Positions 1 to 64,000 of a stretch of DNA of 64,000 bases are shown here, in pieces. Position 1 is the stretch's first letter. Every line of letters begins with the position of its first letter. Origin of the DNA: Thiohalophilus thiocyanatoxydans (GTDB lineage: Bacteria > Pseudomonadota > Gammaproteobacteria > UBA6429 > Thiohalophilaceae); the NCBI RefSeq assembly GCF_004366735.1, contig NZ_SOQX01000007.1:1-64000 (forward strand), given 5' to 3'. The translations under genes and the position numbers were made by a program. The notes under the pieces were generated by a model. That model worked only from the letters and a program-made list of their open reading frames with translations. It was not told the DNA's origin and made no database searches.

Positions 1-1
1 T

Positions 2-100
2 GAGTACAACTGGCACCGCCCCCATGCCAGCCTGGATTACAAACCGCCGGTTAGCCGGTTGGGGCTTTCCGTGAACAACCTGGTGGGTTTACACAACTAG
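2..100 (+). CDS. IS481/IS3-type transposase, C-terminal fragment (cut by window edge)
   Basis: Frame 2 is open from the window edge to a TAG at 98-100. The peptide ends with WHRPHASLDYKPPVSRL followed by about 14 residues. This is the hallmark C-terminal block (YNWHRPHxSL) of DDE integrase-type transposases of the IS481 and IS3 groups. Only the last 32 residues are visible, so I cannot say whether the element is intact upstream, and I could not place the terminal inverted repeat with confidence. Confidence 0.75.
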   Translation, partial: EYNWHRPHASLDYKPPVSRLGLSVNNLVGLHN

Positions 101-222
101 GTTATAAGCGTTTAGTCGGGTCAGGGCCTGAGGTATCCCCACAAAATCGCGAAGCATGCCTTTGCTCACCCGAAAAGGTTTTGACCTCTTGAACTGGAAA
201 TTAGATTTTCTTCCTCGAGTGG

Positions 223-738
223 TTAATCGGGCACAATCTCGACGCGATCACCAACCGCGATAACACCTCCACTGATAACGGTGACACATATCCCGCTGTT
301 TTTGCCCAGTGCGCCCCCAAGCCCCTTGCCTTCGATCTTGTCCAGGTAGCCGCATGGCGGGCGAGGCTTATGGTAGCGAAAAATGGCCCCGCCTATCCGA
401 AAGGTCTTGTCGTGCAAATCCCGGGTTTTGAGATGGCTAATCACAAGGTTGCGGCGATGATGCCCCGTATCCAGCCTGGCACACAGGGGCTCTGACAGTT
501 TCTTTTTGGCTTTATCCAGATCATCTTCGCTGATCAGCGTGACCTGGCAGGCTTCGGTCACCTGCCAGTAGCCCCTGGCGACACTGTAACGATCACCGCC
601 CAGACCGGTTTGCTCAAGCGCCTGGATACGATCGACGGACTGCATTTCAGCCCCCGCCGAACCGGCAATATAGATCGCCTTGAGTTGCGGCAAAGCGCGA
701 TTACGCGAAAGAGGAAACAGCTTGTTAAAAAGTGACAA
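223..738 (-). CDS. MOSC domain protein
   Basis: This 171-residue protein looks like a stand-alone MOSC domain. MOSC domains occur at the C-terminus of molybdenum cofactor sulfurases and in YiiM/mARC-type proteins, where a conserved cysteine takes part in cofactor or sulfur chemistry. The sequence shows a G-GDRY block (residues 47-51), an NLVIS strand after the basic HHRR, and a cysteine at about position 129 in RPPCGYL, the position expected for the MOSC cysteine. It ends in the usual V-GDRVEI strand. It stands alone next to an IS fragment, so context does not identify its substrate. Confidence 0.8.
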   Translation of the reverse strand: MSLFNKLFPLSRNRALPQLKAIYIAGSAGAEMQSVDRIQALEQTGLGGDRYSVARGYWQVTEACQVTLISEDDLDKAKKKLSEPLCARLDTGHHRRNLVISHLKTRDLHDKTFRIGGAIFRYHKPRPPCGYLDKIEGKGLGGALGKNSGICVTVISGGVIAVGDRVEIVPD

Positions 739-917
739 GATAGGGGCGGTCCTTAAATACTACCATTAACTGGCGGCAACACGGCCCGCCCGAATTTCAG
801 GATTCGAAAAACTTGTTTGTGACAACCGTTTTTCAAATGAAAGGAGACGCATTCGTCAGCGACGTCCCCTTTTACGGTTGTTCGGTGACCCGGTTTTTTC
901 GGGCCGTCAGTAGCGAC

Positions 918-2027
918 TCATTCCCGGTACCAGCTGCCATCCGGCAGCGGCTTCATCCACAGAAAGCTGTACCAGAACCACTGCTCGCCATCGGTCGCCG
1001 GCGCAGTGCAATTGACCTTGGACCGGCCGGGCTGCAACGGCCTGGCGGGGCGTAGCGACAGGCGCGGCGGGTTACCGGTCTCGAGCTCGAGCGGGACCGT
1101 ATCGCCACCCAGGTAGCACCGGATCGCCTCCGGGCGGTAGGGCCCCGGGCCCAGAGTCAAACGCAGTCCCGGCCGGTCATCGCCGGGTTCGAGCACCCCG
1201 CTGTCGGGTCGGGTTGCGGTCACCGGCAGGGGCCGCGAGCGGACCTTGATCGCGAAACTCTCCATGCCGGCGAAGGCGGTCGCGATCGGAAACCGCGGCA
1301 GGGCCGAGAACTCGCTGTCGGACCCGACGGCGCCGGACTGCTGGCCGAAGCCGACGAAATCGAGCTCGCGGACGATCCTCGCGACCGCCGGCGAGAACTC
1401 ACCGAACGGGTACGCGAACAGCCGTGCCGGTCGCTTGAGTTCCTGGTCCAGGCGCTCCTGCGCCTCCACGATCTCACCCCGCAGGCGCCGCAACCAGGCG
1501 GCCTGGTCCTCGCCTTTCAGGCGCCGGATCATATGCGGATGATTAACACTGTGATTACCGATCGTGACCCCGGCTGCCTCCATCTCGCGCAGTTGATCCC
1601 AGGTCACGAAGTTGCGGTCGCCGTCGTCGATCGAATCGGTTGCGATGAAGATCGTGAACGGCCAGCCGCGCGCCTGCAGGCGCGGGAACACCTCTTCGTA
1701 GACCGAGCGGTAACCGTCGTCAAAGGTCAGCGCGATCGTCCGCTCCGGGATATCCTTCCCGGCACGGACGGCGGCGACCAGGCGCGGCAGGGGCCAGACC
1801 TCGAAGCCGTTCGCCGCGAGGTACTCCATATGGCGCTCGAACGTCTCTGGCGTCACGCTGGTCGAGGGGGGGGTATCTTCGGCGACATGATGGTACTCGA
1901 GCACCACCGCGCTGTCGGCAGCGACCGCCACCGTGGACAGAAAAAGCGCGACCAGCGCGAGGCTAGCCTGCGCCATCCAGCCGGTCCAGATCGTTGCGAC
2001 GGATGACACTCCTGATGTGGTGGACAT
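918..2027 (-). CDS. Polysaccharide deacetylase (NodB-type, carbohydrate esterase 4), exported
   Basis: Predicted carbohydrate esterase family 4 enzyme of 369 residues that removes acetyl groups from an exported polysaccharide or peptidoglycan. I place the start at the ATG at 2027, which follows GGAGAG at good spacing, rather than four codons upstream. A hydrophobic segment ending STVAVAA suggests a signal peptide with a long polar n-region. NodB motifs are clear: TFDDGY (motif 1) and NHSVNHPHM (the H-S/T-x3-H motif 2). The last ~110 residues form a separate C-terminal region of unknown role. The 5' end overlaps the 3' end of the glucosaminidase gene by 65 bases, so the two are probably co-transcribed for cell-wall or matrix turnover. 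Confidence 0.88.
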   Translation of the reverse strand: MSTTSGVSSVATIWTGWMAQASLALVALFLSTVAVAADSAVVLEYHHVAEDTPPSTSVTPETFERHMEYLAANGFEVWPLPRLVAAVRAGKDIPERTIALTFDDGYRSVYEEVFPRLQARGWPFTIFIATDSIDDGDRNFVTWDQLREMEAAGVTIGNHSVNHPHMIRRLKGEDQAAWLRRLRGEIVEAQERLDQELKRPARLFAYPFGEFSPAVARIVRELDFVGFGQQSGAVGSDSEFSALPRFPIATAFAGMESFAIKVRSRPLPVTATRPDSGVLEPGDDRPGLRLTLGPGPYRPEAIRCYLGGDTVPLELETGNPPRLSLRPARPLQPGRSKVNCTAPATDGEQWFWYSFLWMKPLPDGSWYRE

Positions 2028-2919
2028 ATTTCTCTCCAATAGCAGCGTATTTGATCAGCCCGGCCGCCATTGCCAGCCCGCCCGGCTTGCGTCCCGCCCT
2101 GCGTGCCTGGGCGCGGATATCACGCAGCGGCTGGAAGGCCGGGTGCGAGTTAAGGGTCCTGAGGTAGGTCCGCACCGATCCCGCGATGGTATCAAAGGCC
2201 TGCACCTCGTAGGTCGCCTGCTCCGGACGCCGGAGTGGAACGAGTCCGCATCCCGGCGTGAAGCACCACTGACCAAACAGATTGTTGCCCTCACGCGCGA
2301 AGCGCGAGGTGCCCCAGGCCGACTCCAGTGCCGCCTGCGACAGTGCCAGCGAGATCGGCACGATGTCGATCCGCGTGGCGAGCTCGCGCGCGCGCTGGAG
2401 ATCCCCTTTCGCCTTCACCCGGTACCGCTTCGCCTGTTTTACCAGCCAGGCATGCTCATCGGGTGTGGCCTGCTCGCCCTCCTCAAGTTCGTCGAGGAGG
2501 GCGAGCAGCTTGTCGCGCTGCGCGAGTACCCGCCGGTTCTCGGACTCGACCACGGGCGACAGGAACTCGATGAACGCCGCCTTGCGCTCGCCGGTGTTCT
2601 CGATCACCCGAAAGTCCGGCAGTGCTCGATCGGCGGGCGGCGACACAGGCATGGGATCGTCACTGAACCGCGCCATGGCCAGGATCACTATGCCTATGCC
2701 GGCACCCACCACCACGGCCTGCCCGACGAGGTGGGGATGTCGTGACTCGATGGCCCGGATCCGCCCGGCAATGCCCCCGGGCAACCGGGCGACGATGGCC
2801 GCGCCCAACCGCCCCGGGTAGGCGAGTACCCGGCGGAGCGCGTCGATCGCCCTGGCCAACAGAGGCCGGCGGCCGATGGCGCGCGTCCCCTCGGCCAGTC
2901 GCTTCAACAACAACTTCAT
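1963..2919 (-). CDS. Bax-like glucosaminidase domain membrane protein
   Basis: Protein of about 318 residues with a basic N-terminal cytoplasmic segment, one transmembrane helix (LVGQAVVVGAGIGIVILAMA) and a periplasmic Bax/FlgJ-like glucosaminidase domain. The family signature is visible as SQAALESAWGTSRFA followed by NNLFGQWCF, then TYLRTLNSHPAF. The glutamate in ALESAWG is the expected catalytic acid. I chose the second Met (2919); a start at 2943 is also open. Such domains cleave GlcNAc linkages in peptidoglycan or related glycans. The neighbouring deacetylase gene overlaps it, which suggests a shared substrate. Confidence 0.85.
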   Translation of the reverse strand: MKLLLKRLAEGTRAIGRRPLLARAIDALRRVLAYPGRLGAAIVARLPGGIAGRIRAIESRHPHLVGQAVVVGAGIGIVILAMARFSDDPMPVSPPADRALPDFRVIENTGERKAAFIEFLSPVVESENRRVLAQRDKLLALLDELEEGEQATPDEHAWLVKQAKRYRVKAKGDLQRARELATRIDIVPISLALSQAALESAWGTSRFAREGNNLFGQWCFTPGCGLVPLRRPEQATYEVQAFDTIAGSVRTYLRTLNSHPAFQPLRDIRAQARRAGRKPGGLAMAAGLIKYAAIGEKYVHHIRSVIRRNDLDRLDGAG

Positions 2920-3069
2920 CGGGTCATTGTGCCCGAGCCCCACCGGTCGAGGCCAGCCGAATTCGGCACGACACGATCAACATGGCAGTTCGACCCCGCG
3001 CATCTTTGCATCGAAGCGCCTCGCCTTCGCACTGAATCGATCCCCGGACCGGGTATAGACAGCATCAAT

Positions 3070-3168
3070 CCCCTTTCGCTGAAAAATCCCCCTGCCCCCC
3101 CGCCTTAATCCGGGCTTTTCGCGGCCGGGCCTTTCCAGTCTCCCCCCCTGGAAAGGGGCTTTGAGTTT
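3070..3168. repeat. Dispersed repeat family 2, copy A
   Basis: This begins with CCCCTTTCGCTGAAAAA and ends with TGGAAAGGGGCTTTGAGTT, and has an internal TTTCCAG/CTGGAAA hairpin. Closely similar blocks lie at 8503-8604 and, with an insertion, at 11061-11206. A tail-only piece is at 6018-6043. This copy lies just past the stop codon of the AspT-family gene. Confidence 0.6.
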
Positions 3169-3171
3169 TGA

Positions 3172-4797
3172 TCAGCCGACAGCACCGAGGGCGACCAGCG
3201 CAAGATTCATCCCCTGCACCAGGGCAATAACCAGGATGAGCGCGACCGGATAGACCGAGGAATACGCGATAACCGGTCGCTCCGAGACGTCGGCCTGACG
3301 AATGATATCCAGTCCCGGGGTAAAGGTCATGCCGCCGCAAATGACACCAAAACATTCGCTCACCGGGATTTTCATGAAAAAGTGTCCAAACAGGAAACTG
3401 GCGAGCATGGGAATGACGGCGAACAGCACCGCGTAGGCCGCGTAATAGACCGCCTGAAAGTCCAGCGACTCGACAAAGCTCTGCCCGGTATCGAACCCGA
3501 CCTGGACAAAGAACAGTGCCAGCCCCAGTTCCTTTAGCACCGCTGTCGCATTGCGCGGGAAGCGACCGATAAAATTACCAATGCGACCAAAGTGGCCGAA
3601 GATCAGGCCCGCCACCAGCGCCCCACCGGCGAGTCCCAGGGAAAACGGTCCCAGTGTCGGCACCGGGATAATAAGCCCGCCGATGGCAAAGGCAAGAAAC
3701 AACGTCGCCGCCAGCGAGCCAATATCCACCCGCCGCTGCACCGTGTGATGTTCATGGCCAAGGAACAGCTCCAGTTGATCAAGCTGGTAGGGTGTCCCCA
3801 CCGCCACAACCACATCGCCGTATTCCAGTGTGAGGTCGTGGCGCGGGACAAATTCCACATTAGAGCGAATGACACGGGTGATCGAGATATTGTATCGAAG
3901 TCGAACACCGAGATCGTTCAGGGAACGATTCAGTACGGAAGTGTTCTCCACCACGATGGAGCGGGTGTCGAGTTCCGAGTTCTCATCGAACTTCTCATGA
4001 ATCTCCTCACCGAGCAGTTCGCCCACGGTTTTTACATCGTCGGGCAGGCCTTCCAGGCGTACGACGTCACCAACCAGAAGCACGGTGTTACCGCCCGCCG
4101 TTCGCAGCGAGAGATCGCGCAATATCCCGGATACCACCACGTTGTGCAGCTGGAACAGCTCGATATCGCGAATCAAAGTGCCGGTTAATTCGGTGTTATG
4201 GACTTTGTATACGGCAGTATGCACTTGCGAACGGGATTGCACTTCCGCCTCCATTCGCCCGCGCAATAATTTAACCGAGATCGTAATAAAAAGAATCACC
4301 CCCAGCAGGCCGAAAGGATAGGCGACGCCGTAACCAAAAATAACCTCACTCTCCGGACTGAACTGCAAGGCACTGATCAGCGCCGGGCTGGAGGTGAAGG
4401 CCCCGGCAAACAGGCCGAGTCCAACGCCGGGAGGTACCGAGGCAATGGCTATGATCGCAACCACGGTCACGCCCGCAACAGCCAGCAGTACCAGGACATT
4501 GGCAATATAACGTTTTCCGTGTTGTTTGAAGGCACGGAAAAAACTCGGGCCAGCCTCCAGTCCGACACAAAGCAAAAACAGAACAATGCCGAGATCCTGA
4601 AGGATGATGATAGGCTCGAATTGATAAAAGTAGCCGGCTATCATCGCAACGATCAAAACACCGCTGGATCCAAAACCGACGCCCTTGATCCGCAGATTAC
4701 CAAATGCAATCCCGAGCAGAATCACCAAAAAGGTGACAATCAGCTCGGTCTTGCGGAAGAAGAATTCAATCGGTACAACACCTTCTGTTTCCAGCAT
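3172..4797 (-). CDS. AspT/YidE-family putative antiporter with two TrkA-C domains
   Basis: Protein of 541 residues with the layout of the aspartate:alanine exchanger family: five or six N-terminal membrane helices, a central hydrophilic region holding two RCK_C/TrkA-C-like domains (roughly residues 200-370), then five or six more helices. Repeated glycine-rich helix motifs (LCVGLEAGPSFF in the first half, FFVQVGFDTGQSF in the second) and the paired FTSSPALISAL and CGGMTFTPGLDII blocks are family features. The substrate cannot be inferred. It is a single gene, with a dispersed repeat immediately downstream. Confidence 0.85.
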   Translation of the reverse strand: MLETEGVVPIEFFFRKTELIVTFLVILLGIAFGNLRIKGVGFGSSGVLIVAMIAGYFYQFEPIIILQDLGIVLFLLCVGLEAGPSFFRAFKQHGKRYIANVLVLLAVAGVTVVAIIAIASVPPGVGLGLFAGAFTSSPALISALQFSPESEVIFGYGVAYPFGLLGVILFITISVKLLRGRMEAEVQSRSQVHTAVYKVHNTELTGTLIRDIELFQLHNVVVSGILRDLSLRTAGGNTVLLVGDVVRLEGLPDDVKTVGELLGEEIHEKFDENSELDTRSIVVENTSVLNRSLNDLGVRLRYNISITRVIRSNVEFVPRHDLTLEYGDVVVAVGTPYQLDQLELFLGHEHHTVQRRVDIGSLAATLFLAFAIGGLIIPVPTLGPFSLGLAGGALVAGLIFGHFGRIGNFIGRFPRNATAVLKELGLALFFVQVGFDTGQSFVESLDFQAVYYAAYAVLFAVIPMLASFLFGHFFMKIPVSECFGVICGGMTFTPGLDIIRQADVSERPVIAYSSVYPVALILVIALVQGMNLALVALGAVG

Positions 4798-4967
4798 AGG
4801 ACCTGATCCCGGTTAGCGAGAAATGCCACGGACTCCGATGAGCCGTGTTCAGAGTGCAGAAAAATGAATCACTCGCAAGCTGAGGAGCGATTCACAGCGT
4901 CGTACAAGTTAAATTCATCATAGTTGACCAGACCGCCTGGTTCAATTAAACCAGAGGTTCCTGGATG

Positions 4968-5021
4968 AGTCAGGGTCAGCACAGATTTCTCTAATATTGT
5001 AACAATTGTTTTCTGACCCGG
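4968..5021. repeat. GGGTCAG/CTGACCC inverted pair between genes
   Basis: GGGTCAG and CTGACCC arms surround an AT-rich centre. The element lies just past the stop of the membrane protein gene at 5043. It resembles the GGGTCAGG hairpin at 23624-23675. There is no T-tract, so it is more likely a REP-like element than a terminator. The rest of 4798-5042 shows nothing else I can support. Confidence 0.4.
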
Positions 5022-5042
5022 TTTTTCGAATTGCGCGTCGCG

Positions 5043-5507
5043 TTACACGAAGGCAATCAAACGGCCACAGACCAGTGCGCCGAGCCAGCACACCGTCGAC
5101 AGGGTGGCATGCACCCTGAGCCGCGGTTCAATCGCGCCATGGAGCGCCAGACCGTAGGCCCGGTGCAGCAGCCATGCCGACAACGTCCCGACCGCCACCA
5201 GCACGATCTTGGTTTGCAAAAACACAATTTGTGAGTATTCCACAGCCTTGACCGAGAACAACAAGGTGCCGGCGACAATCGCGAGCGCCAGCCCGGTTGC
5301 GGCGACCGGCAGGAGCACCCGCGCCAGATTCATGCGCGGGATGTTCCGCCATAGTCCGAGGAGGTGCAGGTTGAAGGGCATGATTGCACCGACCAGCAGC
5401 GCGATGCCCAGAATATGCGTCGTGATGACCGCGGCGTAGCCCCAGCGTGATACGCGCAGATACTCCGCAACGGCGGTCGACTCCAGCGCGGCGAACAGCG
5501 ATTCCAC
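5043..5507 (-). CDS. Four-helix integral membrane protein of unknown function (DUF6644-like)
   Basis: Protein of 154 residues with four hydrophobic segments and conserved-looking histidines in helix 1 (ITTHILGIALLVG) and after helix 3. The general pattern resembles small four-helix proteins annotated as DUF2214/DUF6644, which often sit beside the DUF6152 family. The next gene upstream here is a DUF6152 protein whose stop is 13 bases before this start, so they form an operon. The function is not known. Confidence 0.7.
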   Translation of the reverse strand: MESLFAALESTAVAEYLRVSRWGYAAVITTHILGIALLVGAIMPFNLHLLGLWRNIPRMNLARVLLPVAATGLALAIVAGTLLFSVKAVEYSQIVFLQTKIVLVAVGTLSAWLLHRAYGLALHGAIEPRLRVHATLSTVCWLGALVCGRLIAFV

Positions 5508-5520
5508 CAGCCCCTGGTCT

Positions 5521-5886
5521 CTAATCTCGATCCGGATACAATACGTACTCGCGCTCGCCCAGGAACAGGCGTTCCACTTTCATGTGCTTCTGCGTGCCAT
5601 CGGCCGCCGGCTCACCGATGGCGCGGATCTCGACACCTTCCGCCAGATCGCCGTCCTTCAGGCCGGCCCGTTCATTGCGCCACGGCTGTCCCACTTCGAC
5701 GGTCCAGGTCTCGCCTTCCACATCCACTTCGAGTCTGCCGTGGGGATTGCCGAGTCGAACGCTCGTGATCACGCCAGTGAGCTCGATATTGCCGCCGGTC
5801 GTCCAGGCCCAGCCATGATGCGCGAACCCGCTGCTGCTAAATAAGAACAGAACGATGGCCGCCAATGGCGCGAATAGTGTCCTCAT
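5521..5886 (-). CDS. DUF6152 family exported protein
   Basis: Predicted secreted protein of 121 residues. I place the start at 5886 because a GGAG lies 8 bases upstream and the peptide then opens with a good Sec signal (MRTLFAPLAAIVLFLFSSSGFAH) ending near AHHGW. The mature domain begins with the HHGW motif and continues as a small beta-rich domain (ELTGVITSVRLGNPHGRLEV), the pattern of DUF6152. Members are commonly paired with small membrane proteins, as here. No enzymatic residues are evident. Confidence 0.8.
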   Translation of the reverse strand: MRTLFAPLAAIVLFLFSSSGFAHHGWAWTTGGNIELTGVITSVRLGNPHGRLEVDVEGETWTVEVGQPWRNERAGLKDGDLAEGVEIRAIGEPAADGTQKHMKVERLFLGEREYVLYPDRD

Positions 5887-6050
5887 GATCGTCTCCGTGC
5901 CGCAAGGCATTTGGATTGAACAGAATAGTTCAAGATCGGACTTCCCGGGGAAGCCGCCGTTAAAAACCAGACAACAAGACCGTGACGCTGGTTCCGCCGC
6001 TGCGCGGTCCAGGAGGAGTAAAGGGCTTTGACTCCTTAAGTTTTTGCTCC

Positions 6051-8318
6051 TCAGTCGGCGGCAAGACCGATTTCCAGGACGACCGTGCCATCATTGGCCT
6101 TGACTTCAAGGGGTGCCATCCAGCGTACACGGTCGGGCTCGATCGCCGGGGCGTCGCCCTCACCCAGGATGACATTGCGAACGGCGTCGGCGCGGGCCTG
6201 CGCCAGCGCTTTGAGGTCTTCTTCAGTGACGGTCTGGGCGGCAGTCACTTGCGTGGCCAGGTGTTCGCGGTACGCGGCGGCGTCGAGTTTCGGTGGCTCA
6301 TTTTCTGCTGCGCTGGTGAAGCGCTCGCGAACCTCCCCGAGCGCCTGCTGCGGATACCGCTCGGCAAACATCGCCTCCAGCGTCTCGCGGGTTTCGGCGG
6401 CCTTCAGGCTCGGGTTGGCGACGTCGAGACCCGCCTGCTCCAGCCGCTCGACCATAGCGGCCAGGGCCTGTTGCCGCTGGAGCGCCGTGCGGTCGGCGTC
6501 CGGTGCATACGGTGCGGGAAGCTTGAGGGCGAGTTCGGGCCGTTGGTTAAGAGCGGTGCGCAGCTGGTCCAGGCCTTTTTGTTGCGGTGGTGCGACATCG
6601 CTGGAACCCGGGACGAAGGCCACCTTCGCGAGCTCGTCGGGGTCGGCGTCGCCGCCGACGAGGCTGGCCAACAGATTGAACGGCGAAGTGATAATGCCTT
6701 GCAGTATATCCGTGAACGCCTGTCGAATCGCCGGCCCGAAGGAGAACTCGGGATCGTTGACGTCACCCTGGACCGGTATATCGACCCTGATCACCCCGTC
6801 GCTATCCTTGAGCAGCGCAATGGCCAGACCCAGCGGCAGATTCGTCGCGTCCGGGTGTTCGAAGCTTTCACCCAGCTTCAGGTTGCGCAGGACAATGTGG
6901 TTGCTGGCGTCGAGACGGCCATCGTCCAGCACGTAGCCAAGATCGAGGTCCGCACGACCCGCGGCGATCCGCTGACCGGCGAACTGGACTGCATAGGGTG
7001 TAAACGCCGGGATAGCCAGGTTCTCGAAGACGAGATCGACCTGCGCCCGGCTGAGCGGGTGCCACGGATTCAGCTCCCCCTTGATCCGGGCCTGGCCGTA
7101 ATCCTCGACCTGTCCTTCCAGATCAACCCGCGCCGGCTCCTCCAGCCCGGACGCAAGCCGCGAGATGCTGCCCTTGAGCTGCTGCACGCGGGTGGCGAAC
7201 GGCAGCGGCAGAGACCGGTCCGAAAAGGCCAGTACCCCACCGTCGAGACGGGCGCCGCCGATCACGATGTCGAACGGTTCGGTCTCAGTTTCCGGCGCCG
7301 CTTCCGGGACGGCAGGCCGATCGACCAGTAAATCGCCCAGATTCGTGCTGCGGTCCTCGGCGATGAACACCCGGGCGGAAGGCTGATCGATCCGGATGAC
7401 CGACAGCTCGAGCAAACGCGCGCCGAGGCGAAAATCGATCTCATCGATGGCCAGCGCCTGCCAGCCCACGACATCCTCACTACCGTCGCGTTCGCTAATG
7501 CCCAGCGCATCGATCCGGGCACTGCCGGCGTAGGTCAGCGGGTCGTGGCGGCCGCTGCGCAATTCGCCTTCGGTGCTCAGGTTGCCGCTGTCGACTCGCA
7601 CGTGGGCGAAGCGCCGGACAAACGGTTCCGCCAGCGCGAGCGCCAGATCCTCGACCTCGAGGGTGCCGGCCAGGTCGAGCCCGGGCAATAGCTGAACCTT
7701 CCCGTCGAAGGCGAATTCCCCGCCCAGCTCGAATCGACCGCTGACCTGAAACGGCGTGACGGCGTCCTCGGCGAGGATAAAATCATCAAGCGAGAAATCG
7801 ATATCGTCGAGCGCGATCGGCACCGTTGGGCCGCTCTGTTCGGGCCGGATGATCACGCCTTCTTCATCGCGCGGCAGCGGCCGGCGGACGAACTCGGTCA
7901 GCAGACGGGTGACACGCGTCTGTCCCGAGTCAAACCCTTCTTCGTGGACACGGGCACCTTCCAGGCGCGCCGTGGGTACAACAGCCGTCCACTCGAACAG
8001 GCTGGACCAGGCCGCCACGTCGACGAACAGGCGTTTGAAACCAATGAGTTCCTGGCCATCGACATCGTCCAGCGCGAGATCCTCGATCTCGACAGTGAGC
8101 GTAAACGGATTGGTGTGCACGGCCCCGATGCGCAGATCGCGGCCGAGATCGTCCGCCACCATATTGACCGCATACCCCGTTGCCACCCACGGCAGAACAA
8201 AAAAGCCGACAAGCGCGTACACAATGACGACCGCGACAAGCCAGAAACGGATTCGGCGCAGGTTGAGCCAGTACTCGCGAAGCCAGGACCAGGCCGAGCG
8301 GGCGGTATATGTCTTCAT
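6051..8318 (-). CDS. DUF748 (AsmA-like) envelope protein
   Basis: Protein of 755 residues with one N-terminal membrane helix (residues ~19-42) and a long periplasmic part. I chose the Met at 8318 because AAAGG precedes it. The body is made of repeated beta-strand segments typical of DUF748/AsmA-type proteins, which form elongated hydrophobic grooves linked to lipid transport between the membranes. The motif RIAAGRADLDLGYVLDDGRL near residues 460-480 and the N-terminal DLRIGAVHTNPFTLTVEIED match the family. The C-terminal ~170 residues are polar and helix-rich, ending in a strand-like segment. It appears to be monocistronic. Confidence 0.8.
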   Translation of the reverse strand: MKTYTARSAWSWLREYWLNLRRIRFWLVAVVIVYALVGFFVLPWVATGYAVNMVADDLGRDLRIGAVHTNPFTLTVEIEDLALDDVDGQELIGFKRLFVDVAAWSSLFEWTAVVPTARLEGARVHEEGFDSGQTRVTRLLTEFVRRPLPRDEEGVIIRPEQSGPTVPIALDDIDFSLDDFILAEDAVTPFQVSGRFELGGEFAFDGKVQLLPGLDLAGTLEVEDLALALAEPFVRRFAHVRVDSGNLSTEGELRSGRHDPLTYAGSARIDALGISERDGSEDVVGWQALAIDEIDFRLGARLLELSVIRIDQPSARVFIAEDRSTNLGDLLVDRPAVPEAAPETETEPFDIVIGGARLDGGVLAFSDRSLPLPFATRVQQLKGSISRLASGLEEPARVDLEGQVEDYGQARIKGELNPWHPLSRAQVDLVFENLAIPAFTPYAVQFAGQRIAAGRADLDLGYVLDDGRLDASNHIVLRNLKLGESFEHPDATNLPLGLAIALLKDSDGVIRVDIPVQGDVNDPEFSFGPAIRQAFTDILQGIITSPFNLLASLVGGDADPDELAKVAFVPGSSDVAPPQQKGLDQLRTALNQRPELALKLPAPYAPDADRTALQRQQALAAMVERLEQAGLDVANPSLKAAETRETLEAMFAERYPQQALGEVRERFTSAAENEPPKLDAAAYREHLATQVTAAQTVTEEDLKALAQARADAVRNVILGEGDAPAIEPDRVRWMAPLEVKANDGTVVLEIGLAAD

Positions 8319-8348
8319 GGATTCGCCTTTGGCACGCACGGCGCCCAT

Positions 8349-8730
8349 ATAGCCAGAGAAAGCGGGATGCGAGGCGTGGGGGGGTCAGCTTTGACGCACC
8401 ACCCGGAACGGACGTTCGTAACCGTCAGCTCCACTGCCGCTATCCACACTGCCGGGGACAACGATTGGAAAGGCCCCGGACAAATAAAGTATAGGAGCCA
8501 TAACCCCCCTTTTCACTGAAAAACGCCCCTGCCCTCGCAGCAACCGGACTTTCACGACCAGGCCGTTCCAATCTCACTATTGGAAAAGGGCTTTAACTCC
8601 TTGAGTCGACCGCCGGGTGTACGTTGTCCTGAACAACATGGATTTATGGCGGTCATACATCGTGTATGTGGCGTAACAGGCCACCGGTGCAGTAATATAG
8701 CGTATTGCAAACACAACCAGTCTAAAGCCA
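8349..8730. other. Intergenic region with dispersed repeat family 2, copy B (8503-8604)
   Basis: This 382-base stretch separates two divergent genes. Positions 8503-8604 match the repeat at 3070-3168: a CCCCTTTTCACTGAAAAA head, an ATTGG-centred hairpin and an AAAGGGCTTTAACTCCTTGAG tail. The remainder should contain the two divergent promoters, but I could not pick convincing -35/-10 boxes. Confidence 0.5.
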
Positions 8731-9450
8731 ATGAACGACGAGACACCGACGACAGCGCAGCCCGCCCCCACGCATAAACCCAGACCCCTGGTCGACCTGT
8801 TGGTCAGCATCCTGATCCCCTCCGCCATCCTGATGAAACTCAGCGGCCCGGAGCATCTGGGCCCAGGCGGCGCGCTTGTCATTGCGCTGGCATTTCCGCT
8901 CGGCTGGGGCACATTTGAATTATTCAAATACCGGAAATTCAACTTCATTGCGCTGCTTGGTCTGGTCAGTGTATTGCTCACCGGCGGTATCGGTCTTCTG
9001 GAGCTCGCCCCCAAATGGCTGGCGGTCAAGGAAGCCGCGATACCCGGGATCATCGGTATCGCGATCCTCGTCTCGACCTATACGCCCTATCCGCTAATCA
9101 GAACATTGGTGTATAACCCGCGGATAATGAATATTGAGAAGATCGAGATGAAGCTTCATGAACTCGGTAACCGGGGGATATTTGACCGTCGACTACAGAA
9201 TGCGACGTATCTGTTGAGCAGCACTTTCCTGTTCTCCGCCACCATGAACTATCTGCTTGCCATCTGGATCGTCACCAGTCCGGCAGGCACGACCGCGTTC
9301 AACGAGGAACTCGGACAGATGACCTTACTGAGCTACCCGATGATTGCCATCCCCTCAACCGTGATGATGATAGCCATTCTGTTTTACCTGTGGCGGACAA
9401 TTCGGCTGCTGACCGGGTTCAAATTGGAGGACGTCGTTAACACACAGTGA
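8731..9450 (+). CDS. Six-helix membrane protein of unknown function (VC0807-like)
   Basis: Protein of 239 residues. After a polar N-terminus of ~20 residues come about six membrane helices, with a long loop between helices 4 and 5 (NIEKIEMKLHELGNRGIFDRRLQNATYLL). The arrangement, including FPLGWGTFELFKYRKFNFIALLGLVSVLLTGGIGLLEL, resembles proteins annotated as VC0807 family, whose role is unknown. The motif after helix 4 ending in an NATYLLSSTFLFSATMNY helix is well conserved in that group. The assignment is by pattern only. Confidence 0.65.
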   Translation: MNDETPTTAQPAPTHKPRPLVDLLVSILIPSAILMKLSGPEHLGPGGALVIALAFPLGWGTFELFKYRKFNFIALLGLVSVLLTGGIGLLELAPKWLAVKEAAIPGIIGIAILVSTYTPYPLIRTLVYNPRIMNIEKIEMKLHELGNRGIFDRRLQNATYLLSSTFLFSATMNYLLAIWIVTSPAGTTAFNEELGQMTLLSYPMIAIPSTVMMIAILFYLWRTIRLLTGFKLEDVVNTQ

Positions 9451-9530
9451 AAACTGATCGTGCCAGCGATCGAGCCTGAATTTCCCGGACTCTATACATA
9501 ATAATGAACCGCGTTTGTCATCGCCCCCTT

Positions 9531-10877
9531 TTATGATTGAAGACCTCCGTCAGCTTTCTCATTATTAACTGAGTCGCTTCTGGTCAAGAAGACTTTTCTC
9601 AGGCGCATCGTTACGATTTCTGCGAATGGACTGTCACCAAGCGGAAATCCCTCCGGCATTTGCGCGAGGTTATGGCAGGGAAGGTAGTTCGGCTCGATAA
9701 GAATGGGTCCATTCTCGAGTACGGCGACATCCCATCCGATCACAGGTACCTGTGCATGTATCAAGTCGTGTGCGCGGCAAGTCAGCGCAAGGCATTCGGA
9801 CCAATAGGGAATCGCCAGTCCCGCGATCACCGAGCCCGTATCCGGATGGGTGTTGACGGTGTCAGGGGGCAGCTGGCCCTTCTTTCGTATTCCCGGGCGA
9901 CAGGTGCCCGTGTTGAGATCGATCGGGGCCGCTACACCACCGAGGTCGAAGTTATCTGCGACGGCCTGGCCTGTTGGCATGCGCAGGGCGGCCATCAGTG
10001 GCTTTGATGACTGGCCAGAGCCGCGCACAGTCATCAACCGAACAGTCGCCAATGAGCCGTTTGTGTAGCCGCGCAAAGTTTCATGATTCATGAGCGCGGG
10101 TTGCACGATATAGGGTCGACCCTGCTCAAGCGAGGTTCGACAGATAAAGTCTTCAAACTCTGTTGTACTTAACTCGAGGCCTGAACCGTCGGTGTAGTGA
10201 TGGCCGTGCGCGGATGGCACACACTGCCAGCGAGAAGTGCCTTTTCCCTGGATCCAATTAGTCGGTTTTGCAAAGAGGTCCGATGCGGGTAGCTGTTCAG
10301 TCAAGCGCGAGACAACCTCTCCTCGATTGACCTCGATCAGGTTTTCGACGGTCGGTATTCCATTCGCCGTGCACCACCGTCGAAACTCTTCTTTGCTCAA
10401 AAACAGCCGCTCGTCGGCCGTCCGGGGGGAATGTCGACAGACGACCTGTAGCAACTGGCCGATCTCTTCGAGGTAGTCCGCTGCGGCAGAAAACCGCTCT
10501 GGTTTAAATAACTGAAACTTATAGTACGAATTGGGGCGTACGCCGAATTGCCAGCGCAGCATAAGCAGTTGCCGAAACTGGGTTGAGCGGGAAACACCAT
10601 GCACGTTCTTGGTCTTATGGCCGAAACGTCGTACACCGCCCCATGCCTCCAGCGGGGCCTCGATGAAGCCACGCAAGAACCGGACTGCCGCGAAGAGCCG
10701 CTTTTGCGCTCCACGCTGACGTTCCCACCACACCCAGAGCTGCCAACGCCTCAGTCCAGCCCCATCCGGTTTTGCACCGGCGAGCCACCAGGACCAGATG
10801 GGTCCCGGTATGTCTCGTTCCCATTCGGTTGAAACGAGCGGCTCACTTTCATCAGTGATCTCAGGCATTCGCGTCAC
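9531..10877 (-). CDS. Sugar-transfer-associated ATP-grasp protein
   Basis: Protein of 448 residues. The C-terminal half has the ATP-grasp pattern of the group associated with sugar transfer and capsule loci. It has DLFAKPTNWIQGKG as a P-loop-like nucleotide segment, IVQPALMNHETLRGYTNGSLATVRLMTV as the central strand block, and PVIGWDVAVLENGPILIEPN, where the Asp, Glu and Asn match metal-binding ATP-grasp residues. The N-terminal ~110 residues are tryptophan-rich and not recognised. ATP-grasp enzymes form amide or ester bonds through acyl phosphates. It is alone, not in a glycan cluster, so its substrate is open. Confidence 0.75.
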   Translation of the reverse strand: MTRMPEITDESEPLVSTEWERDIPGPIWSWWLAGAKPDGAGLRRWQLWVWWERQRGAQKRLFAAVRFLRGFIEAPLEAWGGVRRFGHKTKNVHGVSRSTQFRQLLMLRWQFGVRPNSYYKFQLFKPERFSAAADYLEEIGQLLQVVCRHSPRTADERLFLSKEEFRRWCTANGIPTVENLIEVNRGEVVSRLTEQLPASDLFAKPTNWIQGKGTSRWQCVPSAHGHHYTDGSGLELSTTEFEDFICRTSLEQGRPYIVQPALMNHETLRGYTNGSLATVRLMTVRGSGQSSKPLMAALRMPTGQAVADNFDLGGVAAPIDLNTGTCRPGIRKKGQLPPDTVNTHPDTGSVIAGLAIPYWSECLALTCRAHDLIHAQVPVIGWDVAVLENGPILIEPNYLPCHNLAQMPEGFPLGDSPFAEIVTMRLRKVFLTRSDSVNNEKADGGLQS

Positions 10878-11815
10878 CTCCTTTTGACGAATAACGAACG
10901 GTCGATAGGCTCAGGCTGCCAAGAGGGCAGCAAGTTTCAGTTAGTGTGTTTGCAGGACATATGCAGGGCTCATTGAATTACGCATCATGATTATGATTCG
11001 ATATGGAGGCCACAATTAGCACTACATCCCCTCTAATTGAGACAAGTGTAGGACATGTGAACCCCTTTTTCACTAAACAACCACCCTGACCATCCCGCAT
11101 CAAACCGGCCATGTCGCGGCCAGGCTTCGCTAATCATACCTGGCACGGCAAATCGGCGGGTTCTCAAGCCTGTCATCCCATTCGGAGAAGGGCTTTTCCT
11201 ACTTAAATTCAGGGCAGGCCCACACCGTTCCCATCTAAATAAACGTTCCCAATACCAGTCCATTACTGAGCAGCCTGGATCAAGGCTCAACGCGACGGAT
11301 CCCGATTTTTCCGGTTCAGGTGGTACCGCTGCGCTTGTTCCACCCTACGTAGAGCGATTGGGTAATCGGGACTTTTATCTAAATATCCGTTCCCAAAAGG
11401 TGCAAAGCGCATAGGTCAGATTGCGCGCAGCGCTACCTGATATCCTCTGTATCGGCAGGGTGTCACGCAGGCTAACGCCAGCGTGACCTACTGGGATAGC
11501 GTGATTGGGTAATTGGACGTTTTATCTAAATACCCGTTCCCAAAAGGTGCAAAGCGCATAGGTCAGGTTGCGCGCAGCGCTACCTGACATCCTCCGTATC
11601 GGCATGGGTGTCACGCAGGCTAACGCCAGCGTGACCTACAGGGATAGCGTGATTGGCTAATTGGACGTTTTATCTAAATACCCGTTCCCAAAAGGTGCAA
11701 AGCGGCGTAGGTCAGGTTGCGCGCAGCGCTACCTGACATCCTCCGTATCGGTAGGGTGTCACACAGGGTTAGCCAGCGTATAAAGTCCGCATGAATTTGG
11801 AACCGTTGTTTAGCC
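10878..11815. other. Long repeat-rich non-coding region
   Basis: No gene is convincing over these 938 bases. The region holds dispersed repeat family 2 copy C (11061-11206) and about 2.7 tandem copies of a 147-148 base hairpin repeat (11373-11765). A short ATCTAAATAAACGTTCCCAA at 11235-11254 matches part of the tandem unit. The left part, 10878-11060, shows nothing I can support. Confidence 0.6.
11373..11765. repeat. Tandem 147/148-base repeat with two hairpins (about 2.7 copies)
   Basis: Units start at 11373, 11520 and 11668, each opening with TTTTATCTAAATA(t/c)CCGTTCCC. Each unit contains two palindromes: GTCAGGT and ACCTGAC arms around GCGC-rich sequence, and GTCACGC and GCGTGAC arms around AGGCTAACGCCA. 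The third unit is cut short before the second palindrome is complete. A single diverged copy of the two-hairpin part lies at 35921-36005. Confidence 0.85.
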
Positions 11816-12484
11816 CTAATTACTTTTCTGTGATGGCTTCACTGTAGTCAGGCCCAGGTTGGACCAGTTCTGCATCCCGCCGCGATACCATTTAAGTTTA
11901 TGCGCAGGGTAACCGTAATCCAGCAGGGTGCGGATATTGGCCGGCGACTGACCACACCACATACCATTACAGAACATCACCAGGGTTTTCGCGCCCGAAT
12001 AGTCAAACAGACCGTCCTGCTCTTTGACATCGAACTGCTCGGTCAGGATATCGATAATATCAAATGGTGCGGCACCGCGTTCCGGGTTGAGTTCTACCCA
12101 GGGAATATTAATAGAACCGGGAATGGTGCCGCGCTTGACCCAGTCCGGGGTACGCGAATCGATCACCAGAACCGAGTTGTCACCGGAAGACGCTTTTTTC
12201 AGGTACGCCAGCATTTCCACTTCACCAATGGTCTCAACCCCCGGCGCCAGTGACATGGGCTGAATACAGAACGGCGGACAATTGCGTGAGGTCTTGGCAA
12301 AGTCATCCTCTACCTTGTGGTCTTTGTCCTGATTACGTTTGATGGTAACGGTTTTGCCATTGTGCTTTACATCCACACTGCCGATTTCCGGGGTAATCTT
12401 GACTTTCAACTCTTGTGCATAGGCAGGTTGTACCAGGAGGCCAATGGAGAGCACCGCGATGGAAAACAGATGATTTATATTCAT
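11816..12484 (-). CDS. Periplasmic rhodanese-domain protein
   Basis: Exported protein of 222 residues with a signal peptide (ends QPAYAQ) and a rhodanese domain from about residue 85. The active-site loop is CNGMWCGQS, with the persulfide-forming cysteine first and a second cysteine four positions on. The preceding DSRTPDWVKRGTIPGSINIPW strand-helix block is the rhodanese CH2-like motif. The first ~60 mature residues form a lysine-rich segment with a CPPFC pair. It may act in sulfur transfer or redox sensing in the periplasm. It is alone; a repeat array lies at its 3' side. Confidence 0.88.
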   Translation of the reverse strand: MNINHLFSIAVLSIGLLVQPAYAQELKVKITPEIGSVDVKHNGKTVTIKRNQDKDHKVEDDFAKTSRNCPPFCIQPMSLAPGVETIGEVEMLAYLKKASSGDNSVLVIDSRTPDWVKRGTIPGSINIPWVELNPERGAAPFDIIDILTEQFDVKEQDGLFDYSGAKTLVMFCNGMWCGQSPANIRTLLDYGYPAHKLKWYRGGMQNWSNLGLTTVKPSQKSN

Positions 12485-12730
12485 ACTTGGACTCCGTGAT
12501 TTTGCATGTTGTGGGAAAGAGCAGGTCAGGGAACAATCGATTCCAACATAGTATAGCCTAACAGAGTAATCAGCCTGCCCGCTCCCATTCCTGGTCTGCC
12601 CGGTTATCGCAGACCGATCTGCCGCTGATCGGGGAACAGCTCAAGCGGGAAAGGGTTTTGCCCCCCCCCGGGACTTTCGACCCGGTATTGACCTGGTACG
12701 TGGCCCGCTGTCTCTAGTATCATAGCTTTT

Positions 12731-13375
12731 ATGAATCAACGAAATGCCTTTCCCATCCCGGTTGTCCCGGCACTGCTGATCATCAATGGTCTGCTATTCC
12801 TGCTGGAGATGACCGCCGGCGGCCGCCAGTTGATCGAGCTGTTTGCCCTGTGGCCGCTCGGTTCCGGATCGGGTGCCGGCTCGAGCCTGTTTGACAGCAC
12901 GGCGCCCGGCTTTCAGATCTGGCAGCTGGTCACGTACTCGTTCCTGCACGGCGGGGTGTTTCATTTGCTGGTCAATATGTACGCCCTGTGGCTGTTCGGC
13001 TCGCGCATGGAAATGGTGTGGGGCTCGAAGGCCTTTTTGATTTACTACTTTGTCTGTGTCATCGGTGCCGCGCTGGTGCAGTTGCTGGTGGCCAGTCAAA
13101 GCGGAACGGTCTACCCCACCATCGGCGCCTCGGGCGGGGTATTCGGCCTGCTGCTGGCCTTTGGCCTGACCTTTCCCAACGAAAGGCTGATGTTGCTGTT
13201 TCCGCCGGTGGCGCTGAAGGCCAAGTGGTTCGTGTTGATCTATGGCGGCGTTGAACTCTATTTCGGCGTCACCGGCAGCTTTGCCGGCGTGGCCCACTTT
13301 GCCCACCTGGGTGGCATGCTGTTCGGTTATGTGCTGATTCGCTACTGGCGCAGCCATCCACCGCGCTATCGTTAG
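12731..13375 (+). CDS. Rhomboid family intramembrane serine protease
   Basis: Protein of 214 residues with about six membrane helices. The catalytic serine is in GASGG (Ser134) and the catalytic histidine in AHLGG (His192). The HGGVFHLLVNMYALWLFG helix with the HxxxN-type pattern is typical of the family. Rhomboids cut substrates within the membrane; the substrate here cannot be inferred. It has no operon partner; the next gene is convergent. Confidence 0.93.
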   Translation: MNQRNAFPIPVVPALLIINGLLFLLEMTAGGRQLIELFALWPLGSGSGAGSSLFDSTAPGFQIWQLVTYSFLHGGVFHLLVNMYALWLFGSRMEMVWGSKAFLIYYFVCVIGAALVQLLVASQSGTVYPTIGASGGVFGLLLAFGLTFPNERLMLLFPPVALKAKWFVLIYGGVELYFGVTGSFAGVAHFAHLGGMLFGYVLIRYWRSHPPRYR

Positions 13376-13414
13376 TCACATTGTTAATTCTGTTTTGACT
13401 GCAACTATCGCGGT

Positions 13415-13873
13415 TCAACGTTTATTAATGACGTACTCCAGTATCTCGACCACCTGCTCGGGGCTCTCACAGACGGCGTTGGCGGCCCGATCCACTTCTT
13501 TCAACGCGTGGGTCAACGCCGGATCATGCAGGGTGATAATGGACTTGCCCAGCGCGGCGGCATAGCCGGCATCGAACGCGGCATTCCACTGGCGATACTT
13601 GTCCCCGAACCGGACCACCACGATATCCGCGTCTTTAATCAACGTCTGGGTGCGAATAGCGTTAATCCCCGCACCTTTATGGTCATGCCAGAAGCTGTCG
13701 TCCTCTTTGCCCAGGATATTCACTCCGACGTCGTCACTACTGGCATGATCGGTAACGGGACTGACAAACGACACATCCAGACCCGCGGCCTGCGCCCCGC
13801 TCTGGATTCGCTCGCGCCAGTCGGTATGGATTTCACCGGAGAGATAGACGATCCACTGCTTGCTCATTTTCAT
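13415..13873 (-). CDS. ytoQ: YtoQ family protein
   Basis: Protein of ~152 residues that matches YtoQ: it opens with WIVYLSGEIHTDWRERI and contains SPVTDHASSDDVGVNILG and DADIVVVRFGDKYRQWNAAFDAGYAAALGK. The fold is expected to be nucleoside 2-deoxyribosyltransferase-like, but no activity is established for the family that I know of. A start two codons later (second Met) is equally possible. It is convergent with the rhomboid gene. Confidence 0.85.
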   Translation of the reverse strand: MKMSKQWIVYLSGEIHTDWRERIQSGAQAAGLDVSFVSPVTDHASSDDVGVNILGKEDDSFWHDHKGAGINAIRTQTLIKDADIVVVRFGDKYRQWNAAFDAGYAAALGKSIITLHDPALTHALKEVDRAANAVCESPEQVVEILEYVINKR

Positions 13874-13911
13874 AGAACCTTTAATAGCTTGAGCTTTTAC
13901 TCTGATCCATA

Positions 13912-14296
13912 TGTTTAAGGGTATGACTATTCAAGCCAATTGCTCTCGGCTGCTTTTTTCTAACCAACTTTATTTCTTTGGATATCGAGCTCTGAGCTCT
14001 GCCATAACCTGTTCGGCATCCAGGAGTTCGACCCGACCCTCATGCACATCCTGCACACGCCGTTGAATTTCTTCAAGCCACGCTGCATCCAATTCTTCGC
14101 GGGAGAGTATCTCGTCGTCTTTGTCCAGGCTGCGGATTAAATCGGCCGCAATGCGCGCCCGGTCCTGTATGGGCAGGGCCATTAGATCCTTTTCAATCTC
14201 TGCAATGCTACGTGACATGGTGTCCTCCTGCAGCGATTGTAGTTCATGAATTTTGAGAAACGCTACCTTCATACATACTTACCAGAAGACGGCAGG
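13912..14296. repeat. Antitoxin cassette, copy 1 (385 bases)
   Basis: This is nearly identical, base by base, to 22678-23062 and has the same length. It starts with TGTTTAAGGGTATGAC and ends with GGCAGG. It contains the whole orphan antitoxin gene, its ribosome binding site and about 80 bases upstream of the start. Sequence on both sides differs between copies, which marks sharp edges. Confidence 0.85.
13970..14218 (-). CDS. Addiction-module antitoxin, orphan copy 1
   Basis: Protein of 82 residues of the addiction module protein type (antitoxins paired with RelE/ParE toxins). It opens with MSRSIAEIEKDLMALP and has RIAADLIRSLD and the LSREELDAAWLEEIQRR helix. I place the start at 14218 because CAGGAGGAC lies just upstream; 18 further codons are open upstream but are unlikely. 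No toxin gene is adjacent. It differs from copy 2 at only two residues. A third, more distant paralogue at 26190-26435 does have a toxin partner. Confidence 0.8.
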   Translation of the reverse strand: MSRSIAEIEKDLMALPIQDRARIAADLIRSLDKDDEILSREELDAAWLEEIQRRVQDVHEGRVELLDAEQVMAELRARYPKK

Positions 14297-14310
14297 CATT
14301 CAACTATCCG

Positions 14311-14336
14311 GGACGGACCAACCTAACCTGTTGAAA
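14311..14336 (-). repeat. Boundary motif, left of the RAYT gene
   Basis: Read on the minus strand this is TTCAACAGGTT, four bases, then TTGGTCCGTCC. The same motif in the opposite orientation is at 15217-15244 on the other side of the transposase gene. Other copies are at 18171-18198, 22659-22685 and 23118-23147. Confidence 0.7.
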
Positions 14337-14375
14337 AACTAAATTAATCCTTTCAATTCGACCTTCGATTGGCCC

Positions 14376-15125
14376 TTACAACGGCGGTTCGACCCCAAAA
14401 TCGGCCTTGTAAGCCGTGGCCGGCTCCCGCAGTGCCAACATTCCGTGCTGTTCTTCAATGTCCCGGTAGCGGCCACGGCTGCCAAGTGTTGCCCTGACCG
14501 CCTCGAGAAATTCCCGGCCACCCACCGCCAGGCTCTGCGTCCAGCAAGTTTCGTGCGCGTACTCCCCGTTGGCCAATGCGGTTTCAATCCAGCCAGCATG
14601 TTGTTCCCGCAATCCGGCATCATGCTGAATACCCAGTAGATTACATAAGGCCAACCGATCGATCACGGCGTAGCATTGAGGCGGGTGCTGAATCTCACGG
14701 TAACCGCAGACAGTCCAGTCGTCCGGGTGGCTGACCACGCCGGCGCGTACCATGTTCAGGTCGACATACACCATGCAGCGCGCCAGATAGACCTCGCTAT
14801 CGGCCGCCGTGGCGTGGTACCGGTCCTCCCAGAACGCCCCCTTGCGGCCTTTTCGCCGGTTGTATTCCTGCGCGACCCGTCCGGCAATCAGCTGCATTGA
14901 CTCGGCAATCTCCCCTTCACCGTGATCGCGAACCAGCAGGTGAATGTGGTTGGAGGTGACAATGTAATTCAATACGCACAGGCCAAACCGCTTCCTGGCC
15001 TGGTACAGCCAGTACCGCCAGCGCTGGCGGTCTTTGGCGAATTTGAGCAGAAATTCCTGGCGGTGGCAGCGGTGCGTGATGTGCCAGACGTGATGAGGCA
15101 AGAAGTGACGATTGGCGCGCGGCAT
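14376..15125 (-). CDS. REP-associated tyrosine transposase (RAYT, Y1 family)
   Basis: Protein of 249 residues with the Y1 (HUH) fold of TnpA_REP/RAYT proteins. The HUH pair is in SNHIHLLV (His60, His62) and the likely catalytic tyrosine is Tyr88 in AQEYNRRKGRKGAFW. YVDLNMVRAGVV and HPDDW follow, as is usual in RAYTs. The start at 15125 follows AGGAGG. RAYTs cut and paste single-stranded DNA at REP hairpins. Inverted copies of a shared motif flank the gene (14311-14336 and 15217-15244). A 147-base copy of its 5' end lies at 18052-18198. Confidence 0.92.
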   Translation of the reverse strand: MPRANRHFLPHHVWHITHRCHRQEFLLKFAKDRQRWRYWLYQARKRFGLCVLNYIVTSNHIHLLVRDHGEGEIAESMQLIAGRVAQEYNRRKGRKGAFWEDRYHATAADSEVYLARCMVYVDLNMVRAGVVSHPDDWTVCGYREIQHPPQCYAVIDRLALCNLLGIQHDAGLREQHAGWIETALANGEYAHETCWTQSLAVGGREFLEAVRATLGSRGRYRDIEEQHGMLALREPATAYKADFGVEPPL

Positions 15126-15216
15126 GGCGGCTTCCTCCTTAAAGCAGTGTTTTCATCCATGAAATGAGGCGTTTAAGGCCTCAGACAACCTGCATTTTAG
15201 TAAAAAATCTCACTCG

Positions 15217-15244
15217 TTCAACAAGTTACGGTGATCCGACCCCG
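15217..15244 (+). repeat. Boundary motif, right of the RAYT gene
   Basis: TTCAACAAGTTACGG followed by TGATCCGACCCCG. It is the inverted partner of 14311-14336. A second, partial echo (GGTTCGGTTGGTCCAATCCC) follows at 15253-15272. Confidence 0.65.
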
Positions 15245-15386
15245 GAATGCCTGGTTCGGTTGGTCCAATCCCTCGCTGGGTCTCTATCAGAAGCCGTCAG
15301 TAATAGCGGATACTTAATATCCGGTGAAATTGGCCGATAAGAATATAACGTACCTGGTTTAGTCAAGAAGTGAAGCATTACGCGAT

Positions 15387-17954
15387 ATGGAAGCAAATAC
15401 AAACGAAGATCTCGCTCTTCAGCTTCAGCGCTATCAAAGGCTATTGGAATCCACCCAGGCTGTGCCCTGGGAGGCCAGCCTGCCCGATTGGCGGTTTACC
15501 TATATTGGCCCGCAGATTGTTGACATCCTCGGTTACACCGTCGAGCAATGGCAGGAACCCGATTTCTGGGTGCAACACCTCCATCCGGAGGACCGGGAGT
15601 GGGCAATGCAATACTGCCAGGATTCGGTTAGCCGCCTGGAAGATCATGAGTTCGAATATCGCATGATTGCCAACGATGGTCGCGTGGTTTGGTTTCGTGA
15701 CATCGTCAATGTGATTCACGAAGACAATAAGACCGTAACGTTGCATGGCTTTATGTTCGATGTCACCGAGCGCAAGCAGATCGAACAGGTGATGCGAACC
15801 ATGGCCAGCACCGGCTCATCCCTGGATATTAATGAATTCTATAAAATTTGCGTAAAAAACCTGGCGATGGTTTATAACAGCAAATATGCCTTTATAGGCT
15901 TGTTACAGGAGAGCAACCAGGATGTACGCACCGTAGCCGTTTGGTCTGGCAAGGATTATGCCGAAAATTTCGAATACAATCTCGATGGCACGCCGTGTAA
16001 AGAGATATTAAATCGCGAGAAGGAGCTTATTCCTAAAGATGCTTCTCTGCTATACCGCGACGACGAGTTGTTGGTGAACATGCAAATCCACAGCTACTTT
16101 GGCGCACCGTTAATTACCTCGGACGGTAAAACCATCGGCCTGGTATCTGTGATGGATATCAATCCGATGGTTCTCACCACCTTGACTTCGCCCATACTCA
16201 GTATATTCGCCACACGCATTGCTATCGAAACCGAACGACAGATTGCAATCAACAGCCTGACATATAGCCAGAATGCATTGACCCAGGCCCAACATATCGC
16301 CCATATAGGAAGCTTCGAATATGACCGGAAAAAAGACAAGTTTTTCTGGTCCAATGAAGCCCTGAGCATCCTCAACTGGACAGAAAAGAATCAAACCACC
16401 AACGACCTTAGTCACTATTGTGAACTGATAGACAATAAGGACCGTGAAGATTTCCTGATCCTGCTTGATGAATTGTTCAATAACAAGGAGTTTATCGAGC
16501 ATGAACACAGGCTATTGCTGGATGGAAAAAATCGCCATATCGAATTTCGCGCCCATCACTATTTCGATAATATAAAACAACGTAACATATTGATTGGTAC
16601 TATTCATGACGTAACAGAACGTTATGAGTATGAGCAAGAACTACAAAAAATGGCGAACTTTGATTCGCTCACAGGTTTGCCAAACCGTTGGATGCTAAAC
16701 CAAAAACTGCATGATGCCATTGAGGCAGCGAAATCCAGCGGTATCTCCTTCTGTCTCGCCCTATTGGATCTCGACGGCTTCAAAGAGGTAAATGATACAC
16801 TTGGCCATTTTGCAGGTGACAAGTTATTACGCCAGACTAAACCACGATTTGAAAACCTGTTGCGCGAACACGACTATATCGCCCGACTGGGTGGCGATGA
16901 GTTTGCTATCATCTTTTATCCAATTTCCCAAGTGAGTGAAGCTGAGCAACTGGTCAACTGTGTACACGCATCTTTTACCGAACCTTTTGAGCTCGAAAAG
17001 TCAAAAATTCAGGTAGGAGCCAGTATCGGTATAAGCGTATACCCTGATCATGGTAAAGAGAGCAGCGAGTTGTTACGGCATGCGGATGTGGCCATGTATC
17101 AGGCCAAAGAACTCCATTCCGGCCACTCAGTGTATGATGCTGAACGTGATCCATACGGCCCACGGCGCCTGGCCTTGATTAATGATATTCGTGGCGCCAT
17201 AGAAGATGAACAGTTATTGGTTTACTACCAACCCAAGATTGATACCGTCACGGGTTTGGTCAAAGGGGTAGAAGCACTGGTTCGCTGGCAACATCCGGTA
17301 CATGGATTTATTCCACCCAATGAATTCATTCCTTTTTGTGAAGTTAGCGATGTGATCCATGATTTGACTGACTACGTGGTAGTCAAATCTCTTAACGATA
17401 CTCTGGCCTGGAATAAAGCCGGTCTTGATATCAAGGTATCGGTCAATATCGCAGCCCGCAACCTGATGAATCATTCCCTCTCCGAGCAGATACAGGCAGC
17501 GCTCACCAAAACATCGGCCTCAGCATCGATATTACAATTGGAGATCACCGAAAATGATTTAATGCATGATCCGGAAAGAGCCAAAACAACCGTGAAGAAA
17601 CTATCTGAAATGGGCGTCGGACTGACTATTGATGACTTTGGTACCGGCTATTCGTCCTTGTCCTATCTCAAACATTTGCGGGTACAGGAACTCAAGATCG
17701 ATCAATCTTTTGTCATAGATATGCTGAAGGATGAGAATGACGCGGTCATCGTCCGCTCCATCATCGACTTGGCGCACAGTCTCGGTTTGCAAGTCACTTC
17801 TGAAGGTGTTGAATCCGCCAATATCCTCAAACAGTTGCTCAGCTATGGTTGCGAACATGCCCAGGGATTTCACATCGCCAGACCTATGCCCGCCACGGAG
17901 CTCACCTCATGGTTAAAATCATTTAACTATCAGAAACTCTTTGAGAAGACTTAA
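15387..17954 (+). CDS. PAS-GAF-PAS-GGDEF-EAL cyclic di-GMP protein
   Basis: Soluble protein of 855 residues with no membrane helix. Order: PAS with PAC (about 20-130), GAF (140-285), second PAS (295-415), GGDEF (420-585), EAL (600-850). The diguanylate cyclase site is intact (LGGDEF, residues 501-506), with an inhibitory RxxD site (Arg493, Asp496) at the proper 5-residue spacing. The phosphodiesterase residues are also in place: EALVRW (629), NIAARNL, EITE, DDFGTGYSS (749), KIDQSF and SEGVE. Both activities may therefore be real, set by signals at the PAS and GAF domains. It is alone on this strand between a transposase and the two-component genes. Confidence 0.93.
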   Translation: MEANTNEDLALQLQRYQRLLESTQAVPWEASLPDWRFTYIGPQIVDILGYTVEQWQEPDFWVQHLHPEDREWAMQYCQDSVSRLEDHEFEYRMIANDGRVVWFRDIVNVIHEDNKTVTLHGFMFDVTERKQIEQVMRTMASTGSSLDINEFYKICVKNLAMVYNSKYAFIGLLQESNQDVRTVAVWSGKDYAENFEYNLDGTPCKEILNREKELIPKDASLLYRDDELLVNMQIHSYFGAPLITSDGKTIGLVSVMDINPMVLTTLTSPILSIFATRIAIETERQIAINSLTYSQNALTQAQHIAHIGSFEYDRKKDKFFWSNEALSILNWTEKNQTTNDLSHYCELIDNKDREDFLILLDELFNNKEFIEHEHRLLLDGKNRHIEFRAHHYFDNIKQRNILIGTIHDVTERYEYEQELQKMANFDSLTGLPNRWMLNQKLHDAIEAAKSSGISFCLALLDLDGFKEVNDTLGHFAGDKLLRQTKPRFENLLREHDYIARLGGDEFAIIFYPISQVSEAEQLVNCVHASFTEPFELEKSKIQVGASIGISVYPDHGKESSELLRHADVAMYQAKELHSGHSVYDAERDPYGPRRLALINDIRGAIEDEQLLVYYQPKIDTVTGLVKGVEALVRWQHPVHGFIPPNEFIPFCEVSDVIHDLTDYVVVKSLNDTLAWNKAGLDIKVSVNIAARNLMNHSLSEQIQAALTKTSASASILQLEITENDLMHDPERAKTTVKKLSEMGVGLTIDDFGTGYSSLSYLKHLRVQELKIDQSFVIDMLKDENDAVIVRSIIDLAHSLGLQVTSEGVESANILKQLLSYGCEHAQGFHIARPMPATELTSWLKSFNYQKLFEKT

Positions 17955-18051
17955 TTGCAGTCGGTTTCAGACGAAACTGGCAGCCCCTTCATTTTGGAAA
18001 ACCACGATCTCTGAGCACTCTGTAAAGAGCTTCGCCCCCTTAAACGATAGA

Positions 18052-18198
18052 GCAAGAAGTGGCGATTGGCGCGCGGCATGACGACTTCCTCCTTAAAGCG
18101 ACGTTTTCATCCATGAAATGAGGCGTTTAAGACCTCAGACAGCCTTTATTTTAGTAAAAAATATTCCTTTTTCAATAGGTTGCGGTGGTCCGACCCCG
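18052..18198 (-). pseudogene. 5' remnant of a second RAYT element
   Basis: These 147 bases match 15098-15244 along the full length with scattered substitutions. They carry the AGGAGG site, the first ~9 codons of the transposase (MPRANRHFL) and the upstream sequence to the boundary motif, and then stop abruptly. Nothing of the rest of the gene is present. It may be a decayed insertion, or a short non-autonomous unit carrying one end of the RAYT element. It fills the gap between the GGDEF-EAL gene and the kinase gene. Confidence 0.85.
18171..18198 (+). repeat. Boundary motif at the end of the RAYT remnant
   Basis: TTCAATAGGTTGCGG followed by TGGTCCGACCCCG. It is the same orientation as 15217-15244 and 23118-23147. 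Confidence 0.65.
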
Positions 18199-18241
18199 CC
18201 ATGTTCAATAATAATGAGAGTCATTTGTCATCTTTTTTACG

Positions 18242-19720
18242 TCATACAGTTACATGATGTGTCGGTAAATCAAAAGAAAACACAGTTCCCTTATTTAACT
18301 TACTGGTGGCACGAATCACGCCGCCATGGAGCTCTATGATATTCTTGGCAATTGCCAGGCCGAGTCCGGTTCCCTTCTGACCCGCTTCGGGAGGTGCATA
18401 AAACCGTTCGAAAATGTGCGGCATATCCGTCGGGGCTATTCCACATCCACTATCTACCACCTCAAGTGACACAGTTTCAGCGTGCGGTGTAAGTATAACT
18501 GTTACCGTACCGCCGCGAGGCGTATGGCGTAATGCATTATCCAACAGGTTATCCAATACCCGTTCAATCAAGCCGACATCACCATACACAAAAGGCGGGT
18601 CATCTTCCAGACTCTGGATAAGTTGAACACCGTGTTGCTTGGCCTTGAGCTCGTATTTCTGAATTACATCCTGAACCAGTTCTTGAAAGGCAAATGGTTC
18701 CAGATTCGGCTTAATTTCATTCGCCTCCAGCTTGGCTAATTCGAACAAATCATCAACCAGCTGACCGAGATGCACGGCGTGACGAGTGGCAATCTCAATA
18801 TAGTTCTGTTCTTCTTCGTTGGTTAGTTCGCCCTGCTTCAGGGTAAGAGTCTCCAGATAACCCTGCAATGAAGCAAGGGGCGTACGCAGATCGTGTGAAA
18901 CATTGGCCACAAGCTCACGGCGCAAAGCATCTGTCTGACGCAGCTTGTCAATCTGATCAGTAATGCGATTTGCCATCGTATTGAAGCTTGCACTTAGCCG
19001 ATCTATCTCATCCCCGCGATCGTCATGCCTGTATCGAAATGACGGAACATGGCTGCTGTTTTTGAAACTTTCCATGGCATTTGAAAGGTTTCGAAGACGA
19101 CGGGTCAACAGAAAAAATAACAGCAGTGCCGCGAAAAGCACGAACAGCAACCCTGCAATTAAAACGCCGGTCCCGAGTTGCATTGTATAGCTACTTTTCA
19201 GCATTTCAGCAACGCCGACGTACTGTTCACTCGCCAGTATGATATACAGATATCCCTGTAGTAACTCATTAGTTTTAACAGGAGAAACTGAAAATATTTT
19301 ACTGTCATCGGGATGACGTGGATCATTCCCCAGAATCGGCAACGCCTTCTCTTCTGATAAAAATTTATCGATCGGATCGAGGTCGATCTGCTTTTTATGA
19401 ACTTTGCCCGGCGGTGCCGAGTAAGCAAGTATCTTCCCCTTTGGATCGAGCAGATAAATCTCCAGTGTGGGGTTTATCGTCATCATCATATCGAAAACAT
19501 CGGCCAATGCTTCCCTGTTGATCTTCTGACTTTTTAACAGCAGTCGATCCTCGACGATATGAGTTGCCAGGTCACGGTTGAGCCGCTGCGTTACTTCCTG
19601 TTGATGACGTTCACTAAACACAACCATAACCTGTATAAAAAACACACCTATGACCACAAAAATTACGGCAAGAACCACCGCAATACGGGCATATAGGGTA
19701 TGGAATAATGTACTGAGCAT
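18242..19720 (-). CDS. Sensor histidine kinase (HAMP, HisKA, HATPase)
   Basis: Membrane kinase of 492 residues. Helix 1 is at about 10-35, then a periplasmic sensor of ~140 residues, helix 2 at about 182-206, HAMP (207-260), the phosphoacceptor His276 in VSHDLRTPLASL, and a catalytic domain with DNLLDNALRH (N box), DSGCGIAP (G1) and GTGLGLAI (G2). The gene starts 6 bases after the response regulator stop, so the two form one operon. The sensor domain has no Cys- or His-rich metal site I can recognise, although HHV occurs at the C-terminus. Its divergent position next to the bufferin operon suggests it controls copper-related peptide production. Confidence 0.93.
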   Translation of the reverse strand: MLSTLFHTLYARIAVVLAVIFVVIGVFFIQVMVVFSERHQQEVTQRLNRDLATHIVEDRLLLKSQKINREALADVFDMMMTINPTLEIYLLDPKGKILAYSAPPGKVHKKQIDLDPIDKFLSEEKALPILGNDPRHPDDSKIFSVSPVKTNELLQGYLYIILASEQYVGVAEMLKSSYTMQLGTGVLIAGLLFVLFAALLLFFLLTRRLRNLSNAMESFKNSSHVPSFRYRHDDRGDEIDRLSASFNTMANRITDQIDKLRQTDALRRELVANVSHDLRTPLASLQGYLETLTLKQGELTNEEEQNYIEIATRHAVHLGQLVDDLFELAKLEANEIKPNLEPFAFQELVQDVIQKYELKAKQHGVQLIQSLEDDPPFVYGDVGLIERVLDNLLDNALRHTPRGGTVTVILTPHAETVSLEVVDSGCGIAPTDMPHIFERFYAPPEAGQKGTGLGLAIAKNIIELHGGVIRATSKLNKGTVFSFDLPTHHVTV

Positions 19721-19726
19721 TTGCCT

Positions 19727-20428
19727 TTAGTGCTCTGCAAACTTGTAGCCGACACCCCAGACCGTAAGGATATAGCGGGGCTTTGTCGGATCACTCTCTA
19801 TCTTGGTCCGCAGACGATTGATATGCGAATTTACTGTATGTTCATAGCCGTCATAACCGTAACCCCAGACCTGATCTAGCAGTTGTTCCCGCCGATAGAC
19901 ACGGCCCGGATGCCGGGCAAAGTGGACCAGCAGATCGAATTCCCTGGATGTAAGTGTCACGGGCTTACCGTCAAGATCCACTTCATGCTTTTCACAATCA
20001 ATCACCAGCCCGTCTCGTTGGATCAGAGACTCGGATGTCGTACCGTTCTCCACCATCGCATCCATACGCCGAAAGATTGCTTTGACCCTGGCAATCAACT
20101 CGCGAATGCTGAAAGGTTTGGTGAGATAGTCATCGGCACCGGTTTCCAGGCCGAGCACTCTATCCAGTTCCGAGGTGCGGGCCGTAAGCATCAGGATAGG
20201 CAGGTAGCTCTTGTCGTTACGCAACGTCCGACAGATTTCGATACCATCCATATCAGGCAGCATAAGATCAAGAATAACCAGGTTATAGTTACCTTCATGG
20301 GCCATTTTCATGCCTTCGCGACCACTATAGGCCACGTCTGTCTCGGTGGACAGATCCCGCAGATTCATGCGTACCAACCCGGCAATATCCCGGTTATCTT
20401 CAATGACCAGCACTCTGCGTGACATCAT
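19727..20428 (-). CDS. OmpR/PhoB-family response regulator
   Basis: Protein of 233 residues: receiver domain with acidic pocket (Glu10-Asp11), phosphoacceptor Asp54, Thr82 and Lys104, then a winged-helix DNA-binding domain (TLTSREFDLLVHFARHPGRV, HINRLRTKIE, YILTVWGVGYKF). GGGAGGAAA precedes two adjacent ATGs (20428 and 20425); the second has the better spacing. It lies upstream of and in operon with its kinase, and is divergent from the bufferin operon. Two GTGA direct repeats with an 11-base period, typical of OmpR-family operators, lie in the shared intergenic region. Confidence 0.93.
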   Translation of the reverse strand: MMSRRVLVIEDNRDIAGLVRMNLRDLSTETDVAYSGREGMKMAHEGNYNLVILDLMLPDMDGIEICRTLRNDKSYLPILMLTARTSELDRVLGLETGADDYLTKPFSIRELIARVKAIFRRMDAMVENGTTSESLIQRDGLVIDCEKHEVDLDGKPVTLTSREFDLLVHFARHPGRVYRREQLLDQVWGYGYDGYEHTVNSHINRLRTKIESDPTKPRYILTVWGVGYKFAEH

Positions 20429-20477
20429 TTTCCTCCCACTCCGTCTGACAAATACTAGACCATAAATAGCCGGTAAA

Positions 20478-20496
20478 ATTTCACAAAAGCATCACA
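20478..20496 (-). promoter_or_regulatory. Candidate response-regulator operator, rr side
   Basis: On the minus strand this reads TGTGATGCTTTTGTGAAAT. GTGA recurs after 11 bases. It matches the box at 20571-20589 (opposite strand) at 13 of the first 16 positions. It ends about 50 bases before the response regulator start. Confidence 0.5.
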
Positions 20497-20570
20497 ACGA
20501 GAGACTGACCGTCATGACATTCTCGTATATAAGAAAATCATGATAATAAAAATCAGAACTTTCCATGGGC

Positions 20571-20589
20571 TGTGATAATTTCGTGACAA
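20571..20589 (+). promoter_or_regulatory. Candidate response-regulator operator, bufferin side
   Basis: TGTGATAATTTCGTGACAA, with GTGA repeated after 11 bases. It is the inverted counterpart of the box at 20478-20496 and faces the bufferin precursor gene, whose start is ~95 bases on. Confidence 0.5.
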
Positions 20590-20682
20590 CCTTTTATTAC
20601 AAATTGTAAGGACAGTGTCCGGTCCAATTCCCCGGATATAACATGTTCGTTCAGAACGCTCATCATTAAAAGGAGTATCCTC

Positions 20683-20946
20683 ATGATTTCAAGACGAAAA
20701 TTTGCCAAATTGTCTATCGCTAGCATCGCGGGCTCAATGTTTGCAACGGCTCCGGTTCTGGCCGGTAGTGGCGACAAAGAAGCCAAAGTCAAATGTTACG
20801 GCGTCAATAAATGCAAGGGACATAATGACTGCCAGACAGCTAAAAACCAATGCAAGGGGCATGGCTCCTGCAAAGGCCAGGGATTTATCAAAATGTCCAA
20901 ACACGCCTGTCAGGAAATTGGCGGTTCAGTCAATAGTCCCGAATAA
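20683..20946 (+). CDS. bufA2: Bufferin-type copper-binding RiPP precursor (BufA2-like)
   Basis: Exported peptide of 87 residues. It has an N-terminal leader with SRRKFAKLS (residues 3-11), which fits the twin-arginine (Tat) consensus, then a modest hydrophobic stretch ending APVLA (27). The core has six cysteines (38, 44, 50, 57, 63, 76) in the repeated [12 protein letters not shown] / [12 protein letters not shown] pattern seen in BufA2 peptides. In the known system an MNIO enzyme and partner convert core cysteines into copper-binding groups in the cytoplasm, and the peptide buffers copper in the periplasm. AAGGAG lies 7 bases before the start. The MNIO and DUF2063 genes follow directly. What is inferred here is copper binding, not shown by sequence alone. 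Confidence 0.85.
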
Positions 20947-20959
20947 ATCCATACTGTAT

Positions 20960-20981
20960 GGGTCACCCTTTTGGGTGGCCC
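20960..20981 (+). terminator. Intercistronic hairpin (partial terminator or processing site)
   Basis: GGGTCACCC, a TTTT loop, then GGGTGGCCC: a 9-pair stem (one G-U) starting 14 bases after the precursor stop codon. No T-tract follows. Such hairpins after RiPP precursor genes usually raise the amount of precursor mRNA relative to the maturase. Confidence 0.65.
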
Positions 20982-21017
20982 CCTTGCAGCGAATTTAATA
21001 ACCGAAGGACAGGATAC

Positions 21018-21854
21018 ATGACTACGCCACCTTATCTCGGCTACGGTCTGGGCCTGCGCAAGGAACACTACAAGACCATTCTGGACGAGCAGCCTGCGGT
21101 AGACTGGTTCGAGATCCTTTCGGAAAATTACATGGTAGACGGTGGCAAGCCACTGTACTATCTGGATCGGATTCGTGAACAATACCCCATGGTCATGCAC
21201 GGTGTCTCGCTGTCGATCGGGGGTACCGATCCCCTGGATAAAGCCTATCTCACCCGACTCAAGGCACTCGCAAAACGGGTGCGGCCCGCCTGGATTTCGG
21301 ATCATCTCTGCTGGACCGGTGTACACGGCACCAATCTGCACGATCTCATGCCATTACCCTATACCGAAGAGACCGTTCGCCACGTGGTCGACAGGATCGC
21401 ACAGGTACAGGAATACCTGGGCCGTCAGATTCTGCTCGAGAATGTCTCCAGTTACGTGGCGTTTAAGGATTCTGAATTCACAGAATGGGAGTTTCTGCGT
21501 GAAGTTGCCGAACAGTCCGATTGCCTGATTCTGCTGGATATCAACAATATTCATGTCAGTGCTTTCAACCACAACTTCGATCCGCATGCTTACCTGGCCG
21601 CTATCCCGCCGGAACGGGTCTACCAATTTCATCTCGCCGGTCATACCCATGAGGGTGATCTGATCATCGATACCCATGACCACCCGATTGTGGATCCGGT
21701 ATGGGATCTCTATGCCGCGGCGGTCCGGCGCTTTGGCCATGTCTCGACCATGATCGAGCGCGACGACAATATTCCCCCCCTGGGCGAATTGCTCGTGGAA
21801 CTGGAACAGGCCCGACGAATCGCCCTGAACATCCAGCATGAGCGGGTCGCATGA
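21018..21854 (+). CDS. bufB: DUF692 multinuclear iron oxygenase (MNIO), bufferin maturase
   Basis: Protein of 278 residues with the TIM-barrel pattern of DUF692. Likely iron ligands are all present: MHGVSLS (His61), SDHLCW (Asp95, His96), LENVSSY (Glu141), [11 protein letters not shown] (Asp174, Asn177, His179), FHLAGHTH (His205, His209), DTHDHP (Asp218, His220) and MIERDDNIP (Glu247). MNIO enzymes modify cysteines of precursor peptides. I chose the ATG at 21018, after AAGGACAGGA; the frame is open 20 codons further up, but that would run through the hairpin. It is followed by the DUF2063 gene with an ATGA overlap. Confidence 0.93.
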
Positions 21855-22630
21855 AACACCTGGAACAGTTACAGCACGATTTTCAGCATAGCCTGCTGAC
21901 CGACGACAGTCGCAGCGTACTAGCGGCTATTACTGCCGCAGGCCGGGCCGGACCCGGCAGACAACTTTCGGTGTATACCAATGCCTATCGTTCGCGACTG
22001 CGGGAAGTGCTGGAACTCGATTTCCCGGTACTCGCCGCCGCGCTGGGTGAACAGGCCTTCGAAGAACTGGCCTTCGCCTACATCAATGCCTGTCCATCGC
22101 AGGGCTATTCACTGCGCAGTTTCGGCGCACAACTGGCTGAATTTCTCGATACGCAACCGGATTACTGCCGGACACCCGTGCTGGCCGAACTGGCCGGTTT
22201 CGAGTGGAAACTGGGCACTGCCTTCGACGCTGCCGACGTCCCTCCGGTAACGGTAAAAACCATGGCCGATATCGCGCCTGACAGGTGGCCCGAACTGCGA
22301 CTGGTATTTCGCCCCAGTGTGCAACGCTGCGACTTTGAGTGGAACACACCGGCGTTGTGGCAGGCATACAAGTCGGAAATGCCGATACCTGAAGTGCAGA
22401 AAAATCCCGCGACCGAGCCGTGGCTGATCTGGCGCAGGGACCTGTCTGTCCATTTCCGATCTCTGGAAAACGATGAAGCCTTGTTGATGACGCTGGCCCT
22501 GCAAGGAAAAACCTTCGAAGAACAGTGTGAAGCACTGGCTCGCGATATGAGCAGAGACGAAACCCCACTGCGCGCGGCCTCTATACTCAAACGCTGGGTC
22601 AGTGACGGCCTGATCAGCAGGATCGATTGA
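21851..22630 (+). CDS. bufC: DUF2063 protein, HvfC/BufC-type partner of the MNIO
   Basis: Protein of 259 residues whose start codon overlaps the maturase stop (ATGA). The N-terminal domain has the DUF2063 pattern ([37 protein letters not shown], then [18 protein letters not shown]). The C-terminal half matches the extended HvfC/BufC form with a helix-rich end ([16 protein letters not shown]). In studied pathways this protein binds the precursor and delivers it to the MNIO. No DoxX-type membrane gene follows here, although many bufferin operons have one. Confidence 0.9.
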
Positions 22631-22658
22631 CAACCAGAAGGGACCTTATGAACTGTCC

Positions 22659-22685
22659 GGGTCGGACCAATATAACCTGTTTAAG
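22659..22685 (-). repeat. Boundary motif, left of antitoxin cassette 2
   Basis: On the minus strand this reads CTTAAACAGGTT, four bases, then TTGGTCCGACCC. It is inverted relative to the copy at 23118-23147 on the other side of the cassette. Confidence 0.65.
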
Positions 22686-23062
22686 GGTATGACGATTCAA
22701 GCCAATTGCTCTCGGCTGCTTTTTTCTAACCAACTTTATTTCTTTGGATATCGAGCTCTGAGCTCTGCCATAACCTGTTCGGCATCCAGGAGTTCGACCC
22801 GACCCTCATGCACATCCTGCACACGCCGTTGAATTTCTTCAAGCCACGCTGCATCCAATTCTTCGCGGGAGAGTGTCTCGTCGTCTTTGTCCAGGCTGCG
22901 GATTAAATCGGCCGCAATGCGCGCCCAGTCCTGTATGGGCAGGGCCATTAGATCCTTTTCAATCTCTGCAATGCTACGTGACATGGTGTCCTCCTGCAGC
23001 GATTGTAGCTCATGAATTTTGAGAAACGCTACGTTCATACATACTTACCGGAGGGCGGCAGG
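22678..23062. repeat. Antitoxin cassette, copy 2 (385 bases)
   Basis: Nearly identical to 13912-14296, same length, same sharp ends. It is bracketed by inverted boundary motifs at 22659-22685 and 23118-23147, which makes a unit of about 490 bases. Confidence 0.85.
22736..22984 (-). CDS. Addiction-module antitoxin, orphan copy 2
   Basis: Protein of 82 residues that differs from copy 1 at two positions (DRAR to DWAR; DDEI to DDET). The start at 22984 follows CAGGAGGAC. No toxin gene adjoins it. The conservation of both copies suggests either a recent duplication or selection to keep the antitoxin. Confidence 0.8.
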   Translation of the reverse strand: MSRSIAEIEKDLMALPIQDWARIAADLIRSLDKDDETLSREELDAAWLEEIQRRVQDVHEGRVELLDAEQVMAELRARYPKK

Positions 23063-23117
23063 AATGATTGCAAATGATAATGAGACGCGTTTGTCACCGG
23101 CCCCTTTTACGCTTTTG

Positions 23118-23147
23118 CTTATTCAACAGGTTGCGGTGGTCCGACCC
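23118..23147 (+). repeat. Boundary motif, right of antitoxin cassette 2
   Basis: CTTATTCAACAGGTTGCGG followed by TGGTCCGACCC. It matches 18171-18198 and 15217-15244 in the same orientation. Confidence 0.65.
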
Positions 23148-23157
23148 AGCCATGTCC

Positions 23158-23481
23158 TCAGCCAAAATGCTCCTCTATCCACTGAAACAGTTTCTGTGTA
23201 TCCATCTCTGAGAGCGCCATGCTCTGAAAGTCGTCACCCACTTCTTCTTCAATCGTAATGAACTGGTACAGCAGCATGCCAGGCTGTTCATCATGCAGAA
23301 TCAGAGTTATACGGCGACGAGTGCGCAGGCAGTCAATGGTCATAACATCGGCAGGAATGCCGGCGTCCCGCATGCCGCGGCGCACCTCTACCACCGGGTT
23401 GATGTGTTCGTGACTGGCCTGAATGCGGGCGTGGGCATCGTTGACCATATCGGAAAGAGCTTTCAGGGGTTCTTCAGACAT
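23158..23481 (-). CDS. Hypothetical small protein
   Basis: Protein of 107 residues from the ATG at 23481; a GTG at 23490 in the same frame is also possible. It has a helical N-terminus (LKALSDMVNDAHARIQ), then a strand-rich middle (ITLILHDEQPGMLLYQFITIEE) and an acidic C-terminus. It looks like a folded soluble protein with normal codon use, but I do not recognise the family. It lies between the antitoxin unit and the retron, in the same orientation as the retron. Confidence 0.6.
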   Translation of the reverse strand: MSEEPLKALSDMVNDAHARIQASHEHINPVVEVRRGMRDAGIPADVMTIDCLRTRRRITLILHDEQPGMLLYQFITIEEEVGDDFQSMALSEMDTQKLFQWIEEHFG

Positions 23482-23623
23482 AACGCTCACATTTTTTTGT
23501 AGTGAATGGAAACGAGTCAGTGGGTGTTATTGCGAAAGCGGAACAAGGTGATAGTCACCCACCATCTCCCTTGCCAGATGCCGGATGCGGTCGGGAGCAT
23601 AAACCACCTTTTCCAAATAATCG

Positions 23624-23675
23624 GGGTCAGGGCTTGTCTTTTGTCAACCGAAAGGCAAAACGCAAGACCTGACCC
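23624..23675. repeat. REP-like hairpin at the 3' side of the retron
   Basis: GGGTCAGGGCTTG pairs with CAAGACCTGACCC (one mismatch), and TTTTG/CAAAA extend the stem. It lies a few bases past the reverse transcriptase stop. There is no T-tract. Similar GGGTCAG arms occur at 4968-5021 and near 114-126. Confidence 0.65.
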
Positions 23676-23678
23676 TGT

Positions 23679-25322
23679 TTATTCTGTTTTATATCCATCA
23701 GAATTATAAACTGCTTCTATCTCCTGCAACACTACACAAGAATTTCTTTTATATTTTTCATCAACCCCCTTTTGAGCCATACCTATAACATTAGAATCTG
23801 CATCAACTATTGGACCACCGCTATCACCAGATCGAATCAACTGATTGATTTCGACTTTATTAACACCGCTCTCTACGAATGTCATCGTAATATTAGCGTC
23901 TACTATCGAATAGCTATGACCCGGCGCATATCCTGGGAAGCCTAATAGTTTTACTTGCTGTTGTATATAAGGAATTGACTGCGACTTTTGAAGTTCATTA
24001 TTTGGTGGGTTTTCATCTTCATCAACCACCAACGAACATATTGCTATATCTCTATGGCGGCAAATTCGATCAACTTTAATAGTATATCGCTTTGTAGTTT
24101 CTGAATATTTGAATACTTCAATTTCTTCATAAATTTCGCCATCATCATTAGAGACCACATGCGCGCATGTTATGATACCTACGTCAGATAAGTGGAAACC
24201 CGTCCCCTGGGAAACCCTTACCTCATCATTATAATCGTAACATGCCTCAACAACCCATATAGAATTAATCGCATTCTGTTCTGGCTCTGTTATTTCTACA
24301 ATAATAAATTTATGCTCATTTCCAACCAACTCATTGAACTGCTTGGCATATTTTATATATACTGGATCACGTTTTGACCTGATATTATTTAGAAACGCCA
24401 ATTTCCCTTTAACAACGTGCAGATAAGAAGTCTCTTTCCCAGAAGCTCGATGTTTTCTATTGTATTTATTATTATATTCTTCCTCTGCCTTATCATAACC
24501 AAATTTTCTCCAAGCATGAAGCATAGAAGACAATTGTCTGATAAACTTCCGCTTCACATTTATAAATTCATTTACTGTTAGACCAGTCACCTCCATCCTT
24601 GAATACTTTCCTCTCAAACGGACTTTACTGTAATTAATACGAAAGCCGTTATCTTCAATTATACCTGTCAAAGTGCGCCCAGGTCGGGCATCACCTTCAC
24701 TAACACTCACTATCTCTTCTGGTAATCTATTTTTGTTGCATGTAAAAGAAAAGCTTATATCATCGGCATAACGCGTATATGTGCAATTCGTTATTTTCGC
24801 TAGCTGTTGAAGTTGCGAATCTAATTTCCATGCAATCATATTTGAAATTATTGGTGAGGTAGGCGCACCTTGAGGCAAGGCATTTTCAAAGCAACATATC
24901 TGGGCGAGTATTGTGGCAACAGTATTATTAAAATTGAACGGACTGGATTTAAAAAGATTCCTTACCCTTCCAAAATGGATTTCTCCAAAGAAATTTTCTA
25001 TATCAATGTTAAATATATATCTTTTATCTAGGTGTTTTTCTGCATTGGTCACAATGCTCTTATTCTTTACAAACCCGTGCGCTGCTGGTTTAGTTGGATA
25101 TATATCATACAAAACATCTTTTAATGTTATTTGTATTAATTTTAGTTTTTTTGAGGGCGCATTTATATGCCTTTCTCCACCGCTCTTCTTAGGTATAACA
25201 AAATGGTGATACTTATATTCAAAATCTGTTTTATATATTATCTTTGAAAGATCGGCGTAGGAAAGACCAAAATATTTCGCTAATTCCTGATGAGTTTTTA
25301 TATTTAGAAAAGCGTCTTTCAT
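23679..25322 (-). CDS. Retron reverse transcriptase fused to a trypsin-like serine protease
   Basis: Protein of 547 residues. Residues 1-320 form a retron-type reverse transcriptase with the two family hallmarks: NAxxH (Asn93-His97) and VTG (245-247). It also has FNIDIENFF, LPQGAPTSP (149-157) and the YADD site (185-188). Residues 340-540 form a trypsin-like domain with an intact triad: His388 in TCAHVV, Asp425 in HRDIAI and Ser501 in SGDSGGP. Retrons pair an RNA-templated DNA with an effector and act in phage defence; here the effector is probably the protease half. The gene is much richer in A+T than its neighbours, which points to transfer. The matching non-coding RNA lies just upstream (25336-25482). 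Confidence 0.92.
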   Translation of the reverse strand: MKDAFLNIKTHQELAKYFGLSYADLSKIIYKTDFEYKYHHFVIPKKSGGERHINAPSKKLKLIQITLKDVLYDIYPTKPAAHGFVKNKSIVTNAEKHLDKRYIFNIDIENFFGEIHFGRVRNLFKSSPFNFNNTVATILAQICCFENALPQGAPTSPIISNMIAWKLDSQLQQLAKITNCTYTRYADDISFSFTCNKNRLPEEIVSVSEGDARPGRTLTGIIEDNGFRINYSKVRLRGKYSRMEVTGLTVNEFINVKRKFIRQLSSMLHAWRKFGYDKAEEEYNNKYNRKHRASGKETSYLHVVKGKLAFLNNIRSKRDPVYIKYAKQFNELVGNEHKFIIVEITEPEQNAINSIWVVEACYDYNDEVRVSQGTGFHLSDVGIITCAHVVSNDDGEIYEEIEVFKYSETTKRYTIKVDRICRHRDIAICSLVVDEDENPPNNELQKSQSIPYIQQQVKLLGFPGYAPGHSYSIVDANITMTFVESGVNKVEINQLIRSGDSGGPIVDADSNVIGMAQKGVDEKYKRNSCVVLQEIEAVYNSDGYKTE

Positions 25323-25335
25323 ATAAGAATAGGGC

Positions 25336-25482
25336 GGAAGGAAGCCTAGGAATTTCTCTTATAAAACTAAGCGAAACCTTGTACTGTCACAGTCACAGTA
25401 GCGCAAGGTAAGCGTATAAGAGTCACCTTCTATTGGCCACCGCAGATAGTCAGTGGAAATTAATTATTCTAGGCTTCCTTCC
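25336..25482 (-). ncRNA. Retron msr-msd RNA
   Basis: The order on the minus strand is as expected for a retron. A 5' a1 arm (25469-25482, GGAAGGAAGCCTAG) pairs perfectly over 14 bases with the 3' a2 arm (25336-25349). Inside is an msr hairpin (CCACTG/CGGTGG, 25437-25456) and a long msd hairpin (25356-25422) whose base is CTCTTATA/TATAAGAG and whose tip has CCTTG/CAAGG and TACTGT/ACAGTA. It ends 13 bases before the reverse transcriptase start. The branching G and exact RNA ends are not fixed by sequence alone. Confidence 0.85.
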
Positions 25483-25522
25483 ATAGTTACTAATGTAAAT
25501 TTATGCTCTTAAAAGTAGCACA

Positions 25523-25550
25523 ATTATAAAAGGCTCGCATCAACCGCCAA
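25523..25550 (-). promoter_or_regulatory. Candidate sigma-70 promoter of the retron
   Basis: On the minus strand, TTGGCG (25545-25550) and TATAAT (25523-25528) are separated by 16 bases. Transcription would start ~35 bases before the a1 arm. Confidence 0.5.
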
Positions 25551-25595
25551 AAGGGATCGGTGAAAAACAATAATCATTTGCATCTTCACTTACCA

Positions 25596-25832
25596 CTACC
25601 CCTTCGACTCCAACGGATAATCCTCTGGCCTTTTGATAATCGCCAGCGACAGATCCACATCCAGATCCGGCCAGTACAGATGCTCCGCACCCTGTAGCTC
25701 AATATTACTGAGCGCGGCGATACTGGCATCACGGAACCAGGGGAAATCTTCGAAGGCCAGGAAATGCTCTTCCCCGTTCCAGAGCAACCAGAAGCCATGC
25801 GCGGAGACGTTGGTGAGCTCAACTGCCGGCAT
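25596..25832 (-). CDS. DUF2442 domain protein
   Basis: Protein of 78 residues matching DUF2442: a short strand region, then LWNGEEHFLAFEDFPWFRDASIAALSNIELQG, and LYWPDLDVDLSLAII. The family is small, possibly DNA-binding, and often found beside toxin-antitoxin genes. Here its start overlaps the end of the RelE/ParE-like toxin gene by 14 bases, so the two are translated together. Its role in the module is not known. Confidence 0.85.
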   Translation of the reverse strand: MPAVELTNVSAHGFWLLWNGEEHFLAFEDFPWFRDASIAALSNIELQGAEHLYWPDLDVDLSLAIIKRPEDYPLESKG

Positions 25833-26172
25833 GATTGATTATATTTGCCGAATACCCGCTTTCTGGCTCACGAATGCTTTTGCCTTTCGGGCCCAACCAG
25901 TAGCCAGGTTCGCGATGTTGGTGAGCCACAGCAATTACACGAATTTCATTCTCACGTATACGATAGATTATATTGAACGGAAAACGTTTCATTACCAGTC
26001 TTCGATGATGCTCTTCCAGCCGTAGGCCAATCTCAGGATTCTCAAAACATAGTTCAATCTGAGCATCTAATTCCTCCATAAATTCCATACCAAGACCTGG
26101 CGAACTCTTATTGTAATTTCTGACAATAGCCTGCAGTTCTTTCTGCGCTCTAAAACTGTATGTTGCTCTCAT
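25819..26172 (-). CDS. RelE/ParE-family toxin
   Basis: Protein of 117 residues. The first ~95 residues match the RelE/ParE fold: YSFRAQKELQAIVRNY, GLGMEFMEELDAQIELCFENPEIGLRL, RRLVMKRFPFNIIYRIRENEIRVIAVAHQHREPGYW. The last ~22 residues go beyond the usual end of the fold. The antitoxin gene starts upstream with a 17-base gap between them. Toxins of this fold act on mRNA or gyrase; which one cannot be told. Confidence 0.9.
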   Translation of the reverse strand: MRATYSFRAQKELQAIVRNYNKSSPGLGMEFMEELDAQIELCFENPEIGLRLEEHHRRLVMKRFPFNIIYRIRENEIRVIAVAHQHREPGYWLGPKGKSIREPESGYSANIINHAGS

Positions 26173-26189
26173 CCTTGAGATAACCTCTA

Positions 26190-26435
26190 CTATTCCCGAA
26201 GTACTGATTTTAACGACGCCATTAATTCTTCATGCGACACCAAAGTCGCTTTACCACTGTCGATTTCCGCTTCCCGCCGCCGGACTTCTTCCAGCCACGC
26301 GGCTTCCCATTCTTCGCGCGAGAGCGGCTCATCGTCGTTGTCCAGGCTGCGGATTAAATCAAGGGCGATGCGTGACCGGTCCTGTTCGGGCAGGGCCATG
26401 AGTTCCTTCTCAATGTCGTCGATGTTGCGTGCCAT
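26190..26435 (-). CDS. Addiction-module antitoxin paired with RelE/ParE toxin
   Basis: Protein of 81 residues, clearly paralogous to the two orphan antitoxins (shared IEKELMALP, LIRSLDNDDEPLSREE-WEAAWLEEVRRR). CAGGAGGACAG precedes the start. It is first in a three-gene set with toxin and DUF2442. Promoter autoregulation is likely for such modules, but no operator is obvious. Confidence 0.88.
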   Translation of the reverse strand: MARNIDDIEKELMALPEQDRSRIALDLIRSLDNDDEPLSREEWEAAWLEEVRRREAEIDSGKATLVSHEELMASLKSVLRE

Positions 26436-26829
26436 GATCTGTCCTCCTGCAGCTGATTGTAGTCCATGATTTTGCGGGTTGCCTGCTCGGCGCTTCGGGC
26501 AGGGGCGGGTTACTAGGTGCTAGTGACGAGTACTGTTGATCTACTCCCCTCTCCCTAACCCTCCCCCGGCCCTTCGGGCAGGGACGAGTTACGAGGTGCT
26601 AGTGACAAGGCTATTGATCTGATCACCCCTCCCTAACCCTCCCCGGCCCTTCGGGCAGGGACGAGTTACGAGGTGCTAGTGACGAGTACTGTTAATCTAC
26701 TCCCCTCTCCCCCGCATCAAGTGCGGGGCAGGCTCTAACCTCCCCTTATACGCGAGGGAAGTTGGATTCCGGCCTGCGCCGGAATGACGAGCGAAGAGCG
26801 AGATTGCCGCGCTTCGCTCGTAATGACAA
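26436..26829. other. Repeat-filled intergenic region (tandem ~78-base units)
   Basis: There is no gene. Units of 77-79 bases start at 26497, 26576 and 26653, each opening with GGGCAGGG(a/g)CG(a/g)GTTAC and containing TGCTAGTGAC(g/a)AG and a CCCTCTCCCTAACCCTCC stretch; the third is partial. The core GACGAGTTACGAGG is shared with palindromic elements at 31290-31392, 57786-58140 and 60771-60986. The end (26760-26820) has a GGATTCCGGCCTGCGCCGGAAT palindrome. Confidence 0.75.
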
Positions 26830-28998
<2,169 letters not shown>

Positions 28999-29509
28999 CC
29001 AAGTTAATCAATCGGGTAGGACAATGCAATACCGAAAAAGACAGGGATGAGGGTCGAGGTTTTGGTGCGTGGGAAGCACACCCTGCAAAAAATGTTCTTG
29101 GAAGGGGGTTCAGAAGGTTTTGCCCGATACCGCTTTGCTATATCGGGCCTACGCCAGGGCCACGATTGGTTCGCAAACCCAAGAGACATCACTTCTCCGC
29201 GCCTCTGCGACTCCGCGTCCTCCGCGTTGATCACGGCGATATCCAGAAAAGGAATGCGGGTGTAGGGTGCGTTCTACGCACCGCTTTCTGCCCGAGGCGG
29301 GGAGCCGGTGCGTGGGACGCACCCTGCGAAAAAGGGTCGTGGAAGGGGGTTGCGGGTCGGTTTTGCCCGATACCGCTTTGCTATATCGGGCCTACGCCAG
29401 GGTCACGATTGACCTGTAAGGCGAAAAAGATCATTGCTCCGCGCCTTTGCGTCTCCGCGTCCTCCGCGTTGATTACGGCGACACCCAGAAAGGGAATGGA
29501 GGAGGAGGG
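28999..29509. repeat. Non-coding region with a ~200-base direct repeat
   Basis: Copies at 29064-29262 and 29307-29504 share GGTGCGTGGGA, CCCGATACCGCTTTGCTATA, CGGGCCTACGCCAGGG and CTCCGCGTCCTCCGCGTTGAT. Offset is 243 bases. No protein-coding gene is supported. The CTCCGCG end also occurs at 51403-51660. Confidence 0.85.
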
Positions 29510-30400
29510 CTATTCCGCGATTTCCGGGATTTGACCGCGCTGGAGGAACCGAACGGTGTGAGCGATCACTGCGGGGTCGCGCAGGATACGGCGGTGGCCG
29601 AGGCCGTCGGTGCGCAGCAGGTGGCTGCCGGGCCAGGCCTGGTGGAGGATTTCACCCTGGGTGGGGGTGACCTCGCGATCGTCGTTGTCGTGGATCAGCA
29701 GGCCCGGGACATTTTCCAGCAGCTCCACGTTGGCCTCGGGGGAGAGCTGCTCCCACACATCCTTGCCGAAGCGGGCGATGACCCGCTCCTCGAACGCCTC
29801 GCGGGCGCGCAGCGGCAGGCGCAGCAAGTCGCAGAAGTTGTTGAACAGGTAGGGGATGCGCCCCGGCGGGCTGACCCCGACCACCCGCCGGGCGTAGACC
29901 CCCAGATGCCGCAGGGCGTAGGCGGTGACGGCCACCCCGAAGGAGTGGGCGATGATCCCCTCGAACGGCCCGTAGCGAACCGACACCGAACGCAGGGCGT
30001 GGGCGATCTCGATGAGATCGGTGCGCTTGCCGGGACTGTTGCCGTGGGCCGGGGCGTCGAAGGCGATCACCTGATAGCCGGCCTGGAGCAAGGGTTCGAT
30101 GAAGGCGCTCAGCTGGGTGGCGCGGCCGTTCCAGCCGTGCATCAGCAATACCCGGGGCCCCTTGCGGCCCCAGCGATAGAGCGCCACCGTGCAGTCCTCG
30201 TGACAGGCGACATATTCGCGCTGCGCGGTATTGAGCCAGACCCGCTCGCGCGGCGGCCGACGAAAGCGGTACGGCGCAAACCAGCGCCGGCAGGCGAGCT
30301 CGCCCGCCAGCGACGGCGCCACGCTGCCGAGCAGCGCCAGCCAGGCGGCCTGGGCCCGGACGCCGGTAACATGCAGCCTGGGGGTGTGCGAAATGACCAT
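29510..30400 (-). CDS. Alpha/beta hydrolase
   Basis: Protein of 296 residues with an alpha/beta hydrolase fold. VLLMHGWNGRATQ carries the HG oxyanion motif. The nucleophile elbow is AHSFG (usually GHSxG). IHDNDDREVTP should hold the catalytic Asp, and DGLGHRRIL the histidine. Some other members have a similar N-terminal extension (YRFRRPPRERVWLNTAQREY). No signal peptide is clear. It is on its own and the substrate is unknown. Confidence 0.88.
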   Translation of the reverse strand: MVISHTPRLHVTGVRAQAAWLALLGSVAPSLAGELACRRWFAPYRFRRPPRERVWLNTAQREYVACHEDCTVALYRWGRKGPRVLLMHGWNGRATQLSAFIEPLLQAGYQVIAFDAPAHGNSPGKRTDLIEIAHALRSVSVRYGPFEGIIAHSFGVAVTAYALRHLGVYARRVVGVSPPGRIPYLFNNFCDLLRLPLRAREAFEERVIARFGKDVWEQLSPEANVELLENVPGLLIHDNDDREVTPTQGEILHQAWPGSHLLRTDGLGHRRILRDPAVIAHTVRFLQRGQIPEIAE

Positions 30401-30603
30401 AAAGGAACTCCCGTCGTCCCGCTCCGGCGGGGAGTATAAATATAGCCTACGTACCGGCGGTGTGCAGGTATAAACAGCCTTTATGGGTAAGCGCCCGATT
30501 TTGAAGGTATTTACCCGCCCGGCGCCTTGCGGGGGCGCGGGAAAGACCGTAATCTTGAGCGGCTGACAATAACCATAACAACCGCGCCGTGCGAGGGAGT
30601 CCC

Positions 30604-31266
30604 ATGACGGAGATGAATTTCGAGCAAGCCCGTCTGAACATGATTGAGCAGCAGATCCGGCCCTGGGAAGTGCTGGATCAACAGGTCCTGGATCTGCTGA
30701 TGGAAGTGCCGCGCGAGGAATTCGTCCCGCCCGAGTTCCGCAAGCTCGCCTTCACCGACATGAATATTCCGCTGGGCCACGACGAGGTGATGATGTCGCC
30801 CAAGCTGGAGGCGCGCATGCTGCAGGCGCTGGCGATCAAACCCGGCGACGCGGTCCTGGAAGTGGGCACCGGCAGCGGGTATGTCACCGCCCTGCTCGGC
30901 CGCCTCGCCAAGCACGTCTACAGCGTCGACATCCACGGCGATTTTGTCGAGGCCGCCCAGGCCAAACTCAGCGCCCACAACATCCAGAATGTCACGCTGG
31001 ATGTCGGCGACGCCGCCCACGGCTGGGACAAGCACACCCCCTATGATGTGATCTGCCTCACCGGCTCCCTGCCGATCCTGCCCAAAGCCTTCATGCACCA
31101 GCTGGCGGTCGGCGGCCGCCTGTTCGCCATCGTCGGCGACCCGCCGGTGATGGATGTCATGGTGATCACCCGGGTCGACCAGGAGGACTGGGCCAGGGAG
31201 GACATCTTCGAAACCGACCTGCGGCCGCTGAAAAACGCGGAACAACCGGAGCGCTTCGTTCTCTGA
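30604..31266 (+). CDS. Protein-L-isoaspartate O-methyltransferase family protein
   Basis: SAM-dependent methyltransferase of 220 residues of the Pcm family. LEVGTGSGYVTALL is the SAM-binding glycine loop, VYSVDIHGDFVEAAQAKL motif II and VGDAAHGW the following strand. It lacks the standard N-terminal Pcm active-site block, so it may be a Pcm-like protein rather than a repair enzyme. The start at 30604 follows GAGGGAG. It begins a forward run with a rhodanese and a TolC-like gene, an arrangement common in gammaproteobacteria. Confidence 0.88.
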   Translation: MTEMNFEQARLNMIEQQIRPWEVLDQQVLDLLMEVPREEFVPPEFRKLAFTDMNIPLGHDEVMMSPKLEARMLQALAIKPGDAVLEVGTGSGYVTALLGRLAKHVYSVDIHGDFVEAAQAKLSAHNIQNVTLDVGDAAHGWDKHTPYDVICLTGSLPILPKAFMHQLAVGGRLFAIVGDPPVMDVMVITRVDQEDWAREDIFETDLRPLKNAEQPERFVL

Positions 31267-31289
31267 CACGCGAAAGCGTGTCAGAGAAC
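31258..31289 (+). repeat. Perfect 14-pair hairpin spanning the stop codon
   Basis: GTTCTCTGACACGC, GAAA loop, GCGTGTCAGAGAAC. It includes the last codons and TGA of the methyltransferase gene. No T-tract follows, so it probably protects or processes the mRNA end rather than ending transcription. Confidence 0.8.
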
Positions 31290-31392
31290 GAGCGAGGGCC
31301 CAGGGACGAGGGACGAGTAACGAGGAACCCCGAACATCAGAACCGGTCGTACCGCTTACCTCGTCCCTCGTCACTCGTACCTCGTCCCTATT
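31290..31392. repeat. GACGAGTnACGAG palindromic element, short form
   Basis: Left arm CAGGGACGAGGGACGAGTAA and right arm CCTCGTCCCTCGTCACTCGT are inverted, with ~40 bases between them. The same cores bound longer elements at 57786-58140 and 60771-60986. Confidence 0.75.
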
Positions 31393-31437
31393 TTTATAGG
31401 GATGAAATCAAACAGCTCCGCCCCCATAATAGCGCCC

Positions 31438-31761
31438 ATGAAAAAATTCACGCCGAGCGATCTCAAAAATCATCTGGAACAAAGTCCCGAATCCCCCCTG
31501 CTGCTGGATGTGCGGGAACCGTGGGAGTACGAGACCTGTCATATTGACGGCTCCGAGTTGATCCCCATGGGCAGAATTCAGGCGGCGGTTGAATCATTGG
31601 ACAAGAACCGGGAAACCGTCGTAATCTGCCATCATGGCATTCGCAGTCGTGCCGTCGCCCTTTTTCTCGAACGGGAAGGTTTTAATAATGTGATCAATCT
31701 CGAAGGCGGCGTGGACCGCTGGGCCGACGAGGTGGATCCGCAAATGCAAAAATACCGCTAA
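31438..31761 (+). CDS. Rhodanese-domain protein (GlpE-like)
   Basis: Single rhodanese domain of 107 residues. It has LLLDVREPWEYETCHIDGSELIPMG, the active-site loop CHHGIRS with the persulfide cysteine, and NVINLEGGVDRWADEVDP at the end. It is cytoplasmic. The start at 31438 was chosen by family length. The stop codon overlaps the next start (TAATG). Small sulfur-transfer proteins of this kind precede TolC-type genes in several gammaproteobacteria. Confidence 0.92.
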   Translation: MKKFTPSDLKNHLEQSPESPLLLDVREPWEYETCHIDGSELIPMGRIQAAVESLDKNRETVVICHHGIRSRAVALFLEREGFNNVINLEGGVDRWADEVDPQMQKYR

Positions 31762-33086
31762 TGAAACGAATACAACTTGTTACCAGTTTAAGTCTGTTGC
31801 TGTTCAGTTTGAGCGCCGCCGCCGACGATCTGATGTCGATTTATGAGCAGGCGGTACAACACGATCCGCAGTACCAGGCTGCCGAAGCCGATTACCGTGC
31901 CAATCAGGAAGCCAAGGCCCAGGGTCGCGCGCCGTTGCTGCCGCAGGTCAATCTGACCGGCAGAACCGGACGGAACACCACGGATTACAACATCTACGAA
32001 CCCAATACTAATCGGGAAGGGACCAGCGAAGATTACGACAGCAGCAGTTACAGTCTGTCACTTAGCCAGACTATTTATCGCCAGGATTATTACGTGCAAC
32101 TGCGCCAGGCCGATGCCCAGGTCGCCCGGGCCGAGGCCAACTTCCGTAACGCCCGGCAGGAACTGATGGTGCGCGTCGCGCAGCGCTATTTTACTTATCT
32201 CGGCGCCATCGATAACCTGGGCTTTGCCCGGGCCGAACAAAAGGCGATCGAGCAGCAGCTGAATCAGACCGAAGAGCGTTTCAATGTGGGGCTGACCGCC
32301 ATCACCGATGTGCACGAAGCCCGGGCCCGCCGCGATCAGGCGGAGGCCCAGACCATCAACGCCCGGAACGAGCTGGAGGTGGCGCGCGAAAATCTGCGCG
32401 AGATCACCGGCATGCCCCACGAGGCGATCGCCGAGCTGGACAAGGAGAGCCCGCTGTTGCGCCCCGAGCCGGAAGACATCGATCAATGGGTGGAAACCGC
32501 GCTGGATCACAGCCTCTCCCTGATCGCCGCGGAAAAATCCCGTGAAATCGCCGAAGAAGAGATCAACCGGGCCCGGGCCGGGCACTACCCGACCCTGGAT
32601 CTTGTCGCGGACCATACCTATACAGATACCGATGGCGGCGGATTCGGTGCCCAGGAAACCGAAGAGACCAGCATCGCGCTGCAGCTCAATGTGCCGCTGT
32701 TCAGCGGGGGCCTGGTCAAATCCCGGACCCGCGAAGCCGCGGCCCGGCATATCCAGGCCAAGGAGCAGTACATCCAGCAGCGGCGCGCCATCGAACGCGA
32801 GATTCGCAGCGCCTACCTGAGCGTGGTCTCCAACATCAGCCAGGTGAAGGCCTTCGCCCAGGCGCTGGAATCGAGCCGTACCGCACTGGAGGCGACCGAG
32901 GCCGGTTTTGAAGTCGGCACCCGTACCGCCGTGGATGTGCTCAACTCGCAGCGCGAGCTGTTCCGGGCGCAACGGGACTACGCCCAGTCCCGTTACAACT
33001 ACATCCTGGAATCGTTCCGGCTGAAACAGGCCGCCGGTGTCCTGGCAGAACAGGATATCCAGCAGGTCAACGCCTGGCTGCAGTAA
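31761..33086 (+). CDS. tolC: TolC family outer membrane efflux protein
   Basis: Exported protein of 441 residues with a signal peptide (LSAAADD near 24). It has the duplicated TolC layout: YEQAVQHDPQYQAAEADYRANQEAKAQGRAPLLPQVNL early on and a matching block after residue 240 (HYPTLDLVADHTYTD). Long heptad-rich helices follow each block. It should form the trimeric outer membrane channel used by tripartite pumps or type I secretion. No inner membrane pump gene is nearby. Confidence 0.92.
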   Translation: MKRIQLVTSLSLLLFSLSAAADDLMSIYEQAVQHDPQYQAAEADYRANQEAKAQGRAPLLPQVNLTGRTGRNTTDYNIYEPNTNREGTSEDYDSSSYSLSLSQTIYRQDYYVQLRQADAQVARAEANFRNARQELMVRVAQRYFTYLGAIDNLGFARAEQKAIEQQLNQTEERFNVGLTAITDVHEARARRDQAEAQTINARNELEVARENLREITGMPHEAIAELDKESPLLRPEPEDIDQWVETALDHSLSLIAAEKSREIAEEEINRARAGHYPTLDLVADHTYTDTDGGGFGAQETEETSIALQLNVPLFSGGLVKSRTREAAARHIQAKEQYIQQRRAIEREIRSAYLSVVSNISQVKAFAQALESSRTALEATEAGFEVGTRTAVDVLNSQRELFRAQRDYAQSRYNYILESFRLKQAAGVLAEQDIQQVNAWLQ

Positions 33087-33094
33087 ACCCCGTT

Positions 33095-33655
33095 ATGCCC
33101 CAACCGCCCCTGCTGTGCGATGCCGCCACCAGTCAGCTGGTGTTGATCGATATCCAGCAAAAGCTGGCCGCGGCCATGGAAGAGCCGGTGCGCGAGCAAC
33201 TGCTGCGCAACACCGGTATTTTGAGCCAGGCGGCCAACGCTCTGGGCATTCCCGTGGTCCATACCGAACAGTATCCGACAGGACTGGGGCCGACCGAGCC
33301 GGAACTGGCCACCCATCTGAACGATCCCGCCATCGAGAAAACCTGCTTCTCCTGTTACCGCGCGTCCGGGTTTGCCGAGCAGCTGCGTCGTAACGGCCGT
33401 CGCCAGATTGTGCTGGGCGGGATGGAGAGCCATATCTGCGTATTGCAGACCGCCGTACAACTGACCGAGCACGGCTATCAGGTGTTTGTGGTTGAAGATG
33501 CCATCGCCGCACGGCGCAAGAGTCATCATCGCAATGCGCTGGCCCGACTGCGTCAGGCCGGGATTTCGGTGATCATGACCGAGTCGGCCCTGTTCGAATG
33601 GCTGCGGGATGCACAGCATGCGCAGTTTCGCACGCTGTCGAAACTGATTCGCTGA
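33095..33655 (+). CDS. Isochorismatase-like cysteine hydrolase (YcaC type)
   Basis: Protein of 186 residues. The catalytic triad of the family is present: Asp in VLIDIQQKL, Lys in EKTCFSCY and Cys in GMESHICVLQT. VEDAIAARRKSHHRNALARLRQAGISV matches the YcaC group of unknown substrate. It starts 8 bases after the TolC gene and is likely co-transcribed. Confidence 0.92.
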   Translation: MPQPPLLCDAATSQLVLIDIQQKLAAAMEEPVREQLLRNTGILSQAANALGIPVVHTEQYPTGLGPTEPELATHLNDPAIEKTCFSCYRASGFAEQLRRNGRRQIVLGGMESHICVLQTAVQLTEHGYQVFVVEDAIAARRKSHHRNALARLRQAGISVIMTESALFEWLRDAQHAQFRTLSKLIR

Positions 33656-33708
33656 TAGCCCGCGGTGATTGGGGTATGATCCCCGCACCTCCATTACCGA
33701 CGCCGATC

Positions 33709-35889
33709 ATGTCCGACTCCACCAGCCCGTTTCCCGTTCGCGACTACCTGCATCCCCGCTTCTGGCCCACCTGGGTGGGACTGGGCATGCTGTGGCTGAC
33801 GGCAAAGCTCCCCTATCCGGCCATCAACGCCCTGGGCAAGACCCTCGGTTTGCTGGGCTACGCGCTGATGCCGGCCCGGCGGCGCATTGTGCGCACCAAT
33901 CTGCGGCTGGCGTTCCCGGAATTCGACAAGCAGACACTGCGTCGAACCATTCGCGAGAACTTTCACTCCACGGCGATGGCGATCTTCGAATCCGGCCTGG
34001 CCTGGTGGGGTTCGGAACGGCGCCTGAAATCGCTCTACCGGGTCGAGGGGCTGGAACACCTGCTTGAGGCCGAGGCGCAGGGCAAGGGGGTGCTGCTGCT
34101 GGGCGGCCATTACACCACCCTGGAGATCAGCGGCAAATTTCTCGCCTGTCATGTCGAGGGGCTGCGCCCCACCTACAAGCGCGCCCACAATCCGCTGTTC
34201 GAAGCGGTCATGGTGCATAACCGCAACAGGATGCTGGACGGGCTGATCCGCAGCCGCGACATGCGCGACATCCTGCGCAACCTGAAACAGAAAAAAATAG
34301 TCTGGTATGCCCCGGATCAGGACTTTGGCAACCGGGCCTCGGTCTTCGCCCCGTTCATGGGCGTACCGGCCGCCACCTTAACCCTCACTGCCCGCATCGC
34401 CAAAGCCTCGGGGGCGCCGCTGGTGCCCTTTTATTCCGAGCGCCTGCCGGGCAATCAGGGCTATCGGATCCGGATCGGCCCGGTTATCAGCGCATTCCCG
34501 ACCGGTGATGATGTCCAGGATGCCACCCTGATCAACCAGGCCATCGAGGAGCAGGTGCGGCGTACCCCCGCGCAGTATCTGTGGGCCCACCGGCGCTATC
34601 GCACCCGCCCGGACTGGGAACCCAAACTCTATAAAGTACGCCGCCGCAAGGCACTGAAGCGGTACAGCCGGCTGCTGTTTCTTCTGGCCCTGCCGATCAC
34701 GCTCTATACCCTGTGGACCGCGCTGCGCAACCGCGACAGACGTTACCTGATCGAGCGATTCGGTCTCGGCAATGCCGACATCCGGGCCGATATCCAGCTC
34801 CATGCCGCATCGATCGGGGAGTTCAACGCGGCGCTCCCACTGATTCGTCTGCTGCAGCATAATCATCCGGCGTTGCAGATCCTGATCACCATGAACACCC
34901 CCAGTAGCCGCCGGGTGGCAGAAAAACAGCTTGGTGACAGTGTCAAATACCACTATTTGCCTGTCGACTGGCAATGGTCCATCAACCGGTACATGCAGCG
35001 TGTCAGGCCACAATGTCTTTTGATTATGGAGACCGAGCTGTGGCCCAATCTGTATGAGTATTGTTTTCAGCATGGTATCAAAAACATCATTATTAACGGT
35101 CGGCTATCACGGCGCACAACAGAATCATCAAAATTCGTACAACAGATACTCCGGCATACACTCGAATATACTTACAAAGTTTTAACCCGAAGCGAGGAAG
35201 ATCAACAGCACTATCTGGCGCTTTCCGGCCCGAGAAAAATCAAACTGATGGGCAATATCAAATATGCATCAATCACTCTCCCCCGTGATTCGATGATCGA
35301 GCTGACACGGCCCTATGTCCTGGCCGCCTCAACCCGCAACGATGAAGAAAAGCTGATTGTCGAAAGCTGGTTGAAACTGGCTACGCCGCGCCCGCTGCTG
35401 GTCATCGCGCCGCGCCATATTCATCGCCTGAACAACATCCTCGACAGTCTCAAACCCCGGTCACTCAATATCGCGGTGCGCAGTCGCCAGGAGCCGATCA
35501 CGGCCGAGACCGATATCTATATTGCCGATACGTTCGGCGAACTGGCGGGTTTTATTGCCGGGGCCGAATTCGTGCTCATGGGAGGCGGCTTCAAACCCCA
35601 TGGCGGACAGAATATTCTGGAAGTCGCCCGGGCCGGCAAGGCGGTCATCTTCGGACAGTATATGGATAACTTCCGTGCCGAGGCCAAAGACCTGCTTGCC
35701 GCCGGTGGCGCCATACAGGTTGATAATGAGGCCGACCTGGTGGAAGCCATCAAAACCCTGCTTGAGGATCGCCAACAAAGAGAACGCATGGGCGCACATG
35801 CCCGGGCGTTCATCGAAGCCAACCACGATATCGCCGAACGCTATCTGGACGAATTGCAGAAGTTGTGCCCTGTACTGAAGAGGGGCTAG
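33709..35889 (+). CDS. Fused LpxL-type lipid A acyltransferase and Kdo transferase (WaaA)
   Basis: Protein of 726 residues joining two LPS enzymes. Residues 1-305 are an LpxL/HtrB acyltransferase: N-terminal membrane segment, HYTTLE (His134, Glu139, the HX4E/D motif), PTYKRAHNPLFE and YAPDQDFG (201-207). Residues ~315-726 are a Kdo transferase (GT30): membrane anchor (RLLFLLALPITLYTLW), HAASIGEFNAALPLI with the expected catalytic Glu371, METELWPN, MGGGFKPHGGQNILEVARAGKAVIFG. I see one unbroken frame with no stop or internal start at the join. The start at 33709 fits the family. The two steps are adjacent in lipid A-Kdo assembly, so the fusion makes sense. Confidence 0.88.
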   Translation: MSDSTSPFPVRDYLHPRFWPTWVGLGMLWLTAKLPYPAINALGKTLGLLGYALMPARRRIVRTNLRLAFPEFDKQTLRRTIRENFHSTAMAIFESGLAWWGSERRLKSLYRVEGLEHLLEAEAQGKGVLLLGGHYTTLEISGKFLACHVEGLRPTYKRAHNPLFEAVMVHNRNRMLDGLIRSRDMRDILRNLKQKKIVWYAPDQDFGNRASVFAPFMGVPAATLTLTARIAKASGAPLVPFYSERLPGNQGYRIRIGPVISAFPTGDDVQDATLINQAIEEQVRRTPAQYLWAHRRYRTRPDWEPKLYKVRRRKALKRYSRLLFLLALPITLYTLWTALRNRDRRYLIERFGLGNADIRADIQLHAASIGEFNAALPLIRLLQHNHPALQILITMNTPSSRRVAEKQLGDSVKYHYLPVDWQWSINRYMQRVRPQCLLIMETELWPNLYEYCFQHGIKNIIINGRLSRRTTESSKFVQQILRHTLEYTYKVLTRSEEDQQHYLALSGPRKIKLMGNIKYASITLPRDSMIELTRPYVLAASTRNDEEKLIVESWLKLATPRPLLVIAPRHIHRLNNILDSLKPRSLNIAVRSRQEPITAETDIYIADTFGELAGFIAGAEFVLMGGGFKPHGGQNILEVARAGKAVIFGQYMDNFRAEAKDLLAAGGAIQVDNEADLVEAIKTLLEDRQQRERMGAHARAFIEANHDIAERYLDELQKLCPVLKRG

Positions 35890-35920
35890 GGACTAGATAC
35901 CAAGTACTCAGAACTCAATT

Positions 35921-36005
35921 GTAGGCCAGGTTGCTCGCAGTGCTACCTGGCATCCCGCCTCGATTCAAGGTTGTGTCACGCAGGCTACCGCCAGCGTGAC
36001 CTACA
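35921..36005. repeat. Single diverged copy of the two-hairpin repeat
   Basis: GTAGGCCAGGTTGCTCGCAG with arms GCCAGGT/ACCTGGC, then GTCACGC/GCGTGAC around AGGCTACCGCCA. It matches the unit of the tandem array at 11373-11765. The remainder of 35890-36187 holds an ACTCAGAACTCAGAACTCA run near 36163-36189 and nothing else supported. Confidence 0.75.
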
Positions 36006-36187
36006 CGATTACTCTATTTTGGATTGTTCCAGGGGCGGGCGAAGAATAAAATCTATATGGACCAGTCACTCCACGTAGGCTCGCTCAAGCAACGCGGAGC
36101 CAGCATCTCAACTTTTCAGCCGGAACCTCGGAGTTTATGCCCGAACAAGCACTAAGAACCAGAAACTCAGAACTCAGAACTCAGAAC

Positions 36188-36898
36188 TCAACTATACCCC
36201 GCCAGCAGCTCCTGCCAGTTGGCTTCGGTGAAATGGAAGGTCTCATTGGCGCCCCTGAGTTTGACCAGTGAGCGGTGCAGTCGCTGCAGGTTGCGTTGTT
36301 GCCAACCCTTGCTTCGACGTTTGATGACGCCACGATCAAAATCAATAAGATAGAAACGCCCTGCCCTGTCCTGCAGGATATTGTTGGCATTGAGATCGGC
36401 ATGATAAACCCCCTGCTCATGGAAGCGCCCGATCACTTTGCCCAGGGTGTTCCACTGCCCGGCATCCAGCTTGCCGCTTGTCAGGATTCCGCCCAGCGCG
36501 CGGGCGCCGGGGATGCGCCGGGTCATGATATCGGCGGTATAGACCAGTCCGTGGCGAACAATTTGCGCCGCGATCGGCCGGGGGACAGGCAGACCCGATT
36601 CACGCAGACGCTGTAACAGGTGCATTTCGCGCCAGGCGCGGGTCAACCCCAGTCCGGTCCAGAGATAGCGATCCGGTGACCAGCGCGCGATCAGCCCGCC
36701 ACGGTGGTAGTGTCGCAATGCCAGCTCGTGATCCTGATAGGTGACAAAAAAGGTGGTTCCACGGCCATCGGCAAAACCGACAATCGCATCCCGTCGCGCC
36801 CAGGCATCGGAGGTAAACAAAATCTGCTCCGGCTCATCGAATGTCTCATCATCATAAATGATATAGCGCTGACCGGCTTTACGGGTAACAAAACTCAT
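36188..36898 (-). CDS. kdkA: 3-deoxy-D-manno-octulosonic acid (Kdo) kinase
   Basis: Protein of 236 residues with a minimal protein-kinase-like fold. The catalytic loop is YHADLNANNILQD and the metal-binding segment LIDFDRGVIK, both typical of KdkA. TTFFVTYQDHELALRHYHRGGLIARW is the conserved N-terminal block. The enzyme phosphorylates the Kdo residue of lipid A-Kdo. The presence of KdkA usually goes with a monofunctional WaaA that adds one Kdo, as in Haemophilus. The gene is convergent with the acyltransferase-WaaA fusion. Confidence 0.93.
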   Translation of the reverse strand: MSFVTRKAGQRYIIYDDETFDEPEQILFTSDAWARRDAIVGFADGRGTTFFVTYQDHELALRHYHRGGLIARWSPDRYLWTGLGLTRAWREMHLLQRLRESGLPVPRPIAAQIVRHGLVYTADIMTRRIPGARALGGILTSGKLDAGQWNTLGKVIGRFHEQGVYHADLNANNILQDRAGRFYLIDFDRGVIKRRSKGWQQRNLQRLHRSLVKLRGANETFHFTEANWQELLAGYS

Positions 36899-36973
36899 CC
36901 TGCATCCCAAACTGTTGTGTTATTAAAACAATCTTAATAGTATAGATTAAATCCACCACCGCTATACACAGTC

Positions 36974-38023
36974 ATGTCCCGCTCCCGAACCAGAATTCTG
37001 ATTGTACGCAATGACAAACTTGGCGACTTCATGTTGAGTCTGCCTGTCTTTGCCGCGTTAAAGAGCAACTTTGAAAACTGTGAGCTCCACGCCCTGGTCC
37101 CCTCCTATACGCGTGATATGGCCGCGATGTGCCCCTGGATCGATCAGATTGTACTGGATCCGGGCCAGAGCCCGGGAAGCGGCGGGTTGATGCGGCTTTC
37201 ACGCGAGCTTCGCAGAGGTGAGTATGATGCGGTCATAACACTCTTTTCGACAACCCGGATTGCGCTTGCAACCCTCCTGGCCGGCATCCCGATACGATTT
37301 GCGCCGGCCACCAAGATTGCCCAGGTGTTTTACAACCGGCGTATTACCCAGCGCCGCTCCAGGTCCCTGAAACCCGAATATGAATATAATCTTGATCTGG
37401 CCTACGCGTTTCTGAACAGCCTGGGAATCGAACACCCGACCCGGCCCCTTCCACCTTATCTCATTTTTCCGGCCGACGAACTAACCGCGCTGAAAAATGA
37501 CTTTATAAATACGCACAATATCCCCCCCGAAAGCCGACTGGTGTTTGTACATCCGGGGTCCGGGGGATCGGCCAACAACCTTTCGCTGGAGAGCTACGCC
37601 TCGTTGATACAGCAGTTGAGTGCCGATTCAGGACTCCACTTTGTTCTGAGTGCCGGTCCCGGCGAGCAGGCCGGCATGGAAAACGTTGCCGACCTGCTGC
37701 AGGATGTTCCGCATACCCGATATATTTCCCAGCAGGGATTGACGGCTTTCGCCCGGCATATTGCTATTGCCGATCTCTTTATCGCCGGTTCCACCGGGCC
37801 TTTACACATCGCCGGCGCCCTCGACGTACCGACTGTCGGCTTTTACCCTCGACGGCGTTCGTCCACCGCATTGCGCTGGCAGACACTCAACAGTGACGAC
37901 AAGCGGCTGACCTTCTCCCCGCCCGACAGTGCCGCTGAGGACGACATGGCGGCCATCGACATTACCGGGACCTCGAAAAGCATCCATACATTTATACAGG
38001 CATTGAATAATCGCCAGGGATAA
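36974..38023 (+). CDS. Glycosyltransferase family 9 (heptosyltransferase-like)
   Basis: Protein of 349 residues. The N-terminal RILIVRNDKLGDFMLSLPVFAALK and the C-terminal FVHPGSGGSANNLSLESYASLI, with HIAIADLFIAGSTGPLHIAGALDVPTVGFYP, are GT9 hallmarks. It probably adds a heptose or other sugar from an ADP-activated donor to the inner core. It is distinct from the WaaF at 39983 and may act as WaaC or WaaQ; the sequence alone does not say which. Confidence 0.92.
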   Translation: MSRSRTRILIVRNDKLGDFMLSLPVFAALKSNFENCELHALVPSYTRDMAAMCPWIDQIVLDPGQSPGSGGLMRLSRELRRGEYDAVITLFSTTRIALATLLAGIPIRFAPATKIAQVFYNRRITQRRSRSLKPEYEYNLDLAYAFLNSLGIEHPTRPLPPYLIFPADELTALKNDFINTHNIPPESRLVFVHPGSGGSANNLSLESYASLIQQLSADSGLHFVLSAGPGEQAGMENVADLLQDVPHTRYISQQGLTAFARHIAIADLFIAGSTGPLHIAGALDVPTVGFYPRRRSSTALRWQTLNSDDKRLTFSPPDSAAEDDMAAIDITGTSKSIHTFIQALNNRQG

Positions 38024-38026
38024 AAC

Positions 38027-39172
38027 CTAGTCGGGCATCTGTTCATTACTGCCAGCGCGCTTGCTCCCTGCAAGATCGGTAAAATAACGATATAACACTC
38101 TGAAGTGTTCTCTCTGATCGAATACCCGCTCCGCTTTTGCCTTGCCGGCCGCGGCAAGTCGCTTTTTGCTCTGCGGGTCGTCAACGAGCATTCGCAATTG
38201 TCCGGCCAGCGCCTGACTGTCCGCCGGTCGAAACAGCAGGCCATCCAGGTCATGCTCTATAATCTCGGGCACACCGCCGCTGTCGGAACCGATCACCGCC
38301 ACGCCGGCCCGCATGGCTTCCACCAGCACCAGTCCAAAAGTTTCTTCATGAGAAGCCAGTATAACCACGTCACAAACCTGCATCCATGACTGCGGTTCTT
38401 CGACAAAATCCATAAACTTGATGTAGTCGGAAAGACCCGAGGCATTGACTTCCTGTTTGAGTAACTCAAGATAACGGTCGTCCATCGGATGGCCGACAAT
38501 CAACCCATGAATATAATGACCTTCGGCATGCAGCTTCCGGATCGCCTCAATCACCAGGTACTGCCCTTTCGTATCCTTGATCCTGCCGAAGATACCGGCC
38601 AGGAAAGCCCCGGCCGGAATGCCCGGTTTTTCTCTTAACCCGGCTTTTTCCTCGGTGCTGAGAATTTTTGCGGGCTCAGGGACACCGTGATAGTGCGTCA
38701 GAATCCGATCTTCAAGCTGAGCGGGAAGAAATCGCCTGAGATCAGATTCCATCTGTCGGGTTATCGCGAGAACAAGATCGATATTCTTGTAGAAAAAGGT
38801 ATGATAAATGTCGTTCTTGTAGCGGGTAATCTTCATATGCCGGGTAAAAACCAGCCGGGGCTTTTTCCGTGACAGCCGCTTTGCCAGTGATGCCAGTGGT
38901 AAATCCTTAACCCAATGCGCATGAATAATATCAGCGTCAAAACGATCAATGATCTTCGCCAGCTTTCTGGCGGCCAGCAACGGAAAAGGTTTAAATCCTG
39001 GCTTCAGCTCTTCGATACCGAGGGTATGGCGTTGATACATTGAACTCAACTTGCTGCCCGGCCTGACAACACCAAGCATGTTGGCTTTGTCACTCAAAAT
39101 CATGGAACACCTGAAGGAATATAGCTCAAGTCCGCCAAGCGAGGGGGAAAGACATAGCTCGATAATCTTCAT
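38027..39172 (-). CDS. Glycosyltransferase family 4
   Basis: Protein of 381 residues with two Rossmann-like halves. The donor-binding half has LAGIFGRIKDTKGQYLVIEAI, then LASHEETFGLVLVEAMRAGVAVIGSDSGGVPEII, the E-x7-E motif of GT4. It is convergent with the GT9 gene. The acceptor and donor are not known; by position it works on the LPS core. Confidence 0.92.
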   Translation of the reverse strand: MKIIELCLSPSLGGLELYSFRCSMILSDKANMLGVVRPGSKLSSMYQRHTLGIEELKPGFKPFPLLAARKLAKIIDRFDADIIHAHWVKDLPLASLAKRLSRKKPRLVFTRHMKITRYKNDIYHTFFYKNIDLVLAITRQMESDLRRFLPAQLEDRILTHYHGVPEPAKILSTEEKAGLREKPGIPAGAFLAGIFGRIKDTKGQYLVIEAIRKLHAEGHYIHGLIVGHPMDDRYLELLKQEVNASGLSDYIKFMDFVEEPQSWMQVCDVVILASHEETFGLVLVEAMRAGVAVIGSDSGGVPEIIEHDLDGLLFRPADSQALAGQLRMLVDDPQSKKRLAAAGKAKAERVFDQREHFRVLYRYFTDLAGSKRAGSNEQMPD

Positions 39173-39216
39173 AATCTGTAATTCGCTGGCAGCACTTATT
39201 ATCTATATCGTGGAGA

Positions 39217-39978
39217 TTATAATTTATTGCGGCTTGATAATTCTTTTAATTCGATTAATTTCATATACTTCATATATGCATGAAATGCCGTGGTGACAGC
39301 GACTGTAATTCCGTCCTGCCCCTGAAATATTCCGCCTTTGAAAATCAACTTGCGAATAAGCGCGCCTGTGGCATGCAGGGCCGGGGTAAACCGGGTGACT
39401 TTGACACCTTTTTGATGTTTTGCCCAGGCATCGCGACTGCTTAACTGGTTGATTCGCTCTACCCAGTGGGTATAGTCCCTGTACGTAAAATGCTCTATAT
39501 GCGCGTCAAGCCTGGCAATGTTTTCACCCTCGACCCTGGAGTGGGCCTTTCTGGGCAGATAGCCCGCGCGTTCTCTGTGATAGAGCCTGACTACGCGATC
39601 GGGATAAAATCCAGCAGCCTTGATCCAGTGTTCCCCGACAAAGTTGCGTCTTTTCAGGGAATAGCCATCATAGTGACTGTTAACGAGATCGAGGTTCTGG
39701 ATCGCCTCGATCGTATCCTGTTCCAGTCTCTCGTCGGCGTCGATACTTAGTATCCAGTCATTTTTCGCCCCGGGGACGGCAAATGCTTTTTGCGGACCGT
39801 CACCAAGATAGGCCTGCCTGTACACCGTTGCGCCGGTGCTCTCTGCAATCTCCACGGTTTTATCCTGACTGAGTGAGTCAACCACAATCACCTCATCGCA
39901 AACCTTCTGTACCGACAGAATGCAGTCACGGATATTTTCTTCTTCGTTCAGCGTTATGATGGTCGCGGTTATGGACAT
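39217..39978 (-). CDS. Glycosyltransferase family 2 (WaaE/KdtX-like)
   Basis: Protein of 253 residues. TATIITLNEEENIRDCILSV and DEVIVVDSLSQDKTVEIA are the GT2 donor site, LSIDADERL the DxD-like motif. GYSLKRRNFVGEHWIKAAGFYPDRVVRLYHR and HSRVEGENIARLDAHIEHFTYRDYTHWVERI match WaaE/KdtX-type LPS core glucosyltransferases. It ends a four-gene reverse run beginning at waaF (4-base gap). Confidence 0.92.
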   Translation of the reverse strand: MSITATIITLNEEENIRDCILSVQKVCDEVIVVDSLSQDKTVEIAESTGATVYRQAYLGDGPQKAFAVPGAKNDWILSIDADERLEQDTIEAIQNLDLVNSHYDGYSLKRRNFVGEHWIKAAGFYPDRVVRLYHRERAGYLPRKAHSRVEGENIARLDAHIEHFTYRDYTHWVERINQLSSRDAWAKHQKGVKVTRFTPALHATGALIRKLIFKGGIFQGQDGITVAVTTAFHAYMKYMKLIELKELSSRNKL

Positions 39979-39982
39979 GGTT

Positions 39983-40993
39983 TTATCCTATTTCTCCGGC
40001 CACAATTTCCGGCGTGATTGTATACAGACAGTTGGTATGCCCCAGCGGACAGGTCCGCTCGAAACACGGGCTACAGTCCAGCCCCTGGTAAATAATCCTG
40101 GCCTTGTCTGAAAGAGGTGGCGTATAAGCAGGATCCGAGGAACCGTAAATGGCAATAACTTTCGTCCCGGCCGCGCAGGCCACGTGCATCAGCCCCGAAT
40201 CATTGGTTATTGCCTGATCGCACAACGCCAGCAGATCCACCACATCCACCAGTTCGGTCCTGCCACACAGATTGGTGATGCCATCGGCTACCGCAATCTG
40301 CTCACCCAGTCCGGATTCTTTTTGCGAACCCAGGACCCAGACCTGTTTCCCCTGACTCACCAGTTTACGTGCCAGCTCGGCATAATACGCTGTTGGCCAG
40401 CGCTTGGCCGGGCCGTATTCGGCCCCGGGCATCATGGCGATGATCGGCTTGTCGGTCGTCAGGCCCAGTTTCTCCAGGCAGACCTGCTGGTTGTGCGGAT
40501 CGACCGCCAGATGGGGTTGCGGTATCGATGGCGCGGCATTCACCTCGCCGTCCAGCCCCAGGGCAACGAAACGCTCTACGGTCCGGTACAGCACACGCTT
40601 ATCCAGTGGCCGGGTATCGTTGATGAAACCGTAACGCAGCTCCCCCCGGTAGCCGGTGCGTCGGGGGATGCGGGCAAACCACGGGACCAGTGCCGCCTTG
40701 AAGGAACGCGGCAGGACGATGGCCTGATCATAACGATGCCGGCGCAGGGCATGGCCGAGCGCCCGACGTTTGCCCAGCCCCAGTTCGCCGTGTTGCACGG
40801 GCAATGGGATCCCCTCGTGGACTTCGGGCATGCGTGCCAGCAGCGGTAGCGACCATTTGGGCGCAACCACATCAATGACGGGATTACCGCGCTGCTGTTT
40901 GAGGGTCATAAACAGGCTCTGGGCCATGACCATATCACCGACCCAGGCGGGGCCGATCACCAGGAGTCGCTCGGAAGGGGAGGTCTCGCTCAC
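39983..40993 (-). CDS. waaF: ADP-heptose:LPS heptosyltransferase II
   Basis: Protein of 336 residues of GT9. LLVIGPAWVGDMVMAQSLFMTLK, MMPGAEYGPAKRWPTAYYAELA, ITNDSGLMHVACAAGTKVIAIYGSSDPAYTPPLS and CSPCFERTCPLGHTNCLYTI are WaaF features; the last, a cysteine-rich end, separates it from WaaC. It adds the second heptose of the inner core. It follows hldD with a 12-base gap. Confidence 0.95.
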   Translation of the reverse strand: MSETSPSERLLVIGPAWVGDMVMAQSLFMTLKQQRGNPVIDVVAPKWSLPLLARMPEVHEGIPLPVQHGELGLGKRRALGHALRRHRYDQAIVLPRSFKAALVPWFARIPRRTGYRGELRYGFINDTRPLDKRVLYRTVERFVALGLDGEVNAAPSIPQPHLAVDPHNQQVCLEKLGLTTDKPIIAMMPGAEYGPAKRWPTAYYAELARKLVSQGKQVWVLGSQKESGLGEQIAVADGITNLCGRTELVDVVDLLALCDQAITNDSGLMHVACAAGTKVIAIYGSSDPAYTPPLSDKARIIYQGLDCSPCFERTCPLGHTNCLYTITPEIVAGEIG

Positions 40994-41005
40994 CGGTCGC
41001 CGTGA

Positions 41006-41959
41006 TTACTGGCTGTCGCGGTGCAGCCACCGCATGTAGTCGGTGACACCCTGTTCGACGGTTTTGAAAGGGGCCGCGTAACCGGCTTCGCGCAGGGCCG
41101 TGATATCCGCCTCGGTAAAGCTTTGATAACGGCCCTTGAGATGCTCCGGGAAGGGAATGTATTCGATCTCGCCCTTGCCGTGCCAGGCGATGACCGCTTC
41201 AGCGACATCCTTGAAGGTCTGGCTGCGCCCGGTACCCAGGTTGAAGATACCGGATTTGTCCGGGTGATCCATAAACCAGAGATTCACATCCACCGCATCG
41301 CCGACATAGACAAAATCACGGCGCTGTTCGCCGTTGCCGTAACCGTCGCAGCCTTCGAACAATTTGGCCTTGCCGTTTTCCGTGATCTGGTTGTTCACAT
41401 GGAAGGCGACGCTCGACATGCTCTCCTTGTGCTGCTCGCGCGGTCCGTAGACATTGAAATAACGGAAGCCCACCACCTGGCTTTTGGCCTCGGGCAGATG
41501 GCGGCGCACGTACTGATCGAACAGGAACTTGGAATAGGCGTACATGTTGATCGGCTGTTCATATTCGCGGCTCTCTTTGAACACACTGCCGGAACCGTAG
41601 ACCGAGGCGGACGAGGCATATAAATAAGGAATCTTGCGCTCCAGGCAGTAATGCAGCAAAGCCCTGGAATAGTCGTAATTGTTTTCCATCATGAACTTGC
41701 CGTCCCACTCGGTGGTGCTGGAACAGGCGCCTTCATGGAAAATGGCTTTGACCTTTTTGGCGAAAGTGTCGCCGGCCTTGATGCGCGCGATGAATTCCTG
41801 CTTGTCGAGATAATCGGCGATCTCGCAATCGGCAATGTTCTTGAACTTCACGCCGTTGGTGAGATTATCTACCACGATAATGTCCGACTCGCCGCGGTCG
41901 TTGAGCGCCTTGACGATATTGCTGCCGATAAAGCCGGCGCCGCCGGTCACGATAATCAT
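41006..41959 (-). CDS. hldD: ADP-L-glycero-D-manno-heptose 6-epimerase
   Basis: Protein of 317 residues of the extended short-chain dehydrogenase type. It starts with [19 protein letters not shown] (NADP site) and has SSASVYG and [13 protein letters not shown] (Tyr-x3-Lys), and [13 protein letters not shown]. It inverts C6 of ADP-heptose, the last step before transfer to the core. The start ATG at 41959 overlaps the hldE stop as ATGA. A longer open frame upstream is the hldE gene read out of frame. Confidence 0.97.
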
Positions 41960-43395
41960 GATTCCGCCTTCTGTTTGCCTGTGATGTTTTTGATAATGTC
42001 GGTGGTGGAGTGGCCTTCGATAAAGTCCAGCACTTCCACCTTGCCGCCGGTGTCCAGCACGCATCGAGCCCCGGCGATCTCTTCGGGTTTGTAATCCCCG
42101 CCCTTGACCAGCCGATCCGGCAGCACATTGCAGATCAGCCGTTCGGGGGTGTCCTCGCTGAAGGGCACCACCCAGTCGACGCATTCGAGCGCGGATAACA
42201 CGGCCATACGCCGTTCGACCGTATTGATCGGCCGCGACTCGCCCTTGAGCCGCCTGACCGAGGCGTCGTCGTTGACCGCCACCACCAGGCGATCGCCGAG
42301 CTTGCGCGCCTGCTGCAGATAGAGCACATGGCCCGGATGCAGGATATCGAAACAGCCGTTGGTCATCACCACCGTCTCGCCGTGATCGCGGGCGTCTTTG
42401 ACCAGCCGCACCAGCAGATCCTCGTCGACCACGCCGGTTTCGATCTCGTGCTGGGCGCGGGCGGCGCGGCGCAGCTCGTCGATGTTCACCGTGGCGGTGC
42501 CGAGTTTGCCGACCACGACACCCGCCCCCAGGTTCGACCAGGCGGTGGCGGCGGCGAGATCCTCGCCGGCGGCTATTGCCGCGCCCAGCACCGAGATCAC
42601 CGTATCGCCCGCGCCGGTGACGTCGAACACCTCGCGGGCATGGGTGGGCATGTGCAGGGCCTCCTGGCCGCGGCGCAGCAGGGTCATGCCCCGTTCACTG
42701 CGGGTGATCAACAGGGCATCCAGTTCGAACTGCTCGATCAGGGCCATGCCCTTGCTGACCACCTCCTCATCGTTCCGGCAGTGGCCGACCACGGCTTCAA
42801 ATTCGGTCAGGTTGGGCGTGATCAACGTGGCGCCGCGATAGCGTTCGAAATCATTGCCCTTGGGATCGACCAGCACCGGGATCTGTTTGTTGCGCGCTGC
42901 CTGAATAAAGGCGCGCGCCTCGCGCAGGGTGCCCTTGCCGTAATCGGAGAGGATCACCGCGCCCATGCCGTCGAGCTGCTGCTCGAACTGGCGCAGCAGA
43001 TCCTCGGATTGATAACTTTCGAAGCCGTCCTCGAAATCGAGCCGGATCAACTGCTGATGACGGCTGAGTACGCGCAGCTTGGTCACCGTGGCGCAGCCGG
43101 CCAGTTTGCTGAAGCGACACTCCACCCCGGCGGTGGTCAGAATATCGTCCAGGGCGTTACAGGCTTCATCATCGCCGGTCAGCCCCATCACCCGGGCCGC
43201 ACCGCCCAGCGCGGCGATATTCAACGCCACGTTGCCGGCGCCGCCGGCCCGCTCCTCGGCCTCGCCGACCCGCACCACCGGCACCGGCGCCTCGGGGGAA
43301 ATGCGCGAGGTGTCGCCGTGCCAGTAGCGATCCAGCATCAGATCGCCGAGGACCAGGACCCGGGCCTGTTCAAACTGGGGGAGTTGGAGTTTCAT
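41956..43395 (-). CDS. hldE: Bifunctional heptose 7-phosphate kinase / heptose 1-phosphate adenylyltransferase
   Basis: Protein of 479 residues. The N-terminal half is a ribokinase-type sugar kinase ([25 protein letters not shown]; catalytic Asp in [12 protein letters not shown]). The C-terminal half is a nucleotidyltransferase ([21 protein letters not shown], then the HxGH box). It makes ADP-D-glycero-D-manno-heptose. The start at 43395 fits the family; codons further upstream are unrelated. It lies in one reverse operon with hldD, waaF and the GT2 gene. Confidence 0.97.
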
Positions 43396-43418
43396 GGTTG
43401 CTCGCCGGGGCTCGCCGC

Positions 43419-43643
43419 TTACAGATCCTTGAGGATATAGATGGCGCCGCAATAGGGGCACTTGGCTTCGCCGCCCTGCTCCTCGATGGGCAGATAGACC
43501 CGCGGATGGGAATCCCACAGGGTCATGTTGTCCATCGGACAGTGCAGCGGCAGCTCCGCACGGGTCACTTCGTACCGGCTGGCCGCATTGGCCTGCACCG
43601 GCTTACGGGTTGCCGGTGATTGCTGTTTCGTATTCTGGGTCAC
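43419..43643 (-). CDS. CHCC zinc-finger protein
   Basis: Protein of 74 residues. The C-terminal half has a CHCC-type zinc finger ([20 protein letters not shown], then [11 protein letters not shown]), seen also in the NDUFS6 family. Small proteins of this type stand beside ilvE in many gammaproteobacteria. Function is not known. It lies between ilvE and hldE on the same strand. Confidence 0.88.
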
Positions 43644-43671
43644 TGCCTTCGCCTCCTCGCAGGTGATGATT

Positions 43672-44595
43672 TTATTTTACGTAGGCCAGCCAGTCTGTGT
43701 ACTTGTCGACACGACCGTGGACCAGATCGAAATAGTGGCGCTGGAGCTGTTCGGTGACCGGACCGCGTATCCCCGAACCGATGGCCCGGCCGTCCAGTTC
43801 CCGGATCGGCGTCACCTCGGCGGCGCTGCCGGTGAAGAAGGCCTCGTCGGCCACGTAGACCTCATCCCGGGTGATGCGCTTCTCCCGCACCTCGTAACCC
43901 AGATCCCGGGCCAGATGCAAAATCGTGTCGCGGGTGATGCCTTCCAGCGCCGAGGTCAGCTCGGGGGTATAGATCACGCCGTTGCGCACCAGGAAGAAAT
44001 TCTCACCGCTGCCCTCGGTCACGAAACCGTCCACGTCCAGCAGCAGCGCCTCATCATACCCGTCGCGCACGGCCTCCTGCAGGGCCATCATCGAGTTCAT
44101 GTAATTGCCGTTGGCCTTGGCCCGGCACATGGTGACGTTGACGTGATGGCGGGTGAAGGAGGAGGTCCGGATCCGGATGCCCTTCTCCATCCCCTCGGCC
44201 CCCAGGTAGGAGCCCCATTCCCAGGCGGCGACGATGGTATGCACCTGCAGGTTGTCGGCGCGCAGGCCCATGCCTTCGGCGCCGTAGAAACACATCGGCC
44301 GGACGTAGGCCGATTCCAGGCCGTTTTCGCGCACCACCGCCAGCTGGGCGGCGTTAAGGGTCGGCTTGTCGAAGCGGATCTGCATGTTGAGAATATGCGC
44401 GGAGCGGAACAGCCGGTCGGTATGCTCCTGCAGGCGGAAAATCGCCGTGCCCTGGTCCGCCTTGTAGGCGCGCAGCCCCTCGAACACCCCCATGCCGTAA
44501 TGCAGGGTATGGGTCAGCACATGCACCTGGGCGTCCCGCCAGGGGACCATTTCACCATCAAACCAGATGACACCGTCACGCTCGGCCATCGACAT
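43672..44595 (-). CDS. ilvE: Branched-chain amino acid aminotransferase
   Basis: Protein of 307 residues, fold type IV PLP enzyme. GVIWFDGEMVPWRDAQVHVLTHTLHYGMGVFEGLRAY is the N-terminal signature. The PLP lysine is within CRAKANGNYMNSMMALQEA, and EGSGENFFLVRNGVIYTP and DEAFFTGSAAEVTPI follow. It does the last step of leucine, isoleucine and valine synthesis. AGGAG is 9 bases before the start. Confidence 0.96.
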   Translation of the reverse strand: MSMAERDGVIWFDGEMVPWRDAQVHVLTHTLHYGMGVFEGLRAYKADQGTAIFRLQEHTDRLFRSAHILNMQIRFDKPTLNAAQLAVVRENGLESAYVRPMCFYGAEGMGLRADNLQVHTIVAAWEWGSYLGAEGMEKGIRIRTSSFTRHHVNVTMCRAKANGNYMNSMMALQEAVRDGYDEALLLDVDGFVTEGSGENFFLVRNGVIYTPELTSALEGITRDTILHLARDLGYEVREKRITRDEVYVADEAFFTGSAAEVTPIRELDGRAIGSGIRGPVTEQLQRHYFDLVHGRVDKYTDWLAYVK

Positions 44596-44954
44596 ACCGC
44601 ACTACTCCTCTGAAAAATCGGCTCAAAGGAGGGTATTCTATGCGAAAATCGCGGCGTTGTCGTTCGCTCAAGAGCCCGCCGGACAACGTCGCAAACCCGC
44701 GCGGGGCCCTCCGGCAACCCGATTTTGCCGCAGCCCCATCGCCCGGCCAGGTCAGGACGGTACGGTTCCGGCTCAACAAACATTCCCGCCCCGGAAAGTG
44801 GCGGGAAAATGGACAAAAATCGCTCACCGCCGACCTTTTCTATCGGGAATCGTCATTTTCCGAGTTGTGAAACAAACGGCGATTCCTGACCCCGTTCGAA
44901 GCCATTTTCACTTATAATCGGCCCCTTCAAGAGCCCCGGATTGCGATAAGCTTG
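44596..44954. other. Divergent intergenic region, ilvE / glycosyltransferase
   Basis: No gene is convincing. A TATAAT at 44913-44918 would suit the forward glycosyltransferase gene, but no good -35 box lies at the right distance. I see no attenuator-like leader peptide for ilvE. Confidence 0.4.
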
Positions 44955-46118
44955 ATGCAAAAGAAACTGAAATTCGTGATTGCCTGTGAGGTAATTGATA
45001 ACGTCCGGCTGATGCAGCCCCACGGTATGATTCCGTACACGCTCTACAAGCATTACGGGTATGACGCCGAGGTTCTGACCTACCGAAATGGCGAATACCC
45101 TTATATTGAAAACGAACTGAAAGGCCTCAAGATTCGCTTTCTGCCCCATTTCTTCTCAAAGAAATTCAAGCTGCCCTTTTTCTGGTACCTGGCCAGAAAT
45201 GCCGGAAAAATCGACGTACTGATGGTTTATAACGTTAAAAAGCGCCCGATCTATTACGGCCTTGTATACAAGCTGTTTAATCCGAAGGGATTTCTTTATT
45301 CCAAAGCTGATACAGCACTCCCGGCATTTACCTTTTATGTGGAAAAAGCCTTTCTTCCTTACAAATTCTATATGCGGGCACTGGGTAAACTGTTCCTTAA
45401 AAAATGCAACGCGGTATCATTCGAAAGCAGCCAGCCTTACCAGAATAACAAGCAGGTAACAGCAGACAAAAAGCTTCTGATACCTTGCGGCTTTGACCCG
45501 GATATTGTCAAAAACTTGTCAGTTAGGGAAAGGAACTTTTCCGACAAGGAGAACATCGTCCTGCATGTTGCCCGAATGGGGAGTCATCAGAAAAACACCG
45601 AACATCTGGTTCGCAGCGTTGCCAAAATGCAGATCCCCGATGACTGGCGATTTGTCTTTATCGGCTCACAAACGGCCGAATTTCGACGTTTTCGGGAAAC
45701 GTTTGTACGCGAGCATCCTGATCTGGAAGATCGTATGGAATTTCACGAACATATCCAGTCCAAAGCCGAACTTTATGACTTTTACAGCCGCGCCAAAATA
45801 TTCTGTCTTCCTTCACGTACCGAGTCATTCGGCAATGTTCTGGTGGAAGCGCTCTATTTTGGCAATGCCATCGCCGCCACGGAAACGATCCCTTCCGTTC
45901 AGGATCTGGCAGATAAAGGCAATAACGGTATTATGTTCACTCTGGAGCCGAACGACCTCGCTCAACAACTGGAAAGGCTCATGCTGGATCCCGAGCGCCT
46001 GGCGTCAATGTCATCATCTGCAAGAGACTACGCAGAAAAGCATCTGAACTGGAAAAACACACTGCGCCCTCTGCATGAAAAAATCCAGGCCCATTACAAA
46101 AGCCATCCCAAGTCATAA
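44955..46118 (+). CDS. Glycosyltransferase family 4
   Basis: Protein of 387 residues. The C-terminal half has VLHVARMGSHQKNTEHLVRSVAKM and FCLPSRTESFGNVLVEALYFGNAIAATE, the GT4 E-x7-E block. The N-terminal half is less typical. I chose the ATG at 44955; a TTG codon directly before it is in frame. Its stop codon overlaps the start of the O-antigen ligase gene (TAATG). Confidence 0.9.
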   Translation: MQKKLKFVIACEVIDNVRLMQPHGMIPYTLYKHYGYDAEVLTYRNGEYPYIENELKGLKIRFLPHFFSKKFKLPFFWYLARNAGKIDVLMVYNVKKRPIYYGLVYKLFNPKGFLYSKADTALPAFTFYVEKAFLPYKFYMRALGKLFLKKCNAVSFESSQPYQNNKQVTADKKLLIPCGFDPDIVKNLSVRERNFSDKENIVLHVARMGSHQKNTEHLVRSVAKMQIPDDWRFVFIGSQTAEFRRFRETFVREHPDLEDRMEFHEHIQSKAELYDFYSRAKIFCLPSRTESFGNVLVEALYFGNAIAATETIPSVQDLADKGNNGIMFTLEPNDLAQQLERLMLDPERLASMSSSARDYAEKHLNWKNTLRPLHEKIQAHYKSHPKS

Positions 46119-47455
46119 TGTTGTATAATATGCCCATTTTACGATTTGATACTATCAACAGTCATAAAGCAGGCCTGTTCGGGCTCTATCTTTTTGCTTT
46201 TTTTGCATTCCTGGATAAAGCCGGTACAGTTCTGGGCCTGTTGCTCATGCTCTCGGCCATGCTGGTTTCCTGGCGCCAGGTCTGGGATGACTACAAGCAG
46301 GACCCGGCTGTCTGGGTAGCCGGTATTTTTCTTATTTACCTGATCCTCCATGCCTACATCACTTCACTGGAATTCCCTCATACCTCCGAGGAACAATGGA
46401 AGGAAGCCAGGAACTGGGGGCGCCTGATTGTCTTTTTGATTCTGGCCTGGTGGATGCGGGGCAATACAAAAGTGATTTTTCACTGCCTGCTCCTCGCTCT
46501 GGCCGGAATCCTTGTAAGGCTGGTTATCGACACCGAGATGTCGGATATTGAAAAAGTATTCAACACTCAAAGGACCGGCTTTTCCTACCCGATAGGTTTT
46601 GCCGCCATCCTGTCCGGCGCTGCACTGGTAGCCATGATCATTTTCACCCCCAGAATCATGGCAACTCCCTCTTCGAGAAACACTAAAATACTCATAGCCC
46701 TGGCATGGCTTGTTATGATTATGCTCATGTTGCAAATTCAGATTACCGCCGCATCAAGAGGGGTGTGGCTGGCAACACTTGCCGTTGTCATCCTCTACTC
46801 TCTTTCCCTGTTTCAATTTATCAAACGACATCTGTTCATCTATGCTTTATCCGGCCTGCTTGTTGTCATTGTTACAAGCCAGAATACGGAACTGATCACC
46901 AAGCGCATCACGCTCAACAAGCCTACTATAGCCATGCTTATCGAAGGCGAGTCACTGGACAACGTGCCAATCAAAGGCTCTACCGCGACAAGGTTGCACC
47001 TTTGGGATTACGGCATCAAGCGATGGCTGGAACGTCCGATATTTGGCTGGGGACCCGGCACTCAAATTACCAAACACTTCAAGCCTGGTGATTTACAGGA
47101 CCCGCTGGACAAAAAACAGGCTAAAAAATTAAAGCCTCAGCCTCATTTACACAACGCCTATATTACGGTGCTTTCTCAACTGGGGATAGTTGGGGCAATG
47201 ATACTCGCAGCAGCCCTGATCTTGCTGGTGCGTAATCTGATTATATCGCACCGGCAAAGACTTCTGCCAACCGACGTCATCCTCGCCGCAGGCGCGGTAC
47301 TGATTGTGATGTTAATATCAAACCTGACAAAAACACGCTTTGCGACCCTGGACTTTCAGTATCTGGCAACCCTGACAGCGGCTATCGCCTATACTTCTCG
47401 CTATAATCGGAAGGAAAAGCTGGAAAAGCAGACTGACTCAATGCCCGTGAAATAA
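46118..47455 (+). CDS. O-antigen ligase family membrane protein (WaaL-like)
   Basis: Protein of 445 residues with about 11 membrane helices and a large periplasmic loop between residues ~245 and 355. This loop holds TATRLHLWDYGIKRWLERPIFGWGPGTQI and PHLHNAYITVLSQLGIVG, the Wzy/WaaL pattern, whose Arg and His are needed for ligase activity. It should join O-antigen or another glycan to the lipid A core in the periplasm. It lies between a GT4 and a sulfotransferase gene. Confidence 0.9.
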   Translation: MLYNMPILRFDTINSHKAGLFGLYLFAFFAFLDKAGTVLGLLLMLSAMLVSWRQVWDDYKQDPAVWVAGIFLIYLILHAYITSLEFPHTSEEQWKEARNWGRLIVFLILAWWMRGNTKVIFHCLLLALAGILVRLVIDTEMSDIEKVFNTQRTGFSYPIGFAAILSGAALVAMIIFTPRIMATPSSRNTKILIALAWLVMIMLMLQIQITAASRGVWLATLAVVILYSLSLFQFIKRHLFIYALSGLLVVIVTSQNTELITKRITLNKPTIAMLIEGESLDNVPIKGSTATRLHLWDYGIKRWLERPIFGWGPGTQITKHFKPGDLQDPLDKKQAKKLKPQPHLHNAYITVLSQLGIVGAMILAAALILLVRNLIISHRQRLLPTDVILAAGAVLIVMLISNLTKTRFATLDFQYLATLTAAIAYTSRYNRKEKLEKQTDSMPVK

Positions 47456-47462
47456 AATATGG

Positions 47463-48377
47463 ATGCTTATATCGGAATCAATCCAGGATTTTCAACTCTG
47501 CCAGATTCAAGACAAAAAATGTATTCTGAAAACAGCATTACACCCGAATCAAAAAAACGGACGGTTTAGAAAAGTGAAACGCATCCATGTTGTCGGCGTA
47601 GCCTCGCGCACCGGAACCACCTTAATGGCCGAACTGCTACATACCTGTTTTAAGGTCGATGGGTATGCCGAACATGAATTGAGTATATTCAGACGCCCAC
47701 GGCCCCGCGTCGATCTGGTAGTCACGAAGTCACCTATCGAAGCTGTCGAATCGATCAAGGTTTTGCATCATGACCCGGATTTATGGGTAATCTGCATGCT
47801 ACGCGATCCCAGGGATGTTGTTGTCAGTCGACACGGCAGTCGGCCCGAACTGTACTGGACCAACTTGCGGCTCTGGAAACAGGCAGTTGATGCAGCTTAC
47901 GCGGAAAGCCAGCGCAATTCTCGATACATACTGATCCGTTATGAAGATATGGTTACCACGCCTGACAAAGTTCAGCAAGATATCGAACAGCGTTTGCCGT
48001 TCCTGGTACGCAAGACTCCGTTTTCAAGATTCCACGAGATCGCCAAACCATCCAGTGGATCCTTGAAGGCTATGCGAGGGGTCCGTCCGATTTCCAACAA
48101 AAGCGTGGGTTCCTGGAAAGATCACAAACCCAGACTGGTCGCCCAACTCGAATTACACGGTGATATCCAGGACTATCTTGTCAAACTCGGCTATGAATCA
48201 GACGATAGCTGGAAAAAGGAGCTGGAAGGCGTCATCGCGGATAACCAGGAAAGTTTTAAACCCGAGTTCGATGACGCCAGTCTGATACAACGTATGCAAA
48301 AACGCTGGAAACTGTTCTCGCGCTTGCTTCGTTACCGCCTCGGGATAACACGCAAAGCGTCTATCATAACAAAATAG
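47463..48377 (+). CDS. Sulfotransferase family protein
   Basis: Protein of up to 304 residues. VVGVASRTGTTLMAELL is the PAPS 5'-phosphosulfate loop and CMLRDPRDVVVSRHG the 3'-phosphate-binding motif. LIRYEDMVTTPDKVQQDIEQRL follows as in cytosolic sulfotransferases. An in-frame GTG at 47574, just before KRIHVVG, could be the true start, as the first 37 residues look unrelated to the family. It starts 7 bases after the WaaL-like gene, so it probably decorates LPS or its precursor. Confidence 0.85.
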   Translation: MLISESIQDFQLCQIQDKKCILKTALHPNQKNGRFRKVKRIHVVGVASRTGTTLMAELLHTCFKVDGYAEHELSIFRRPRPRVDLVVTKSPIEAVESIKVLHHDPDLWVICMLRDPRDVVVSRHGSRPELYWTNLRLWKQAVDAAYAESQRNSRYILIRYEDMVTTPDKVQQDIEQRLPFLVRKTPFSRFHEIAKPSSGSLKAMRGVRPISNKSVGSWKDHKPRLVAQLELHGDIQDYLVKLGYESDDSWKKELEGVIADNQESFKPEFDDASLIQRMQKRWKLFSRLLRYRLGITRKASIITK

Positions 48378-48436
48378 AGAATAGCCGACTCAGAGAAAAG
48401 CTATTTAACTACTTCTCCCCGGAAAATTGCCAATTA

Positions 48437-51304
48437 TCATTCCCTAAAAAGCTGATCCCATATCTGTTTTACATCCATCAACTGCTGTTCATACTCACCC
48501 TCTCGCGCCAGAACCTTCTGCTCCAGCAAGGCCATGCGATGAGCATGGCCGCGGTAGACGCGATAGGCGTCCTTGAGTTTTTCAACGTCCGTCTCGTTTA
48601 GCAGCCCGGTTTCGGCCAGGGTGTCGAGGATGCGGATGTTGTCGGTCCAGGTCATCAGCGCCGGATACCGGTGGGCGTAGCCGAGCACGAAGTACTGGAC
48701 CAGGAATTCGATATCGACGATCCCGCCTTCGCCCTGTTTCAGATCCAGGTAACCGGGTTCTTTTTTGGCCAGCTCGGTACGCATGCGCTGGCGCATCTTG
48801 ACCACCTCCCTACGCAGCTCATCCGGATCCCGCTCACGTCCCAGCACGTTGTGGCGAACCGCGTCGAAACGATCAATGATCGCCTCATCCCCGGCCACGC
48901 CCCGGGCCCGCACCAGAGCCTGGTGCTCCCATAGCCAGGCCTTGTTCAGCTGATAGCCTTCAAAGGAGGTCAGGTTACTGACCAGCATGCCCGAGGCGCC
49001 GTCGGGGCGCAGACGCAGATCGGCCTCGTAGAGCACACCGGCCGGGGTGTGGGTGGTGAGAATGTGAATCAACCGCTGACCGAGCCGGGCATAGAAGACC
49101 GGCACCGCCAGCGGTTTGCTACCGTCGGTCATCTCGTTCTGGTCTTCACTGGCATGCAAAAAGACCAGATCGAGATCCGAACCGTAGCCCAGTTCGAAAC
49201 CGCCCAGTTTGCCGTAGGCGATCACCGCAAAACCCAGCTCGCCACTGTCGCGGCTGGCGGCCGGCTGGCCGTGGCGCTCGCTCAGATGCCGCCAGGCCTG
49301 CTGCAGGCCCTGCTCCAGAATCACTTCGGCGATCCAGGAGAGGTGGTCGCTCACTTTCATCAACGGCAGCACGTCGGAGACATCCGCCGCCACCACCCGC
49401 AGCACATTGATGTGCTTGAAATGGCGCAACGCTTCCATCGCCTGTTCATGATCGTCGGGATCGACCGCTGCCAGTTCACTGGCCAGTTCCTCCGCCAGCT
49501 CCGCCCTGGCCGGCGGCGCGTAGAGGCTGCGCACATCCATCAGCTCATCGAGCAGCAGCGGGTACCGGGAGAGATAGCGGGAGAGCCAGGGACTAGCCTG
49601 GCACAATTTAACCAGCTGCGAGAGCACCAGCGGGTTCTCCACCAGCAGGGCCAGATAGACGCTGCGTCGGGCGATGGTGCGCACGATCTCCAGCACCCGG
49701 TCAAAAGTGATATCGGGATCGTCGACCTGCGCCGCGGCGCCGAGCAGCAGCGGCATCAGCCGATCCAGCCGGCTTTTGCCGTTGGTACTCAGCGAATGGT
49801 AAAGCCGGCTGTCGCGCAACTCGCCGACCCGTTGCAGGATCGTCCCGGGCTGCTGGTAGCCGGCCTCTTCCAGCGCCCGGCGGGCCGGGTCGTCGTCCAG
49901 ATTGGCGTGCCACAGATCGTAAAAAATGTTCTCGTTCTCATCCTCCACGCTCTGCGGGGCGGCGAAGACCTGCTCGAAATGGTTGTGCACGTGCTGGCGG
50001 TGGTGCTCCAGCTCGGCAAAAAAGGTCTGCCAGTTCTCGAAGCCCATGCTGTGGGCCAGGCGCAGTCGATCGGCCTCCTCTTCGGGCAGATCATGGGTCT
50101 GCTGATCCAGATAGCCCTGCAGGCGGTGCTCCGTATCGCGCAAAAACCGATACCCCGCCTCCAGTTCGCGCACCACGAACTCGGGCAAGACCTCCATTTC
50201 CTGCAGCAAGTGCAACACCGACAACACCTGCCGCTCCTGCAGCGCCGGCTCCCGGCCGCCGCGGATCAGCTGAAACACCTGGGCGATGAATTCGATTTCG
50301 CGAATACCGCCCAGCCCCAGTTTCACGTTCTGCTCCAGCCCCTTGCGGCGTACCTGCTTGGCGATCATGCCTTTCATGTCGCGCAGGGATTCGTAGGCGC
50401 CGTAATCGAGATAGCGGCGATAGACGAAGGGGCGCAGCATTGTGGTCAGCTCCTCGCCGGCGGCCCGATCGCCGGCCACCACCCGCGCCTTGATCATGGC
50501 ATAGCGCTCCCACTCGCGACCGTGGGCCTGGTAATAGGTTTCCAGCGCATCGAAGCTGGTTACCAGCGGGCCACCGTCGCCGAACGGCCGCAGACGCATA
50601 TCGACCCGGAACACAAAGCCCTCGGGAGTTTGCTGGTCCAGCATGGCGATCAGCTTCTGGCCGAGCTTGATGAAAAACTCGCCGTGACTGAGGGTGCGCC
50701 CCTCACCGCGGGTCTCGCCCTCGTCGGCAAAGCTGAAGATCAGATCGATATCCGAGGAAACATTCAGCTCCCAGGCCCCCAGCTTGCCCATGCCCAGCAC
50801 CACCAGGTTCATCGGCGAGCCGTCCTCGTAACAGGGCGTGCCGTACTGATCGCAAAAGCGCGGGTATAACCAGTCCAGCGCGCCGTCGATACAGGTCTCG
50901 GCCAGATGGGTCAGATCCCGGCAGGTCTCCTCCAGCTCGGCCCGGCCGGCCAGATCCCGCCACAGGATGCGCACCATCTCGCGATGGCGAAACCGGCGCA
51001 GGGCCTGCATCAGGCCGTTTTCATCCTCGACCGGTTCGACCGCCGCCTGCCATTGCGCCGCGAACGCCGCCCGATCGGCCGACTGCAACAATCGCGGCTG
51101 CAAGGCAACAAACTCCTCGGGATGACGCAGACACTGACGCGCCACGTATTCACTGCCCGCCCAGACCGTCGGCAGCGATTCGGCAACCGACTCCTCCAGC
51201 GCCGTATCGCCCGACTTCGGGGCAAACTCCGCCCACCAGCGCGCAACCTGCTCGGCCAACGGCCCGGGTAACTTCGAAATAGCCTGATCGACGTTATTGC
51301 TCAT
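48437..51304 (-). CDS. glnE: Glutamine synthetase adenylyltransferase / deadenylase
   Basis: Protein of 955 residues with two nucleotidyltransferase domains: deadenylase (N-terminal; LGAWELNVSSDIDLIFSFADEGET) and adenylyltransferase (C-terminal; GGFELGYGSDLDLVFLHAS). Each is followed by a helical domain (LGLGGIREIEFIAQVFQL and KQGEGGIVDIEFLVQYFVL). It adds or removes AMP on glutamine synthetase under PII control. The start at 51304 (MSNNVDQAI) fits the family. It is convergent with the sulfotransferase gene. Confidence 0.97.
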   Translation of the reverse strand: MSNNVDQAISKLPGPLAEQVARWWAEFAPKSGDTALEESVAESLPTVWAGSEYVARQCLRHPEEFVALQPRLLQSADRAAFAAQWQAAVEPVEDENGLMQALRRFRHREMVRILWRDLAGRAELEETCRDLTHLAETCIDGALDWLYPRFCDQYGTPCYEDGSPMNLVVLGMGKLGAWELNVSSDIDLIFSFADEGETRGEGRTLSHGEFFIKLGQKLIAMLDQQTPEGFVFRVDMRLRPFGDGGPLVTSFDALETYYQAHGREWERYAMIKARVVAGDRAAGEELTTMLRPFVYRRYLDYGAYESLRDMKGMIAKQVRRKGLEQNVKLGLGGIREIEFIAQVFQLIRGGREPALQERQVLSVLHLLQEMEVLPEFVVRELEAGYRFLRDTEHRLQGYLDQQTHDLPEEEADRLRLAHSMGFENWQTFFAELEHHRQHVHNHFEQVFAAPQSVEDENENIFYDLWHANLDDDPARRALEEAGYQQPGTILQRVGELRDSRLYHSLSTNGKSRLDRLMPLLLGAAAQVDDPDITFDRVLEIVRTIARRSVYLALLVENPLVLSQLVKLCQASPWLSRYLSRYPLLLDELMDVRSLYAPPARAELAEELASELAAVDPDDHEQAMEALRHFKHINVLRVVAADVSDVLPLMKVSDHLSWIAEVILEQGLQQAWRHLSERHGQPAASRDSGELGFAVIAYGKLGGFELGYGSDLDLVFLHASEDQNEMTDGSKPLAVPVFYARLGQRLIHILTTHTPAGVLYEADLRLRPDGASGMLVSNLTSFEGYQLNKAWLWEHQALVRARGVAGDEAIIDRFDAVRHNVLGRERDPDELRREVVKMRQRMRTELAKKEPGYLDLKQGEGGIVDIEFLVQYFVLGYAHRYPALMTWTDNIRILDTLAETGLLNETDVEKLKDAYRVYRGHAHRMALLEQKVLAREGEYEQQLMDVKQIWDQLFRE

Positions 51305-51703
51305 GGATAAAAAAACCTGCTGGGTGTGCCGGATACTATGACCAAAACCGCCAGCCGTCACAACAGTTCTCTTGTTTCCTGCAATGGGAAAATTTCACTG
51401 GGAAAAAATCGCGGAGTTCGCGGAGGCGCGGAGTCGCAGAGAAAAGCAAAATGGTATTCATCGGTTACACCAAGATGGGGGATCAAATTTATCGAGTTCA
51501 GCGATGCCATGCAGCTTTGTGTAGTCTGATATGAGTTACCAGGAAGCGTCGTTTTGAAATTGGCGTTGCTGAAACTCATCCTGAATCAATGGCACACTGC
51601 GAAAACGTAAAACAATATTTTATATACTCTGCGCCTCCGCGCCTCCGCGTCCTCCGCGTTAATTCCACTGAAATAAAATAATGACTATTTACGACAGGCA
51701 AAT
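51305..51703. repeat. Non-coding region with inverted CTCCGCG-type repeats
   Basis: Left arm at 51411-51440 (CGGAGTTCGCGGAGGCGCGG) and right arm at 51630-51660 (CTCCGCGCCTCCGCGTCCTC) are inverted around ~190 bases. The CCTCCGCGTT end is shared with 29210-29232 and 29455-29475. No gene is supported. Confidence 0.7.
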
Positions 51704-51736
51704 AAAAAAGCCCCGCCATTGCTGGCGGGGCTTTTT
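51704..51736 (-). terminator. Rho-independent terminator of groEL
   Basis: A GCCCCGCC/GGCGGGGC stem with a 6-base loop, flanked by A6 and T5, is placed 27 bases past the groEL stop. It can work in both directions. Confidence 0.93.
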
Positions 51737-51762
51737 GTTGCGCCTGGGTTAAGGCAGTCGGC

Positions 51763-53427
<1,665 letters not shown>

Positions 53428-53481
53428 TCACTATCTCTTATATATAGATAAGCTATCGATGTTGACGGGCTGAACGCCGGA

Positions 53482-53772
53482 TCAGGCTTCAACCACACCC
53501 ATAATGTCTTCTTCACGCATGACGAGCAGTTCCTCGTCATCGAGTTTGACTTCGTTGCCGGCATACTTGCCGAACAGCACCTTGTCACCCACCTTGACGT
53601 CCAGCGCGCGGACTTCGCCGCTGTCCAGAATCTTGCCCTTGCCTACGGCAATGACTTCACCCTGACTCGGTTTTTCGGTGGCTGAATCGGGAATGACGAT
53701 GCCGCCGGCCGTGGTACGTTCTTCTTCCATGCGACGAATAATCACGCGGTCATGCAAAGGACGGATTTTCAT
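53482..53772 (-). CDS. groES: Co-chaperonin GroES
   Basis: Protein of 96 residues: [14 protein letters not shown], the mobile loop with [15 protein letters not shown], and [27 protein letters not shown]. The start at 53772 follows CAGGAGAAG. It caps the GroEL ring. Confidence 0.99.
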
Positions 53773-53864
53773 TCTCAGCTTCTCCTGGATGTTATTGATT
53801 TCTTTAGATTTCAAACAGTCGCCCAGACAGGAGGCCTGCCCGGGCGGGAATATCAGTCGGACTA

Positions 53865-53891
53865 TTAGCACTCTCTACCGACGAGTGCTAA
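53865..53891 (-). promoter_or_regulatory. CIRCE element (HrcA operator)
   Basis: TTAGCACTC, nine bases, GAGTGCTAA: a perfect match to the consensus inverted repeat bound by the heat-shock repressor HrcA. It overlaps the start point of the groES promoter. Confidence 0.97.
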
Positions 53892-53918
53892 TAATAGCGG
53901 TCACTGCTCGACTGTCAA
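53891..53918 (-). promoter_or_regulatory. Sigma-70 promoter of groES-groEL
   Basis: TTGACA (53913-53918) and TATTAT (53891-53896) with 16 bases between, directly upstream of CIRCE. Confidence 0.88.
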
Positions 53919-53952
53919 GAGCAATGCCTTGATAGGGGGATTATTGGGAAAT

Positions 53953-54402
53953 TCAAGGCCGATCGTCGTCCCGACGCTGAAATTCGCCCTCGATGGTGCG
54001 GGGCCCGCCGCCGGACTGGCCGGGGCCACCGCCCGGCGGACCGGTACGGATCACGCCACGCTGGATGGCCCAGCGGATCATGCCCTGGCGCAGGGGCGGA
54101 ATCAGCAAAATAAAACCGACTGCGTCGGTGACAAACCCCGGGGTCAGCAGCAGCGCCCCGGCCACCACCAGCAACAGCCCCTCGAACATCGGCAGCGCCG
54201 GCACCTGTCCCCGGGCCAGCTCCGTCTGAAAACGCATCAGCGTGGAAAAACCCTGCCAGCGCAACAGGCCGACCCCGATCACCGCGGTCAGCACCACCAG
54301 CAAAATGGTGGGCCAGGCGCCGATTACTTCCCCAATCTGGATCAAAAAGTAAATTTCGATCAGCGGGATGGCGATAAACAAGAGCAGGAATAAACGGAAC
54401 AA
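53953..54402 (-). CDS. fxsA: FxsA family membrane protein
   Basis: Protein of 149 residues. It opens LFLLLFIAIPLIEIYFLIQIGEVIGAWPTILLVVLTAVIGVGLLRWQG, the FxsA core, followed by a third helix (LLLVVAGALLLTPGFVTDAVGFILL) and a proline-glycine-rich tail. FxsA proteins affect phage exclusion by F plasmid in E. coli, but their general role is unknown. The location beside groES is typical. Confidence 0.92.
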   Translation of the reverse strand: MFRLFLLLFIAIPLIEIYFLIQIGEVIGAWPTILLVVLTAVIGVGLLRWQGFSTLMRFQTELARGQVPALPMFEGLLLVVAGALLLTPGFVTDAVGFILLIPPLRQGMIRWAIQRGVIRTGPPGGGPGQSGGGPRTIEGEFQRRDDDRP

Positions 54403-54493
54403 CGGCAGCGTCCTTAATCAGGATGTGTATTCAGGGCTATTATAACAGCCTGGCGCTTTGCCAGCCGGGCGGCGGACTGGTATCTTGCCGGGC

Positions 54494-54817
54494 ATGAGCG
54501 AACTCCCGCAAAGCCTGGTACTGTGTACCTGCCCCGATCAGGAAACCGCCCGCAAGCTGGCCGACCAGCTGGTTGCAGAGCGCCTGGCCGCCTGCGTCAA
54601 TATCGTGCCGGGACTCGAGTCGGTCTACGAATGGCAGGGCAAAGTCGAGCGCGATGCCGAGGTTCTGCTGATTATCAAGACCCGGGAGGACCACTATGCG
54701 CGGGTCGAAAAAACAATTCAACAACACCATCCGTATGAACTTCCGGAAATTCTCAGGGTCTCTCTAGACGGGGGATTGCAGGATTACCTGCAATGGATTG
54801 ATAACGCACTGGAATAA
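54494..54817 (+). CDS. cutA: Divalent cation tolerance protein CutA
   Basis: Protein of 107 residues: LCTCPDQETARKLADQLVAERLAACVNIVPGLESVYEWQGKVERDAEVLLIIKT, then HHPYELPEILRVSLDGGLQDYLQWI, the CutA1 trimer family. The start at 54494 fits its usual length. dsbD follows after 2 bases, a common pair (cutA-dsbD). Confidence 0.96.
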   Translation: MSELPQSLVLCTCPDQETARKLADQLVAERLAACVNIVPGLESVYEWQGKVERDAEVLLIIKTREDHYARVEKTIQQHHPYELPEILRVSLDGGLQDYLQWIDNALE

Positions 54818-54819
54818 TA

Positions 54820-57114
54820 ATGATGATGAAAAAACTGTTCGCTGGCCTGTTATTTCTGTTCGCTCTCAATGCGGTCGCTGAAGAGGAACTGCTGGAGCCG
54901 GACAAGGCCTTTGCCTTTGAGGCAGAGGTCAAAGACGGCGCGATCCAGGCGCGCTGGGATATTGCCGATAACTATTATATGTACCGGGACAAGATCCGCT
55001 TTGAGGTGGACAACCCGGATATCAAGCTGGGCGAACCTGAACTGCCCGAAGGCAAGGTCAAGGACGACGAGTTTTTCGGCAAGGTCGAAACCTTCCGCGG
55101 CAGCGTCGAGGTCAGTGTCCCGATCGAATCCGGCAGCGGCCCGTTTGAGCTGACGGCCCATTCCCAGGGCTGTGCCGACGCCGGTGTCTGCTATCCCCCG
55201 CACCGCCAGACCGTCAATCTGGAAGCCACAGAGCCCGCCGGCTCGCAAAACGGCCAGGCAGCGGGCGACAAACGCAGTATTCAATCCCTGAACGAGGATC
55301 TTGGCCTGAACCAGGGCGATGACGAGGTGCTGGCACCGGATGAGGCCTTTGTCTTCAGTACCGAGCGGGTCGATGCCAATACCCTGCGCATGAATCTGCA
55401 GATCGCCCCGGATCATTATGTCTACCGCGACAAATTCGAGTTTTCCGTCAAGCAGGGCGATGCCCGGGTGGGCGAGGTGCAGCTGCCCGAGGGCAAATCC
55501 AAGGACGACGAATTCTTCGGCCGCATCCAGGTCTTCGAGGATGAGGTCAGCATCGACATTCCGTTGCAGCGCAGCAGCAAGGAAGCCGGCGAGGTAGAAC
55601 TCGGCATCGTTTATCAGGGCTGCGCTGAAAAACTCGGCATCTGCTATCCCCCGATTCGCAAGAGCGAAACCTTTAATCTGCCCGCTACCGAGAGTATCGC
55701 CGATGATACCGCCGCCGGAGAGGCCGATGCCCCCGCCACCGCAGCGGCCGACGCCGCCTCCCCGGGATCGGGCGGATCGGGCGAATCGGCCGACGAGGCA
55801 CCGCAGTCTGAACAGGACACCATCGCCGCGTCCCTGGAAACCGGCGGGATACTGGTCATACTGACCTTCTTCGGCCTCGGCCTGCTGCTGGCTTTCACCC
55901 CCTGCGTCTTCCCGATGATTCCGATCCTCTCCAGTATCATCATCGGCCAGGGCGACAGGATCACCACCGGCCGCGCCTTTACCATGTCCACCGTGTACGT
56001 GCTGGCCATGGCCCTCACCTACACCGTCGCCGGGGTGATTGCCGGGATGCTGGGCGAGAACCTGCAGGCCGCCTTCCAGAACCCCTGGATCCTGGGCAGC
56101 TTCGCGACCATTTTCGTGCTGCTGTCGCTCTCCATGTTCGGCTTTTACGAGCTGCAGATGCCCGCCGCCCTCCAGGGCAAACTCTCCGAGGTCAGCAACC
56201 GCCAGAAGGGCGGCAGCCTGACCGGCGTGGCAGTCATGGGCTTTCTCTCCGCGCTGATCGTCGGCCCCTGCGTGGCCGCGCCGCTGGCCGGGGCGCTCAT
56301 CTACATTGGCCAGACCGGTGACGCCGTGCTCGGCGGCATGGCCCTGTTCGCCCTCAGCCTGGGCATGGGGCTGCCGCTGATCGCCATCGGCACCTCGGCG
56401 GGCAAACTGCTGCCCCGCGCCGGCGGCTGGATGGATGCGGTCAAGGCGATCTTCGGCGTCATGCTGCTGGCCGTCGCCATCTGGATGCTGGAGCGGATCA
56501 TTCCCGACTCTGTCGCCCTGTGGCTGTGGGCCGCGCTGCTGATCATCTCGGGCATCTACATGAAGGCCCTGGAACCGCTGCCGGCCGACACCTCCGGCTG
56601 GCACCGGCTCTGGAAAGGGCTGGGGATTATCGTGCTGGTCTACGGCATCCTGCTGGTCATCGGCGCCAGCGCCGGAGCCAACGACAAGTTCCGACCGCTG
56701 CACGGCGTCTTCGCCGGCGCGGGCGGCGGCGGCAGTTCCCAGCAACAGTCGCTGCAGTTCGAGAACATCAAGACTGTCGAAGACTTCGAGAACAAGCTGG
56801 CCCAGGCCAAAGCCGCCGGCAAACCGGTGATGCTCGACTTCTACGCCGACTGGTGCATCTACTGCAAGGATTACGAGAAATACGTGTTCACCGATCAACG
56901 GGTCATCGAGCGCCTGGATAACTTCGTCCTGCTCAAGGCCGATGTCACCGATAACGATGACAAGGACAAGGCGCTGCTGCGCAAATTCGGGCTCGTCGCC
57001 CCGCCGGCGATCCTGTTCTTCGGCCCCGACGGCGAGGAGCGTCGCGGCCGGCGGCTGGTCGGCGCGATGGGCGCCGACGGCTTTCACGATCATCTGAACA
57101 TGATGTCCTTTTAA
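54820..57114 (+). CDS. dsbD: Thiol:disulfide interchange protein DsbD with two N-terminal domains
   Basis: Protein of 764 residues with a signal peptide (ends NAVAEE). It moves electrons from cytoplasmic thioredoxin to periplasmic thiol proteins. Unlike E. coli DsbD, it has two N-terminal alpha domains in tandem: residues ~22-135 with QGCADAGVCYPP (Cys118, Cys124) and ~168-290 with QGCAEKLGICYPP (Cys268, Cys275). Then come an Ala/Ser/Gly-rich linker, eight membrane helices with FTPCVFPM and VGPCVAAPL, and a thioredoxin-like end with WCIYC instead of the usual CVAC. Several start codons overlap (ATGATGATG). Confidence 0.94.
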   Translation: MMMKKLFAGLLFLFALNAVAEEELLEPDKAFAFEAEVKDGAIQARWDIADNYYMYRDKIRFEVDNPDIKLGEPELPEGKVKDDEFFGKVETFRGSVEVSVPIESGSGPFELTAHSQGCADAGVCYPPHRQTVNLEATEPAGSQNGQAAGDKRSIQSLNEDLGLNQGDDEVLAPDEAFVFSTERVDANTLRMNLQIAPDHYVYRDKFEFSVKQGDARVGEVQLPEGKSKDDEFFGRIQVFEDEVSIDIPLQRSSKEAGEVELGIVYQGCAEKLGICYPPIRKSETFNLPATESIADDTAAGEADAPATAAADAASPGSGGSGESADEAPQSEQDTIAASLETGGILVILTFFGLGLLLAFTPCVFPMIPILSSIIIGQGDRITTGRAFTMSTVYVLAMALTYTVAGVIAGMLGENLQAAFQNPWILGSFATIFVLLSLSMFGFYELQMPAALQGKLSEVSNRQKGGSLTGVAVMGFLSALIVGPCVAAPLAGALIYIGQTGDAVLGGMALFALSLGMGLPLIAIGTSAGKLLPRAGGWMDAVKAIFGVMLLAVAIWMLERIIPDSVALWLWAALLIISGIYMKALEPLPADTSGWHRLWKGLGIIVLVYGILLVIGASAGANDKFRPLHGVFAGAGGGGSSQQQSLQFENIKTVEDFENKLAQAKAAGKPVMLDFYADWCIYCKDYEKYVFTDQRVIERLDNFVLLKADVTDNDDKDKALLRKFGLVAPPAILFFGPDGEERRGRRLVGAMGADGFHDHLNMMSF

Positions 57115-57119
57115 CCGAC

Positions 57120-57143
57120 CGCCCGCCCCTGGCGGGGCGGGCG
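57120..57143 (+). terminator. GC hairpin between dsbD and the TlpA-like gene
   Basis: CGCCCGCCCC and GGGGCGGGCG arms, 4-base loop, 5 bases past the dsbD stop. No T-tract follows, so termination would be partial at most. Confidence 0.55.
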
Positions 57144-57200
57144 TCACTCACATGTTCATAGACCTGACTTCAATTAACCTGCAACGAACGGAACAGCCGT

Positions 57201-57776
57201 ATGAAACGTTCAGTCTTTATTTCGATTATTGTAGTGGTCGCGGTGATCAGCCTGCTGGCCGGAATGTACGCCAACCGGCTGTTTGACGATCCCGAGTCAA
57301 ACGCGGCAGCGCAAACCGCGCAAAACAAACCCGCCAAAACCGGCCAATCGACGGATACGCCGGAAATCCGCCCCGATTTCGGGCTGCAGGATCTGGACGA
57401 CGAGCTGCGGCACGTCAGCGAATGGGACGGCGATGTCCTGATAGTCAATTTCTGGGCCACCTGGTGCCCGCCTTGCCGGCGCGAAATTCCCGCCTTCATT
57501 GATCTGCAGGAAGAATACCGGGATCAGGGCCTCACCATCGTCGGCATCGCCATCGACACCAAGCAGGACACCGTCGACTTCGTCGATCCCCTGGGCATCA
57601 ACTACCCGATCCTGATCGGCGAAAAGGAGGGCATCGCCCTCTCCAAGGACTACGGCAACCGCCTCGGCGTCCTGCCCTACACCATCATCGTCGATCGCGA
57701 CGGCAAGATCACCGAAACCCACCGCAACGAACTGACCTTCGAAGAAGCCGAGGCGATGATCAAACCCCTCCTTTAA
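57201..57776 (+). CDS. TlpA/ResA-like thiol-disulfide oxidoreductase
   Basis: Membrane-anchored protein of 191 residues. One N-terminal helix (VFISIIVVVAVISLLAGMYANRLF), then a thioredoxin fold with NFWATWCPPCRREIPAF and the cis-Pro loop GVLPYTIIVDRDGKI. It is likely a periplasmic reductase fed by the DsbD gene just upstream, perhaps for cytochrome c maturation. Confidence 0.93.
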   Translation: MKRSVFISIIVVVAVISLLAGMYANRLFDDPESNAAAQTAQNKPAKTGQSTDTPEIRPDFGLQDLDDELRHVSEWDGDVLIVNFWATWCPPCRREIPAFIDLQEEYRDQGLTIVGIAIDTKQDTVDFVDPLGINYPILIGEKEGIALSKDYGNRLGVLPYTIIVDRDGKITETHRNELTFEEAEAMIKPLL

Positions 57777-58405
57777 AACAAGAGGGCCGAGTTACGAGGG
57801 ACGAGTGACGAGGCCCATCCTTGATAAACCACCAAGACACCAGGGCACCAGGGCACCAGGGCATCTGATTTGGCATCCGCCCATTTACAAGTGGAAGAAC
57901 ATCGCAAAACTGACTGCACTTACACCTCACCGATCAAACAAAATTATCGGGGCAATGGCTGTGGGAGCGGGCCACGATCGCGACCGCACCCTGTCGCTGA
58001 CAATCGCGCCCGAAAGGCGCTCCCACCTACCCCGCTCAACTGAATGGTGCACCCCTGAAGAATAACCATTTTTATTGTGTTTTCTTCGTGCCTTCGTGTC
58101 TTGGTGGTTAGCGCTCTTCCTCGTCACTCGTCCCTCGCCCCTCCCGAGAGGCCGCAAGGCCGAGGGCAGAGCTGTGACCGGGTTCAAACCGCCCTGGTGC
58201 GAATCTTGCTAGGATTTGTTTCGAACTGGCGGGTAAAACCGGGGTTCTGGACAAACCCCTCAAGTTGAGGCAGAATTCTTCTGAAATTGGCCGAAACAAC
58301 TGCGTCAAACTGGTGTCGATCTTGCCTCGATCTTCCCGGATTTGTAGCAACGACAAGTCGAGACAAACGGCCCGCAACGCAACAACGCTATATAATAGAC
58401 ACTCT
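57777..58405. repeat. Non-coding region with long GACGAGTnACGAG palindromic element
   Basis: The element spans ~57786-58140. The left end reads CCGAGTTACGAGGGACGAGT, then ACCACCAAGACACC; the right end has GTGTCTTGGTGGTTAG, then CCTCGTCACTCGTCCCTCG. Between them are ~210 bases without a gene, including a CGCCCGAAAGGCGCTCCCAC stretch. 58141-58405 has no clear feature apart from a TATAAT at 58391-58396, only 10 bases before the aroQ start. Confidence 0.75.
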
Positions 58406-58849
58406 ATGGCCCAGATACTGGTACTGCACGGACCCAACCTGAACCTGCTCGGTACGCGCGAGCCGGCGCATTACGGCGCGACCACCCTGGCCGAAATCGA
58501 TCAGGCGCTGGCGGGAATCGCCGCCGAAGCCGGGCATACCCTGTCCAGCCTGCAAAGCAACGCCGAACACGAGCTGGTCGCCCGGGTACAGCAGGCCGCT
58601 GCCGAGGGCGTCGCCTGGATCATTATCAATCCGGCCGCCTTTACCCACACCAGTGTGGCCCTGCGCGATGCGCTGGCGGCGGTGGCGATTCCGTTTATTG
58701 AAGTGCATCTTTCCAACATCCATGCCCGCGAGGATTTTCGCCACCACTCCTATTTTTCGGAGCTGGCGGCCGGCGTCATCAGCGGTCTGGGTGCATACGG
58801 TTATACGCTGGCGCTGCTGTCGGCGATCGAAACTCTGAAGAACAACTAA
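58406..58849 (+). CDS. aroQ: 3-dehydroquinate dehydratase, type II
   Basis: Protein of 147 residues: [21 protein letters not shown] (catalytic Tyr), [16 protein letters not shown], and [39 protein letters not shown]. It dehydrates 3-dehydroquinate in the shikimate pathway. Its position before accB is standard in gammaproteobacteria. Confidence 0.97.
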
Positions 58850-58878
58850 CCCGATAACCCTTTCAAGGCATTACTGTT

Positions 58879-59334
58879 ATGGACATTCGCAAAGTCAAAA
58901 AACTCATAGAACTGCTCGAGGAATCCGGTATCGCGGAGATCGAGATCAAGGAAGGCGAGGAGTCAGTGCGCATCAGCCGCAGCGGTCCCAACGCCCCGAT
59001 GATGGCCGCCCCGGCGCCGCAACCGGCCCCGGCCGCCGCACCTGCCGCAGCACCTGCCCCGGCGGCCGAAGAGAGCAGCGGGGAAGCCGCGCTGCCCGAA
59101 GGCCATGTGGTCAAATCACCCATGGTGGGGACGCTTTATCGGGCGCCGTCACCGGGCGCCACCCCGTTCGTGGAAGTTGGCCAGCAGGTCAATGCCGGCG
59201 ATACATTATGCATTATCGAGGCGATGAAACTGCTCAACCAGATCGAAGCCGACAAGGGCGGCACCATCAAGGCGATCCTGGTGGAAAACGGTCAGCCGGT
59301 GGAATACGACGAACCGCTGTTTGTCATCGGTTAA
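58879..59334 (+). CDS. accB: Biotin carboxyl carrier protein of acetyl-CoA carboxylase
   Basis: Protein of 151 residues. It opens [23 protein letters not shown], has an Ala/Pro linker (~45-75) and ends with the biotinyl domain carrying EAMKL, whose Lys is biotinylated. It works with AccC, whose gene starts 70 bases downstream. Confidence 0.98.
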
Positions 59335-59404
59335 CCGCTTGCATCGCATTATGGCGGCATTGCCAAAACCCTGCCTCCTGGGCACCAACCAGATTGTGTA
59401 AACG

Positions 59405-60748
59405 ATGATAGAAAAAGTCCTGATTGCCAACCGTGGTGAAATTGCGCTGCGTATTCTGCGCGCCTGCCGCGAACTGGGTATCAAAACCGTGGCGGTCCAT
59501 TCCGAAGCGGATCGCGATCTCAAACATGTCCGCCTGGCCGATGAATCGGTCTGTATCGGCCCGGCCTCGTCCACTGAAAGTTATCTGCACATTCCCGCCG
59601 TGATCAGCGCCGCCGAGGTCACCGATGCGGTGGCCATTCACCCCGGCTACGGATTTTTGTCGGAGAACGCCGACTTCGCCGAGCGAGTAGTGGAAAGCGG
59701 CTTCATCTTTATCGGCCCGCGTCCCGAAACCATCCGCATGATGGGTGACAAGGTGCAGGCCATCAAGGCGATGCAGAAAACCGGGGTCCCCTGCGTCCCC
59801 GGCTCCGACGGCCCGCTGGGCAGCGACGAGGAAGAGAACATCCGCATCGCCCGTCAGATCGGCTATCCGATCATCATCAAGGCGGCCGGCGGCGGCGGTG
59901 GCCGCGGCATGCGCGTGGTGCACTCGGAAGCCGCGTTATTAAACGCCATCTCCATGACCAAGGCGGAAGCCGGTTCTTCGTTCGGCAACGACATGGTCTA
60001 CATGGAAAAATTTCTGGATAATCCACGGCATATCGAGTTCCAGGTGCTGGCCGACGAACACGGCCATGCCATTCATCTGGGCGAACGGGATTGCTCCATG
60101 CAGCGCCGCCATCAGAAGGTGATCGAGGAGGCCCCCGCCCCGGGCATCACCGAGAAAATGCGCAAGAAGATCGGCGAGCGCTGCGCCGAGGCCTGTCGCG
60201 AGATCGGTTATCGCGGTGCCGGGACCTTTGAGTTTCTGTATCAGGACGGCGAATTCTATTTCATCGAAATGAACACCCGGGTCCAGGTGGAACATCCGGT
60301 GACCGAAATGATCACCAGCGTGGACATCGTCCGCGAACAGCTGCTGATCGCCTCCGGCGAGAAACTCACTTACAACCAGAAAGACATCGAAATCCGCGGC
60401 CACGCCATCGAATGCCGCATTAATGCCGAGGATCCGGAGAAGTTCGTCCCCTCGGCGGGGACCATTACCTCCTATCATGCGCCGGGCGGGCCGGGCATCC
60501 GGGTCGACACCCATATCTACAACGGCTACCGGGTCCCGCCCTATTACGATTCGATGATCGGCAAACTGATCGCCCACGGCAATACCCGCGACATCGCCCT
60601 GGCGCGGATGCGCAACGCGCTGAACGAGATCGTGGTGGAAGGCATCAAAACCAACACCCAGCTGCACCAGGAACTGCTGCGCGACGCCGCCTTCCGGGCC
60701 GGTGGGACCAACATTCACTATCTTGAAAAACTGTTGAGTGAACGGTAG
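59405..60748 (+). CDS. accC: Biotin carboxylase subunit of acetyl-CoA carboxylase
   Basis: Protein of 447 residues, full length. [34 protein letters not shown], the ATP-grasp [14 protein letters not shown] loop, and [15 protein letters not shown] are all present. It carboxylates the biotin on AccB. The last codons and TAG form one arm of a terminator hairpin. Confidence 0.99.
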
Positions 60749-60765
60749 TTCACTCAACAGTTTTT
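60731..60765 (+). terminator. Rho-independent terminator overlapping the accC stop codon
   Basis: CTGTTGAGTGAAC, GGTA loop, GTTCACTCAACAG, then T5: a perfect 13-pair stem whose left arm is coding sequence. Confidence 0.93.
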
Positions 60766-60770
60766 CAGTG

Positions 60771-60986
60771 CCGAGGGACGAGTTACGAGGAAAAGCGTTT
60801 ACCACCAAGACACGAAGACACCAAGAACAACCGAATGAAAAATTGGTAAAATTAAGTGCGTTAGTTTTACGATGTTTTTCCGGTTGGGAATGGGTAGATA
60901 CCAAATCAAATAACTTCGTGCCTTGGTGTCTTGGTGGTTTATCAAGGCAGTTCCTCGTCACTCGTCCCTCGTAACTCGGCCCTTTT
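60771..60986. repeat. GACGAGTnACGAG palindromic element, medium form
   Basis: Left end CCGAGGGACGAGTTACGAGG then ACCACCAAGACACGAAGACA; right end TTGGTGTCTTGGTGGTTTAT then CCTCGTCACTCGTCCCTCG and GTAACTCGGCCC. Ends are shared with 57786-58140. It fills most of the accC-prmA gap. Confidence 0.8.
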
Positions 60987-60991
60987 ATTTT

Positions 60992-61870
60992 ATGTCCTGG
61001 TTACAACTCATCATTCCCGCCTCGGCCAAACAGGTCGAACGTCTCAGTGACGCACTCGAGTCGGTCGGGGCGGCCTCGGTGACGCTGCAGGATGCCGCGG
61101 ATCAACCGCTGCTGGAACCGGCGCCGGGGAGCATGCCGATCTGGTCCGAAACCCGGGTGATCGGCCTGTTTCCGGCGGACCAGGATCCGGGGCTTCTCAT
61201 CGAACGGATCAATCCGCTGCTGGCCGAACCGGTCGCTGAGTGGAAGGCCGAACCCCTGGAAGATCAGAACTGGGTGCGCAGCTGGATGGATCACTTCCAG
61301 CCGATGCAGTTCGGCCGGCGTCTGTGGATCGTCCCCGGCGGGTACACCCCGCCCGATCCCCAGGCGGTCAACATTCTGCTCGATCCCGGCCTGGCGTTTG
61401 GCACCGGCACCCACCCCACCACCCGACTCTGTCTGGAGTGGCTCGACGCGCATCCCCCGACGGATCAGGATGTTATCGACTACGGCTGCGGCTCGGGCAT
61501 CCTCGCCATCGCCGCCCGCAAGCTCGGTGCCCGCCACCTGTGGGGCGTGGACAACGATCCCCAGGCGCTGCTGGCCACGGCCGAGAACCTGCGCAAGAAC
61601 GGCATCGAGGCGGGCGTCAGCCTGCACCTGCCCGGGGCCCTGCCGCCGGAGACCACTGTCCCCCTGCTGCTGGCCAATATCCTGGCCGGCCCCCTGATCA
61701 GCCTGGCACCACAACTGGCCTCCCACGTCCAGCCCGGCGGCAGTATCGTTCTGGCCGGAATCCTGGACACCCAGATGGACGACGTCATCGCCGCCTACCA
61801 GCCCTTTTTCGAGATGCAGCTCTATCGCCAGATTGAGGAATGGGTTTGCCTCGCAGGAACTAAAAGCTAG
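60992..61870 (+). CDS. prmA: Ribosomal protein L11 methyltransferase
   Basis: Protein of 292 residues. MSWLQLIIPASAKQVERLSDAL opens the substrate domain; the SAM domain has LDPGLAFGTGTHPTTRLCLEWL, DYGCGSGILAIAARKLGA and LLANILAGPLISLAPQL. It trimethylates L11. The start at 60992 follows the palindromic element by 5 bases, so no clear ribosome binding site is present beyond the CCCTTTTATTTT leader. Confidence 0.97.
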   Translation: MSWLQLIIPASAKQVERLSDALESVGAASVTLQDAADQPLLEPAPGSMPIWSETRVIGLFPADQDPGLLIERINPLLAEPVAEWKAEPLEDQNWVRSWMDHFQPMQFGRRLWIVPGGYTPPDPQAVNILLDPGLAFGTGTHPTTRLCLEWLDAHPPTDQDVIDYGCGSGILAIAARKLGARHLWGVDNDPQALLATAENLRKNGIEAGVSLHLPGALPPETTVPLLLANILAGPLISLAPQLASHVQPGGSIVLAGILDTQMDDVIAAYQPFFEMQLYRQIEEWVCLAGTKS

Positions 61871-61976
61871 GGAACGGACCAGAGACTGCCAACTGCCATC
61901 TGCCAACTCCAAACACCGGCCATGCTATGATCCCGGCCATGATGTTTGATGCACTCCCAGAGAATTGGGCACCCGT

Positions 61977-63353
61977 ATGCTAACCTGCTGTCCTGCCTGT
62001 CGAACCTGTTTTCGGATCACCGAGGCCCAGCTGGCCATGGCCCAGGGCAAGGTGCGTTGTGGCAAGTGCAAGACCGTGTTCAACGCCAGGCAGCATTTGC
62101 AATCCCCGTCGGGCCCGCCGCCATCGCCGGTTGCCGATCCCGCGCCGTCGGCCAAAACCCCGGACAAAACGGCCCCGCCTGCGGACGATACCGATCGTAT
62201 TGATCCCGCCACCCCTGACTCGGAACCGGTCTCTGAAACGCAAGCCCCAACCGGATCTGACGCCGCCGCTGAACCCGCACAGGAATCCGAACCGGACGCC
62301 GAATCCGGGCCGAAACGGGAGGCGCAACCCGACCAGAGCGAACCGGCCGCAGCGCACGAGCCGGAACCGGAACCGAGCGATCCGCAAAGTTCGTCGGCAC
62401 CGGACAACGATGTCACTGCGGAGGTGTTCTCTCAACAAGCCCTGGATGACATCCTGGCCGAAATGGACCAGCAGCTCGCCTCGGGGGGGATCGACTCGTC
62501 GGGCCCCGAGCTGTCCGACCCGCTGGCCATCCCGGACAAGCCGGCGTCCCCAACGGAGACGCCCCGGGATGAGCTGGACGAAGCACTCGACACGCTGTTT
62601 GACGACCGGCACAGCAATAACCCCGTCGAGGAGCCCCTTCCCGGGATCGATAGCGACGATGACGCGCCCCCTGAAGCAATACGTGATACCGCTGACCGGG
62701 AGAGCGACGAAACCGATGTGCCGGATGAGCCGCAAAGCGAGGCCCCCGGCCCACAACGCGATGCGGTCGATGCCGCGGATGAAGCGCCGGATGCCTCCAC
62801 GACATCGGCCGACGTTGATGAGGCGGTCCCCCTGCGCCTGCGTGACTCCCTGGCGATACAACCGCCCAAACGGCGCAGCTGGCTGGAGACGTTCGGCGGC
62901 GGCCTGCTGATTCTGCTATTGCTTGTCGTGCTGGCCGGCCAATTGCTTTTGTTTCGCCCGCTGGATGTTTACCGGCTGTTGCCCCAGAGCAAACCCTATC
63001 TCGAACAACTCTGTCAGCAACTGCCCTGCCGGTTCGAGACATACCGGGACCCGGAGCAGATACGTCTACTCAACCGGGACGTGCGCACCCACCCCGAGCA
63101 AGCGGATGCCCTGTTGATCACCGCCGCCCTGGTCAATAAAGCCGATTACCAACAGGCCTATCCCGATCTGCGCGTCACCCTGTTCGATCTGTCCGGTAAC
63201 CGATCGGCCCAGCGTCGCTTTACCCCGACCGATTACCTGGGCGAGCGCTACTCCCCGTTTATGCTGATGGAACCGGGCACCCCGCTGCATATCACGCTCG
63301 AGGTCGTCGACCCGGGAAGCGAGGCGGTCAATTTCGAATTCGACGTTCAGTAA
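61977..63353 (+). CDS. Zinc-ribbon and DUF3426 membrane protein
   Basis: Protein of 458 residues. The N-terminus is an MJ0042-type zinc ribbon (CCPACRTCFRI, then VRCGKCKTVFNA). Then ~250 residues rich in Pro, Glu, Asp and Ser with no fold evident, a membrane helix (LETFGGGLLILLLLVVLAGQLLLF) and a C-terminal DUF3426 domain (PVxxRT-type DVRTHPEQADALLITAALVN, then YPDLRVTLFDLSGN). Location between prmA and dusB is conserved. The acidic linker is unusually long. Function unknown. Confidence 0.9.
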   Translation: MLTCCPACRTCFRITEAQLAMAQGKVRCGKCKTVFNARQHLQSPSGPPPSPVADPAPSAKTPDKTAPPADDTDRIDPATPDSEPVSETQAPTGSDAAAEPAQESEPDAESGPKREAQPDQSEPAAAHEPEPEPSDPQSSSAPDNDVTAEVFSQQALDDILAEMDQQLASGGIDSSGPELSDPLAIPDKPASPTETPRDELDEALDTLFDDRHSNNPVEEPLPGIDSDDDAPPEAIRDTADRESDETDVPDEPQSEAPGPQRDAVDAADEAPDASTTSADVDEAVPLRLRDSLAIQPPKRRSWLETFGGGLLILLLLVVLAGQLLLFRPLDVYRLLPQSKPYLEQLCQQLPCRFETYRDPEQIRLLNRDVRTHPEQADALLITAALVNKADYQQAYPDLRVTLFDLSGNRSAQRRFTPTDYLGERYSPFMLMEPGTPLHITLEVVDPGSEAVNFEFDVQ

Positions 63354-63513
63354 TGTAAAAAATCAACGCCGCCGAAAAGCCCGGTGCGGTAGATCAGGAT
63401 GCAACAAATGGCAAGGGTTCACGCCCGGTTTTCGCGCTTTATCCTGTCTGCCCGAACGGGTATGATAATTCGCCTCGTGCAACGGTGCGCGAGGTCAGCC
63501 AGACGATATCAAC

Positions 63514-64000
63514 ATGCAAATCGGCCCCTACCAGCTTAATAATCCACTGATCCTCGCGCCCATGGCGGGCGTGACCGATCTGCCGTTTCGCCAGTTGTGT
63601 AAACAACTGGGAGCGGGCATGGCGGTCTCGGAGATGGTCTCCTCCAACTCCCTGTTGTGGGGCAGCGAGAAGACCCGGCGACGCGCCAGCCATGAGGGCG
63701 AGATCGAGCCCCGTTCGGTACAGATCGCCGGCGCCGATCCGCAAATGATGGCCGACGCCGCGCGTCACAACGCCGACCAGGGTGCCCAGATCATCGACAT
63801 CAATATGGGTTGCCCGGCCAAGAAGGTGTGTAACGTCATGGCCGGCTCGGCCCTGCTGCAGGATGAGGCACTGGTCGAGCGCATTGTCAAAGCGGTGGTC
63901 GATGCGGTGGATGTCCCCGTGACCCTGAAGATCCGCACCGGCTGGGACAGCGAGCACAAAAATGCCCCGTTGATCGCCCGGATCGCCGAAAACGCCGGCA
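63514..64000 (+). CDS. dusB: tRNA-dihydrouridine synthase DusB (cut by window end)
   Basis: Open frame from the ATG at 63514 to the window end, 162 codons. It begins [26 protein letters not shown], has [19 protein letters not shown] and ends with [13 protein letters not shown] (catalytic Cys about 100) and [16 protein letters not shown]. It reduces uridines in tRNA using FMN. In related genomes it lies upstream of fis. Confidence 0.96.

Follow-up and report, generated by a model that had tools for sequence, protein, structure and literature searches.

Among described retrons, the nearest solved chain by sequence to the protein considered here is that of Eco2 (Ec67), in which a trimer of reverse transcriptase (RT), RNA and msDNA keeps a fused Toprim domain switched off; this domain is toxic by itself, and phages that escape the system implicate the nuclease DenB as the trigger (PMC12405507). 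Fusions of an RT to a protease are mentioned in the same paper (PMC12405507). Until now retron type XI has been known as a catalogued domain fusion only: we found neither a characterised member nor a solved structure in the literature and databases searched, and no msDNA, phage or protease assays of type XI in the literature searched. Apparent mentions of Retron_XI in literature text were actually to Retron_XII. An earlier note on a 64,000-nucleotide stretch of Thiohalophilus thiocyanatoxydans DNA (contig NZ_SOQX01000007.1, positions 1 to 64,000; hereafter the window) had claimed a retron RNA beside an RT-protease fusion, an identification for which we found support in the profile match, the structure, the phylogeny and covariation.

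The RT-protease gene is intact, lies on the minus strand at 23679-25322, encodes 547 residues and is present as a single copy in the 2.9-Mb genome. Residues 3-539 match the PADLOC profile RT-Protease_XI (E = 1.1e-183), on which the assignment to type XI rests, so the architecture is one that is already catalogued; the next PADLOC families, RT-TIR_XII and RT-Toprim_I-C, cover the RT part only. The RT domain (RVT_1, residues 43-249, 24576-25196, minus strand; Pfam E = 1.4e-20) carries the two retron motifs that had been reported for it, with NAEKH (the NAxxH motif) at residues 93-97 and VTG at 245-247, and has YADD at residues 185-188 (24759-24770, minus strand). The trypsin-like protease with an intact His-Asp-Ser triad that had likewise been claimed corresponds to a Trypsin_2 domain at residues 373-515 (23778-24206, minus strand; Pfam E = 7.5e-13) with H388, D425 and S501 as the triad. 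In an alignment of RT-protease sequences these three residues, and likewise G499, G502 and G503, were invariant in 15 of 15 proteins. Since the triad and glycines have been kept even though the other 14 proteins are only 31-40% identical to the window protein, the simplest reading of the alignment is that proteolytic activity is probably under selection. A structure model built from the 15 RT-protease sequences had a mean pLDDT of 83.9, with lower confidence in parts of the link region (residues ~285-350). Residues 1-346 of this model had Eco2 as the closest solved fold (9lm3; Z 31.2, with 37% of 327 residues identical), and residues 346-547 were predicted to adopt the HtrA/Deg protease fold (Z ~25, range ~24-26).

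Upstream of this gene and on the same strand we placed the retron RNA at 25336-25482 (a1-msr-msd-a2, minus strand, 5' end at 25482) from an inverted repeat, the predicted fold and a covariance model. The a1 arm GGAAGGAAGCCTAG (25469-25482; GGAAGGAAGCCUAG in RNA letters) and the a2 arm CTAGGCTTCCTTCC (25336-25349; CUAGGCUUCCUUCC in RNA letters) are 100% complementary over 14 nt and separated by 119 nt. The earlier note had likewise described a 14-base perfect repeat. Within the 64 kb of the window no other perfect inverted repeat of 14 nt encloses a loop of 40-200 nt, and none arose in 20 first-order Markov resamplings; some inverted repeats of 12-13 nt are present elsewhere in the window. Reading along the minus strand from 25482 to 25336, the order is a1, AAUAAUUAAUUU, the msr hairpin, a spacer, the msd hairpin, AAAUUC and a2. 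The msr hairpin CCACTG-ACTATCTG-CGGTGG (25437-25456, minus strand) pairs CCACUG (25451-25456) with CGGUGG (25437-25442) around the loop ACUAUCUG in RNA letters, and shows covariation in nine loci. The msd stem is a perfect 8-nt inverted repeat that is also found in the fold, with its 5' side CTCTTATA at 25415-25422 and its 3' side TATAAGAG at 25356-25363 (both minus strand), so that the hairpin is closed by CUCUUAUA/UAUAAGAG in RNA letters; the 3' side overlaps AAGAGAAA (25353-25360), a second conserved element that stands just before a2. For the 161-nt region the predicted folding energy is -55.2 kcal/mol, well below that of dinucleotide shuffles (z = -5.4). Both hairpins were thus where the earlier note had put them in order and strand, but the msr hairpin differs from the one in the minimum-free-energy fold, which we dropped because the CCACUG/CGGUGG hairpin has the covariation support. 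The distance from the end of a2 to the ATG at 25322 is 13 nt, the spacing that had been given. About 40 nt upstream of a1 there is a weak candidate sigma-70-type promoter (TTGGCG-16-TATAAT, 25523-25550, minus strand), which scored 10/12, the top of the region, with a site count equal to chance expectation.

Besides the window gene, searches of plasmids, viral contigs and whole genomes yielded 23 RT-protease genes that are full or nearly full; scanning viral contigs twice more by pattern gave no new loci. Because the arms come out misaligned when whole RNAs are aligned with MAFFT, a1/a2 pairing was assessed locus by locus and RNA modelling was confined to the msr. In the closest relative, L011, whose arms are GGAAGGGGGUCUGG and CCAGGCUUCCUUCC, every one of the 14 positions is paired, with three G-U pairs and one pair altered on both sides. 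The earlier note had named as a refutation that close relatives might keep the RT but lose the a1/a2 pairing, and that is not what we saw. Compensatory changes also separate the arms of L023 (UUUGGGGC/GCCCCAAA) from those of L028 (CUCGGGGC/GCCCCGAG), and most other members have arms of 7-19 bp and differing sequence just upstream of the RT, including 13 bp in L113 when its true gene start is used. With the window included, the best repeat beat 40 of 40 shuffles in 13 of 24 loci and was reached by at most one of 40 shuffles in 17 of 24. At the remaining loci the repeat is not significant alone, which counts against the type XI reading, and L035 showed no convincing a1/a2 repeat; yet L023, L031, L033, L111 and L142, whose repeats are not significant alone, have the conserved msr between their arms. 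Also counting against a functional reading, L011 (331-2229) has one in-frame TAA in its RT domain, with the RNA and triad residues kept, and this stop codon represents either decay or a sequencing error. A genome of the same family (G035, C119:5594-6085; L002) encodes a 48% identical protease segment that ends at the contig end and is probably another type XI retron. Among the control genomes, that of Methanosarcina acetivorans matched the RT-Protease_XI profile at E <= 1e-60, which probably comes from the RT part.

Across nine loci of one group, all 53 of 53 cells of the msr hairpin held standard pairs, and three of its six pairs had changes on both sides; sliding the partner strand by 1-3 columns as a control destroyed the pairing. 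A covariance model of the 49-nt msr element, R1, matched the window at 25421-25469 with 56.9 bits, the window RNA being a member of the training set. Among 74 sources, which included many I-C-like and other RT loci, R1 matches were confined to members of the RNA group. In 369 genomes of the class R1 matched two, exactly the two with a full-length RT-protease match, a scan that gauges specificity and not sensitivity as both genomes are in the training set. L142, which a protein search turned up once the model had been made and which was thus held out, has an msr directly upstream of its RT (29.9 bits, E = 1.6e-4) with the stem rebuilt as CCUAUG/CAUAGG, and L028, picked up solely from its RNA pattern, encodes directly downstream a type XI-like RT of the same group. 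In a quick tree of RTs the eight included members of the RNA group form one clade (support 96). Together, the specificity of R1, these two loci and the coincidence of RT clade and RNA group indicate from sequence comparison that RNA and RT have travelled together. The earlier note had thought this specific RNA new; it has relatives in a type XI clade and its kind is catalogued, but a search of the window against Rfam gave no match. In other type XI sub-groups (L034, L038, L025 and L112; L026, L039 and L041; L036 and L042; L037 and L106) a conserved msr particular to each lies between the arms, and by sequence these look like separate RNA sub-families.

The retron is flanked by toxin-antitoxin-like genes and lies downstream of thiC. 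A ParE-like toxin gene with an Unstab_antitox-family antitoxin gene (25819-26435) and a second Unstab_antitox gene (22736-23038) stand on either side of it, and thiC (26830-28830) is upstream on the same strand. The RT-protease protein was not found in the one genome of the same genus (G038), which has at the corresponding place a rearranged toxin-antitoxin region with shuffled copies. The RT-protease retron L113, from a genome (G690) that belongs to another class, is likewise directly downstream of thiC, so this position is possibly a shared insertion site. Many relatives come from viral contigs, as would fit carriage by prophages; L030 and L033, two related viral contigs, share genes that are apparently those of a phage and have the RT-protease gene at the same position next to them, which suggests a prophage cargo site. 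Downstream of the RT-protease gene on a Haematobacter plasmid (L025) come genes for an ATP-dependent endonuclease and for a UvrD-like helicase, which by annotation only make up a Gabija-like pair. An adjacent nuclease partner was looked for and not found: the retron's neighbours in the window are the ParE/antitoxin genes and thiC, and no neighbour is conserved across 21 loci.

We consider it likely that the window locus is a type XI retron with an msDNA-gated protease acting in phage defence, and for msDNA production, gating, defence and substrate we infer by analogy. The mechanism best supported by that analogy is the logic of Eco2 with a protease in Toprim's place. The retron RNA would be transcribed together with the RT-protease gene, and the RT domain would bind it and probably prime at or beside the a1/a2 junction. 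Synthesis of a small DNA with the msd hairpin as template would start at AAGAGAAA, just before a2, and the resulting RNA-DNA hybrid (msDNA) would stay on the RT, where the complex may keep the fused HtrA-fold protease inactive, as in the RT-Toprim retron Eco2. A phage nuclease, DNA-binding protein or modifying enzyme that damages or captures the msDNA would then render the protease active, and cleavage of host or phage proteins would stop growth before phage release. In a comparison of neighbours at 21 loci only the RT-protease family itself recurs; since there is no conserved partner gene the protease is probably the effector itself, and the lack of a recurrent neighbour family argues for host, phage or self proteins as substrates.

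That same comparison bears on the possibility that the protease triggers a separate proenzyme, like the trypsin-nuclease (MBL) pairs of Hachiman and AVAST. The mechanism has been shown for such pairs, in which a trypsin-like protease is fused to a defence enzyme (PMC12799240), as one is here; however, the published pairs have the nuclease gene directly upstream and the protease N-terminal, whereas the protease of the window is C-terminal, no family besides the RT-protease recurs beside it in the 21 loci, and of 15 MBL-fold matches in the genome none is on the window's contig (C7). We therefore regard a separate proenzyme as unlikely.

A separate point concerns priming. In the retrons described so far, reverse transcription is primed by a guanosine at a1's internal end, most often in the context UAGC, with CAGA in Eco2, and Retron-Sen1 has been noted as being without an apparent priming guanosine (PMC6868368). 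In the window the last base of a1 is G25469, in the context UAGA, which puts a candidate priming guanosine at the expected place. Across the clade, no G keeps a constant spacing to the conserved UUAA, which counts against the functional reading of type XI, and L030 and L033 have no G within 14 nt upstream of this UUAA, near the end of a1. In these two loci either the a1 boundary differs or another base primes, which we offer as a lead only. It is doubtful, and we would give it rather little weight, that the RT-protease clade as a whole is one without a fixed priming guanosine, in which the branch nucleotide or priming mode differs and the protease effector aborts infection.

Quite improbable, in our view, is a retron that makes msDNA but uses its protease for regulation or self-cleavage (e.g., to release the RT or the effector) and not for killing. 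Self-cleavage is possible given that no conserved substrate gene lies nearby, and the lower model confidence in parts of the link region also speaks for it; we identified no conserved cleavage motif, however, and the RT-effector fusion Eco2 uses its fused Toprim as a toxic effector. Either a chance origin of the inverted repeat or decay of the retron is very improbable: the 12-13-nt repeats elsewhere in the window and the stop codon in the L011 RT could be cited for it, but the covariation led us to reject a chance repeat, with compensatory changes in both a1/a2 and the msr, a clade-specific RNA model and held-out matches, and the window's open reading frame is intact with its catalytic residues invariant.

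In relation to known systems, the window protein shares its protease fold with HtrA/Deg proteases (Deg2, DegS) and with MarP (Rv3671c; Z ~24-26), but has no PDZ domain and is fused to an RT. The trypsin-MBL nuclease modules of Hachiman, AVAST, Lamassu and DRT (PMC12799240) likewise fuse a protease to a defence enzyme, whereas the window has no adjacent nuclease and its protease is C-terminal to a retron RT. Retron type XII (RT-TIR), the next-best PADLOC match, corresponds over the RT part only and has a TIR domain instead of the protease. I-C-like RTs without a protease domain (L008, L009 and L012) have a G directly after a1 (GAyUUU), whereas the window's clade has no fixed place for one. Eco2 (type I-C, RT-Toprim) has the same RT fold, an upstream a1/a2-bounded RNA and a C-terminal fused effector, but its effector is Toprim where that of the window is an HtrA-fold protease, and its msr differs too. 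If the protease is the toxin, this system of a single gene, with no partner beside it, would be a retron whose killing or arrest works through proteolysis, and its substrate is a testable question. To PADLOC RT-Protease_XI the match is whole-length, with an RT and a C-terminal trypsin-like protease in a single gene, and we found no difference; what is added here is an RNA family with covariation for one clade, together with the question of priming.
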